Source: Solea solea (taxonomy: Eukaryota > Chordata > Actinopteri > Pleuronectiformes > Soleidae). From it: a stretch of 64,000 nucleotides of DNA. The notes below the pieces were generated by a model. That model was not told where the DNA came from. It worked only from the letters and a program-made list of their open reading frames with translations, and made no database searches. The DNA lies in NCBI RefSeq assembly GCF_958295425.1, contig NC_081144.1, positions 2,212,501 to 2,276,500 of the forward strand. Reading direction: 5' to 3'. The position numbers and the translations under genes were made by a program. Below, piece after piece: positions 1-64,000 of the stretch; positions within the stretch are counted from its first letter, which is position 1, and every line of letters begins with the position of its first letter.

Positions 1-1309
1 TTCAAACAATACAGTCTGCAGAGCTGGAACCAATGACATTTTCCACCGCTCATTTTATTTTAAATCTTCCTCTCTTTCTATCTCGTATTGATTGACACAC
101 ACACACACACACACACATACACACACAGTGAGTGTTTTATTAGCTGGTGGTTCCACAGGGTTGAGAAGGATGGACACTTTATGGATTATGAGGTCAGTTG
201 GGGTTCACGCTGGTATAAATGGGGTCAAACTGTGAATGCAGGCCACCAACATGAATATTGGGTAATTGAATCATGCACACTTCATTATTGTTAATAAAGT
301 TATCCTCTATAAATGGGTGTAAATATAATTTATCTTCTCTTAAATCATCCATCCATATGGGGTTAGTTTGACAGGTCAGATCACGTTACCGACATAAATC
401 TATGTGGAGGCATTTTTTGCTGGGTAGTTTTCATCATCAGATCTTCTTACCTGTATGAGTCTGAACACACATGACACCGTACCTTTAATGATCTTAAAAA
501 CGCTCTTCGTAAAAGCAGAACGCTGAGAAGGTAGCACAGATCGACGGATCTAACCCTAACCCAGGGTGTTTCAACAAAGTAGCATGTCCAGAAAAGCACT
601 ATATTAATATAAACCATTTAATAACATTGTACTCCAATGTGGGGGAAAGAAAGTACTACATACTCTCTATCTCTCTTGTTGCTTCAATACGAATTTAAAA
701 TATGGGAAACAATCTTTCTATGATGTTCTGCACCAAAATGTTATTGTATATTGTTATTGTAAAATAAAACAAACACTGTGATATGTCTTTACTTTTCTGT
801 GTATGGATCTTTTCCCCAACAGTAACCATCCTTTTTAAACATTTATTTCTATTTCCCCTTATTAAATTCCAACAGTCCCAAGTTTAACAATAATTCTTCA
901 TCAGCATCTCATGGTAATACTACAAACGCCAACTAATGACTCTTCCCAGACCAGATCATTAAAGTCCCTGCAAACAGATGGAATGTGTTCTCCCGAGGCG
1001 CCGCAGGAGAAATGACTTTCCTTTCCACTAATGATCACAATGACAACAGTGTCTGGAGGAGGTGAAAATGCAGGAGGTGCAGCTGAAGGGGACAAAGAAG
1101 TAAAACAGGAGATTATACTCAGTGCGTGGTCATTTCTTCACACACATCACAGAAGTCTTCAGAAGGATTTGGATGTAATTAACAGGAGTTGAAGATGAGG
1201 GTGTTAAAGTGTCTTATTATTCTCTTTAGTTTGTGTAAGAGACAAAAAACCCACTTTGGTTCAGTTTACTGAAACTTCAGTTTAAATCTGAATTCCCACA
1301 TAGAAAGGT
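1..1309. other. Non-coding stretch, no gene recognised
   Basis: AT-rich intergenic or intronic sequence. Apart from the CA repeat near its start I see no ORF with recognisable protein features and no convincing exon with both splice sites. The small ORFs at 88-294 and 901-1095 encode low-complexity or unremarkable peptides. Confidence 0.5.
94..127. repeat. (CA)n microsatellite
   Basis: Dinucleotide CA tract with one CATA interruption, read directly from the sequence. Typical of fish intergenic DNA. Confidence 0.9.
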
Positions 1310-1700
1310 CCGGTTCTCAGTTGAAACACAAGACTGACCCGTCCAAACCGCACTGGGAAAACGCAGCCTTGGCCTTTCCTATGCGCGCATTCACATCCTG
1401 GTCTGCCCCTCCATCATTACTGATGACGCTCCCGAGATAAGTGAATTCCTTCACTGTCTCCAGCTCTGTTCCTCTGCAGCACACAGGTTTGGCCTTCCCA
1501 GCTGTTGTGACCCGCATTTCTTTTGTTTTTGTTGCGTTCATTGCCGGTCCTACTCGGTTCGAGTTCTAGTTTCACCATTTTCTCTCTCATCTGGCTGATA
1601 CTAGGGCTCAGATCTGCAAAGTCCAGGTCATCTAGCATATCCATCAGCGTCCACTGGATCCCTGTCCTTCCTAATTTTGTGGTCTCCCTCATTACCCAGT
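1310..1700 (-). pseudogene. Decayed non-LTR retrotransposon (LINE) reverse-transcriptase fragment
   Basis: Two overlapping minus-strand reading frames carry adjacent pieces of a LINE reverse transcriptase. The upstream one (1417-1692) reads GIQWTLMDMLDDLDFAD, which recalls the region around the catalytic FADD box of fish LINEs. Here the second Asp and the residues after it are lost. The downstream one (1317-1541) contains FTYLGSVISNDGG and RIGKAKAAFSQ, the conserved block after the RT core in RTE-like and related elements. The change of frame between the two and the damaged FADD box show an inactive fragment. Clade assignment is uncertain. Confidence 0.75.
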
Positions 1701-2470
1701 CTGGTGTGATTATGAAGAGCAGAGGGAGAGAAACACAGCGAGAGTATTCAGCATCGTCAGAACCTGACCTTGAAAATGGCTTGAATTTGTTTACATTTAA
1801 ATGTTATTCCAATATTTTAATTTTAAAGCGATTATACACTTACACCAACATACTGATGGATGTATTCAGTTTATGCCAATAAACCATCCTGAAAGTTACA
1901 CAGTGGACCTTTAATAACCTGAAGTAGACGCATGTCCTACCGGCCTCTTTACAAACTTTGCAAAGAATGACTCATTTCACCCTCAGTGATCCAAATTATA
2001 TTTATCCACTTCACAACAAACATCAGTTCATGTAAAGCAGCCTTAATCACTGACTTCATTCACTTAAATGTATTCAGTTTCCTCTTAATCACGATCGGGT
2101 CCATCATCTTTCTTTGTTCCCTGAGCTGAGCTCATTTCCCCCACACCAGCGTGTCTTTGTTGTGCTGCCGTGTTTCCATGAGACACATTTAAATGTCCCT
2201 CTCATGTCCAGAGTGGAGAGGCCGATAAGACTGCGGCTCGCTCGCAGCGAGGCCGGCGAATTAACAGCTCAGTGCTCTCAGCCGTCGACAAGGACGGAGG
2301 ACGCTGGCTGAAGTTAATTAGCAAAGGTGCCCTCATCTGTGAGATGTGACAAACTCATTAGGCTGAAAACACGCACATATTCATCATGAAAATGTGGCGA
2401 GGAGCCTTTGGTGTTGATCATCATTACAGGGCGAGTCCACAGCGGCATCAGGATGTGACAAACTGGAACA

Positions 2471-2506
2471 AACATGTCAGGGAGGTCCAGTTCTCCCTGA
2501 CATGTT
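2471..2506. repeat. Short perfect inverted repeat (hairpin)
   Basis: The arms 2471-2484 and 2493-2506 are perfect 14-bp complements around an 8-nt spacer. It lies in otherwise non-coding DNA; no function is evident. Confidence 0.8.
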
Positions 2507-3114
2507 CCAATTAATCTAAATAACTGTGGATGTTTCTGCGTTAAAGGTGGAAACACGCTGGCGGCACAGCGAACACCTTTGACTTGGTCCTTGTCACAGT
2601 TCTTGTGATGTCGCAGTGTGATTGACAGCTAGTACTGTCAGACAGGTGCACAAAGTGTGAGTCGACCTCTAGTGACGACACCCATTAGAATCTGAACTCC
2701 CATTTTGATTTGGTTGGAGTCATGTCAAGGTTCTGCAACTGGAAGTTTGCAAACTGGCATGAAATCCGCTTGTGTTTCAGTCTATTTATCTGTCTAGACG
2801 CACAGATGTATGTAGGGTAGTAATGTCTGGGACGGACAGACGTAAGACAGAGTGTAAATGCTACTTAAGTAAAAGAAAAAGAAGAAAGTATAATCACAGC
2901 AGATACCACCGTCAGTGCTCAGGTAACAATAAAAAGTCCCTAACTCACCAAATGAAAGGGCATAATTTTTCACTTTAGCTCAGTGGCTACTTTTGTTTCT
3001 GCCTCTGACCTGAAGTGCAGTAAAGCTGCTGGAGTCGTGTGCTTTTTGTGTCGATTGTCCATTGATCTGTTTGGCCTAATCCTGCTGAACAGCTCAGGGT
3101 CGGAGCGGAAAGAC

Positions 3115-3161
3115 TTCCTCCTCCTCCTCCTCCTCCTCCTCCTCCTCCTCCTCCTCCTCCC
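3115..3161. repeat. (CTC)n trinucleotide microsatellite
   Basis: About fifteen uninterrupted CTC units. It generates a spurious poly-Leu ORF on the plus strand. Confidence 0.92.
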
Positions 3162-5881
3162 ATGATATCACATAGAGTGAACTGACTTTCAACATCCCAC
3201 GAGGAAAGTTCAGAAATGTTGACAGTGTCACTGAGTGTGTGTGTGAGTCACACTATGACGTGATTACATCCCTGCAGGACAAATATGACACGTGCAGTCG
3301 GGGGGAAACACTTATAATTTACACCTTAACAGTGAAAGGAAGTTTCAGTAAATCTGATCAGAAAACAAACATTTGCTTTTTATCTCTTGGCTCAGGGATG
3401 AAGCAGATGCAGCAGATGAGCTGTCAGAGTCCTGCAGCGATTAGCCACGCTTTAAATCAAACGGGCTCAGCGTCTCTCCAGATGAATATAAAACACTGTT
3501 TTTATTTGCTGTGGAGATAAAAGGCCAACACATGAAGGATTAGAGCAGGAGCACGCAGCTCTGTCCAATTTATAAGCGTCTATAAAACACACTTTTACAA
3601 TCCAACGTCCTGCTCTAGAATACATAAATAAAGTCCGTACAGATGTGTTTGTTTGCTGTGTTCGGGTTCACTTGACAGTGTAAGATGATAAACTACCAAT
3701 TCCATTCATTTATACATATATATATACAGTATATTGTATAGAATAACTTTATCACCAATGATTATAGCGAGTAAAGAGTTTCCAGCCCACGCTGCCTCTG
3801 TAACGACGTAAACAACTGTGTAATGGAATCCTATTCATCATATATACACCGTCTGTTCTGTTATTTGTGCCTTTGAGTGATTATTTAAAGCTGCGCAGAA
3901 ACAACATTATAATTTGAGCACTACATCATGTGGCGTTGTGTGTCGAGGGTGAAAGGTGGAGCCAACGTCATCTGTAACCGCAGCTCTGCACGGGCTTTTC
4001 ATGTCTCTTTTCTCTTTGAAATCTTTATTGTATCTGTATCTAATCTGTAAACCTAACATTACAGATTACATACATTTTTTTTTTTACATATTTTGAAGCC
4101 AATGTGGAAGTGTATGAAATCTGCATTATTGTGAGTGGCCATCAGGGGGCGACTACACCGGTTTACACCAGAGTCTATTCTTCTCCAAAATTAGAGGATA
4201 TTTAGTCAGATTTCAGTCTACATATCTGGACCTTTCCAAAAATTGTGGGTGCCTATAGATTATCTGGCCATATAATCCTGTAGTGTGAGGGATTAACAGA
4301 CACGAGTTGTCCGGATTTTCATAAGTAATAATCATGTTTGATATTTACGACTGACCAAACAAAGGCTGCGTACTTTTGTTTAGATGCGTAACTTAAGTTG
4401 ATTCCGTCTTCTCGGCCATGACTTTATCTGCAGTTTATCAGCACAAGACTCGGCACACACACACAACAGCTTCTAACTGACGATGTCAGTCTGTGTTTTC
4501 TGAGGATTAAAACAATGAAAATCTTTTTTTAAATCAAGTCAGATTTGAAAATCCTCTCATGTGGGACAGGCTTAACTTGATTTATAACATCACAACATCA
4601 TATTTCTGTTTTGTTCCCGTCCAGCTTACCTGAAAGATATTCAGGTGGTTGCTACATTAACAACACAAGTTACACTGTTGCCTTAGATATCTCAAGAAAT
4701 GTTCAATTCTTGTACTCAAAAGAGACTTTTGAGGGAAGAAAATGTCCCTGTAAATGAATGTAGACACTGACCCAAAAATAAATAAACTAAGGTCCTCAAA
4801 AAGGTCCCTGTCTTATAAATATCCTCTTTAGCCAAAACTCAATGCATCATTTTTAAGCATTATTTTATTTTATGATAAAACATGGGGTTTTTCGTTATTC
4901 AAACAGATCACTATGAAAAACATGTTGTTAAATTTAGTGGCATTTAAATAAAACAAACATTAAATGATTCATATTCTGCTTCTTTATCTTCTTTCCTCAT
5001 CGCTGCCTTGGTATTTGACAGCAAATGCGTTATTTAAAAACATGTCATATTAAAGGTGTTTGATCAATATTAGACTGTCTGTGTGGTGAATGATAATCAC
5101 TGTCCACTAGAGGGCAGACTGTCACTGTGCTGAGCTCAACTATTTACTTTTTAAATATCAGTTAATTTGTATATATTTCTAAAACCTAATCCAAATTTTT
5201 TAAAACCTTTTTTAATTTTTTTACTGAAAACTTCACTTTATACAGAATTGTTTTTTATTTCATTTTAGTCCTTTTACCCTTTTTTTTAAACAGTTTGTTA
5301 TGGATTGTCATTTTTCAACTTTTATTGATTTTCATTTTATTGTATTGGTTTCTATACGCAATTCTGTGTTGTTTATTTGAAGTGTTCCTGTATAGTGTGT
5401 GTGTGTTTTATATTTGTAATAACTAGATATATACTTTCAAAATAAAAGTTTTGATATGGAATGATAAATAGCTCACATTATAAAAGTATTTGTGATGCAA
5501 AATGATTCTAAAAACATACAGAAATAACTCATAACTTGATATCATAGAAATTAATTGTGGGCGGGGCCACGAGTTTGAGACCTCTGCAGTAGATCTTCGA
5601 GGCCCATGAGGTTTATATTTTTTCATATTTTCACGGACGTCTTGTTTTCTTCAGTTCGACGGATATCGCGATGTTTATCGCTATATGATTGCGTCACAAT
5701 ACATCAAGTATCATCATTGCATTGTGATATTAATGCTATCGCTTATTGTGACCTGAGAGACATGTGGGTGAAAGAGTTTGTCCTCTCAGGACTCAGGAGC
5801 AGAGACGCTGACTCTCCCTCATTAACTACTTCTGGGAACATTTAGTTTTCATGGTGATGTGGCTGAGCTGAAACATCTCAT

Positions 5882-5929
5882 TACACACACACACACACAG
5901 ACACACACAGACAGGCAGACAGACAGACA
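5882..5929. repeat. (CA)n followed by (CAGA)n microsatellite
   Basis: A CA tract grades into ACAG/GACA tetranucleotides, read directly from the sequence. Confidence 0.85.
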
Positions 5930-6066
5930 TCAGCAGAGACATGTGGTTAAAAATGGTCTAAAAACAACATTCATCCACTTCATCAACATCAACTAATAAT
6001 TACATGAAATGTGTGATGACTAATACAGAGATGTAGACGTGAACTGCATGACTTGAAGTCTTAATG

Positions 6067-6084
6067 AGTGTGTGTGTGTGTGTG
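6067..6084. repeat. (TG)n microsatellite
   Basis: Short pure TG tract. Confidence 0.85.
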
Positions 6085-6310
6085 GTGGAAACAGCACCAC
6101 CTACAGGTGGATGGTCACATAAAAAAATAATTAAGTCAATAATTAACAAACAACAAGTCATTAACTACAAAAAATAGAACCAGCCCCTGCCTGACTCCTG
6201 ACAGTGCTGTGGTCCTTCCTGCACTGATAGACAGGGGGCAGCACTGCTCTGCTAATACTGTGCTGAAGCTTCACAGCCTGGAGACAGAAAACTGGGACAT
6301 TATGTTCTGA

Positions 6311-6343
<33 letters not shown>
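6311..6343. repeat. (AC)n microsatellite
   Basis: Uninterrupted AC tract of about 16 units. Confidence 0.9.
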
Positions 6344-6345
<2 letters not shown>

Positions 6346-7023
6346 CAGGAATCCAAACAATACCGTCAGTGAGAATTCATGTTGTGAACAGAAATACAGT
6401 TTATACAAATATTTAATCTCATGTACTTTCAATAATGCTGTTTATTAATAAAGTGAATGATGTACAGTATAAAACACCAGTTTACACTGTTCCTCTAATT
6501 ACCTGGGAATTCTCCAGGTAAACAAAGGTGTTTTTGTGTGAAACAGGAGTTGTAAAACTCTTCTTTTTTTCCCCGTAAAGGGCAATTGCAGGTTTTTATA
6601 AACCGTACTAAATGATTGAGCTCATGTGTTTCATCTGCACCTGTTTTTGTGTCTCTCTTCATTAACATGGTCTCCGCCTCTGGGCAGAAGAAAGTCTAAT
6701 TATTATTTAAAGTATTTTCTCTTTTCTCTCGATACTTATGTTTTTGTATTATATTTTCATGACCAGCTTATCTGCGTTTACATCCTCCATGTTGTTATAT
6801 ATCTTTTTACTTCACTGGTTTTGTTTTCTTATTGACTTTATTTTTCTGTGTTTCCTCATCTCATGTTTTTATGACGTTCCCTCAGTTTTGTCTCCGTTTC
6901 TTTTGTTTTAACGACTCGATGTGCAGACGTTACGGCGGCTGATGAATGAATGAATGAGTGTTTTTTTCCTTATTTCAGGCACTTGCATCACTTATATCTC
7001 CTGGTATGAAAAGTGCTGTATAT

Positions 7024-7097
7024 CAGTGGTTCTTAAACCTTTTACACCAAGTACCACCTAAGAAAATATCACACGTACCACAGTTTGAGAACCATGG
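7024..7097. mobile_element. 74-bp hAT-like MITE
   Basis: The element begins CAGTGGTTCTTAAACC and ends with an imperfect inverted copy, GTTTGAGAACCATGG. The flanks CTGTATAT (7016-7023) and CTGTATAA (7098-7105) agree at 7 of 8 positions, as expected for an old hAT 8-bp target duplication. The interior has the ACCAC/GTACCAC words of the widespread teleost repeat with this terminus. It is too short to code for anything. Confidence 0.65.
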
Positions 7098-7105
7098 CTG
7101 TATAA

Positions 7106-8980
7106 GTAAAGCCTGATTGATAAATTGAAGTCAAAAGGTGTCTCAGATTCTTGGAGTTTGTTCAACTTTCAACCTCCCGAGACTTGGTCTAATAAATCCT
7201 TCTGCGTCCCTGGACATTTTTAGAAGTTTCTTTGTCTGTGTTGATGCAAATAGCTATTTTGGGATGAATTTTGATATTTCATGATATTCTTTAATACACT
7301 GTGGGAACAGTGTCCCATTTTCTGTGCCATTGACTCCCAATGAAAATGCATTATTTTTTTTAATACACTGCCATTTCAATTACATTTGTATTTTTATTAT
7401 TAGTTGTATTGTAATGTTATGTTTCATTGTTTTCCACAAGGTGGAGTTATTTTTTTATGTAATGACTATATTTGAAATATGAATATTTGTTATTGTAAAT
7501 GGTAATGACTTAAGTTAATAATGGTATTTATAAAAAAAATGGAAAAATCCATTGATACTGTATATAATGTTTCTATGGCAGTATTTAATAGAGTTTGCAA
7601 CGACAACAAAAAAAGGATCATGTGCTAATTTTTGACTCTCCCAGGCTGAGATAATCCTAAAAAAAAATAATAAACTTTTGTTTTTTGTTTTTTTTAAATA
7701 AAAATGTCAGTTTACAAAATTTTACAAAATTTAGAGTTTAAGGGGGTTACATTTTTTTAAAAAAAAAGCATTAATATCTGTTATCACAGTCAGGACTAAA
7801 GTTAATGATGGGATTCATAAAATCCATAGGCAGTAGAGCTTTTGTGTTTCTTTGTTGGAAGACAGTTAACACTTAAGGGTTAAATAATGTGCTTTAGCTT
7901 CTCCACCTCCTTTTAAAGCTTTAAACATTATAAGTTAAATTCTGCTTTTTCCTTACACTTCAACTATTGCAACTTTACCTTGAAGGATTTTCTCACATGA
8001 GCTGTGGCTTTTTTATGTTTAATAATTCATCTGGACTTTTCTGATTTAGTCTTTTATTATAAGTTATTGTTATTATTAGAATAGAATAGAATAGAAATAC
8101 TTTATTCATCCCCATTCATTATTCTGAACCCGAGGTTCAGTTGTTTCTCTTGGTTTTAGACTGGCCTCATGTTTTGTGGAGTTTATTTGTTTTTGCGTCT
8201 GCCTTTGTTTTCGTGTCTTGTTCTTTATGTCTGTGTGTGTGTTTGTTTTTCCTCCTGATTTACTTTGTTGTTTTCGCTCCTGTTTCCTTGTCTTGTTTTA
8301 CTTTGTGTCTCTGTTTAATTTCCCTCCTCTGCGACTGTCTCCATTTGTCAGTGGATTTGTTCTTCATTATCTGCTCAAGGCTTGTTTTGTTTTGTTCAGT
8401 GTTGTTTTTTAATAACTCCTTTTGTCCATCATAGCCTTGAATTTGGACCTTTTTGCAAAAACCTAACATTTTCAGCCTTTTCACTTTATTCAGGTCAGAA
8501 TAACATAAACACAAATTGAGTCGCCTGAATTATAATCTAATGAACGTGAGGACATGCGGATGACACAGTGTAATCTGATTTTGTTTTTCCTGCTGTGTCA
8601 TCCTCAGTGGAGAGATTACTGATGAGCATCATCCAGGCCAGGCTGGGCCGGGCCAAGTCAGGCTGGGCTATGTTGAGGCAGAGTGCGTCCACGGCTTGTT
8701 CTCACAGCAGATTAAAGGCCTGTGGATTATAGGATTAGGCACAGTCATATACACCTGTGTACACTGGCAGCTTTAGTGTGGGTGAGACAAACACCAGAGA
8801 CAGAAAAGTGACCTGAGTGAGAGGAGAAGCAGGTCACACTCTGCTGCACCATGAGTCAGCAACTTTAATAATACTGACTTAATAATGACGACTAGGTCTG
8901 ATAATTAACATCCGGGACATTTATAACACAAGGAACCAATCCAATAGTTTTTGTAGCCTTAGAATAAACCTTTTATTTTA
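7106..8980. other. Non-coding stretch, no gene recognised
   Basis: AT-rich DNA with several A/T homopolymers. Near 8,080-8,112 a run of AATAG pentamers followed by TACTTTATTCATCCCC looks like the 3' tail of a LINE or SINE of the type common in fish, but it is too short to assign. The Phe/Leu/Val-rich ORFs at 8,141-8,434 reflect T-rich composition rather than a gene. Confidence 0.45.
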
Positions 8981-9089
8981 CGGTGTTGTGATGTAAAAAA
9001 GTTCAAATTCTTTGTTACTGTACCAACATTTATTGTCTTTGTTACTCGTTACAACCAAATAAAATCAGAAGAAGAAGAAGAGTTGGTTT
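8981..9089. mobile_element. Partial copy of a hAT-like non-autonomous repeat (family 1)
   Basis: Starts CGGTGTTGTGATGTAA and runs to the AAATAAAATCAGAAGAAG block. This matches the left half of the fuller copy beginning at 9165. Other copies of the family are at 11,348 and about 42,405. Confidence 0.65.
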
Positions 9090-9164
9090 TGTGTTTTTAG
9101 CCTAGAAATACACATGTCACTTGTTTATATCGCAAGACAATCGCAATATATATTTGAATATCAC

Positions 9165-9608
9165 CAGTGTTGTAATGTAACAAAGTACAAATACTTAGTT
9201 ACTGTACTCAAGAACAAAATTCACATATGTATACTTTACTTTATGTATACTTTAGTAACTTTTACTCCATTACATTTCCTCTGTCTTTGTTACTCCTTAC
9301 TCCCAAATAAAATCAGAAGAAGAGTTGGTATTATGGTCTGTATTCATATAGCTTCTCTAGTCTTGATGATCGCTCATATCCATTCACACGCTGCAACATG
9401 GGGTTAAGTGTCTTGCTCAAGGACACATGTAGACTGGCAGTGCCAAGAATTGAACCCACAACCTTCCACTTAAAAGACAACTCACCCTACCACTGAGCCA
9501 CCACGGATCTCTCCTCTCTCCTCACCTTTTAAATACTTTTGATACTTAAGTACAGTAAATGTCATATACTTTAAGTAACTTTTTACTTAAGTAATATTAT
9601 TAAAAAAA
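9165..9608. mobile_element. hAT-like non-autonomous repeat (family 1), right end truncated
   Basis: Begins CAGTGTTGTAATGTAAC and continues through the shared landmarks AAATAAAATCAGAAGA, TTGGTATTATGGTCTGTA, GAATTGAACCCACAACCTTCC, CACTGAGCCACCA and the TACTTAAGTACAGTAAATGTCA block. Copies at 11.35 and 42.4 kb share these in the same order. The terminal inverted end seen in those copies (ACAAGACTG or ACAAGGCTG) is missing here. Confidence 0.7.
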
Positions 9609-9734
9609 AGTGAATGTGTGACCTCATTAAAAACACATTCAACTGAAAGAGAGGGATGAACTGATGAAGTCTTCCATTCACAGTTCATGCACCTGCAAGA
9701 GAAGATTAAGAATGACAGAACAGAACGTACTGTT

Positions 9735-9736
<2 letters not shown>

Positions 9737-9773
<37 letters not shown>
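9737..9773. repeat. (GT)n microsatellite
   Basis: Uninterrupted GT tract of about 18 units. Confidence 0.92.
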
Positions 9774-9775
<2 letters not shown>

Positions 9776-10194
9776 CCACGTGCCGCCCTGAAACAAGGCA
9801 GCACCACACAGTAGAAGTGGGTCAGCACGTCTGACACACAGCATCAGCAGCAGCTCTCTGCAGCTTGTTTGTCTGGGATGAGCCACGTGTGAAGTTACTG
9901 TCTTTAAAGGAATAGTTTCACATTTTGCGTTTTCTTGATTAGACTGAAATGTGACGACGATGTAAACCTTGTGTTTGTCTGTCAGGGATGTGATCGCCCT
10001 GTCTGTTCTGATACTTAATAGACTCCTTTCCCAACATACTGATGTCGCCTCTTGGCCATTCAGGTCTCTCTTGAAGAAGAAATTTAATCTCAAGGGACTT
10101 GCTGGTAAAATAAAGTCTTAAATGAACGATGGGCCAAAATCGGGATGGTGAACAGACATGAATGTGAATTCTGAAACTTTAGTATTATCAGTCC

Positions 10195-10625
10195 AATGCA
10201 GCTTTCAACGACACGGTCCCTGCACGACTCGCCTCTACATGGTTTGGTATGGTTTTTCGTGACAAGAACCTCCTCAACGTGGGCGGAGTCATCCCAGCAC
10301 AGCTGCATGAAACTGCTGTGACACAAACACACAAACTAGTGACTTGTAAAGCAGTTGTTTTCAGTGTAACTGAATCATGACACAGTCACTGGACTGAAAT
10401 ACAGCGGCAGGGTTTGTGATGCCGCTCCGTGTCGCTAAATACACCAGACTCCTCTGTTAAATATTAAGATGTCAGACATTTCATTTGCTAAATGTTGGAG
10501 ATTAACGCACGTTTTCAGGATTTTTTAAGTCTTTTTAATTGATCTACAGTTCGGCATTCGCTTCTGCGCTCATGACTCTTCAGTGACGACACTCTGACCA
10601 ATCAGTGGCCAGCAGTCATTTGACC
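10195..10625. repeat. Degenerate dispersed repeat (family 2), reverse orientation
   Basis: Contains CTGACCAATCAGTGGCC, the reverse complement of the GGCCACTGATTGGTCAG block in the repeat at about 33.13-33.34 kb. It also has the GTTTGGTATGG and ACCTCCTCAACG words typical of a common teleost MITE. Ends are not defined. A direct duplication of TTTGACCGTAG lies at about 10,619-10,641. Confidence 0.5.
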
Positions 10626-10641
10626 GTAGTTTGACCGTAGT

Positions 10642-11347
10642 TTGAATGCAGCAGACTTCTTATATCTAAAATATACACACATACGGCTTTATTGTACAGA
10701 TCTTTGGTACGACCACGTTGTTTTTCAAAGTGCATCACAAACAAAACCCGATAGAATCCCCACAGCTACAAAAGGTGTCTTCTGCCAGAACCTTCAATTC
10801 AATACTTCTGTTTGTCTATGACTTTGTTTTTGTTTTTTTTATTATAAATCTGATAAAGCACAGAGATCTGTATGTGGCAAGGTTGTTTTTCCCACTCGTG
10901 TCAGACAAGAATAGCCTGATATACACTCCACACTGACAAAAACATAGAAGACGGCATCATTCACGTCCGTGCCTCCTTTCACCAAATGAGTCATTAAAAA
11001 CATACTTGAAATACTTTGATGTCGCCATTAGAGAACACGGCGATTTGTTAAAAAGACGCATAAAAGGCATCAACTTTGATCAATACTTCTTTTATGAGCC
11101 CACAGAAAGAGGACAAAAAATAATCCATTAGCACATTAAGAGCTTTATTTATTTTCCAGGGCAAGAAAAGAAACAAGTTACAAAGTCTCACATATTAAAT
11201 AACACATGTCTGAAAGTACAGGACCTAATGGACGGAAACTGCAACATTAGATTATTTGATTGTGAGACTAATAAAGGACACACTGTACAGTCCCCACCTG
11301 TATGTATCTATAGATATATATCTATAGATGAATGCTGTACTTAGGTG
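10642..11347. other. Non-coding stretch, no gene recognised
   Basis: AT-rich DNA with a small palindromic TATCTATAGATA cluster near 11,300-11,330. No credible ORF. Confidence 0.45.
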
Positions 11348-11749
11348 CAGTAACAAAGTATTTGTGTATATATATACATATATAGAGAGAGAGTTGGTAT
11401 TATGGTCTGTATTTATATAGAGCTTTTTTAGTCTTGATGAGTGCTACAGTTTTCACCCATTCACACGCTTCAACATGGAGGTTAAGACGAGCAGAGCCAG
11501 AAATTGAACCCACAACCTTCCAGTTCAAAGACAACTCTCCGACCACAGAGCCACCATGGCTCAATTTTAACTTAGTAAAGTACTTTTACTTCTAAAACCG
11601 AATGACTTCATACTTAAGTACAGTAAATGTCATAAACTTTAAGACTTTTACATAAGTAATAATATTTTTTTTTTTAAAAGTGACTTAACTTCTACCAAAG
11701 TCATTTTCTGATAAGATACTTTTACATTTAGGTACATTATACAAGACTG
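11348..11749. mobile_element. hAT-like non-autonomous repeat (family 1), near complete
   Basis: Left end CAGTAACAAAGTATTTG. The right end GGTACATTATACAAGACTG is an inverted match to the family left end CAGTGTTGTAATGTAAC. Between them are the shared landmarks GGTATTATGGTCTGTATTTA, GAACCCACAACCTTCCAG and GAGCCACCATGGCTCAAT. No long ORF, so it is non-autonomous. Confidence 0.7.
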
Positions 11750-11843
11750 CATATCACAGTATAGCGAGAGCCATTTGACAGGCTGCTGAAGACAGTGAGT
11801 GTGTGTGTGTGTGAGCAGCAGTCAGCATACATTAACACATATT

Positions 11844-11880
11844 GGGAGGGAGGGAGGGAGGGAGGGAGGGAGGGAGGGAG
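11844..11880. repeat. (GGGA)n microsatellite
   Basis: About nine GGGA/GGAG units in a row, read directly from the sequence. Confidence 0.9.
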
Positions 11881-14800
11881 TGTTTGCTGGCCTCTTGTAC
11901 ACTGACACCAGTGAAGTGCATGCGGGCTGAGCCCCTCCCTTGTTCTATACGTTCAGGAACATGTTGTTCTTTGGCAGTCGGCCTAAAAACACAGAAACAT
12001 ACTGTACACTGGCCTCAGACTGTAGCACGTCCCACATCCAACTCTCTGACTGCTCCTCAAAACCTTTTTGCATTTGGGAACAATCAATTGGACCGACACA
12101 AACCTGGTCTTATGTCACTGACAGACAGCTCATATAGACAGGTCCATGTTACACACTCGGTGAAATGGTTTCCTCTGCAGGGACACACTGTCCTCTCTTA
12201 TTATCTCTAAGATCACAGCCTGCTCTCTGAGACAAAAATGGTGCTATATTTGTTTATGTTTCTGCAAACCACACAAACTGAAATGCTTCATTTTTTGTAC
12301 ATTGTGTTCTTGTGTTGTTGTTGTTGTGTCTTTGAATGTTTGTTTCACACACGTCTAAATCAACAGTGTGAGAGATGTAGTATTGTGGATTCTCGTAAAG
12401 TGTTTAGGTTTATGACAGAAAGTCACTCGATTTGTCGCTAGAGCCACTTTTTGAAAAAAGAAAAGACTCATTAGACGTCTGTAAAGTCGCTGAATGTTCA
12501 CACGCAGACGGCACGGAACGTAAATGTAAACAAACAGACATTATTTCCCCTGGTTCAGTTCATTCTGTCCCCGTTTCTGTTATTATATCTAATGTTTACA
12601 ACGTCGTCTTCTCTGTTTCCTGGTGTTACGTTACAGTTTTCCTGAAACTACGCTGTCTTTACGGGGATATTTTTGAAAACGGCAAAGAAAAAGATCGTTT
12701 TTGTTTCCGTGTAGATGTTACTTATTTCATAAGACCAAAGAAACTGCATATTTGTTTGGTGTATATGGAATACTGCGCTGGGAAAAAAAGAGACACTGTT
12801 AATCTCCAACATTTAGCAAAGGAAATGTTTCAAATCATTTAATGGAGGAGTCTGGTGTATTTAGCGACATCACACTATGTTTGAACTGTAGGTTGACTCC
12901 GTTGATTGCAAGAATAACTCATTTTCCCCCTAGACTTTGATTTAAACTGAGCTTCTTTCTGTTTCTAACTTGATTTACGTCCGTAAATATTCTTGTGAGG
13001 GGTTAATGGTCTCGACGGCTAGTTTCAGGTGTTCTTCAATCGAACAGGATGTCACTTTTGTAAATGATGTTCCCCATTTAGAGGAAAATAGATGATAAAA
13101 CATCTGTGTAAATGACAGCTCGTAAATGTCCAAGAGGCGACGTCTGTCACTGAATTTCAGTGCTTCAAAATAAGAGTTTGTTTTACAACCGTAAGCCTAC
13201 ATGGAATTTTATACACAGTCCATGGTTTTACTGCAGTATTGCAGTGCAGTTTACTTCATTAATTAAGTATTTTAATTCAGATTTTTGTGAACAGATTCAT
13301 TATTGCGACCAAAACTGTCCATTTCTGCCACCGTCCTCATAAATAAGTCAAGTCATGATCGTTTTCTGTGGTTCACATATCTGTAAACCACAGTCCTGTA
13401 GACCACAGTCCTGTAGACCGTGTTTCACATGCACCACTGTCGTTATCAATCGTGTGGTGCCAGCTCCGCTGCCTTTTAAACTAAATGGGACGTGGTTAAT
13501 TTATTGCATGTCGTGCCAAAAACATTAAGAGACAAAGTGGAACCCCTTTTAACCCCGTGACCCCCACTCACACGGTGGATTTTAGAGACTGCGCTCTCTA
13601 AATGACAAGCATCCAATCGACTGAGGGATTCAAAGCCTCTTGTCCGTTTATTGGCTTCTTAATGCTCGTGTCACAGCTGTTTCCAGCAGGTTCCCCCGTC
13701 ACCCTCCGCCTTTTAGCTCCATTTCACTGACAATATCTGGCGCTCCCTCCCCTCCTTCCTCCCTCCCTGCTCCTCCTCCTCCCCCCTAGAACACTCTGTA
13801 CCCATGTGAACATAATGAACACGGAACACTGACATGTTGTCTGCATGTGTGTGGCCCATTGTTTAGGAAGTATCACTGGATTTTAATCTCTACTTGTTAA
13901 TTAGTCCAGTCGTTAGCATCCACACAGAAACTGCAGGTATCTCATATTTTGTGCTGGGTTGAGTGAAGACTGAGGTTATATGGATGTAAAATAGTCATTG
14001 ATTATTCTCTATATTTGAGCTAATAACATGACTACTTACTAAATATACACAAGATATTGATTGTAACATTTGTGTACCTTTTAAAACGTGAACCTGTTTT
14101 TAAATTGTCCTATTTCAAAAACGGTGGATGACACAGACTAAATGTTTGGTTTTCAGGAGCTCCCATGTTTGAATCTGTGAAAATGGGTGTGAATTGACAG
14201 AGAAATTAGAGTTTTAAAATCACTCTCATCTTCATCTTTTTTTTACATGTGAGTCAATGGGAGGTTTGACCAGAACTCTCTGTGTTTTTTTCATGTAGCC
14301 ACAGCTTATGGGAAAATGAACATATTTCCCAGACTTCCCCATAAAATAATTCCTGAGGAGTTAGCGGTTTCAGCTGCTAGTTGTAGCTCTGCTTCAGTAG
14401 CTAATATTGTCTGGGTGCAGGTGACGTCTGGTTTCAAAACTAGTCAAATTTACGAGGATAAATCTGAACAAACAGAAAAATAAGTGAACTCAGCGATGGA
14501 GGGAACAGGACGTACAAGGATGGCAGTTACAGTATCTGTGTGTCACACATGGACCGTGTGAGCGTCTGGTACAAAATCACTTAACGTCAACAGTGATGCA
14601 GATCTCATCAGTCTCGATGGTGTTCAGTGTGTGGACTGTTGTTTGGGTGTGTGATCACAGCTCAGTCTGTGCTGATAAAACAAACTCACTGCCCACTGAG
14701 CCAGTGACGACACAGAGGATTACCGACAACTGTGGGAAAGAACGGCTTCTTCCATTTGGTGCCTGTGCCTAAGTAAACAGTGGTGAGACAAAGATGGTGG

Positions 14801-15064
14801 AGAAAACCATGACCACAGTCACAATCCATCACTATACCTGGACAATGAGGTCCATAAGTGTCCCATGAACAGTTAAGTGGAGCTTGACTACGATGTTCAA
14901 CTGCTGCTGGGAATAGACTTTTTTAACGATATGCTAATCTAACGATATGGTGGCACTCAAGGGCCACCATATCTACCATCCATGAACTTCAAAAAATATT
15001 ACATTTATACTTAAATTTCAGATTCTAGTGTTTGATTTATTGCCTCTTTAGGATGATTTTTTTT
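11881..15064. other. Non-coding stretch, no gene recognised
   Basis: No ORF shows known domains. The longest (12,432-12,842, plus, 136 codons) has no homology I recognise and no obvious splice context. Notable minor features are a two-copy 15-bp direct repeat CCACAGTCCTGTAGA at about 13,388-13,417 and a short hairpin at 14,944-14,973. Confidence 0.45.
14944..14973. repeat. Short perfect inverted repeat
   Basis: Arms 14,944-14,954 and 14,963-14,973 are perfect 11-bp complements (GATATGGTGGC and its complement) with an 8-nt loop. Confidence 0.75.
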
Positions 15065-15290
15065 TTCTCTCATAAACACCAACCTCATCAGGTCCAGTAG
15101 TCTTCACAGAGATCAAAACCTGGTCCTAATGAGGCAGAACCTGGTTAAGTTTAGAGCTAAGATTTGTATTGTGTTTAAGATTTGGGTTAGGCATTAACTG
15201 TGTTGTGGATGATGGCTTTGTTTGGACTGTACAAATGAATGGAAATAAATGCTCTGTCCTAAGAAGAACAGCTGGGTAAACCTGTGTGTG
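15065..15290. repeat. Dispersed repeat (family 3) copy 1
   Basis: Shares ordered words with copies at about 24.36 and 39.11 kb: CATAAACAC, AACCTGGTCCTAATGAGGCA, GTTTAGAGCTAAGATTTG, GGTTAGG, and near the end AAGAAGAACAGCT followed by a GTGTGTGT tract. Three copies in one window mark it as an interspersed element. I do not know its class. Confidence 0.6.
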
Positions 15291-15839
15291 TCTTTTTTAA
15301 ACTTGTTTTAAATTAAACTAGAGCTCAAATCTGAAAATGTACTTTTGCAATACCACAGAATCAAGTGTGTGCAGCTTGTTTTTGCTACTTGTGGTTTAAA
15401 GGTACACTCTGTTGATTATTGAGGGAGCATTCATGCCAATCAACGAGTAGAGAAGAAGACTTTCACACGTCCACTGAGCTCTGAGTTTATGGTCTTTATA
15501 GGTAATTCTATAGCTGTGTCGAAAAACCTGTCAACCATGAACTATTTTTCTACAGTGACTCCGCTTTAAATACTCGATAGCCATAGATTTTAATAATGTT
15601 TCGTGTTTTCTTACAGGTGATTCTTGACGTGAAGTACTGCACTTCTCATCCAGACTGTAGCTTTAAAGTTTGACCAGCTGATTCAGCTGCTTCCTTCTCT
15701 TAAGCACAGGAGGACATGATTACTGCCTGCGGCTGGATTTAAAAATGTTTTCCTCATATTTTCTTTTTGTAAGGAAACAATATCCTGGACGAGATTCTCT
15801 CAGACACAAACACACTCACACACACACAGAGTAACAGAG

Positions 15840-18800
15840 AAAGTTATAGTTTTGATCGTTTATTCCAAGAAAAGTTTGTCAAACATATTTACAACAACAA
15901 AACATGATTGTTTAATGCCTCTCCAAAACACCTACCGGCTGCTGTCCGCGTCTTATCCAAAAAAGCAGCGGAAAAAACAACATTTCAGAAGAAACTCAAC
16001 ACTGGAAAATATACACTAAAAAAAGGTTATCACACAACTGTCGCAGAGGGGCTTGGCTCTAAACAGTGCTTGCAGGGAAACAGTTTGCATAGTGTAAAAG
16101 TGTTTTCAAGTGGAATAAAGTACGAGTGAAAAGTACAGTGAGTGGACAACAAGTGATGACTCTGGAGATATACAGTCATTTAGCCATGTTAGCATCGAGG
16201 CTTAAAGAGACGTGTACACCGACATAGGAGGTTAGATTTCAAAAACTGCAGCTCCTATATACCGACTATTCCACACTAAAAACCCACACTGTTAAAATCA
16301 GCAAAGGGAGCCAGAGGTAACTTACAAGGAAGCTACGTATGGTTTTCTTGCACCGCTTCATGTATATAATAATAATAATATATGCTCATCAGATCGATGA
16401 CACACGCTGAATTTACCCTCCAGCAACGACAGTGTCACAACCAAATGGAAGCTGCAGCTGTTCGTCGGACCAGCTGTGTAATACCGTCAGCGACAGAGCG
16501 AAAGAGAGTGAAAGAAACACACGTTTAAATGTTTAAATGTTTCAATGTCAGCAGGTGCTGCGTGTGAAAGGGGGAGAACCTGCATGTTTCTCATGAAGCT
16601 ACGTTAGCATAAGCACACAGAGTCAAGTAAGTCAGAGGCTGGTTCAGGTCTGAAGAGTTTTGAGGTACAAAAAAAATGAAATAAAATAAAATAAAAAACA
16701 AAAATATCTATCCTACTCAAGTAAAAGTAAGACAAAGTTACACTGAGACTGTCACGGTGCTGAGGATGAGGTAGGACCACACTATTCAACGCCTCAAGTT
16801 CTGCTATTACTACTACGACCCAGATGCTACACGAGACTGTGAAACCTAAAGGTTTGGTCATTCCCCTCATCTGTGCTGGAGACTGAACACTATATATACT
16901 GTGTATATATATACATATGCAAGTGTGTACTGTATGTATACATGTGTAGCTGTGTCTCAGTTCAGGGCCCGCCTCTTTCCAGGGCTGCATTTGAAGCGAC
17001 TCAGTTCGAAAAGGCTCCTCCAACTGGTGGATCCTTAAGTCTGACCTATCCCAGGATTCATTACACTCCAGAGAAGAATGGTTTAAAAGGACAAAAATAA
17101 TGCACACTTTTAAATAGAAGTGCCAGGCTTCACATCAGTTGAAAAAATGTACATGGGAGTAGGGCTGTCGCGATACTCTCAAAAATGAAATACTGCAGTA
17201 TGTACGCAGCAATACACGTAAAGGCTTTAAAAGTATGAACGTATGCATTCGTGATGTGTGCACAACAGGGAAACTCCCCCGCAAACTACCACGTCTCTGT
17301 TTGTCTCAGCCTCTACAGTGGACGCCAGCCTTCATCGTCTCTGTCCTCCAAAGACAGTGGGCCCCTGAATGGAGACACAGCTTGTGTATGTGCGTATACG
17401 TTCCCAGGATTAGCATTTCTTTTTTTGACTACCTTCTGAAACAATGACTTAGTCTTCCAGTTTCGTCCCAAAGCCAGCAAGCCACCAGGGGACGGCTCAC
17501 CTGGTTGCAAAAAGAACTCAAGAACTATGGGAAACATTTCCCTGAGGAGTTAATGCCCTCGATTGCAAGTCTCATGTCTCCTTCAATAGAAGAAAGTGTG
17601 GATTTTGGAAATTATCTTTCCATTTAAAGTAAAACAGACGCAGCACATGAGTGGACGCCAGTGTGAGTGACAGCTGTTGTGTCCAATAGGAACATGGTGC
17701 TGGAAAATAGTCATTCTCTCGGCTTCAAAAGATTCTCATGTGACTTCACAACCTGTTACCACTTGTTTTTTTTATTATTCTGTGCATTTAAGCTTCATGT
17801 TCTTGTTCATGGTCGTTGCTTCAATGCCTCTGTGATACTTGACCACAGTGACCACTGCTTGAATGTGTTCCACTGCAAAGAATATGAAGCGCTTCCGTAA
17901 AGACAGGGAGGAGGGAGGGGGACAGTAAGGATGGGTTCTCCGTGACTGCTTTCAGGGATTATTTCCAGCTGGTAAATCTTCAAATTTCCTGTGAGTGTTC
18001 TTGAATGAGATACTCAGCAAAGATACAGGCAAAGGCGGCTCAGTACTGCTGTGGTGTCACTGTTCCCACAGAGACACCCGTTATTCATAACACAACAAAC
18101 AGAAACTCTTTCTACAGGTCGTTCTCATATGCCACAATCATCCAATCCCTTAAAGGAAATCAAAAAAAAAAAACATTCATTGCAAAACTGTTAGTACATC
18201 AAATCATCACCGTTGTTTCTTGGTTCAAACTACATCACATGACATACTTTCTTGTGACCTGTGAGTTGAGGTCGCACACGAAAAACACATGTGGTCACAA
18301 ACACGTGGGAAGTGACGCGATACGGGAATGATGCGTGAATTTGTCAGTTTCCTCTTTGTCTTCTCTCGCTGATGAATCCATGTTTTCTTATTTCCAGCAG
18401 TTCCAGCCGTCGACACCTGATTGCTCGTGGTGACAGGAAGCGTCACAGACTTGATCAAAGTTCAGTGGTGTCTGTGATGCCTGGGAAAGGTGTCGGTGTC
18501 TCTTTGTGGGTCACGTTTTCAAATATCTCAGAGTTTAGGGGGCGATTGCTCACAAGTTGCAAAACTCTTTGGCATCCGAATAAAAATCATGTAGTATGAA
18601 CTTAAGTAAAAAAAGAAAAATGTTTATTGTAAGCTTTGCAGTGATGACAGACAGATTTGTCCATCAGATACTCTCTTTGGATTCAACGGAAACAATACGA
18701 CTGATGTATGGTGACACTTAACACTTCTGAGGCATGGATTCTTTCAGTGCCCCCTTCCACACTAAATAAAGATGATTCACATTCATTCTGCCTCTGCCTG

Positions 18801-19304
18801 GTGTCGTGAAACGTCCTTGTAACATTTTCTTGACATGAACAAATGTGGAAAGTCACCACACAGTCACATTGTAACCTGACATCATTGCATCACTGGTTGG
18901 GTATTATTTAAAAAGTGTGACATCACTGAAAACCAAAGCGTCTGTTGGTCAACTGCTTGTTTCTCTAGGAAAAGCAGTTTCAAACTCTTTCGGGGTGTCT
19001 TATTACGGGGTGTCTTATTACATGTGCTTCCACTGTTACACATAACATCCATTCGCACTTGAGAGTCGTGTTTTAAGGCACAAGGTTGTACGGAGCAGTG
19101 AAGTGTCGTCTGCTCTTCCCACCATCGTCACAATGACACTGACACAATCCAGTCGTGTGACCTTTGCCAGTAAGAGTGACCGGTAAGAGCAGGTCTCTCC
19201 TCAAAAAAAAACATCACAAAGTCTCACAGATACTGAAATTCTCCTCAGTTTAAGCTCCACAGAGCTCCATGGTGACGGTGATCAGAGGTGGATCAGTTCA
19301 ACCG
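15840..19304 (-). other. Possible long 3' UTR of a minus-strand gene
   Basis: This stretch lies directly downstream, on the minus strand, of a candidate terminal coding exon (19,305-19,377). It has few interspersed repeats compared with its flanks. A minus-strand AATAAA (TTTATT on the plus strand at about 15,858-15,863) could be its poly(A) signal. No ORF in it has protein-like features. A GACGCCAGTGTGAGTGACAG segment near 17,650 belongs to a dispersed repeat also seen near 46.2 kb, and a TAGGGCTGTCGCGATA motif at about 17,162 looks like a hAT MITE end. The UTR reading is inference. Confidence 0.3.
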
Positions 19305-19377
19305 TCACTTCCCACAGTTCAGTTTGTTGTTAGAGGCCCTTTTTCCATCGGCGTCCAGGTCTATGTAGTAAACAAAG
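19305..19377 (-). CDS. Candidate terminal coding exon of an unidentified minus-strand gene
   Basis: On the minus strand a good acceptor (pyrimidine tract ending TCTGTCTCTGCAG) is followed by one base completing a split codon, then 23 sense codons and TGA. The peptide is FVYYIDLDADGKRASNN followed by KLNCGK and stop. The DLDADGK stretch and balanced composition look protein-like, and the acceptor is well formed. The other phase gives a shorter, less plausible peptide. I cannot name the gene and found no convincing upstream exon before 26 kb, so the preceding intron would be long or the call wrong. Expression is not shown by the sequence. Confidence 0.4.
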
Positions 19378-19626
19378 CTGCAGAGACAGAATAAGAACAT
19401 GTCAGCAAGGAAACGACAACAAACAGTACTGTTCATTCCATTTCATTCTGTATTTCTTCTTTTACAGCAGTTGGCGTCCTTACTGTTGCATTAATGCCTC
19501 CTTAGTCCTTACTTCCTCTTCTTTTTTGGTGCTTAACTGCATATTATGTAGATACAGGCACAGATATATATGTATATGATTGCAGGTTTTATAGTCTTTG
19601 TATAAGGATTCTTTGAAACATCAAAT

Positions 19627-19964
19627 CAGGGTTTCCACACATTGGTTGACAGCAAATTAAAAGGACTCTTCAAGGACTTTCCAGGACCAATTACCTCAAA
19701 ATTAAGCACCGAATGTGCTGACACAGGTTAAGACAGGAGGGCAACTTGTGAGAGCCGCTTCGCCCATGGCGTCCACTTTTACTGCGAATATTCTTAGGAT
19801 CATGGAAAAAGTGTCCACAACACCGCGGGTACTTACGACTCCATGCTTGCTCTGCGTAGGCCTAACAGCAGGTGGCGTCGTAACAAATATTATTAAACCC
19901 ATGTCTATTAAGGGCGATTTTCTAAAACTTCCAAGGGCCTTGAAAAGCATGGGTGGGAACCCTG
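19627..19964. mobile_element. 338-bp MITE with CAGGGTTYCC terminal inverted repeats
   Basis: Starts CAGGGTTTCCACAC and ends GGTGGGAACCCTG, the inverted form. Subterminal words AAGGACTTTCCAGGACC and AAGGGCCTTGAAAAGCATG fit a very common teleost hAT-like MITE. Overlapping ORFs on both strands (about 82-84 codons) are chance frames inside it. No clear target duplication remains. Confidence 0.7.
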
Positions 19965-22361
19965 GTTAATGTAGAAAATAAATACTGGGAAATGAACTTG
20001 CAGAACCAGATCTGATAACTAGTCTCACGGCTGAACATCAGCATCCACAGACCTTTAATTCAATGAAAACAAAAGAGTGCAGTCAGTGGCCGAGTCATAG
20101 CGTAACAGCATTTCTCCACTGCCTGCAGTATAATGACACTGGGACCACCCGACACCTCAGTGCACTTCACTGTGTGCAGATGTGCTCAGGTTCAGTTCAG
20201 CGCTGTGACTCTAAAAATAGCCCGACGTGCCACAGCTTGTGCTGGCAGCAGTTTGTTCAGTCTCTTCATGGCGTTGCATAACCTCACAGCACATGGGACA
20301 GACACAAATGGGTCGGCTTAGTGGGAGGCACGCACACTGGAGACGCCGAGTGAGGCGCGATGTAAAATTCTGTGCTTTTGAATATCTGTTTGTGGACAGA
20401 ACAGCCACTGTTTTAGTTTGGGGTTTTCTAAACATTAAGAAACTCAACGCTCTCTAAACCTCCGACCAGAGGCCTTGGCTGTTTCTCAGTGTATACAACA
20501 TGGAAGGGCTCAGTTTCTGTCCTATCAGCTTACCATAGGCTAAGTGTGTTCATAAATAGAGAGGGCTTACATCACCACCACTCCCATATGCATGCATACA
20601 TACATACATACAAGTGTCCAGTAAAGAGCTGACCCTGTTTTCTGGTTCAGGGGTTGACAGAGGTTGTTAAAGTCTGAGCTTTGGACAAGAAGACGGATCC
20701 ATTCTTTCTAACATGGTCCGTGTTTTCCTTCATTTAAAAACCTGTTCTTTAAAACAACCAGTATTGATGATTTTACAACTGTACGAGGTCTCAGCTTTCC
20801 TAACTTACCTCTGTGACTTTCTGTGTTTGTCATCTGCAGCTTTTAACGGGAGCAGCTTGTTGTACCAGCGTGAACTTTCTGACCTGAGGCACACGCTTTA
20901 CAAACATGCCTCTCATTCCTGAGTACACACACACCAACGTGGATAGATTATACAACTTTACGACGCTCACACTGCCAGCTACACAGAGGACTTTGTTTTT
21001 ACTTTCAAACTCAAGTGGATACAAATTACAAGACTCCTCAAGTCTTACCGATGTTCTATAGACTGAAGGATATCTCGTCTTTGTTTTACAAAACATTAGG
21101 AGCTCTGTTGACAGCTTCTTTTGAATATTGGTTCAGAGTCCTACTTCAATATGGATTCAAATGCCCGACCTGTCAATCTCAGAACCAATCATCTATTAAC
21201 AGCCTATATTTTGGGATCTTCCTGTGTAAATGGCCGACATGAAGGGCGAAAACTTTCATTTCCCTTTGAGCATTTACTCGCAAGTAATCTCTAATCTGAA
21301 TTCATATGCAGCTAGCATTTAATAAAGAGAAAGCCTGTTTTTTGGGAAATGCTCTCCACATGGAGCATTTATCTGGGAGCAATCAAGGCCTGCTCAAACT
21401 GGTGAAACTGAAAATGGAATCCAGAAGACTTCTGGTCCCTTGCCTCAATATTCTACATATTCACATGAAACTGTTGACACTGAACACCCATGGCAGTTCT
21501 ATTGGTGCTAATCTTTAGAAGACCTTGACCTCTGACCTCCCTGCAGAGCAGAGGGGTACAACCACTTCCTTTACACAGCTGTGACGGAGCACACTGACTG
21601 TCAAACATCCCACATCCCAAAACTTCTCACTGCTCAAATCAATTCATAGTGTATACTAGGGGTGGGTATAAAATACTCTTGTCCTTCCCCGTGAGTTTGT
21701 AATTAACAAATTCATTACTTACGTCGAAATCTCGCTCTATTTGAGACTGAGAACTCTGTGACTACAGCTGCCACGCATCATTATCACTGCTACATGAATA
21801 AGCAGAATAAAACAAAACATGACAAATGTCAAAATCCATTCAATCGTCACTCATCCATTTGTCGTTGCGTAACATCAGACAGGCTCAGTAAAAACAGCAG
21901 AGAGAGAGAGAGACCAGTATCTTGCTTGAAAAACTGCAGCAGCACTTTGTTATTATCAGAGTGAACAGTGGCTTTTTTTACGAGGTCATGGTGGTTTTGT
22001 GGGTGTGCGGCGTTCAAACAGCACATTCCTCACTGCCGACAATCACCCAAACCATTCATTTCATCACTTTAAAAAAGGTGTGTGGAGAAAGGTTTCTCTT
22101 CATGTAAAAGTGACAAAGCATGTCCAGAAAATAATGGTGACTTTATTAACCAGATTAAACTACTTCACAGGTTGGGCGGACATTCGTTTAATGTTCTTGT
22201 GCTTTGAAATAAAACTGAGCTCCAGTTAAAAGGTGATATGTGTGGATCTGTCAGAACCCCAGTCTTGTTACATTAAAAAGAAACTGTTATAAGATCAGAA
22301 TTATCCTCAGAACCTCTTTAAGTTTTTTAAACAAATAGGATTTAATTTAATAATGGACACT

Positions 22362-22480
22362 AGGGCTACATAATGATGAATCTGTTGATTTTCTTGATTT
22401 ATCGATCGTTGATCGGCGTTTACCAAACTTGGAAATGATCTCAAATGTCTGGTTTTGTCCACAAACCAAAATAGTTGAGG
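22362..22480. mobile_element. Fragment of a hAT-like MITE (family 4)
   Basis: Starts AGGGCTACATAATGATGA and includes AAATGTCTGGTTTTGTCC and CACAAACCAAA, words typical of the abundant teleost repeat that begins GGGCTGCAACTAA. Related copies are at 25,489 and 28,228. Confidence 0.5.
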
Positions 22481-23694
22481 CCAAACTTCACATTCGTTTC
22501 CTGCCCTCAGGTAATCCTGAGTTCTTATGCACTTATTTTGTCCCAGGATAGAGCGTGCAGCAGTGACACAGCAAATCCACACGTCCATCCGCTGCAACAG
22601 ATGTTGACTTTTTTTGACTCTTTTTCGCATTATTTACAGCCAAGTACCTTGTCTGTTTCTTTCACACACTTTTATCCAGTCAACAGCAAAAGAGACAAAA
22701 ACATACGACTCTGTCATTGAGCAGTGAGGCAATGATAGACAGCACACAGACTGTGGGGAGATTAATGCAGTGTGAAGAGCTTACGACTCATTAGATTCAA
22801 CACAGGCACCATGAATGGGGAGAGCGGAGTGGAAAAAAATGTGGATCAGCGTTATTCCAGTTCAATGTGGTCCTACAGTGCAGTGCCATGGTGGACGGTG
22901 CATCATAAATTGGGCATATTTTCTATAAACACACATGATAATAAAAAAAAGGTGGCAGATTACTGAATTTGCTTGGTATTTTCACTCCAACGTTCAATTT
23001 TACTCACTCATCCTTAGTATGTGAACATAAAGGGGGGCATCACCGCCATTGTTTGTGCAGGAGCTTTGTGTTTGCAGTTTTTGCCCCCGAGGCCGTATTT
23101 CAAACTTTCACAGCCACCGAGTTACATAAGAACACCAATAATGCTCATCACTCCCTCTCCTAAAAACTCATTGCCTTCTTCTGGTATTTCTCAGCCCGTC
23201 AACAATACCCCCACTGAGTGAGCCAGCGTACTGGACATAGTGTACCCTGCATATAACTGCTCTCCAAACAACCCCCATTTCCTTTAAAGGAGCGACTTCA
23301 GCGTTGTCTCAGATGAGAATGTCTTTGTTTGAAATGGGCACTGTATAGGCGCAGTCAGATAAGACACACTGTACTTTGTTTCATGAGATGTATTCTCACA
23401 TTAATGATCATTTTTTTGAACCTGCATACGCTCAACGGAAGCCTGAGGCCGTGTTTCATTGCGCTACGGTCTGATTGACATTTTCTGCCATTCGTTCATT
23501 TCCATGTTGGTCCATGTGGAGCCTACACCGACGTATCACACCTCCACAGTTCCAGTTTGGTTCTTCATGCGTAACAATGGAGAACTTGGCCCTTGCTCTT
23601 TTCATAATGATGCTGTGTAATCAAATCATTTCAGCATCTCTTAATTGGGATATTGCCCTTGGTCATAAAGCCATTTGAATTTGAATTATTTAGC

Positions 23695-23875
23695 AGTATT
23701 TTTTCTCTTTTAATAATATATTTTTGTCTGTATTAGATAGGACAGTGAAGTGTGAAAAGGGGGAGAGGGAGAGGGGAAGCCACGCAGCAAAGAACCACAG
23801 TTGGAATCAAACCCGGGCCCTTTTGCCCCATGGGGCACCAGCTCTACAAGCTGATCCATCAAAAATAACTGAGCA
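23695..23875. repeat. Dispersed tRNA-like repeat (family 5)
   Basis: Contains GACAGTGAAG, CACGCAGCAAAGAACCACAG, AAACCCGGGCCC and an AGCTCTACAAGCTGATCCA end. These match the layout of a common fish repeat with a tRNA-like B-box region. A second copy is at about 39,830-39,945. Confidence 0.5.
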
Positions 23876-24149
23876 CCAGCAGCTCGAGTACTCATTATGG
23901 TTCATGTGTGCAGTACAAGGACAACACCCTGAAAATGCCTCAACTTGCAAAAAGCTTGATCAACAGTGAATCAACAGTGTGTCCTAAAATAAAGAGACTG
24001 TACATGTGGGGAGGGCCAGGGCTTACAGTGCTCTGGCCTGGTTTCCACTGAGGTGGCACGCGGCTGGCAGGCAGAGACACAGAGGACACAATGTTCCTGA
24101 TGCAAGTCTCTTTATAAGCCCTGAATCACGAGCAGCACGGTCACTGTCC

Positions 24150-24200
24150 AGCACAGGCAGAGAGGGAGGGAGGGTGTTAGGGAGGGAGGGAGGACGCAGA
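24150..24200. repeat. Purine-rich GGGA-type simple sequence
   Basis: Imperfect AGGGAGGG/GGGAGGGAGG tract. It generates spurious Arg/Glu/Gly-rich ORFs. Confidence 0.6.
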
Positions 24201-24361
24201 GAGGATGGATGAGAGAGATGGGGAGGGTGATGCCATACAAAACACTGATACACACACACAGAAATGTGCTGATGTTTTGTCAACATCACAGCCAATCTGT
24301 GTGTGTGCTTATATATATATATGTATATATAGCTTTGTACTCGTTAGCTCTTATGGAATTT

Positions 24362-24535
24362 TTGTGGCATAAACACTGACCCTGGCAGGACCAGTGGTTC
24401 TCATGGAGACCAAAACCTGGTACTAATAAGACATGTGCATCATTTGAGGAACTGGTCATGTTTAGAGCTAAGATTTGGTTATGGATAGGGTTAGGTATCA
24501 ACTGGTTATGGTGGAGGTCAGGGATAATGCTCCAT
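24362..24535. repeat. Dispersed repeat (family 3) copy 2
   Basis: CATAAACACTGACC, CATGGAGACCAAAACCTGGT, GTTTAGAGCTAAGATTTGG and GGGTTAGGTATCAACTG align in order with the copies at 15.07 and 39.11 kb. Confidence 0.6.
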
Positions 24536-25488
24536 TTAAGCTGGCCAAATGCAGTGTGTTAAAAAATAGAAAACAATGGGACTTGTTTCTCTGATCAATT
24601 TAGCAAAACACTGTTCTATTTTCAGCGCATGGGAACCTTCTGAAAGGGAGTGCCTTCCTAAGGCAGTGCTGGATAATCTCTTTTCAACCCAAACAAAAGG
24701 CAGCTGTGAGGGCGGAGCATCACGCAATGAGGTAAACACAGGGCTGACAAATGATCAGGTTGAAATGCTGCCAATGATTAAATGGGATTGATGATGTGGT
24801 AATGTGACGCCTTTAAAGTATCCAGTGAGTAAATCTTTACTTCCATGAAGTCGCTGCACCAGCTTCCATACTGTAGATGTTAAATCTCATGGGTGAGCTA
24901 TGCATCATCACTATGACGTAACCAGCTCTCTCCTAAGCTAACATGCTTCTGACATAAGTACACATGCAGCATAAACTATTATATAAACTACTATACCCCC
25001 CCCATAGCCACTAATCCCTCTCTCCAGCAGATGAACCAGTGCAAGGTCCTGTTGCATAACATGGTTTCCCATTAGGCCACGAGAAAACAAGGCCAATGTG
25101 CAGTGGTGCACAAGCGTGCGACACCACCTTCTGAGCACTTCGCCGACTCGCACAAGGCCAAGCGGTGTGACGTCACAGAGGGTGGGGGGGTTAACGGAGA
25201 ATGGCCACAGCACTGGACAGCCCAGTGTCAAACAATAGCTTCAATCATCAATGAAGTTGGTTTGAGTTCAAACAAAGACAGACAGACATTTCGGGTCGCT
25301 GAGCAAACACTTTGGGGGCTCATTGATCTGCTACAAGATGTTTCTGCTCTAAAAAGCAAACTGAGACAATGCTACAGTGACACTTTACTTCCACTGCAAA
25401 AAGTCACTTATTAGTGAGGATGTTTGTTTTGGGGACGAGGGGAGGGCGGGTCCTACTGATATGTGACACAATATGCAGTCAAATCTGT

Positions 25489-25560
25489 CAGGGCTGCAAT
25501 GATTAATGATCAAATAATCAGTTTCAGTGAGGCTAAATGAGTAAAACCGACTAAAACTGA
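25489..25560. mobile_element. Left-end fragment of a hAT-like MITE (family 4)
   Basis: CAGGGCTGCAATGATTAATG followed by a GATCAAATAATCAG block is the characteristic left terminus of this family. The right end is not visible. Confidence 0.5.
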
Positions 25561-26480
25561 ACTGTGTTCTGTGATGTATTTAATTAAAACCAGGTGGTTT
25601 GCCCCGAGGTCATCAGTGTTCCAATAAAGCGTCACCTTCACCTTCAGCTTTAATCACACTTAATGTTTGCTAAATTACTGAAGGACGATACCTGAACAAC
25701 GTGTGCACTTTATATTAACATCAGTCATCTCGTTAACGTTATCAGTGGCTTAGGACTGTGTCTTGACGTCAGTGCACCACAGCAGACACTTTCATTCTGT
25801 TAATCCTGATTCTAAGACAGAGGAGGAAGTCAAAAATGTGGGCCAACTTGACTTCACGGCTCAACAGGGCAGTGTCAAATCATTAGTTATAGTGTAGATG
25901 ATTGGTAAAATCCTCACACACTGTCCCTTTGTTTGCTGCCGCAATTAAACATTAATATCGTGATTGATTTATTATTATTTTAAGTTTATTATTTTGTCCA
26001 GAAAACGCCACCAATGGTGAAACATGTCTTATAATTCCCAACAACCAAACACAACTTCATTTTGAATGTTCATCATCACTGCAAGCGTCGCAGTCAAATC
26101 CTCACTTTAGAGACCGACTTGTTTCCTGTCTTGACCTACTGTACTAAACGTGTAAAGAGGATTGACATGTGTTCAGGTGAGGCCTTTGTGTCACAGCAGC
26201 TTTTTACACTGATACTGCTGCTTCTCTCTCCGAGTAAAGAGAGGTCAAATCAATGCAATTGGCCAATACATGTCAAGTGATTTCATTTCATTTATAGTTC
26301 AGCCTTTTCTCTTTAAGCTGTCGTTTGCAAAGTGTATAACGCACATGTTGACATTTTGCGATAAATGTAATATTTAAAAGTATTAAAGGAAGTCGAACGT
26401 ACCTGGGAAACAAAGAGGTCCCTTCGTTGACTGGTTAGAGTTACAAAAAAATAAAGAGAAGTTGGAAAAGGTGGTGGCCG

Positions 26481-27272
<792 letters not shown>

Positions 27273-27323
27273 TTACCATGTATATAAATAGGTCTATAAG
27301 TCTTTATAGTTAAACAGAACAAT

Positions 27324-27363
27324 GAATCTTACACAAGTCCAGTCATGGACTTGTGTAAGATTC
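27324..27363. repeat. Perfect hairpin, 18-bp arms with 4-nt loop
   Basis: Arms 27,324-27,341 and 27,346-27,363 are exact complements flanking GTCA. It lies inside the stk35 intron about 100 bp from the acceptor of exon 2, so the pre-mRNA could fold here. Confidence 0.88.
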
Positions 27364-28227
27364 TGGGAAACAGACTTGTTTATAAAGTATAAGTTAACAT
27401 TAAAATACACATTTCAAACAGTGAATGCATAAACATGGTGTTTATTTTTTGGCAATGATCAATTTAAAGATTCATGTTAAATGGAAAAGACATTAGACTG
27501 GACATGAGGTATTTTGCCCATTGTTCGATGCACTGGAGCTGACATTTTACGCAGGGTGTGTTGAACCCACTGTTCTTACATGCTCTGCTGGGCTTTCACT
27601 TTTAATAATTTTGACATGAGATTCCACATGTCAGTGTAAAACTCCCATTTAACCACAGGCACATTTTAATCACCTGTTCACAGAAGTTGTTTGATAATTG
27701 ACTACCTGAGTTTGGAATGTGAGCCAACTGCTGACACCAGAAGCCCATTTATATTTGAGGATGTTTCAGCAGAGAATGGTTTATGCTAAGAACAAAACAG
27801 TTTGTTCCCACTTTGCCCATTATTATATGTTGCAGGATATGGGGGGGGAGTTGGAAGTGAGTCCAGAGAATCAGGTTTCACAGCCAAACACTACATGATT
27901 TGTTGTGAAACAATTGCAACTGTCACATTTCCTCCAGAGAAAACGTCGTCGGTATCTGTGCTTACATTTACAGTAGCGTCATGAGCTCATAAACTCGGCT
28001 GTCTCGCTTCCACTTCAAACAGTGTTCGAGAGCTTTTCAAATCTCTAACATTTGCAGACTGAAGAACCTGACCTGAAGCTCAGGGTCTCCTCAACAAACC
28101 TCAGCTGATCCAGACACAGCTCACCTTTTAATCACTTCACTTACACGACAACAAGAAACCACTTCAGTACAAACTGCATATGAAAAACTAAAGATGCCGT
28201 TTTCAGAAAACCACAAAGCCCAACATT

Positions 28228-28487
28228 GGGGCTGCAACTAATCATTTTTTTTCTTCTCGGTTAATCTATAATTGTTTGGTCCATAAAATGTCAGAAGATA
28301 TTGAAAAATTTGATAATGTCAAATGTCAATTCAGTTTCAATGATTGATATTTGGAGCAAAGAAACCGGAACATATTTACATTTGAGAAGCTGGAAAAAAC
28401 TGTTTGTTTTACTTTTTAAAAGAAAAACATTCAAATCACTTAATCGATTACTTAATTTAGTAATCATTTAATAGACTAATTGTTATT
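28228..28487. mobile_element. hAT-like MITE (family 4), fuller copy
   Basis: Starts GGGGCTGCAACTAATCATT, contains GTTTGGTCCATAAAATGTCA and ACATTTGAGAAGCTGGAA, and ends in AT-rich TTAATCGATTACTTAATTTA followed by AGACTAATTGTT. This is the recognisable structure of an abundant teleost MITE. It is shortened compared with typical copies. Confidence 0.65.
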
Positions 28488-29874
28488 TACGAGACATACA
28501 GCATGTTGTCAGCCAATATATAAGCTTATTGCTTATATAAAACACACAGTATTTTATAAGTTAGATCTGCTTCACGATTTGATAACTAGGGATTTTTATT
28601 ATTATCACCTCCTATCCCACTACCTAATTGGATATGTTAGATAAAAACATCTCTTCCACCACCAGCATCAGTGAAACTGGTTTTCCAGTTGTCCCAACAG
28701 CATCGCTCCCCCCACACGACCTCCACTGAAGATCACTGCAAGCTGTTGTGCCACCACTGCCACTGCTGACTTTACACTTTCAAAACTAGGTTACATGGAC
28801 CAAAACAAAACATAAAAAGGACCAAACAGGGGCGAAAAAAGTTTTAGAAATCCACAAGCCTTCACAAACGATTTATCTAAAATCCTACCAACACTAGTGC
28901 TTGATGAAACAACGTCAGCTCAAGATTAATATTTTACTTCAAGAGCCTGAATGGTGACACTTACATAACAGCCAGGCTATTATAAGAAATGAAAAGAAGC
29001 AAACACTGCAAACCGATTGAGTCATAAACATGCTTATTTTAGGCAAATAACACATTACCACTAGCATTCTTACGCTAAATGTGAATATTTTGAGGACAGA
29101 AGACACAGTCACTATCTATTCCTATTTCAACATAATAACAAATAAAGTCAAAAGTAGGCCAAGCTGTATTTTTATATCCCAAAGTGAACTTGCAATATCA
29201 TTGTTTACTGATCAAAATTCCAGTCAACAAGCAATGGGTTAACATGTTACCAAGTAGTACACGGTGTTCTTTATGAGCTCAGGGCTACACTGTGTTCCCT
29301 CTCAGTGTACAGGAAACGTATGGCAACGTCTCTGACAACAGAGGGCAACAAAAGCACTCAATGGCTGACTGCTTAATTAGAATTAATAAATAAAAAAAAC
29401 ACATTAAACCCATTAAAAACTAAATTGGAGCCTTGCATCACACACAGCATCTTCTAGCATCTTACAGTTTATGGCTGATGATGCAACTCCTACATTATAT
29501 AATGTAACCACACACACAGCATAGCACCAAAGCACTTAAGAAGTCACCAAAATGAACTGAATGATATTTATAATCAACTCATTTCATAAACCTGAGCCAA
29601 TGTTTGATTTATTTTAGTGATTTCATAAAGACTCACAAAGTGGTTTACATGACCTTTCAAAACAAGAGACCCTAAAGTTTGGATTGATGACTCGAGCTGC
29701 AAAAATCCCTTTCTAAACTTTGTGTCAAGTCTTATTTTGTAGAGTTTAGTGCGGAGATATAAAAGATGGTCAAAAATGGAGTTCAAAGTGAGCATCAGAG
29801 TGAGGAAAAGATTGACTTTGAATATGGTGTTGTTTGTAGGGTATAGACAGACTGGTCGAGTAATTCACAAACTG

Positions 29875-30140
29875 CTTATCTAGTGGGCTATTCACACACA
29901 AACACCTCTAGGGCTCTCGGCCGTTGACCAGGTTAGACGACTTGTTGATGCATGAGGAGAATGACCAGACTGGTTTAAATAACCAACAAACACCCACAGG
30001 AATAATAGCTGTTGTGTAGTACAATGACAGTCTGAATAAACTAAACCTAGGTACGCAGAAGACCATCTCCTAACGTTCTACACCTTGAAACCTGAAGATG
30101 ATGGGATCAGACTGGATGTGACACCCTGCCACTCAACAAG
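29875..30140. repeat. Degenerate dispersed repeat, plus orientation
   Basis: Words such as CGTTGACCAGGTTAGACGAC, AGAATGACCAGACTGGTT, GTACGCAGAAGACCATCTC and ACACCTTGAAACCTGAAGATG recall a repeat that is frequent in fish genomes, with a decayed coding-like body. Every frame has several stops. I cannot give its class. Confidence 0.4.
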
Positions 30141-30611
30141 GCTCCATCAGATTGGAATAATTTACAAAGGTCACTTAAATCAACTACCTGTATTCATGTT
30201 TTATAAGACTCACTGTTTGTTTGCCTTTAACTGAAATGATTGTTCTTGCTTTAGACTTGTACTCTTGTTTCTAGCGTTGCTTACTATGGTTGGCCATTAG
30301 TGTTATGACAATTGCAATGCACTGATGTGGTTTGAGACTTTGTTCTGTTTACATAATTGTGCTGACTGTCCTTATAGATTGTTGTCTTGTTTGTTTTTAT
30401 ATTGTTTGTGTCCTTAAATGTTTGGAAACGTTCATGCTTTGTGTTTGAGGACCCCCAGAAAACTAGATGGTGCATCCTTTGATAAACACATTACAAATAA
30501 ACACATTAGGTGTCTAATAATGTGCCTGTGAATGTTGTGTTCTAATGTGTGTGTGTGTGTTACTTGATGACTGTTATTGCTGCTGCTAACAGGTGAAAGT
30601 GTGTGTGTTTA

Positions 30612-31175
<564 letters not shown>

Positions 31176-31254
31176 TTATCTTTCATTACTTTAACTGTGG
31201 ACTATTAAACTGGCCGTCGTTCCTTTCTCTTTTTCTTTCTTCTAAAAGGTTCCC

Positions 31255-31430
31255 GGTATTCGGACGAAACTCGCGAGCTTCACTAACAAAATGTTCCAGC
31301 AGCTCCGAGAACAAACAGGGAACAGGGGGCGTGGCCTCGCCACAGCTTCGCCTCGCGCTGATTGGTGGAGGGGGATAAACAAAACAGCTCGCGCAGATTC
31401 CCACAGGGCGCGCGAGACAAGGTTTGTCTG
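31255..31430 (-). promoter_or_regulatory. GC-rich promoter-like region upstream of the stk35-like gene
   Basis: The 170 bp upstream of the kinase start codon are rich in CpG (CTCGCGAGC, CGCGCGCG-like runs) in an otherwise AT-rich landscape. They contain a GC box (GGGGGCGTGGC near 31,325) and a CCAAT box on the minus strand (ATTGG on the plus strand at about 31,360). There is no TATA box. A CpG-island promoter fits a housekeeping-type kinase. The exact start site is unknown. Confidence 0.55.
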
Positions 31431-32335
31431 TATTTTTTGAATAAAATCAAATTACTCTGTTGTGGTCAATCAAACGTTGTGTTGAACCGGATTAAAACCG
31501 CGAGACTCTATGTGTGGGAAGTCCGTCTGTTTTGACTTCTCCCCCTCCGTGCCAAACCGGTCCGAGGCAGCGTGGACTGACACGAGCGAGGACGAGGCAC
31601 GTGCACACAGGCATGTACTCAGAAGCAGTAACAGCATAGCAGCAGTTTGTAACAATGAACACACACACACACACACACAAACACAAAGAGGGGGAGAGGG
31701 AGACCCTGAAAGCATCATCAATGAGCGTCATCACTATCATCTTTCGTCTTTATTTACATTTTTAGTGCACAGTTTTCTGGCAGTCTGAACAAAGCCCTAA
31801 GTACCCGAAGGACATTTTAACATAAGAAAAGCAAATTTGACTATATATGTTTGCATTCAAATATTCAGCAACTTGTCAACAACAAAAGGATCAGGTGCAA
31901 TTATACAGAAAAAAGATAATATTAGTGAACCTTCTAATGCCACTTTGAACAAACACACACTAGTGGGAAATTCTCATAACACAGGCCTCACATTTCCGTG
32001 TAGACATAATACACTACTTTAAGGAAAACAATGTCATATTCCCAGCTCTCTCTTGCGCCGTCATTCATTGACTTGTGTTTGGAGATTGTTTGACGGTGTT
32101 ACCAACTACTGTCAATGAAAAGTAACTAAAGTCAGTGTAAAAAGACGTTAGACATCACAAGAAGACGTCCTGTCTTTAGACATTTCACACACGGGTGATA
32201 AAAGTGTTGAATCGTAAAATAAAGGGAGAACACAAAACCTTTTATTTTTTATTTTTACTTAAATAAACAAAACCTAATCTGTGATTATTCCACACAGTCG
32301 GTCGCACTGAACATCCACAGCTCGTCTGTGACTCT
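31431..32335. other. Non-coding stretch, no gene recognised
   Basis: Includes an (AC)n tract at about 31,660-31,685. ORFs here are chance frames through the repeat. Nothing else is recognisable. Confidence 0.5.
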
Positions 32336-32384
32336 TTATGTGCGTTGTGTGTGTCGGACTCTCATGCAGTAGAATTGTGCTTTT

Positions 32385-32545
32385 CCTTCTCGTAAAGTAT
32401 TTAGGTTTATGCGATCACATACCCTGGTATATACACACACACACACAGTAGAACAGCATTTCTGATTTTCCTCCAAGTACCTCCAGAGGAAGCTCGCGTA
32501 CCACTGGTGATACACATACCACAGTTCTTTTGTCGAGAGCAGAAG
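32385..32545 (-). repeat. Dispersed repeat (family 6), inverted copy
   Basis: Its reverse complement shares ordered blocks with 47,510-47,610: an AACTGTGGTA..GTGTA start, CCAGTGGTACGCG, GCTTCCTCTGG, then ATACCAGGGTAT and GTGATCG. The GTACCAC words and AACTGTGG terminus suggest a hAT-derived MITE interrupted by a CA tract. Confidence 0.6.
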
Positions 32546-33120
32546 AAATATCACAGCAGTTTGTGAATGAGGAGACATCAGAGGCAGAGTTTACAAATAA
32601 ATAATGAAGTGATGGTGGGTGATGTCAGTATATGTCACATATTGTGATAATAAAGCTTTCCAATACCAATAAGCATGAGTTAGACCAGGGAGTAATATAA
32701 AGTAATATAAAGTAAATAGAAATGAATGTGCCGGATTAACTGACAATAGGTTGGAGATAAAATACATTCATTGAATAAACAGAAACCACTTAAACATCCG
32801 CTATCATTATTATATAATTACAGTCCCCTGTATCCCAATATTACCACATCTTAAAACATCCTGACTGTAATGTTTGTAGGGATGCACTCATACCAGTACC
32901 TCAGTGTTTAAACAAGGCGTGACTGGTGAAACGTTCATGCTCCTCACTCAACACATCATTGTGTGCATGGATGTTGCACGTAGACTTGGGCCCTCTGTGT
33001 ACAATGAAGCCCCTATATGGCTAAAAAATCAACGCTTGCATCCACCACTGGACCTAAATATAATCAATGACCAGGTTTTATGGGAGATGACAAAACCGGG
33101 ATTCATCAGGGTCAGATTGT
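32546..33120. other. Non-coding stretch, no gene recognised
   Basis: AT-rich. The ORF at 32,904-33,122 has no recognisable features. Confidence 0.4.
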
Positions 33121-33129
33121 GAAAGTCCA

Positions 33130-33340
33130 CTGAGAATCTTTTGGCGTATTTCCACCAGCTCGACTCGTCTAGGCACAGCACGGTTGCCACAAGCATAGAT
33201 ACTTTTTACTTTCTTTAGTACCTGCTCTGGCGAGGTTCCTAGTGAGCTGAGGATATACCATGCATGACGTCGCCAGACTGTCGGCCACTGATTGGTCAGA
33301 GTGCCGTCACAGGAAGAGACGTCCGACACAAGAATCAAGC
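33130..33340. repeat. Degenerate dispersed repeat (family 2)
   Basis: Contains GGCGTATTTCCACCAGCTCG, AGTACCTGCTCTGGCGAGGT, TGACGTCGCCAGACTGTCGG and GGCCACTGATTGGTCAGAG. These are decayed forms of a common teleost MITE. An inverted relative lies at about 10.2-10.6 kb. A 90-codon minus-strand ORF through it is a chance frame. Confidence 0.55.
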
Positions 33341-36300
33341 CGAACAATGCCTAACTGTAGATCAGTTAAAAAGACTTAACAATCCTAAAAACGTCTCCAA
33401 CAATTACCAGGGAAATGTCTAAAATCTCACCATTTCACTCACACCACCTTCATTTCTTGTGTTTTCCTCCATTTTTATTTATCAAATAGTTTGGAAAACA
33501 GAATTCTGACTTTGATCTCAGATGTCAGGCCGACTTTTCTCAGAATTCTGGCCATTTTTAATTTAGTTTACTTTTTTTGGAAACAAAATAAAAATAACTA
33601 ATGTGGCCGTAATCCTCTTCCATAAATAGTCGCACAAACGTATAAAAAAATAAACTTTCATTCACAAATAAACAAGCTGACAGTAGGGGACCCCTTCTGA
33701 CTTAATGACCATAATCAAGATAAATATTTGAGTACTGCTCTTTTTAAATGTGGATTCATGCTCTCACCTTATTGGGTGAATACTTATTAGTTCAGTAAAT
33801 GCTTATGTACGATTGAGTGTCATTTCCCAAAAACTAACAGCATTTCATGACATAAAAACACATCATTGTAAATGTAGGTTCACATGACACCAGTGGTAAT
33901 CAAGGATTATGCTGTTTCTGATGTGGCCGTTGAGCATAAATCTGTAAAGACACTGTCCGTGTGTGTTGATTATCACAGCTTTTGCTAGTGCAGTCAAAAA
34001 AAAAAAAAAAAACCCTGTGCCGTCGGATAAAAACAACAACAAGTCATGCTTTTGTATTATTCAGTCCCATTGTAGCATTCATTACCCTGCATACCAGACT
34101 GGCTGGACGTGGAGAGCAGACCATCTATTGTCACAGCTCAGTGGCCGGTGAAGCTTCATTTGTGGCTCCAATCAAAAGAGGGGAATTAACCAAGGCTCAG
34201 ACAACTGTGCTACAATCAGCAGGAATCTAAACCCACGACGGTTCACTGCATTTATTTATCTAAATTATAGATACTGTAGAATAAAAGCAAGCAGCAGTCA
34301 GGATGACCGTAGAAAATAGTTAGTTGTTCAGTTTTGTCTGCAAATGACTCACATTTTGAGATCATAGCTCTTTTCATACATGAACATGAGTTGTATTGCA
34401 TTTATTGTCCAACTCTCAGTTTTTGCAGCCCAGACAGTTGTCAGTGCACAAGCACCAGTGTTTATGTTGAAGGTCCCTGAAGAGTTCTTGCAGTGAAACA
34501 GCCAATAGGTGCTTTTATTTTGAAATACTGTCACAAATATAGTTATTGTGATATCTATTTCAAATCATAAAGCAGACGCTGACTGAAAAGTAGCTTTTTT
34601 ACCCCCCCACAACGGTGGACTCTTTTTCACTTGACCTCCCCCCTCATGACCAGATTAGACACTCAGTGGCCCCAGGTCATCTGAGATTAAGACCCCCAGT
34701 TTAAACTGTTGCAAGCAGCAGTGTTTATGTTGATGTAGGTCCCTGTAGAGTTCTTGCAGAGTAAAAAACAAACAAATAGGAGCCGTCTCTCCGTCAGCCT
34801 CCCTCATGTACCTGCAGGATTTTTGAACCCGAGTGATCCTGCTGAAGAAAAAAGAAAAAAGGTGATTTATATCATTCTCAGTCACTGGATGTTTTTTTTA
34901 ACCTCTTTTGTGAAGTCGTAAAATGAATCCAGAAAAACAGCAACACAACGCTTACTGTTTTATCTGCTAATAAAATAAAATAAGATGGAATATAAACTCT
35001 TGAGAATTGTCCCAAGTTAACAATTATGATGGAAAAACAGATGAAAACAGACAAAATGAACATATTCACCCTGATGTGATCAGAGCCAGAGCTGCTAAAA
35101 AACAAACACACACAAGCATTGTCATTTGACCTGAGAGTGAATGTAGATTGTAGATTAAACACATTCTCACTCATCAAAAAACCTCTAAAAGTCTTAATCT
35201 CACTGTCTCTCTCTCTGTATCTAATCTGCCAGAGTGCCTAATCTGTCAGAGTCTTGTTTCATAAACCAGATTTTTTTGGCAAAGACTGCAAACAGAGCCT
35301 GGAGGAACCTCACATTCAATGAGTGTTTCACGGTCCAGCACACACGTCTGCACATGTACGCTCCATGTGCCCTTCATCTTAAACCAGAGGTCTAAAACCT
35401 GTGGCTCCCAGGCCATATGTGGTCCTCCAATCAATTTCAGGAGGCCCACCACTTCATCATATCAATTCATACTGAGTTACTTGTTTTTTCAGTAATTGAT
35501 TAACTTTTCATTGTTCCATGTCACAGAGACTTTTATCATTGTGTAATCATTTGACAAGATCAAGACCCTTAAACATTTTATTCATCAAATAGATCCATTA
35601 CCCAAATGAAGAAATATTTACGGAAGGGTATTAGGGCCAAATGTAAAATCTTTAAAATTCTAAGAGCAAAGTCAGAATTATGACTATTTTTTAAATGTAG
35701 TTTCCAAATCAATATAGTATTTAACACTGATTTTAACTTGTTTTACTGAGAGCAGCTTTAAAAAACACCGAATAGGAGCAACTTTGTCAGGACATCTTAA
35801 AATGAGCTGATTATTTTTATTAATCTACATGTTCTCTATATTTGTAGTGCATATAAGATCACGACAGAGAGACTCTTTAGAGACTCTGAGACCCCGGGTT
35901 AAATATGTTTATCTGCTTCCTTGTTCTTTATCTGTCTGAAATTTAATGTTGTTATACGTCGGCTCAGATGAGTTTCTCCCTTGTGAATGAGACTCTGAGT
36001 GTCAGTGAGATTACCTGTATAAATAAAAAGGTTGAATGAACACGTCACTTCTTATGCAGCACTCATTGTGTTCTCACTTTATTAGATCTAATCCGGGGGG
36101 CAAACTCCAGGGACAGAGAGGAAAGACATGCAGTAAAGCCATCATCAACACAATAGACAATAAATTAGTGATCGTTTGATCATTTTTACCATCATAAACA
36201 TATATTTGCTAGAAGTTTTGAGCCGCACTTATAAATATATCAAATGTGAAATCCATCCAATCCAAGTGTTGTTGGTATTCACATGTCACTGCTCAGAAAA

Positions 36301-36828
36301 TTTAAGACACTTTTGCTCAACGGAGTCCTATTACCTTGTTTGTGGATTTTTTTATTGATTTTTCCGGCTTGCATTTTGTAATAAATTGTAACGTTCACAA
36401 GGACGAAGTTAAGTATTCAGGGGTTTAACCTTCACCAGCAGCTCTGAAATTAAATGACTCTGCAAACATCAATAACTTTGTTTTTGAGTTGCAAATCTGG
36501 GATTTGGCCAGGAGCAATTGAAATTTGAAATAAAAACAGTTTCACACATTTGTAATTGACCGTGGGAGGAAAGTTATAATAGTCACGGTTAATCTGTTAA
36601 TCCTCGGTTTTCAAAACAAGTTATTGCCAGGTCTTGTTTAGTTTCCTACTTTGCAATTATTATCAGCAGTGAACGGATTTTAAATTAGTCTACAAGTGGA
36701 ATGGCTCTGTCGAATAATCGTCACTGTTCGTAATATTATCGGTAAATAAGAGCACTCGCTTTAAAACACTTTGTCACCTGCATTTTGCATAACAACATTT
36801 ATATTTTGATCCACTGGATTCAGAAAGG
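33341..36828. other. Non-coding stretch with minor repeat fragments
   Basis: Includes an A17 homopolymer at about 33,996-34,012. At about 35,386-35,450 a left end (CAGAGGTCTAAAACCTGTGG followed by CTCCCAGGCCATATGTGG) resembles a hAT element but has no visible right end. A GACATGCAGTAAAGCC fragment at about 36,124 is related to family 5. No credible coding exon. Confidence 0.45.
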
Positions 36829-37440
36829 AGCTACACGGTGGCATAGTGGCTCGCACTGTTGCTTCACAGCAAGAAGGTCACCGCAGTTCGAATCCCACCT
36901 TCCTGTGTAGAGTTTGCATGTTTTCCCTGTGTGTGTGTGGGTTCTCTGCAGATACTCCCGTTTCCTCCCACAGTGCAGCAACATGGAAAAATTAGGGATT
37001 ATGTGAACTGGAAACTCTAAATCAGGGTACGTCAAACTCAGTTACAGGAGGGGGCCAAAATTAAAAACTGTGTCCAAGTTGAGGTGAAATAACAAAGTCC
37101 CATTTCCATCCATCGTGCCCAATTTCCTCTGCTGTATTTCAGTAGAAGAGCACATACAGGCCTGTAGTCACAATCATTTGCTGTACTCAATGTTTACTAG
37201 ATGTGTAAAGCCTTAAGAGAGGAAGCCAAATACAAATGATACTGTATAACCCCTCTCTGTGTTTTCAAAATCCACATTTAATGTCTTTATTTATTAAGTG
37301 TGGTACTAATCGGTGGAGAAAAAAAAAAAGAAGCATGAAAGACTCGAGTTTGACACCTGTGCTCTAAATTGAAAGTAAGTGTGAGTGCCTTTCACCCCCA
37401 TGTCTGCTGAGATTAGCTCATCTCAACCATGTTAAATTCA
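36829..37440 (+). mobile_element. tRNA-headed SINE split by a hAT-like insertion
   Basis: The left part (36,829-37,022) has a tRNA-like head with an A-box-like TGGCATAGTGGCTCGCAC and a B box AGTTCGAATCC. It is followed by the body GTTTGCATGTTTTCCCTGTG and TCCCACAGTGCAGCAACATG. The sequence then stops at CTCTAAAT, is interrupted for 339 bp, and resumes with a second CTCTAAAT and the rest of the body (TTGAAAGTAAGTGTGAGTG, CTGCTGAGATTAGCTC). A related SINE copy at 47.66 kb supports continuity. Confidence 0.75.
37023..37361. mobile_element. 339-bp hAT-like MITE inserted in a SINE
   Basis: Left end CAGGGTACGTCAAACTCAG; right end CTCGAGTTTGACACCTGTG, its imperfect inverse. Exact 8-bp target duplications CTCTAAAT lie at 37,015-37,022 and 37,362-37,369. 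It has no coding capacity. The GTCAAACTC termini are typical of a large family of teleost hAT non-autonomous elements. Confidence 0.85.
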
Positions 37441-37502
37441 ATTTGCCACTAAATCTGTAGTCTGGGACAGATCCAGATGACACTTACTCTGATGGTATAG
37501 AG

Positions 37503-37868
37503 CAGGGTAGTCAAACATAAGGCCCAACAGAGGGTCCGATCCGGCCCGCAGGATGAATTTGTGAATTTCGATATACTATACTTTTCAGTTCCAGATACCT
37601 GTGAATAAATGTTTCGTGCCTTTATAGATCTAATGGTAAATTTAGGCATAATATTGTTGAAATTGCACTTATTTTTCATCTTATTTCCGGTTGTTCATCA
37701 TATATTGTGTAAAAAAATGCTTCATTAAATGTAAAACCGAGGGAAACATTTGGAGATCTTGTTGTTTATAGGTTATTATGCTATTATTTCCAGTTATTAT
37801 GTCCGGCCCACTTGAGATCAAATTGCACTGTCTTTGAATCCCTAACTAAAATGAGTTTGACACCCCTG
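37503..37868. mobile_element. 366-bp hAT-like MITE
   Basis: Left end CAGGGTAGTCAAACATAAGG; right end AATGAGTTTGACACCCCTG. Interior words GATCCGGCCCGCAGG and GTCCGGCCCACTTGAGATC mark the common hAT family. Target duplications GTATAGAG (37,495-37,502) and GTATAGCG (37,869-37,876) agree at 7 of 8 positions. It lies only about 130 bp from the preceding hAT element. Confidence 0.82.
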
Positions 37869-37876
37869 GTATAGCG

Positions 37877-39111
37877 TGTCTGATCCTGCATACACATAGC
37901 AAATGTGTATGTTCAAATTGAGTGAGTTTTGACAGATTTATTACACTTTATAAGAGACAGAAATTTCTTGAAAATGTGTAAATTATTTTGTGATGTCATC
38001 AGTGGGTTGATTTTTATCAAACATTCATTAAGAACATACTTCGGCGATCACAAAAAAACCCCAGATGGTTTCATAAAGCTCAACATAACCTCCTTGGTGA
38101 AGGTAATTATACTTTAGGTGCTGCAGAATAATGACAAAGATTGAAGCTTTTACACATTTTATAGATTATATAATTGTATTTACTATATGAACAGTAGCAT
38201 TTGACAGCTGTAGCTGGTGTTAATCTTAAGTGCATTATTTCTTAATCAGTACTAGTAGATGAAACTATAATAATAACAATAGCACAGCATTGAATGAATA
38301 AGCTTTGTCGGGTAACAAATGACTATACATGTGAATAGAATGTGATTAGATTTAGTGTTTTCTTTTAAAATGCAGCACAAGCATACAGTAGTATAATATG
38401 GAGCTGGCGACGTAAAGAACACATTTTTGGTGCTTGGAAAAAAAATGAATGAAAAGAATAACAAAGACACAAAAGGCACGTTTAGATGCAGCAAATGTCT
38501 TTAGTAGCACATCAACACATCATGCAGCTCAAGTGTTTGTACTTGAAACGCATGCACTCCTGACCTCTTGTGGCCGAGCTGGAACAACATGATGCTCAGT
38601 GCAGCAGAGGAGGAGAATTAAGGTTTGTACAAGTCTGTACATTTAACACTGGGAAAAAAATATTAAAGGACGGTTTGACCCATTTCTTTTCCCACTTAGT
38701 CAAATGAAGAATAAACTTAAAATCATTATGATGCTGATGATGTTTGTTTAATTCACATTCTATTACAGAGTTGGATTTTCTCATATCTTTTACTCATAAA
38801 CCTTGACAGAAACAGAGTAAAGAGCAGAGCAGGGCTTGTATTTACTTTGAAGGAAGGGACTTTTTTCAATCCCAGCGTCCTTTGTCGTTGTGTGAATGAG
38901 ACACGCATCTCAGATCCACTGCCTGGTGATCGAATAACACGTTTCTATCTTGAAGTTAGTAAAAAACTGGATATTTTTTGGGTGAAGTGGTCCTTTAACA
39001 TCTGGTCATTTGTGCACTGCATCAATTCATGAATGACACGTTACATTGATTTTTAGAAATTAAAAAACGGAATGTTTCAAAATGTGCACTTTGATATTTC
39101 TTTGACATTTT
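37877..39111. other. Non-coding stretch, no gene recognised
   Basis: AT-rich. No ORF shows coding features and no clear repeats were identified. Confidence 0.45.
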
Positions 39112-39290
39112 CTGGCATAAACACTGACAGCAGTAGTCCTCATGGAGACAAAAAAAACCTGGTCCTAAAGAGGCAGAACCTCATTTCTGGAGGAACTGGT
39201 TGAGTTTAGGGCTGAGATTTTTTAAATGTGACTCAGGTTAAGGTTTAGTATAATGCTGGAAAAGTGCATTGTCCGAAGAAGAACAGCTTC
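39112..39290. repeat. Dispersed repeat (family 3) copy 3
   Basis: GGCATAAACACTGACAGC, AACCTGGTCCTAAAGAGGCA, GAACTGGTTGAGTTTAGGGC and GAAGAAGAACAGCTTCAC follow the order of the copies at 15.07 and 24.36 kb. Confidence 0.6.
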
Positions 39291-39372
39291 ACAAACCCTT
39301 GAGTGTGTGAGTGTGTGTGTGTTCAGAGAGAATCATCAAACTGTGGAGGTGGATTTTCATGCTTCATACAGC

Positions 39373-39476
39373 TGTGTGTGTGTGTGTGCGTGTGCGTGTG
39401 CGTGTGCGTGTGCGTGTGCGTGTGCGTGTGCGTGTGCGTGTGTGTGTGCGTGTGTGTGTGCGTGTGTGTGTGTGTC
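39373..39476. repeat. Compound (GT)n(GTGTGC)n microsatellite
   Basis: A GT tract passes into about nine GTGTGC hexamers and back to GT/GTGTGTGC. It produces mirror-image spurious ORFs (Cys/Val-rich and His/Ala-rich) in several frames. Confidence 0.93.
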
Positions 39477-39829
39477 CTTGTGGTCTTTGCCGTTGTGTTC
39501 TGGATGTATTATTTTGCCTGTTCTGCTCCCGGATAAATATGTTTCACAAGTTTCAGGGACACTCACTTTAGCTTCTGACTCAGACTCTCTCTTCACCATA
39601 TCTCAAAGCCTGGCGTTACCACGGCAACCCGAAGGCCAACACTGCTGCTGAGATATAGAGCTGTGTGAACGGTGATATGGAGACGCTCGTCCATTGCCAT
39701 GTTTTTGGCTCAGTTTTCCTCCGGTGGTTAATGTCTTTATTCAGGAGAAGATGATGATATTGGTCTTTAAGATGCAGCAACCGGAAACAACCAAGAGAAT
39801 TCTGATTCTTGTACTTATTTTATGTCTTT

Positions 39830-39945
39830 TTAAATTATTTACTCTGATGGGTAGACACGCAGCAAAGGGCCACAACCTAGAATTGAACCCCCGCTGCTGC
39901 AGAAGGTCACCACCTCAGGGACACCAGCCAGCCATGCACCTGTCT
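39830..39945. repeat. Dispersed tRNA-like repeat (family 5), second copy
   Basis: CACGCAGCAAAGGGCCACAA, TAGAATTGAACCCCCGCTGC and AGAAGGTCACCACCTCAGGG resemble the copy at 23.7 kb. Confidence 0.5.
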
Positions 39946-42404
39946 TTGTGTATTCTCTTCCAACTATAACAATTTAATAATAACCAACTGAACATAAGAG
40001 CTTAAATAATTCTGTGCAATACTGATCACAACCTTGTGTGATCAGATCTTTTAGTCCCTTAATTGACATTTTACCATCTTTTTATCGTCAAATAAAACAT
40101 GAAGTCTTCATTGGAATGACAATACGATCAAGATACTGTATACAGTATGTACACTTCAAATTACTATTAAAATGTACACTATGGAGGACAAACCTCAACA
40201 CAAATCCCATCACAGGCACTTATCTGTGCAATACAGTAATTAATAATGTTTGTTATGCAATAAATTAAATAAAAATAGAATATAAAGAACACAGACTAAA
40301 GACTAAACTGAAAGAGAAAGTGTGTGCTACCGTCCTTGATCCCCAGCTCCTCCCATCCACGTATCAAAGACGTGACAGTTGTGTCAGCAGTGTGTGAATG
40401 AAGTGCAAAAGAAGACACTGAATATATAGAAGCTCTTTATAGTTTGTGTGTGTGTGAATGAGACAATGTGACGCGCGCTTTTCTCTGCTCTAAACATAGT
40501 TCTAATAATTTCAATCTAATTTTCATGTATGAAATCATGGGCGTCATGTTCTCTCACATGTTCATCAAGCTGATATTTCGGGACACATTTTTGTGCGTCT
40601 TCACTAAAACCTTTCCTATAGGACCCAGTGATGTACTAACAAAGTTGTTTTCCCACCAGCTTATTTTATAATTAAAAAAGGGAAATTATGTTAATACATT
40701 TGAAATGATACTGCTCAGAGAAATTAATGTCATTTTGCATTTGACACCTGTGGTTTTGCACTTTTGTGCAATTCTTTGACCTTTTCTGTCCTAAATTAAA
40801 AGCATTGGTAATTATCAAAATAATGTTTTTATGTATCTGTAATGCTTAATATACCAGTATGTAGAAGCTCTTTAAACAAAATTATATTTTTGTTATACAT
40901 GTTTTATAAAAAAAAGAAACTAATAAAATAAAATACAGCACATTTCTTGATTAAGGTGTCAAATTATAGTTATTTACTTGCATCGCTAAAAAGAAAAATA
41001 TATTTTAATGGTTGAATATTACGCTCGATTAACCCTTAGTGCTCACGAGGCACACATCTGTGCCGCAGGTGCACCCTTGGTAAATAATACACAACTCCTT
41101 AAATGGACATCTGGGGGGGGGGGTGTTTATAGGTCACATCTTCAGGCTTTAAAAAAAAGTGTGTTTTTTCCGTCTTATGTGTTGAGTCAAAGTTATGATT
41201 CATTTTATCTAGCATTTTTAGTTGTGATATAAAGTTGCAATAATTGCTCATAAATTAGACTTTTGTTCATAAAAACAACCCAAGCGAACTTTGAACTGTG
41301 ATGCATTTCCAAATTTCACAAACTCAATCCGATTTTAAACATTTTGAGTACTTTTTGCTCAGGTGTGTTTATATAGTTGATAAAAATGAATATATCTTAT
41401 CAGATTGCCTAGGTCATGCTGGGAAAAAAAGGGATATAAGACACATATTGCACATTGTTATAGCCTCTGTATATACTGAACGTTTTAACACAGTCATGGG
41501 AAAAAGCAGCCAAAAATTCTGTCTGACTTCTCAAAGCCCAGTGAGTTCAAATATTGATATAAAAAGGAGAATTCAGTTTCTCGCCTCTCTAATCAGCCTC
41601 GATCGAATTTATTTTTTTAACTTCAACACAGATTTTTAACTCGTTTCATTGACAGCAGTTTTAAAAACATCACAATTTGATTTTCACTCGTACAAAATGT
41701 GCATTTGTATATGGAGTCGTGAAGACGCATCTAATCCTAAGTGGTTGCAGGGGACACAATGAAGACACATTTTAGGTCTGTCCACTTGTGATCACACCGT
41801 CAGGATGGATGAGACATTAGAAGAGCCCGAGGTTCTGTTTGGATACAAATAGCTGGTGATGATGTTCAAGGTCAGACTTGACACTCTCGGGTATGAAAAG
41901 GTGTAGGACCCATGAAGACCGAGTTCAGTTATCATCGTTTGCCTATGGAACAAAAGGAACATGTGGTCTCGTCCTGTGAGCACGAATATGTATGTACAGA
42001 CCTGTGTTGACCGAGTTCATTCATCAGTTCATTCATGTGTAATATTTTGGCATTTGTCGGGTCTTTTTCTCTCCGAGCCGAGCAAGAACCGTCAAAGAGA
42101 CAAAACAAAATCCTGCAAACATGTTAAAATATGTTCGCTTTCATTTATGTTAAAGCTATTATTTGTGTCTGAAAACACTTTATCCTACTGGGTGTAACAA
42201 GATATTTCAATTTGCTAAGTAGAAAAGTAAATGCTTCTGAATTTCAAATAAAAGTAATTGCCGAGAACTAAAACATAGAATCTGATGTAAATCCTTCACA
42301 GCAATAATGCTCATTTATATTGACTCAATGCTGTTGCACAAAGCAGCAGCAATATTTGAATATCACAGAATGACAGCATGTTAACGAGCCATGGAAAAGC
42401 CATG
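39946..42404. other. Non-coding stretch, no gene recognised
   Basis: AT-rich. A short perfect hairpin lies at 40,022-40,045 (9-bp arms, 6-nt loop). A TTAACCCTTAGTGCTCACG motif at about 41,030 resembles the TTAA-type ends of piggyBac-like elements, but no partner end was found. No credible exon. Confidence 0.4.
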
Positions 42405-42756
42405 CGGGGATCAGCTCTACATTTACTCATTGTTACTCGTTACTACCAAATAAAATCAGAAGAGTTGGTATTATGGTCTGTATTTATAGAGACCATAACA
42501 CACTGCAACATGAGGTTGAGTGTCTTGCTCAAGGACACAAACTAGCAGAGCCAGGAATTGAACCCACAGCCTTTCAATTGAAAGACCACTCAGACTACCA
42601 CTAAGCTACCATGGCTCAATCCCAACTCCTCACTTTTAATACTTAAATATATAAAAATACTTTAAGACTTTTACTTATTATAAAACGTGACTTCAACTTC
42701 TACCAAAGTCATTACGTGTACGTTTACCCTTTTAAATGGTACTTTATACAAGGCTG
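42405..42756. mobile_element. hAT-like non-autonomous repeat (family 1), left end worn
   Basis: Shares AAATAAAATCAGAAG, TTGGTATTATGGTCTGTATT, CAGGAATTGAACCCACAGCC and AAGCTACCATGGCTCAAT with the copies at 9.17 and 11.35 kb. It ends TATACAAGGCTG. The left boundary is approximate. Confidence 0.65.
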
Positions 42757-42909
42757 GCAGGGATAAACACTGCACCATGAGAATATACATGACGTGAAAC
42801 CAAGAGTGTAATAAGTCAAGCACGGCTTGTTCCTGAACATGTTCAGGGGGAAAACTCTCTGTGGAGGATGAGTTGACAAACATCTACAGCAACAACCGCT
42901 TTGTTCACC

Positions 42910-43245
42910 TTAACACGGCAGAATGTGTTTGACAGTGACCTTTGTCGGGGGGTCACACACTGAAATAGCCATAAGCAGAGGCGGGAGTCGCGCTGTTTGG
43001 TGTCCAGCAGGGATTTCTGTATGAGCTTGTTGGGATTTTTGGGGGCGTCGGGAAACCAGGGAGTCCATGTAGCAGGAGAGGAAATGGAAAAATGCTTTTA
43101 GGTTGCCCTGCGGGAAGTCTGAACTACATGCCGCATCAAAGTCGCACAAAGGAAAACGTGGGAAGTCACGCAGGCGACTGTGTGATGCATCATTTATCAG
43201 CGAGTCACTGTTGTCATCCTCAAACAGAGAAGAATAAACAAAAAC
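42910..43245 (-). pseudogene. Possible coding relic or exon, unidentified
   Basis: On the minus strand a pyrimidine-rich tract ending TTCTCTGTTTGAG is followed by an open frame of over 100 codons (DDNSDSLINDASHSRLRDF, later LKAFFHFLSCYMDSLVSR). A second frame over the right half reads WFPDAPKNPNKLIQKSL then LDTKQRDSRLCLWLFQC, which also looks protein-like. Two protein-like frames suggest an old gene piece with a frameshift. I recognise neither and no flanking exon is clear. Confidence 0.25.
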
Positions 43246-43549
43246 AAAACAAGGGCAGCAGATGCCAAGGAGGGACGTCGACCATGTGTCATCTGGCATC
43301 AGTGTTACACCTGTCCTCAGACACGATTGAACATTTTAAATAATGTTTAATTGACTATTATTTTTTAAGTGAGATACAAAGAATGAATATGGCACAGAGA
43401 TAAAAATGATGCTATCCGTGTCTTGTGCTGTTTTCAAAATGGAGGATTGTAAACTTGTTTATTTTGAAGCTTAAAAGTTTCAGCTTAACTGATACAAAGT
43501 AGCTCATTTTCATATTGTATATGATGTTAAATTGGAGACAAAAACAGTG

Positions 43550-43985
43550 CTTACTGTTGAGACCTTTGTTATACTGGGGCAAGATCCTATTGTTTTTGAC
43601 CATTGGTCACTCCACAAATCTCTACTGGTGTACGATCGACAAACCCTCTTGGATCTTCGTTTCTCTGCCGTGGATCAAGTTGTGTTTGATTATGATGGAC
43701 AGAAAACTTAGCCCCTTCAGTTCCATCCTCCCGGCGGAGGGTGAATCCCCACAACACGGGGTGAATCCCCACAACCTGAGGCCGCTGTGCCGGGCTCCCC
43801 GGTCCGATGAACGACAGGTCCCAATCCCCGCCAGGATTGGCCTGGTACACGCCAGAGTGCTGGCGAACAAAGCTTTTTCCTCAGGGATTTCTTTATCTCC
43901 CATGATCTGGATTTCATTCTGGGGGTAAAGGCAAAATGCCAGTAGTCTGGCTGTGCTTCTTTGTTTAGCTGCTAAGGATACACAC
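43550..43985 (+). pseudogene. LINE endonuclease-domain fragment, frameshifted
   Basis: Plus-strand frames contain PARIGLVHARVLANKAF, close to the RIGLLNARSLANK start of the apurinic-type endonuclease of fish CR1/L2-like LINEs. The expected continuation (FFLRDFFISHDLDFILG) is found in a different frame, so a single-base indel has broken the ORF. A CCCACAACACGGGGTGAATC-type duplication also sits at 43,740-43,775. The endonuclease is cut off after about 30 residues. Confidence 0.65.
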
Positions 43986-43989
43986 AAAC

Positions 43990-45509
43990 ACGAAAAAGGA
44001 CAACAAATGGAACGGGCGAATGCAGCAGGTCCATACCGAGAGAAATTGAATGCGAAAATAAATGCGCGGTATTTGCAGAAGATAGGGGTGAAAGGGCTAG
44101 ACCCATGAACACTCGGAGTGGACTTCTGATGTGAAGGTCCTGCCGAACTGTCAACATGGACAAATCGATAATTACATGATTTTAGGTGTGAGTGCCTACA
44201 CCCATGAGGTCTTCAGCAATATCACATTGCTACAGCAGGCCCAGGTTCAGTTCACCGATGGATGGGTGCAGGACCTGGACATTTTTAAAGTGGAGCAGAA
44301 AGTCACTGTGCGTTCACAGGTAAGGTTTCTGCACACACCTCTCTATCAGCATGTACTCGACAGAACAACCTAATTTCCTAACAAACACATCATGCATAAA
44401 GTTAATGTAAAATGAGGGCAGATTTTTCCTCTTACTGAATGTCATTCCCAGTCAAACACTGTTGTTTTTGCTGCTGATGTGTTAAGCACTCTGCCTACTG
44501 TCTGCAGTGGTGACTTGCTGGAACGTTGATGTTAATGTCCTTTCTTATCCAGAAAACTAGTTACTTGTTACGATGAATGTTACTTGAGTAGCTGTAAAAT
44601 AACATTTTAAAAATTACCCCAAGCAAAAGTTGAAATGGCTCAGATGAACAGTACAGCAGTGAAATCACTGTGGTATTTATGTAATTGTAAAACGCTTAGG
44701 TGAATCACTCCATGTGGCTTACCCATGCAGCACGGACGGGAAGAATAACCGCCTCAAACATCCATGCTGTTGTGTACACCAGCATAGACAAGCCAGCCAT
44801 TTCAGTAGTTAAGGTGTGCTATCCTCAAAAAAGCATACGCAGACCTACAGAAAACAAACCAGAGGACATTAAATGAGGGAGAGACCACAAAGCCACAGCA
44901 AGGGCTTCATACATCACACAGGCTGTGTAGAGATGAAGTGCCCCTACAAGCACCGCAACAACAACATCCTGCAGGCCTGTGCAGACAAAGACCTTTGTCT
45001 GCAGTTGACTGATAGTAAACTGGAGTTGAAGCCCGCACACAGGTATTACAAACAGGTGCAGACACAAATCTTTGTGACTCTGTGACTTTGTGGTGTGGGC
45101 AATGAAAAGCTGTGTCATAGGGTGTGTCACACTTGATGCCAGCCTTTGGGCAACATTTTTGCCAAAAGACACAGACTTTTTTCCACAAGGTCGTGCTACC
45201 AGAGCTTGTCGCCGTCACTACACCAAATACCCACGAGTCGAACCCTCCTCGGATCTACAGCCCACACGCAAACCCCAAAAAAGAGCATGACGGCCTTTAG
45301 CCATATTACATCCAGTTCGCAAGCGCAAAACACAGGCATATGAAAACACTGATGTGTGGTGCACCTGTAGACAAGAGGAGTTGGATGACATGGTTGCTTG
45401 TGATAACCAGAACTGTGCCATTCAGTGGTTCCATTTAGGATGTGTAGGACTCGGTTCTGCACCTGCCCAAGAGCAGCCATGGCTGTGTGACACATGTACA
45501 CTGGGTTGA
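43990..45509 (+). pseudogene. Relic of a YqaJ-nuclease / PHD-finger gene
   Basis: The pieces appear in order on the plus strand. (1) About 44,005-44,319: REKLNAKINARYLQK and GLDP, then after a frameshift EWTSDVKVLPN, YMILGVSAYTHEVFSN and TDGWVQDLDIF, ending at a clean CAG|GTAAGG splice donor. (2) About 44,924-45,085: CVEMKCPYKHRNNN and HRYYKQVQTQIFVT. This is the core of a YqaJ/lambda-exonuclease-type PD-(D/E)XK domain with the ExK pair and the Y..Q.Q motif. A shift follows before CDFVVW. (3) 45,351-45,509: a PHD finger with all zinc ligands (CTC, CDNQNC, FHLGC, CDTC), then TGA. Frame changes and stops between the pieces show it is broken. Fish genomes carry multi-copy genes of this build; whether they are mobile is not shown here. 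Confidence 0.65.
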
Positions 45510-45556
45510 AACAATTTCCTCCCAGGGATTAATAAAGTATTCTGATTCTAATTCTT
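45510..45556 (+). mobile_element. LINE 3'-tail fragment
   Basis: AATTTCCTCCCAGGGATTAA followed by TAAAGTATTCTGATTCTAAT is the typical 3' end of a fish L2/CR1-like element (GGGATTAATAAAGTAT). It immediately follows the PHD relic. Confidence 0.6.
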
Positions 45557-45559
45557 CCA

Positions 45560-46175
45560 ACAGAAGACTCTGATGGAAACAGTCTTGGTACTGTGGAAGA
45601 CTCCCCGTCTCGTCCCCAAAGTAGGGCGACTGGTGGAGCTGAATGACTTTAGACTGGTGGCCCTGACATCCCACATTATAAAGACCTAGGGCGGCTCCTT
45701 ATTTGTCGCATGGGGCTGCAGGTTGCTGGGGATCTTGACCCCCTCCTTGACCTGCCTACCAGGAGCGCAGGAGTGGAAGACATGGTTCTGTACATGCTGC
45801 ACCGGGCATATTCCAACCTGGATGTGCCTGGTATATATGTGAGGATCATGTTCTTCGACTTCTCAAGTGCGTTCAACACCTTGCCTGATACTGAGAGACA
45901 AGTTCCACGGTATGCTACCGCAATACGTCAGGCTGGGGAGATGCGTTTCTGGGACACTGGAATGCCGCAATGGGGCTCCACAGGGGACTGTGTAGGCTCC
46001 CCTTCTGTTCACACTGTACACGTCAGACTTCAGTCCTGACACATCTAGAAGTATTCAGATGATACAGCTGTTGTGGTACGTAGTGGACAGGAGGGGGAAT
46101 ACAGGGACCTTGTGGGAGCATCCACCAACTGGAGCACGAGGAACGGCCTCCTCCTGAACACCAGGACATTGTAGA
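45560..46175 (+). pseudogene. Decayed LINE reverse transcriptase (CR1/L2-like)
   Basis: Frames on the plus strand give WKTPRLVPKVGRLVELNDF and LVALTSHIIKT (RT start), GVEDMVLYMLHRAYSNLD with RIMFFDFSSAFNT (first catalytic Asp block), and near 46,035-46,075 the SDDTAVV remnant of the Y-x-DD box. In-frame stops (for example after HIIKT at about 45,690) and frame changes between the blocks show an inactive copy. Sequence ends near 46,175 in a tail-like GACATTGTAGAAAG. The minus-strand ORF of 148 codons across it is a shadow. Confidence 0.75.
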
Positions 46176-46194
46176 AAGAAAATTAGAAAATAAA

Positions 46195-46320
46195 ATGTGG
46201 CACATAAGAGTAGATGCCAGAGTGATTGACAGCTGGTTTTGCCCATAGGAACCCTGTTGCAAGTGACACCTCTGAACTTCCGTTTGCAAGACATCAACAT
46301 GGCATGGAGACTTCAAAATG
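46195..46320. repeat. Dispersed repeat (family 7)
   Basis: GATGCCAGAGTGATTGACAG, CCCATAGGAACCCTG and CACCTCTGAACTTCCGTTTG are related to the shorter block at about 17,645-17,700 (GACGCCAGTGTGAGTGACAG, CCAATAGGAAC). Confidence 0.5.
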
Positions 46321-47018
46321 AAGTTAGGATTAGTGTTAGGTGGCTGGTTGGTTTGAATTTTTGATGGTTTGATGGAGTAATGGAATGTTTTGCTGATGGA
46401 TGAATGAATAAGAGCTGCATGTCGCTCAGAAACATCCACACATTTCGATCCTGTAGCAAATATTTCCATTCAGCTCCATTCAAGGCCACCCAGCTTCAAA
46501 GCACAATTACTGTGGAGTTTGTTTTGATTAAAATTCACGCAACAAAAAGCCTCGTTTTCAGCTCTGCACTTGTTACATGAATGGTGTTGGTCCATGCATG
46601 TGTGCACTCCTCCGCTACAGTGTCAACCCCTCGACTTTAGAAACTCTGAACAAGTCGAGAGAAAGAGTGACGTCAAGGACGACGTTACACTACTGCTGTC
46701 AGGAGAACCAGATTTCCCCCGGCCAAACCGCATCCCCGCCTGCCATGCCTTGTGATTCACGTCGTCTCCGAGGTTGAGGTGAAAATGTATGAAGACATCC
46801 AGCGGGTTTATTTATGGTGGTGATGGCAGCGCTTCTTAACGGCTGCTATGGTTACCTTCACACCAGATACGGGCGTAGAGCTCAGGTTGGCGGTGTTGTT
46901 GTCGTCGCTTGTACGCTCAACTCACTTATTTTTCTCTCATAACAGATCTTACTGGTGGAGGTGTGACGCCTTAGAAGTCCATCCATGAGGGGAGCTGTGA
47001 TGATGAGGATGATAAACA

Positions 47019-47047
47019 TGATGATGATGATGATGATGATGATGATG
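47019..47047. repeat. (GAT)n microsatellite
   Basis: About ten GAT units. It gives a poly-His reading on the minus strand. Confidence 0.9.
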
Positions 47048-47374
47048 CATGGAAAAGCCTGAGGGGGAGATCACTGTGTCACAATGTGATTGTGTGTTTC
47101 CTACAGGAGCTTGTTTGCTGAATGAGAGAGAAAGAAATAGACAAACGATAAAGGACACTTTATTTCACGGTCGCTGAACTGTAGACAAACAATGCAAGGT
47201 TACTATCTGTGTAATTGTGCTGTAAATCATAACACGCAAGATAACAGCGGACTTTACAGTGTGTGTGTGTGGGAGGAGTGCCAGATGCAGGTGTCTCCAG
47301 GTTACTGGAGAATGTAAATGCAAACAAGCCTCCTCAAACAGAGCAAAGGAGAGTGTTTATAAAAACCCTGCAGC

Positions 47375-47413
47375 TACACACGCACACGCACACACACACA
47401 CACGCACGCACAC
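47375..47413. repeat. (CA)n/(CACG)n microsatellite
   Basis: CA tract with interspersed CG dinucleotides, read directly. Confidence 0.85.
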
Positions 47414-47509
47414 CATTGTGTTATGTGTGCGCGTTAGAATGATATCTTATTGGCAGATATGCAAATGTATGAAGTTTGGTTTTACTTGTAGAAATATAGA
47501 CCCCCTCCC

Positions 47510-47615
47510 ACAGTTCTCAAACTGTGGTACGTGTACCACCAGTGGTACGCGGGCTTCCTCTGGTGGTAAAATTCAATTGAATATACCAGGGTATATATGT
47601 GATCGAAGTGGAGCT
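47510..47615 (+). repeat. Dispersed repeat (family 6), direct copy
   Basis: AGTTCTCAAACTGTGGTACG, TACCACCAGTGGTACGCGGG and CTTCCTCTGGTGGTA are followed by ATACCAGGGTATATATGTGA. It matches the inverted copy at 32.4 kb. The first part is a hAT-like left terminus (compare the 74-bp MITE at 7,024). Confidence 0.6.
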
Positions 47616-47659
47616 GAGGAATTATGACCAGAGTGCATAGAAAAGGAAACAACGTCACT

Positions 47660-47880
47660 CTTGCCTTTGGAGCAAGACCCGGGTTCACGACCCGGTCGGA
47701 ATGAGGGTATGTGCGTGGGTTTTCTCCGGGTTGTCCGGCTTCCTCCCACAGTGCAAAGACATGCCGATTTGGGGATTGGGGATGGTTGTTTGTCTATGTG
47801 ATGGACTGGCAATCTGGCTGAGATTGGCACAGCGTCCCCTGTAACCCTCATGTGGAGGATAAAGTGGTAAAAGATGGATG
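47660..47880 (+). mobile_element. SINE with tRNA-like head remnant
   Basis: A worn B-box region (GGGTTCACGACCC) is followed by the SINE body: GCGTGGGTTTTCTCCGGGTT, CGGCTTCCTCCCACAGTGC, AAAGACATGC. The end is GAGGATAAAGTGGTAAAAGA then TGGATGAC. The body matches the SINE at 36.83 kb. The long minus-strand ORF across it is a chance frame. Confidence 0.7.
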
Positions 47881-48860
47881 ACTAGTCACCTTATCTCTCG
47901 CTCCATCTTAATCTGTTTTCACTATATCAGCGTGTGAAGTATAAGTGAGGAAGAGGAGGATGATGAGAGCAAATTATCTTATTGGGAATAAATCTGCCTC
48001 CTGTGAAAAGTCTGTAGCTGACTTTGCTCGACCTTTTTACTCCACTGTATTTTAAACGTTGGTGATAATGGTTTTACTTCAAGTTTGAGAAACACTAACG
48101 TAGACTTTCAGTTTGAAAACAACTCTGCTCGTTGCAAAAATAACTGCATGGAGAAAATTAGCTTCTACCTCTCACTTGAAATACATGTTGACCATTTTGT
48201 AAATGATGGTCCCCAATAAAAGGCGACAGATGCTTTTGTCAAATAGGAGCCCGGAGTTTCTTGTTCTGGCTCAAATATTTGGGCTCCCTCTTATAGACAG
48301 GGTCTCCTACACGGTGTTCCCTGAGCATGTAGTTCAACCATTCCAGAGAGCATCTGAAGAGCAGAGCCCTCAACAAAACAAGTCTGACTGCGTTTCCATT
48401 TGTTGCAATAAATGATTTAATGATGTTCCTGACTGAACTGTTTGACCCATCCATGTGTGGTTAGGTTTGGGCACAGAAAGCACCTGGTTGAGGCCAGGCA
48501 GGAAAAAACAAACGCACTGGAATCTCCTCGTGTCACTGCAACAAATCCTGGGATGTTTTATGGAAAGCTGCATGGTGGTGGACATCTCGCCGTGTTTTCA
48601 CACCACCACCAACCCCTTCCTCCTCGCTCTGACGAGAACGTTGCCTCTGATGTTTGTGAACTACGTCACTTTACAAACACTGATATGACACATATGAAAC
48701 TATTTGCCAAATCATCATATTCAAACTATTTACTCTGTACAGAAATGGTATGTGTATTGTATATACACCCCATCTATATACGGTGTTAAATACAACAACT
48801 TCTGTGTTACTTTTCTGCAAATTCATATAACCAATAATAAATAGTTACCAGTCTGACCTC

Positions 48861-48863
<3 letters not shown>

Positions 48864-48930
<67 letters not shown>
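48864..48930. repeat. (GT)n microsatellite
   Basis: About 33 uninterrupted GT units, the longest pure dinucleotide tract in the window. Confidence 0.95.
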
Positions 48931-48937
<7 letters not shown>

Positions 48938-49183
48938 AAAGCCTTAGGAGTGGATTAATCATTTATTTAAATCAGGAGGTGAGCACAAACATCAGTGTCT
49001 TATTTGATTTGCCAGAACGGAAGCTGCCGTTTCGGGCGGCAGATGCTCGCAGAGATCGTCCTCTTTTAATTTAACTGAAGGAAAACAGAAACACTCTCAT
49101 CACTGCTTTTGGGATTCTACACGTGGACCAACCCATGAGGAGAAACAGCACATACCTGCTGTGAGGACAGAACACCTGGATTT

Positions 49184-49187
<4 letters not shown>

Positions 49188-49228
<41 letters not shown>
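49188..49228. repeat. (GT)n microsatellite
   Basis: About 20 uninterrupted GT units. Confidence 0.93.
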
Positions 49229-49229
<1 letters not shown>

Positions 49230-49439
49230 ACTTACATTTCTTACTTCATGGGGTCCCACCGCAGGGAGCACACCAACCGCGGGGGGCCCACAACCGGTAT
49301 GGGGCCCTAAATGGTGGGCCCCACACCGGTTTTCATTCAAAATGAGCTTTGCAGCCCCCCCTGATGCCCCTCTTGCTTTTTTTTCACTTGGCCCACAAGG
49401 TCAGAAAAACTGGAAATGTGTGTGTAAGTGTGTGTAAAC

Positions 49440-49587
49440 TTTTTGCTCACTACCGCCCCCCGGAGCTTGTAAGGTGGAAGGTACGGACACACACACACCG
49501 GAAGTTTGTTTACACACTTCAGGAAGTGGGTAGGGTTTTAACAAGAAGAAGAGGAAGATCAAGCTCAAGATCGACAGCATGCAACAG
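49440..49587 (+). promoter_or_regulatory. Candidate promoter and 5' UTR exon of the SET-recombinase gene
   Basis: A GC-richer patch (CCGCCCCCCGGAGC) is followed by a CACACACCGGAAG block containing an ETS-like CCGGAAG. It then runs to a good splice donor, CAACAG|GTAGGT, at 49,587/49,588. The only ATG before the donor (ATGCAACAG) would enter the next exon out of frame with the SET reading frame, so I read this as non-coding leader. The link to the exon at 50,562 is inference. Confidence 0.35.
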
Positions 49588-49644
49588 GTAGGTGTGAATT
49601 TGTTGGATTTATATCGTTTATATCTTAGTTATGTTAATTAATTT

Positions 49645-49912
49645 ATTACAGTAACTGTTAGCTGCTACTGTAAACTAGTTGTGTTTAGCTGCTGGCGTAA
49701 GCTATATAATACGCGTGCTAACATTAGCAGCTCGCGATTTTCTTTTACAGATTATTACAATAACTGTTTGCTGCTACCGTTAGCTACTCGCGGTTAGCTG
49801 CTAACTTAGCGATATAATGGGCGAGCTAACATTAGCGCTAACGTTAGCGATCGCTAGCTGCTAACATTAGCAGTTAGCGATCGCTAGCTGCTAACATTAG
49901 CAGCTAGCGATC
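49645..49912. repeat. Tandem and palindromic GCTAAC/GTTAGC repeats
   Basis: Two diverged copies of a roughly 100-bp unit (about 49,645-49,738 and 49,750-49,838) both run from ATTACARTAACTG to GCTAACATTAGC. They are followed by 27-bp units (GCTAGCTGCTAACATTAGCA plus GTTAGCGATC) at 49,840-49,912. Each unit is itself largely self-complementary. It sits in the presumed first intron of the downstream gene. Confidence 0.75.
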
Positions 49913-50561
49913 TTTTTAAGACAATTATATAAGACAAATTATATAAGGCACAAAGTCTAATAGTCTAGAAATGTATAAATATAAATGAAATTATAAATCT
50001 ATAAATTTGGTCTAGCCTTTCGTCTAAGTTTATAAAAAAATACCCATCTTTACATGCTACTATAATGAAATTAAACTGTATATCAACTCCCTAAAATTGA
50101 AAATGAAATCCAAAAGTGCTTAAGAGCTTTATAAATTAACTCTTTAACTAATTAAGTGACCTCTTTTTTTATCTTTGCTTAAATTAGATAATTAATATCA
50201 TTATTAATTCAAATTAAACATGGGAAAAGTGACCTGAAATTACATCTTTTGAAGTTTTTTGATAAATGAAATTAACTTGACATTCAGTATGGGAAAATAA
50301 TGATGTTATTGATCTAATTAAAGCAAAGCTATTTCATTTTTACACACAAACAAACGCATAATCACACACACCTATAACCTGATAGAGAGAGAAGAGGACA
50401 ACATGCCATAAACCCAGGGGAAACACTACTGTTTGTTTTCAATAATTGTTTTATGTATATCAGCAGTTAGCAATCTAGGCAACTCATGACAATATAAACT
50501 TGACTCACTGAACAAATCTCTTATATCGTATGTGTAGTAATAATTAAAAATATTTTCACAG
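49913..50561 (+). other. AT-rich presumed intron sequence
   Basis: AT-rich sequence between the candidate leader exon and the first SET coding exon. No ORF or repeat recognised. Confidence 0.4.
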
Positions 50562-50568
50562 AGCCATT

Positions 50569-51249
50569 ATGTCCAAAAGGAGGAGAAGGATAAAGCCTGT
50601 AGATGATGCAAAGACATATATTCTGTCTTGCACTGACAAGTCTGGATTTATGTCAAGACTCATAGACAGTTTCAAAGGTAAGTTGTAGAAGGTTCCTTGA
50701 CAGAACTTGTGCATTTCAAAAGCAAATGAATCGTTTTCTTTGTTATATTCTTCTAGGAAGAGGAGTGTTTGCTACGCAGCCCATTGAACCAGGGGACTTT
50801 GTTTTGGAGTACAGGGGTAGACTCCTCACACAGGAAGAATGCCGGTCACTACCGTACTCAGAGATTGACTCCACATTTCTCTTTGACTTTGAGTGGCAGA
50901 ACCGTCACTTGTGGTGAGCATGTAAAGAGATGTTTTTTATAGATTAGAGAAATTAACCTTGAACCCTGAAATAAACTTTTAATAGTTAATGATTGAACTA
51001 AAGCACGAGTACTAAAATTATGTCTTCCAACAAAACTGATTTCTTGTACTTTTCAGCCTTGATGCATCTGAAGAAGATGGATCTCTTGGAAGATTAGTCA
51101 ATGACAACCACAAAAATCCAAATTGTGTCATGAGAAAAATCATAGTAAACAACAAGCCGCACTTGTGCCTTTTTGCCCTGAAGAAAATAGAGATAGGATC
51201 TGAAATTGACTACAGCTATGGTGATGCAAAATGGCCTTGGCGCAGTATG
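50569..51249 (+). CDS. KMT5A-like SET domain (three exons)
   Basis: Exons 50569-50677, 50757-50913 and 51057-51249 join with phases 1 and 2 into 153 residues. A basic start (MSKRRRRIKP) leads to a SET core: GRGVFATQPIEPGDFVLEYR (residues 37-56), then LGRLVNDNHKNPNC (99-112), PHLCLFALKKIEIG (123-136) and IDYSYGD (139-145). This matches KMT5A/SET8, the histone H4 Lys20 monomethyltransferase, block by block. The Tyr of the YxYG motif is present. In KMT5A the SAM-pocket motif is RLINH; here it is RLVND, so the His is replaced by Asp. There is no post-SET cysteine cluster, as in KMT5A. The next exon (51441) follows in phase 0. Confidence 0.82.
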
Positions 51250-54200
51250 GTGAGTTGGTTAGATTCAGCATGAATATTTTTTTTGACAAATGAGTGTGTA
51301 AAAATGTGCCATCTTGTAAAAGCAAATTTTGTCCAATATTGTTTCCCATATGAGTTTATCTATGGGAATGCATGTGATCTTTGATCTGTGTGATATGATT
51401 TAACATCAGTTTGTTTGATTCTTGTTTAATTGAAATCCAGGTGAAGACTCCTGCAGCAACAGAGACAGAGACCAGCCCTCTACCTCAGATGTTCCACATG
51501 GAATCAAAGCCAGATGAGACTAACGCACAGGTAAAATGACATTGTAGACGCATCCATCACCAATATCTGTGGTGACTTGTATGAAGCTGTTCTACTTTCA
51601 AATGGGCCAATGTACACATTGTCAGATTTCCTTTTTGGGTGGTGTGATAATGGCCAGTTAATGTCCCACACACACGCATGTTTCCAGTCATGTCCTTATG
51701 GGGCCTTTTATGTCACAAACACACTTGTTCTCTTGTCTCTCCTCGATGAGACCAGGTAACATACTGTAACACACCACTCGTATGTTTCTAGTCTCACCCA
51801 TGTGGGGCCCTTCCGTGTGGTTCTCACTCAAACTGTTCCTATGGCACTGTCCAGAACCTGGCATAATCTCAAGTTTGATTTTAACATTTGTAATTGCACA
51901 CTGTCTGAGCTGTTATGAGTTTGAAAGCAAACTTTACAATGTGACCCACTGCAAATCCTTATCATAGGTTGTGAGAGGTGCCTACTACTTTTAGAAAGAC
52001 TATGTTGTGCTCTCAGTTTGACGGTCTGTGCTGTTTCAGAAACAGTTTAACCATTAGGTAACCTTATTAGCCTGTAAATGTCTCCACATACAGTTGTGAT
52101 TTCTGTCAGTTCTAATTGTCTTCTTGTCTGCTATCTAAATTTCAGGTGAAAGACCCTCAGACTCCTGCAGCAGCAGAGACAGAGACCAACCCTCTACCTC
52201 AGATGTTCCACATGGAATCAAAGCCAGATGAGACTAACGCACAGGTAAAATGACATTGTAGATGCATCCATCACCAATATCTGTGGTGACTTGTATGAAG
52301 CTGTTCTACTTTCAAAATGGGCCAATGTTCACATTTTCAGAAGTACTTTTTGGGTGGTGTGATAATGGCCAGTTAATGTCACACACACACACACGCATGT
52401 TTCCAGTCATGTCCTTATGGGGCCTTTTATGTCACAAACACACTTGTTCTCTCGTCTCTCCTCGATGAGACCAGGTAACATACTGTAACACACCACTCGT
52501 ATGTTTCTAGTCTCACCCATGTGGGGCCCTTCCGTGTGGTTCTCACTCAAACTGTTCCTATGGCACTGTCCAGAACCTGACATAATCTCAAGTTCAATTT
52601 TAACATTTGTAATTGCACACGGTCTGGGCTGTTATGAGTTTGAAAGCAAACTTTACAATGTGACCCACTGCAAATCCTTATCATAGGTTGTGAGAGGTGC
52701 CTACTTCTTTTAGAAAGACTATGTTGTGCTCTCAGTTTGACGGTCTGTGCTGTTTCAGAAACAGTTTAACCATTAGGTAACCTTATTAGCCTGTAAATGT
52801 CTCCACATACAGTTGTGATTTCTGTCAGTTCTAATTGTCTTCTTGTCTGCTATCTAAATTTCAGGTGAAAGACCCTCAGACTCCTGCAGCAGCAGAGACA
52901 GAGACCAACCCTCTACCTCAGATGTTCCACATGGAATCAAAGCCAGATGAGACTAACGCACAGGTAAAATGACATTGTAGATGCATCCATCACCAATATC
53001 TGTGGTGACTTGTATGAAGCTGTTCTACTTTCAAAATGGGCCAATGTTCACATTGTCAGAATTACTTTTTGGGTGGTGTGATAATGGCCAGTTAATGTCA
53101 CACACACACACGCATGTTTCCAGTCATGTCCTTATGGGGCCTTTTATGTCACAAACACACTTGTTCTCTCGTCTCTCCTCGATGAGACCAGGTAACATAC
53201 TGTAACACACCACTCGTATGTTTCTAGTCTCACCCATGTGGGGCCCTTCCGTGTGGTTCTCACTCAAACTGTTCCTATGGCACTGTCCAGAACCTGACAT
53301 AATCTCAAGTTTGATTTTAACATTTGTAATTGCACACTGTCTGAGCTGTTATGAGTTTGAAAGCAAACTTTACAATGTGACCCACTGCAAATCCTTATCA
53401 TAGGTTATGAGAGGTGCCTACTACTTTTAGAAAGACTATGTTGTGCTCTCAGTTTGACGGTCTGTGCTGTTTCAGAAACAGTTTAACCATTAGGTAACCG
53501 TATTAGCCTGTAAATGTCTCCACATACAGTTGTGATTTCTGTCAGTTCTAATTGTCTTCTTGTCTGCTATCTAAATTTCAGGTGAAAGACCCTCAGACTC
53601 CTGCAGCAGCAGAGACAGAGACCAACCCTCTACCTCAGATGTTCCACATGGAATCAAAGCCAGATGAGACTAACGCACAGGTAAAATGACATTGTAGATG
53701 CATCCATCACCAATATCTGTGGTGACTTGTATGAAGCTGTTCTACTTTCAAATGGGCCAATGTTCACATTGTCAGAAGTACTTTTTGGGTGGTGTGATAA
53801 TGGCCAGTTAATGTCACACACACACACGCATGTTTCCAGTCATGTCCTTATGGGGCCTTTTATGTCACAAACACACTTGTTCTCTTGTCTCTCCTCGATG
53901 AGACCAGGTAACATACTGTAACACACCACTCGTATGTTTCTAGTCTCACCCATGTGGGGCCCTTCCGTGTGGTTCTCACTCAAACTGTTCCTATGGCACT
54001 GTCCAGAACCTGACATAATCTCAAGTTTGATTTTAACATTTGTAATTGCACACTGTCTGAGCTGTTATGAGTTTGAAAACAAACTTTACAATGTGACCCA
54101 CTGCAAATCCTTATCATAGGTTATGAGAGGTGCCTACTACTTTTAGAAAGACTATGTTGTGCTCTCAGTTTGACGGTCTGTGCTTTCAGAAACAGTTTAA

Positions 54201-57200
54201 CCATTAGGTAACCTTATTAGCCTGTAAATGTCTCCACATACAGTTGTGATTTCTGTCAGTTCTAATTGTCTTCTTGTCTGCTATCTAAATTTCAGGTGAA
54301 AGACCCTCAGACTCCTGCAGCAGCAGAGACAGAGACCAACCCTCTACCTCAGATGTTCCACATGGAATCAAAGCCAGATGAGACTAACGCACAGGTAAAA
54401 TGACATTGTAGATGCATCCATCACCAATATCTGTGGTGACTTGTATGAAGCTGTTCTACTTTCAAAATGGGCCAATGTTCACATTGTCAGAATTACTTTT
54501 TGGGTGGTGTGATAATGGCCAGTTAATGTCACACACACACACGCATGTTTCCAGTCATGTCCTTATGGGGCCTTTTATGTCACAAACACACTTGTTCTCT
54601 CGTCTCTCCTCGATGAGACCAGGTAACATACTGTAACACACCACTCGTATGTTTCTAGTCTCACCCATGTGGGGCCCTTCCGTGTGGTTCTCACTCAAAC
54701 TGTTCCTATGGCACTGTCCAGAACCTGGCATAATCTCAAGTTTGATTTTAACATTTGTAATTGCACACTGTCTGAGCTGTTATGAGTTTGAAAGCAAACT
54801 TTACAATGTGACCCAATGCAAATCCTTATCATAGGTTGTGAGAGGTGCCTACTTCTTTTAGAAAGACTATGTTGTGCTCTCAGTTTGACGGTCTGTGCTT
54901 TCAGAAACAGTTTTACCATTAGGTAACCTTATTAGCCTGTAAATGTCTCCACATACAGTTGTGATTTCTGTCAGTTCTAATTGTCTTCTTGTCTGCTATC
55001 TAAATTTCAGGTGAAAGACCCTCAGACTCCTGCAGCAGCAGAGACAGAGACCAACCCTCTACCTCAGATGTTCCACATGGAATCAAAGCCAGATGAGACT
55101 AACGCACAGGTAAAATGACATTGTAGATGCATCCATCACCAATATCTGTGGTGACTTGTATGAAGCTGTTCTACTTTCAAATGGGCCAATGTTCACATTG
55201 TCAGAAGTACTTTTTGGGTGGTGTGATAATGGCCAGTTAATGTCACACACACACACGCATGTTTCCAGTCATGTCCTTATGGGGCCTTTTATGTCACAAA
55301 CACACTTCTTCTCTTGTCTCTCCTCGATGAGACCAGGTAACATACTGTAACACACCACTCGTATGTTTCTAGTCTCACCCATGTGGGGCCCTTCCGTGTG
55401 GTTCTCACTCAAACTGTTCCTATGGCACTGTCCAGAACCTGACATAATCTCAAGTTTGATTTTAACATTTGTAATTGCACACTGTCTGAGCTGTTATGAG
55501 TTTGAAAGCAAACTTTACAATGTGACCCACTGCAAATCCTTATCATAGGTTATGAGAGGTGCCTACTTCTTTTAGAAAGACTATGTTGTGCTCTCTACTA
55601 TGTTGTGTTTGACGGTCTGTGCCGTTTCAGAAACAGTTTTACCATTAGGTAACCTTATTAGCCTGTAAATGTCTCCACATACGGTTGTGATTTCTGTCAG
55701 TTCTAATTGTCTTCTTGTCTGCTATCTAAATTTCAGGTGAAAGACCCTCAGACTCCTGCAGCAGCAGAGACAGAGACCAACCCTCTACCTCAGATGTTCC
55801 ACATGGAATCAAAGCCAGATGAGACTAACGCACAGGTAAAATGACATTGTAGATGCATCCATCACCAATATCTGTGGTGACTTGTATGAAGCTGTTCTAC
55901 TTTCAAAATGGGCCAATGTTCACATTGTCAGAATTACTTTTTGGGTGGTGTGATAATGGCCAGTTAATGTCACACACACACGCATGTTTCCAGTCATGTC
56001 CTTATGGGGCCTTTTATGTCACAAACACACTTGTTCTCTTGTCTCTCCTCGATGAGACCAGGTAACATACTGTAACACACCACTCGTATGTTTCTAGTCT
56101 CACCCATGTGGGGCCCTTCCGTGTGGTTCTCACTCAAACTGTTCCTATGGCACTGTCCAGAACCTGGCATAATCTCAAGTTTGATTTTAACATTTGTAAT
56201 TGCACACTGTCTGAGCTGTTATGAGTTTGAAAGCAAACTTTACAATGTGACCCACTGCAAATCCTTATCATAGGTTGTGAGAGGTGCCTACTACTTTTAG
56301 AAAGACTATGTTGTGCTCTCAGTTTGACGGTCTGTGCTTTCAGAAACAGTTTAACCATTAGGTAACCTTATTAGCCTGTAAATGTCTCCACATACAGTTG
56401 TGATTTCTGTCAGTTCTAATTGTCTTCTTGTCTGCTATCTAAATTTCAGGTGAAAGACCCTCAGACTCCTGCAGCAGCAGAGACAGAGACCAACCCTCTA
56501 CCTCAGATGTTCCACATGGAATCAAAGCCAGATGAGACTAACGCACAGGTAAAATGACATTGTAGATGCATCCATCACCAATATCTGTGGTGACTTGTAT
56601 GAAGCTGTTCTACTTTCAAAATGGGCCAATGTTCACATTGTCAGAAGTACTTTTTGGGTGGTGTGATAATGGCCAGTTAATGTCACACACACACACGCAT
56701 GTTTCCAGTCATGTCCTTATGGGGCCTTTTATGTCACAAACACACTTCTTCTCTTGTCTCTCCTCGATGAGACCAGGTAACATACTGTAACACACCACTC
56801 GTATGTTTCTAGTCTCACCCATGTGGGGCCCTTCCGTGTGGTTCTCACTCAAACTGTTCCTATGGCACTGTCCAGAACCTGACATAATCTCAAGTTTGAT
56901 TTTAACATTTGTAATTGCACACTGTCTGAGCTGTTATGAGTTTGAAAGCAAACTTTACAATGTGACCCACTGCAAATCCTTATCATAGGTTATGAGAGGT
57001 GCCTACTTCTTTTAGAAAGACTATGTTGTGCTCTCTACTATGTTGTGTTTGACGGTCTGTGCCGTTTCAGAAACAGTTTTACCATTAGGTAACCTTATTA
57101 GCCTGTAAATGTCTCCACATACGGTTGTGATTTCTGTCAGTTCTAATTGTCTTCTTGTCTGCTATCTAAATTTCAGGTGAAAGACCCTCAGACTCCTGCA

Positions 57201-60200
57201 GCAGCAGAGACAGAGACCAACCCTCTACCTCAGATGTTCCACATGGAATCAAAGCCAGATGAGACTAACGCACAGGTAAAATGACATTGTAGATGCATCC
57301 ATCACCAATATCTGTGGTGACTTGTATGAAGCTGTTCTACTTTCAAATGGGCCAATGTTCACATTGTCAGAAGTACTTTTTGGGTGGTGTGATAATGGCC
57401 AGTTAATGTCACACACACACACGCATGTTTCCAGTCATGTCCTTATGGGGCCTTTTATGTCACAAACACACTTGTTCTCTTGTCTCTCCTCGATGAGACC
57501 AGGTAACATACTGTAACACACCACTCGTATGTTTCTAGTCTCACCCATGTGGGGCCCTTCCGTGTGGTTCTCACTCAAACTGTTCCTATGGCACTGTCCA
57601 GAACCTGACATAATCTCAAGTTTGATTTTAACATTTGTAATTGCACACTGTCTGAGCTGTTATGAGTTTGAAAGCAAACTTTACAATGTGACCCACTGCA
57701 AATCCTTATCATAGGTTGTGAGAGGTGCCTACTACTTTTAGAAAGACTATGTTGTGCTCTCAGTTTGACGGTCTGTGCTTTCAGAAACAGTTTAACCATT
57801 AGGTAACCTTATTAGCCTGTAAATGTCTCCACATACAGTTGTGATTTCTGTCAGTTCTAATTGTCTTCTTGTCTGCTATCTAAATTTCAGGTGAAAGACC
57901 CTCAGACTCCTGCAGCAGCAGAGACAGAGACCAACCCTCTACCTCAGATGTTCCACATGGAATCAAAGCCAGATGAGACTAACGCACAGGTAAAATGACA
58001 TTGTAGACGCATCCATCACCAATATCTGTGGTGACTTGTATGAAGCTGTTCTACTTTCAAAATGGGCCAATGTTCACATTTTCAGAAGTACTTTTTGGGT
58101 GGTGTGATAATGGCCAGTTAATGTCACACACACACACGCATGTTTCCAGTCATGTCCTTATGGGGCCTTTTATGTCACAAACACACTTGTTCTCTCGTCT
58201 CTCCTCGATGAGACCAGGTAACATACTGTAACACACCACTCGTATGTTTCTAGTCTCACCCATGTGGGGCCCTTCCGTGTGGTTCTCACTCAAACTGTTC
58301 CTATGGCACTGTCCAGAACCTGACATAATCTCAAGTTTGATTTTAACATTTGTAATTGCACACTGTCTGAGCTGTTATGAGTTTGAAAGCAAACTTTACA
58401 ATGTGACCCACTGCAAATCCTTATCATAGGTTATGAGAGGTGCCTACTTCTTTTAGAAAGACTATGTTGTGCTCTCAGTTTGAAGGTCTGTGCCGTTTCA
58501 GAAACAGTTTTACCATTAGGTAACCTTATTAGCCTGTAAATGTCTCCACATACGGTTGTGATTTCTGTCAGTTCTAATTGTCTTCTTGTCTGCTATCTAA
58601 ATTTCAGGTGAAAGACCCTCAGACTCCTGCAGCAGCAGAGACAGAGACCAACCCTCTACCTCAGATGTTCCACATGGAATCAAAGCCAGATGAGACTAAC
58701 GCACAGGTAAAATGACATTGTAGATGCATCCATCACCAATATCTGTGGTGACTTGTATGAAGCTGTTCTACTTTCAAAATGGGCCAATGTTCACATTGTC
58801 AGAATTACTTTTTGGGTGGTGTGATAATGGCCAGTTAATGTCACACACACACGCATGTTTCCAGTCATGTCCTTATGGGGCCTTTTATGTCACAAACACA
58901 CTTGTTCTCTCGTCTCTCCTCGATGAGACCAGGTAACATACTGTAACACACCACTCGTATGTTTCTAGTCTCACCCATGTGGGGCCCTTCCGTGTGGTTC
59001 TCACTCAAACTGTTCCTATGGCACTGTCCAGAACCTGGCATAATCTCAAGTTTGATTTTAACATTTGTAATTGCACACTGTCTGAGCTGTTATGAGTTTG
59101 AAAGCAAACTTTACAATGTGACCCACTGCAAATCCTTATCATAGGTTATGAGAGGTGCCTACTACTTTTAGAAAGACTATGTTGTGCTCTCAGTTTGACG
59201 GTCTGTGCTGTTTCAGAAACAGTTTAACCATTAGGTAACCTTATTAGCCTGTAAATGTCTCCACATACAGTTGTAATTTCTGTCAGTTCTAATTGTCTTC
59301 TTGTCTGCTATCTAAATTTCAGGTGAAAGACCCTCAGACTCCTGCAGCAGCAGAGACAGAGACCAACCCTCTACCTCAGATGTTCCACATGGAATCAAAG
59401 CCAGATGAGACTAACGCACAGGTAAAATGACATTGTAGACGCATCCATCACCAATATCTGCGGTGACTTGTATGAAGCTGTTATACTTCCACTGTCTACT
59501 GGGCCACTGTTTACATTTCTTTACTGTATTTAGCTTTTTGGTCAGATCATGTCATGATCAAAACTACTTAACAATCCTAAAATCGTAGGTTAATAATCGC
59601 GATATGGCCTTTTATTAATACAGCGATATTTTTAGACCATGTCACGATACACGATATATATCTCGATATTTTGCCTTAGCCTTAAGTTGAAACCAAACCA
59701 CCACCAGACGATGGATCCTGTGCTGTTTTTCTTCGGAATTAATTCGTCCTCCTCTGCTGGGCAAGGGCGTGTGAAGTTGCACGTATCAGACTGACGTATG
59801 TAACTAGGTGCGTTTGTTTTGTCTGTCTGTGAGAGGGAGAGACGAGAAAGCATTTGAGAGTCAGCGGCTAAAAGCAAATGCGTCACAACACTCGAGTTTC
59901 ATGATATAGTCATTTTCTACATCGCACAGACAACAAGCCGCGATATATCGAGTATATTCAATATATCGAGTATATTCAATATATCAAGTATATTCGATAT
60001 ATCGCCCAGCCCTACTTGACATACTTTTTTTTTTTTTTTGCAGATGGACAGTGGACCAGAGGTTTCTCGTCATTCGTGCGATTCAGATGAAACTGTTCTG
60101 AAAGAAACCTGTGATGAGGCTTCTCCAAACAACCATTCCAGAGAGCAATCAGATGATGAACTTCCACCTCTGAGACGCACAAAAAGCATTATGGTAAGCT

Positions 60201-63200
60201 CCTAAAATCTATTTAAAACAATATGAGTACATAGCTGATGGGCACTTTTCCCTGCAGTTTGTTTTTCTATCGTGTCAACAAAAAGGGAAAATCATATCTC
60301 CATGTTTTCCCTTTGCAGATGGATCGACTACAAGATTTTGCTGGCTGTCTCTACGATTCAAGTGATGACAGCACAGAGGGCACTTTGATTTCTAAGCCTG
60401 AAAGGGATTCACAGAGGCTGAGAAGAAGCTCTCGCCATCCTGTAAGTCTTTAATTGATTCTTGTATTTGTATCATTTTGAGGCTTTATTGTGTGTATATA
60501 TGACATATTCAAATTGTTTCAAGGTTTTAATGAGGGAGGGGCACAATTTAGATTTCACCAGCTATAGGCAATATTTGCTTTTTCTCACAACTGTATGCAC
60601 AATGGTGTAGTACCGGGGCTTGGACTTTATGTACTCTAACCGGGTCGGATCGGGCCTTAATTTTCATGTCCGTTGATACTCTAACCCGTGCAATACATGC
60701 AATATGATCGTGTCTGACTGGAAACGCTGGCAGAACCAATGTTAACGGTCAGACAGACCTCCTGGTTCTTTTCATTTAAAGTAAATGAAAATGGCAATAC
60801 CTAGTTTTTAGTAAAAGTTTTAGTCTAACATTAATTAGCAGTATGTCTTTCTATTTCTTTACACTTACTTGAACTTAAAATACTCAGTATAGAAGGCTCC
60901 ATAGAGAATTTATCTTCACGCTGTATGCATATACAATTAAAGTGTACTCAGATTGTTTACACTTAATATGTTACAAAATGAGTTACATTTTTTTTTCTTT
61001 CTTTAAAGATTCAGATGCCTCTTGTGGAATCAGATAACTCTAACATTGGCAGTGAAGATGAGTACATTCCATGTCCCAAGGACGAAAGCACAGAAAGTGA
61101 TAGCAGTTTGGAATTAACCCTGGAAAATAAAAAAAGGAACAAAGGTGCATCTAGTGAGAGCAGAAGAAAGTCTTCCAGTCGGAGCAAGTTTAAGCCCAGG
61201 GAGAGTGGAAGTGAGTCCTCCAAGCAGAAAAGAAGCAGGTCTTCCAGTCAGAGCCAGCTTGATTTTAGCCAGAAGAGACCCTTTAAAACAGGTCATGACC
61301 CCACACAAATATTTCCAAATAGCAGAGTTGATGGTAATGAAAAGAAAATAGTTGCAACATATTCTAAAAAGGATGTGAGTGTTTCAATGCCCCTGGAAGA
61401 AGAGCAGTCTATGTATGTCAATCCAGTTTTAAAGAAGATGGATGGGTCTAGAAGCTACAACAAAAAACATTTCTGCTTTTATTGCAGAAAGTTTGTCCAG
61501 AAAATGTCAAGGCACTTGTGGCGTAAACACCAAGATGAAACAGATGTTGCAAAAGCATTCAGTTTGCCAAAGAACTCAAAAGAAAGGAAACTGCAGTTGG
61601 ACTACATACGAAATAAGGGCAACTTTGAGCACAATAGTGAGGTTTTGGAGACACAGAAAGGCAAACTCATCCCATGGAAGCAACCACAGAAAAAATCTGA
61701 AGGACAGGAATTTGCACATTGTATTCACTGCTATGGTTTGTTCTCAAGAAGAGCAATGTGGCGGCATTTTCAGGTTTGCAACTTCAAACCCGAGAGTAGT
61801 AAACCCGGTAAAACTCGTGTTCTTTCTTTGTGTGCTTTCGCTGAACCTGCTCCACCTGGATTTAATGATGCTTATTGGAAGTTCTTAAGTGTTATGAATC
61901 AAGACAGGATTGCAGTTGCTATTAAAGAAGACCGCTGTATTCTTGAATATGGTTACAGACTGTTCAGGAAGAACGAGAAGGTGGTCAGTCAACACCAGTA
62001 TATTCGGCAAAAACTGAGAGAGCTTGGCAGGCTGTTATTGAAAGCAAGACAAGTTACACATGTGAAGACCATCCAAGAACTCATAAAACCTGAACAGTAC
62101 AGTCAGGTGGTCACTACTGCAAAGAGCCTATCTGGATTCAGTGAGCAAACTGGCAAATACCAATGTCCGTCTCTTGCTCGCAAGGTTGGACACAGCTTGT
62201 ATTCTTTGGCCATGTTTATCAAGTCCGAAGGCCTGAAAAAGAAAGATAAACAAGCTACTCAAGATGCTGAGGAGTTTGCGCTGCTTTATCAAGAAAGTTG
62301 GAGATTTGACATTGCAAGCCAAGCATTAACTCAACTTGACCAGACCAAATGGAATGCTCCTCTACTGTTACCTTTCACACAAGATATTCAAAAGTTTCAT
62401 TGTCATCTAGCTGAGAAACAGCAGCAACATTTGAATGATCTGCAAAAACACCCATCACCATCAAACTGGAAGGAGCTTGCAAAAGTTACCCTCACACAAG
62501 TTGTACTGTTTAACCGGCGGAGAGGAGGGGAAGTGTCCAGGATGCTTCTGTCTGCGTATCTATCAAAGGACACATCAGACACACATGGTGACGTTAGCTT
62601 GGCCCTTACACCGCTTGAACAGAAGCTGTGCAAACATTTTGTAAGGATTACAATTGTAGGAAAGAGAGGAAGAAAGGTTCCAGTTCTTTTAACCCCAATC
62701 ATGAGAGAGTCACTTGATGCTCTGACTGAGAAGAGAGAAGAATGTGGAGTGCTGTCTGAAAATGGATATCTGTTTGCATTACCTCACTCTGTCCATTACA
62801 TAAGGGCTTGTGACTGCATAAGGCAGTTTGTGAAAGAATGTGATCACCTTGAAAATCCTAAAGCCTTAACATCAACAAGACTAAGGAAACATATCGCCAC
62901 CCTCTCTACTGTATTGAACCTTAAGACCACAGAACTCGATCAGTTGGCAGACTTCCTTGGCCATAATATTGCTGTGCACCGAAAGCACTACCGCCTTCCG
63001 GAGGGCACCCTCCAGTTGGCCAAAATCAGCAAAGTGCTTCTGGCAATGGAACAGGGACGCCTAGGAGAATACAAAGGAAAGAGCCTGGATGAAATTCAAG
63101 TTGACGTGAATGGTACTAAGACTTATTATATTTTAAAGGTGCAATATATGATATTTAGTCTTCAGCATTCAGTAAGTGACTTAAACTGGATTTTTTAAGT

Positions 63201-64000
63201 AATTGAATTGTATGCAGGTAATTTGCAAGTTTAAAATCATATCCTCCTCTGTAAGACCATACATATGCAAAAATGCGTGTCAAACTTAGACATGCACACA
63301 CAAACTGTATTTTTTTTCTGCTCTTGATTGCCAGATTGCCCACAGTCTCAGCTTTCCAACTCAATAATACTATATCAATTAATATTTTAGAGACCATTGG
63401 CATAGAGGGGCCTTCAGAAGAGGACATTGAAGGTATGTGATGAATGTTTTTAAATTTGTCATGGAGATTTATGAGCTTTGCATTTGTATTTTATTTTCAG
63501 GTTTCCCTGATTCACTATTTCCTGACATTATGTGAAGGCAAGGATACAAAATATAGTACATTGTCTCGGGGGTGCAAGTCTGGTTCAGCAAGACAGGGGT
63601 CTGGGATTGAAATCTACTCTATGATGCACTGTATTGTCAAAGTATAGTAGTAATATTACATTTCTCTGCCAGGAGAACAGGGGTCAGAAGATGAGGAGAG
63701 CATGTCATCCCTGAACATCTGTACCTCAACATCACAAGTCCAAAACCAGGGAGTGTCTCCAACGGGTGAGCTTGAACAATGAAAGAAGATTGATCTTGAA
63801 CACTCCTCTTTAAAGACCCCCTCCGATGAAAATTGTGTTTTTCATGTTGTTTATGTGGCATTTCTCTGATGCTACAGGACATATCAGCAGAAAAGTAAGT
63901 GTGACATTTTATTTCTGAGTATTTCTGCCTTCAAATTGCAGTGAACTAAAGGCAGACGCAAACTGGCAGTACAGATTGTAAAGCCCTCCAAGGCAAAATG
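50569..64000 (+). CDS. SET-domain / repeat-exon / zinc-finger / tyrosine-recombinase fusion gene (spliced, runs off the right edge)
   Basis: Gene-level entry. Coding exons by my model: 50569-50677, 50757-50913, 51057-51249, 51441-51530, eleven 99-nt exons (first 52146-52244, last 59323-59421), 60044-60193, 60319-60441, 61009-63112, 63391-63432, 63673-63765, 63878-63894. All junctions are GT-AG. Phases agree (1, 2, then 0 through the array, then 1), giving 4,167 nt or 1,389 codons inside the window. Order: SET domain (residues 1-153), 30- and 33-residue repeats (154-546), acidic/Ser linkers (547 to about 790), two zinc-finger-like motifs, tyrosine-recombinase core. The start is ATG 50,569, seven bases into its exon. 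Fish genomes hold many KMT5A-like SET genes and separate multi-copy recombinase-like genes; I infer this is a mobile-element gene or one domesticated from it. Splicing of the whole chain into one mRNA is unproven. Confidence 0.7.
51441..51530 (+). CDS. First, diverged copy of the repeated exon (30 aa)
   Basis: A 90-nt phase-0 exon reading VKTPAATETETSPLPQ then MFHMESKPDETNAQ. It matches the eleven 99-nt copies but lacks 9 nt near its start (three codons) and has a few substitutions. Its upstream intron does not resemble the array introns while its downstream intron does, so the array begins here. It is the probable ancestral copy. Confidence 0.8.
52146..59421 (+). CDS. Eleven identical 99-nt repeat exons (33 aa each)
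   Basis: Every copy is flanked by CTAAATTTCAG and GTAAAATGAC and encodes VKDPQTPAAAETETNPLPQ then MFHMESKPDETNAQ. I see no nucleotide difference between the eleven exons. All are phase 0 at both ends, so any number can be included or skipped without breaking the frame. The peptide is Pro/Glu/Thr-rich with no cysteines, probably disordered, and would add 363 residues between the SET domain and the recombinase part. The function of the linker is unknown. Confidence 0.8.
59560..60014. mobile_element. hAT-like MITE in the intron after the array
   Basis: The right end ATATATCGCCCAGCCCTA is the inverse of the TAGGGCTGGGCGATAT terminus of a very common teleost MITE. The interior has characteristic GCGATAT, CACGATACACGATATATATC and TCGATATATC-type words, plus a small tandem GAGTATATTCAATATATC repeat at about 59,948-59,990. 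The left boundary is approximate. A T17 tract and the next acceptor follow directly. Confidence 0.6.
60044..60441 (+). CDS. Two acidic/Ser-rich linker exons of the fusion gene
   Basis: Exon 60044-60193 (50 aa) starts MDSGPEVSRHSCDSDE and ends LPPLRRTKSIM. Exon 60319-60441 (41 aa) starts MDRLQDFAGCLYDSSDDS and ends RLRRSSRHP. Both are phase 0 with clean CAG acceptors and GTAAGC/GTAAGT donors. The composition (Asp/Glu/Ser with basic clusters) suggests a disordered nuclear linker. Each begins with ATG right after the acceptor, so internal starts cannot be excluded. Confidence 0.75.
61009..63112 (+). CDS. Zinc-finger and tyrosine-recombinase exon
   Basis: A single 2.1-kb exon. The acceptor is AAAG at 61,008 or CAG at 61,014, both phase 0. 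Numbering from MPLVES at 61,015: residues 1-130 are Ser/Lys/Glu-rich. A C2H2-like finger follows (C154, C157, H167, H172) and a C2HC-like one (C236, C239, H251, C255). The C-terminal part carries a tyrosine-recombinase core: Arg I in RRRGGEVSRM (R503), beta-hairpin Lys in GKRGRKVPV (K550), Arg II in TRLRKHIAT (R624), LGH (H650) and Tyr 659 in HRKHYRLP, exactly nine residues after that His as in phage integrases. The usual His of H-x-x-R is Thr 621. The ORF stays open to 63,198, but the donor AATG|GTACTA at 63,112 fits the phase of the next exon. Confidence 0.85.
63391..63894 (+). CDS. Three small 3' exons of the fusion gene
   Basis: 63391-63432 (42 nt; TIGIEGPSEEDIE), 63673-63765 (93 nt; EQGSEDEESMSSLN onward) and a 17-nt micro-exon 63878-63894 (GHISRK). 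The first two are phase 1 at both ends, and the micro-exon brings the frame to phase 0. Acceptors TTTTAG, CTGCCAG and CTACAG pair with donors GTATGT, GTGAGC and GTAAGT. The next good acceptor (TTGCAG at 63,941) would place TGA directly after GHISRK; a weaker one at 63,955 stays open to the edge. So the protein either ends here or continues beyond the window. Confidence 0.6.

Follow-up and report, generated by a model that had tools for sequence, protein, structure and literature searches.

A probable Crypton-like DNA transposon of Solea solea whose gene joins a KMT5A-like SET domain to a predicted tyrosine recombinase

Cryptons are DNA transposons that encode a tyrosine recombinase (YR) with an R-H-R-Y catalytic set and for which a circular intermediate has been proposed (PMC3212892). 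Some CryptonV families have been reported to insert in microsatellites, in a work whose title names cnidarians (Kapitonov & Jurka 2012, as referred to in PMC8869645). SET genes have also been reported from transposons, namely the HarbingerS and MuDR elements of the oomycete Phytophthora (Kojima & Jurka 2014, cited in PMC12730594), and in the primate protein SETMAR a SET domain is joined to a transposon enzyme, in this case an inactive transposase (PMC8704517). Finally, 65 genes of Hydractinia and 61 of sea urchin have been described with a KMT5A-like SET domain that is mostly N-terminal, and the longer of these genes have similar C-terminal ends in both animals. The authors took them for novel methyltransferases, possibly representing an ancient way of controlling H4K20 in the embryo (PMC10368294); a term search of the main text of that paper found neither the word recombinase nor the word integrase.

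The locus described here lies in a stretch of 64,000 nucleotides of the sole genome (C30:2,212,501-2,276,500), called the window in what follows. It contains one of nine copies of a repeated sequence found on nine contigs of the 642-Mb genome, the eight others being 97.9 to 99.97% identical to the window copy over the matched stretches. Homology between the copies starts at CACTTACATTTC... (49,229) and stops at ...CACCAGTA (65,802, which is 1.8 kb past the window), and complete copies measure 14.5 to 18.0 kb. T/G tracts, in one orientation, adjoin the left end in nine of nine copies and the right end in all eight that could be read, the ninth right end being masked by a run of N. Since TG or CA runs of at least 16 bp account for just 1.4% of the flanking DNA examined, chance would hardly yield T/G tracts at all readable ends. 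When 3 kb on each side were compared, different copies had in common only pieces of 45 to 163 bp, in four copies (C29, C36, C39 and C40); these pieces are short dispersed repeats and not TG tracts, and none was present in all copies. Both ends of the element carry TG, and within a TG repeat its core is indistinguishable from the target. The features are given below in window coordinates.

49,185 to 49,228, + strand: (TG)n microsatellite, the target tract at the left end; a T/G tract is found here in all nine copies, with differing sequence outside
49,229 to 64,000, + strand: part of the mobile element within the window, bounded by the start and stop of copy homology; whole element 49,229 to 65,802
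49,229 to 49,335, + strand: left end, CACTTACATTTCTTACTTCATGGGG..., with three subterminal GGGGCC-type motifs (49,283; 49,301; 49,316)
49,364 to 49,587, + strand: 5' leader exon, 97% identical to residues 1-75 of P0002; either untranslated or, according to NCBI models, an N-terminal extension
50,562 to 50,677, + strand: SET exon 1, start ATG at 50,569 (MSKRRRRIK)
50,757 to 50,913, + strand: SET exon 2, from protein mapping
51,057 to 51,249, + strand: SET exon 3, with the motifs RLVNDNHKNPNC and EIDYSYG
51,441 to 51,530, + strand: linker exon 1 (90 nt)
52,146 to 59,421, + strand: linker array of eleven exons, each of exactly 99 nt, spaced 713-727 bp
60,044 to 60,193, + strand: exon linking the linker to the acidic region
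60,319 to 60,441, + strand: acidic/serine-rich exon
61,009 to 63,112, + strand: large exon with Ser/Arg-rich region, zinc-finger-like motifs, core-binding region and YR catalytic domain
63,391 to 63,432, + strand: C-terminal exon 1
63,673 to 63,765, + strand: C-terminal exon 2
64,110 to 64,223 and 64,664 to 64,875: later C-terminal exons, beyond the window

A splice search with GT-AG sites gave 18 stop-free exons from 50,569 to 63,112, in total 1,338 codons (or 1,337 if SET exon 2 is given its alternative end). Each of the 17 joins uses GT-AG sites and keeps the frame, which stayed open to 1,383 codons when the first two C-terminal exons were added. The encoded order is SET domain, 12 linker exons, two zinc-finger-like motifs (C156-C159-H169-H174 and C238-C241-H253-C257, large-exon numbering), YR core and C-terminal tail. 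An earlier note on this DNA had proposed such an in-frame chain, with a repeat array, two zinc-finger-like motifs and an integrase-type core behind the SET domain, as a unit from 50,569 to 63,894. The chain, its parts and their order are borne out here, but the extent is not, as the element spans 49,229 to 65,802 and the C-terminal exons continue past the window up to a final exon (64,664-64,875) whose borders were read by eye. Proteins of Solea senegalensis mapped onto the locus gave the same exons and further C-terminal ones, the last ending at 64,875. The gene models P0001 to P0007 of that species have the same order, apart from the SET part that is missing in P0001, and reach about 99% identity in the YR exon.

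The linker had been called expandable, and its length indeed depends on the copy: exact-motif counts, including the C36 copy, were 8, 9, 9, 10, 11, 11, 12, 12 and 13 linker exons. The YR exon is complete and open in eight of the nine copies and is disrupted by a one-base gap in the C27 copy. This gap aside, the exons of the copies are 98.7-100% identical to those of the window (in the C36 copy, the last one is cut by N), which indicates that the spread was recent. Variable sites amounted to 12 in the YR exon of eight copies and to 0-3 per exon in five others, too few for dN/dS. Near position 65,100 in window numbering, six copies contain a segment of about 0.78 kb, enclosed by a 108-bp direct repeat, that is absent from the window and C29 copies. 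An 18-bp tandem repeat (ATATATCGAGTATATTCA) at 59,943-60,004, in the last linker intron, has the look of a nested insertion. Upstream of the element, at 45,345-45,510 on the + strand, a reading frame in which a PHD-finger-like arrangement of Cys and His was identified by eye ends in a stop.

Terminal inverted repeats were not detected; the left and right ends had in common only stretches of 10-20 bp, consisting of CA or GC-rich sequence. GGGGCC-type motifs also occur at the right end, where they span 65,513-65,782 in window numbering, and the eleven linker introns (51,531-59,322) contain two each, 22 in total, spanning 51,700-58,987. Outside the linker, seven such motifs were counted against 1.2 expected, six of them subterminal; the motif was picked after the ends had been viewed and the excess is therefore descriptive. 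These motifs may be binding sites, which could be the reason why the repeated linker unit includes an intron.

The window's YR exon matched neither a YR model nor DUF3504 in a Pfam scan, and weak matches such as the Monooxy_af470-like one fell under the cut-off and were rejected. A Pfam scan of 31 members likewise showed no YR model among the 25 families listed of 45, and a PDB sequence search with the exon gave just six weak matches to unrelated proteins. The integrase similarity that had been suggested for this exon was found by fold: when folds were ranked, the structure model came out similar to XerH, Cre, lambda Int and TopIB. The catalytic residues R505, K552, R626, H652 and Y661 (large-exon numbering) are conserved. 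At the position of the H expected in HxxR, T is present in 247 of 260 rows, with R505, R626, H652 and Y661 retained. By its modelled fold and the conserved R, K, R, H and Y, the encoded protein is thus a predicted tyrosine recombinase.

Like Cryptons, the sole element is a DNA element with a tyrosine recombinase in which neither reverse transcriptase nor terminal inverted repeats were found and for which a circle can be proposed (PMC3212892). Unlike Cryptons, it is about 16 kb long and intron-rich, has a SET domain and a repeat-exon linker, and its YR exon is without a Pfam YR or DUF3504 match. The DIRS/Ngaro type, which combines a reverse transcriptase with a YR, does not describe it: the SET-YR gene stands alone among open reading frames of 80 or more amino acids, as all seven further ones were without a Pfam match and no reverse transcriptase or other transposition enzyme was seen among them. 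An Rfam scan of 48-64 kb gave no match. With CryptonV the element shares the combination of a YR and insertion at microsatellites, here T/G tracts at nine of nine left and eight of eight readable right ends; CryptonV is, however, reported from cnidarians and was compared with the sole element by description, not by sequence. HarbingerS and the oomycete MuDR elements resemble it in carrying a gene for a SET histone methyltransferase but belong to other, non-YR superfamilies and to an oomycete host. SETMAR resembles it in the joining of SET to a transposon enzyme, whereas the sole element is mobile, present in multiple copies and takes its SET domain along (PMC8704517).

The earlier note knew of no described family with this domain order. 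For the SET-YR fusion this holds among the literature matches listed, which included no SET-YR element; in wider terms it does not, as microsatellite-targeting CryptonV and SET-carrying Harbinger and MuDR elements are already in print according to the sources cited (PMC8869645, PMC12730594). What is new, within the literature searched, is the fusion. The reported insertion of some CryptonV families in microsatellites (PMC8869645) could nevertheless mean that the element, SET included, is an already catalogued Repbase CryptonV family. We regard this as unlikely, although as a real prospect, given that the CryptonV report concerns cnidarians and that no SET-bearing YR element was among the literature matches listed.

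The sole genome contains at least 61 YR places (66 YR rows less five second pieces; nine of 71 SET rows were dropped likewise). In 27 of these, including 18 of the 52 divergent ones, a SET domain lies on the same strand at most 16 kb upstream, and one pair is arranged otherwise. The 27 pairs involve 25 SET places, two of which each serve two YR places. Twenty of the 61 YR places fall within a 2.8-Mb stretch of C36 (21.2-24.0 Mb). On C71 and C165, thirteen YR places are 39% identical to that of the window, with no SET found upstream; twelve of them share one contig, most having an open frame of 785 codons, and by sequence they may represent an amplified lineage that is SET-less or whose SET was missed. 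A degraded relative at C1:26,058,701-26,060,821 consists of pieces 77-94% identical, some with stops, and is perhaps like P0020 of S. senegalensis.

The presence of a KMT5A-like SET domain, also part of the earlier proposal, was confirmed. P0002 matches Pfam SET with E=2.8e-18, and the nearest solved relative of the domain is KMT5A (E=1.4e-18, compared to 8.2e-10 for EZH2). KMT5A is an H4K20 monomethylase. H4K20 methylation as by KMT5A is our first guess for the role of the domain, a tentative one with odds below even. KMT5A, also known as SETD8, is a short protein with a C-terminal SET domain (PMC10368294), whereas the domain is N-terminal in the element's protein of more than 1,383 codons. 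Alternatively, the SET domain may no longer be an enzyme and may serve only as a histone- or protein-binding module. The NHS of KMT5A is replaced by NDNH in the window's SET, and the recombinase alone may suffice, as no SET was found upstream of 34 of the 61 YR places. On the other hand, the motif Asn and both Tyr residues are retained in 98-100% of 58 proteins, and we consider the loss of enzymatic function unlikely.

Protein searches listed 120 of 249 and 120 of 250 matches, and the named rows were all fishes. Both domains were present in 106 of the 260 homologues fetched, and the SET domain came first in 106 of 106 when the domain starts were compared, so that the search in relatives returned the order claimed for the sole locus; in an envelope-based test of the 58 two-domain proteins, out of 63, that passed a length cut, SET preceded YR in 54. 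That SET and recombinase are two separate genes inside one element, joined only by gene prediction, could be argued from the lack of a SET match in 154 of the 260 proteins, though for many of them the model is a single exon predicted from a short contig. The SET-first order of domain starts in 106 of 106, together with a frame and GT-AG sites that hold across all 17 joins, makes such a separation very improbable.

The view that a YR element was domesticated into a host gene, which segmental duplication then spread, is hardly credible and was rejected, despite the long intact frames, the complete open YR exon in eight of nine copies and the listing of the element's gene as ordinary genes in public databases, since nine copies lie on nine contigs, their homology stops at TG tracts with differing flanks, their linker counts (8-13) are copy-specific and one genome holds many divergent families. 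Domesticated Crypton genes such as KCTD1, ZMYM and QRICH1 moreover occupy a single conserved locus and contain DUF3504, whereas nine dispersed copies were found here and the window's YR exon gave no DUF3504 match. Between the two options left by the earlier note, a SET-carrying tyrosine-recombinase element or a domesticated host gene, the former is strongly supported by the dispersed near-identical copies, their sharp ends, the one type of target and the YR fold, and the latter is not supported.

We therefore attribute the nine sequences, with a probability of roughly 0.85, to recent copies of a Crypton-like DNA transposon with a single intron-rich SET-YR gene, moving by the following mechanism. 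One transcript would span the whole gene. In analogy to Cryptons (PMC3212892), the recombinase would bind both ends of the element and cut at a short TG-containing core, and the excised element would form a circle and integrate into another TG repeat. End recognition would be aided by the zinc-finger-like motifs and possibly by the subterminal GGGGCC-type motifs. More speculatively, the SET domain might methylate either histones or the recombinase, at the element or its target, and such methylation might maintain the element's capacity for expression or tie its movement to S phase.

Several observations bear on the history of the two domains. Among 29 non-redundant proteins, retained from the 58 two-domain proteins after dropping rows with YR identity of at least 93%, SET and YR distances correlated with r=0.79, a value reached in none of 5000 permutations (best 0.30). 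Four larger clades, compared by reading, recur in both quick trees, with P0096 and P0117 shifting. Domain order, correlated distances and recurring clades together indicate that SET and YR have mostly travelled together. The linker contained tandem repeats in 16 of the 29 proteins, which makes an expandable linker a recurrent feature; its unit sequences differ among clades by reading, and six of the 29 had no linker between the domain borders. In the trees, a Carassius and a pupfish protein form a group with support 100, adjacent to those of sole and wrasse. A gene model of the frog Pseudophryne corroboree (P0190), which has no SET match, is 80.5% identical over 681 amino acids to a piranha protein, whereas divergent YR places within one sole are 33-56% identical to that of the window, except for one degraded copy at 77-94%. 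The order of hosts in the trees also departs from fish phylogeny. Judged from these sequences, both features suggest horizontal transfer between hosts. A search for non-fish relatives via the short conserved tail yielded one frog and no invertebrate among the named rows of the best 120 of 393 matches, and of 107 stretches of viral contigs that fit a search pattern none encodes a relative.

The Hydractinia and sea urchin genes resemble this gene in comprising dozens of members, most with an N-terminal KMT5A-like SET domain, and differ in that their authors read them as methyltransferases and not as transposons; the likeness is one of description, not of sequence (PMC10368294). With a confidence just short of even, we propose that SET-YR transposons form an old, animal-wide lineage moving between hosts, that most of the 'KMT5A-like' genes of Hydractinia and sea urchin are copies of it, that the element writes its own H4K20 mark for expression or for jumping at genome activation or S phase, and that the exon array tunes the distance between writer and recombinase.

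If the reading of the sole element as a SET-YR transposon is right, a vertebrate transposon would combine a histone-marking enzyme and a recombinase in one polypeptide, and the shaping of chromatin by a mobile element for its own movement would become directly testable. Many fish gene models with a SET domain or the name KMT5A would then be pieces of transposons, and a TG-targeted recombinase would be on offer. For the two invertebrates, there would be a checkable alternative to the reading of these genes as expanded H4K20 methyltransferases.
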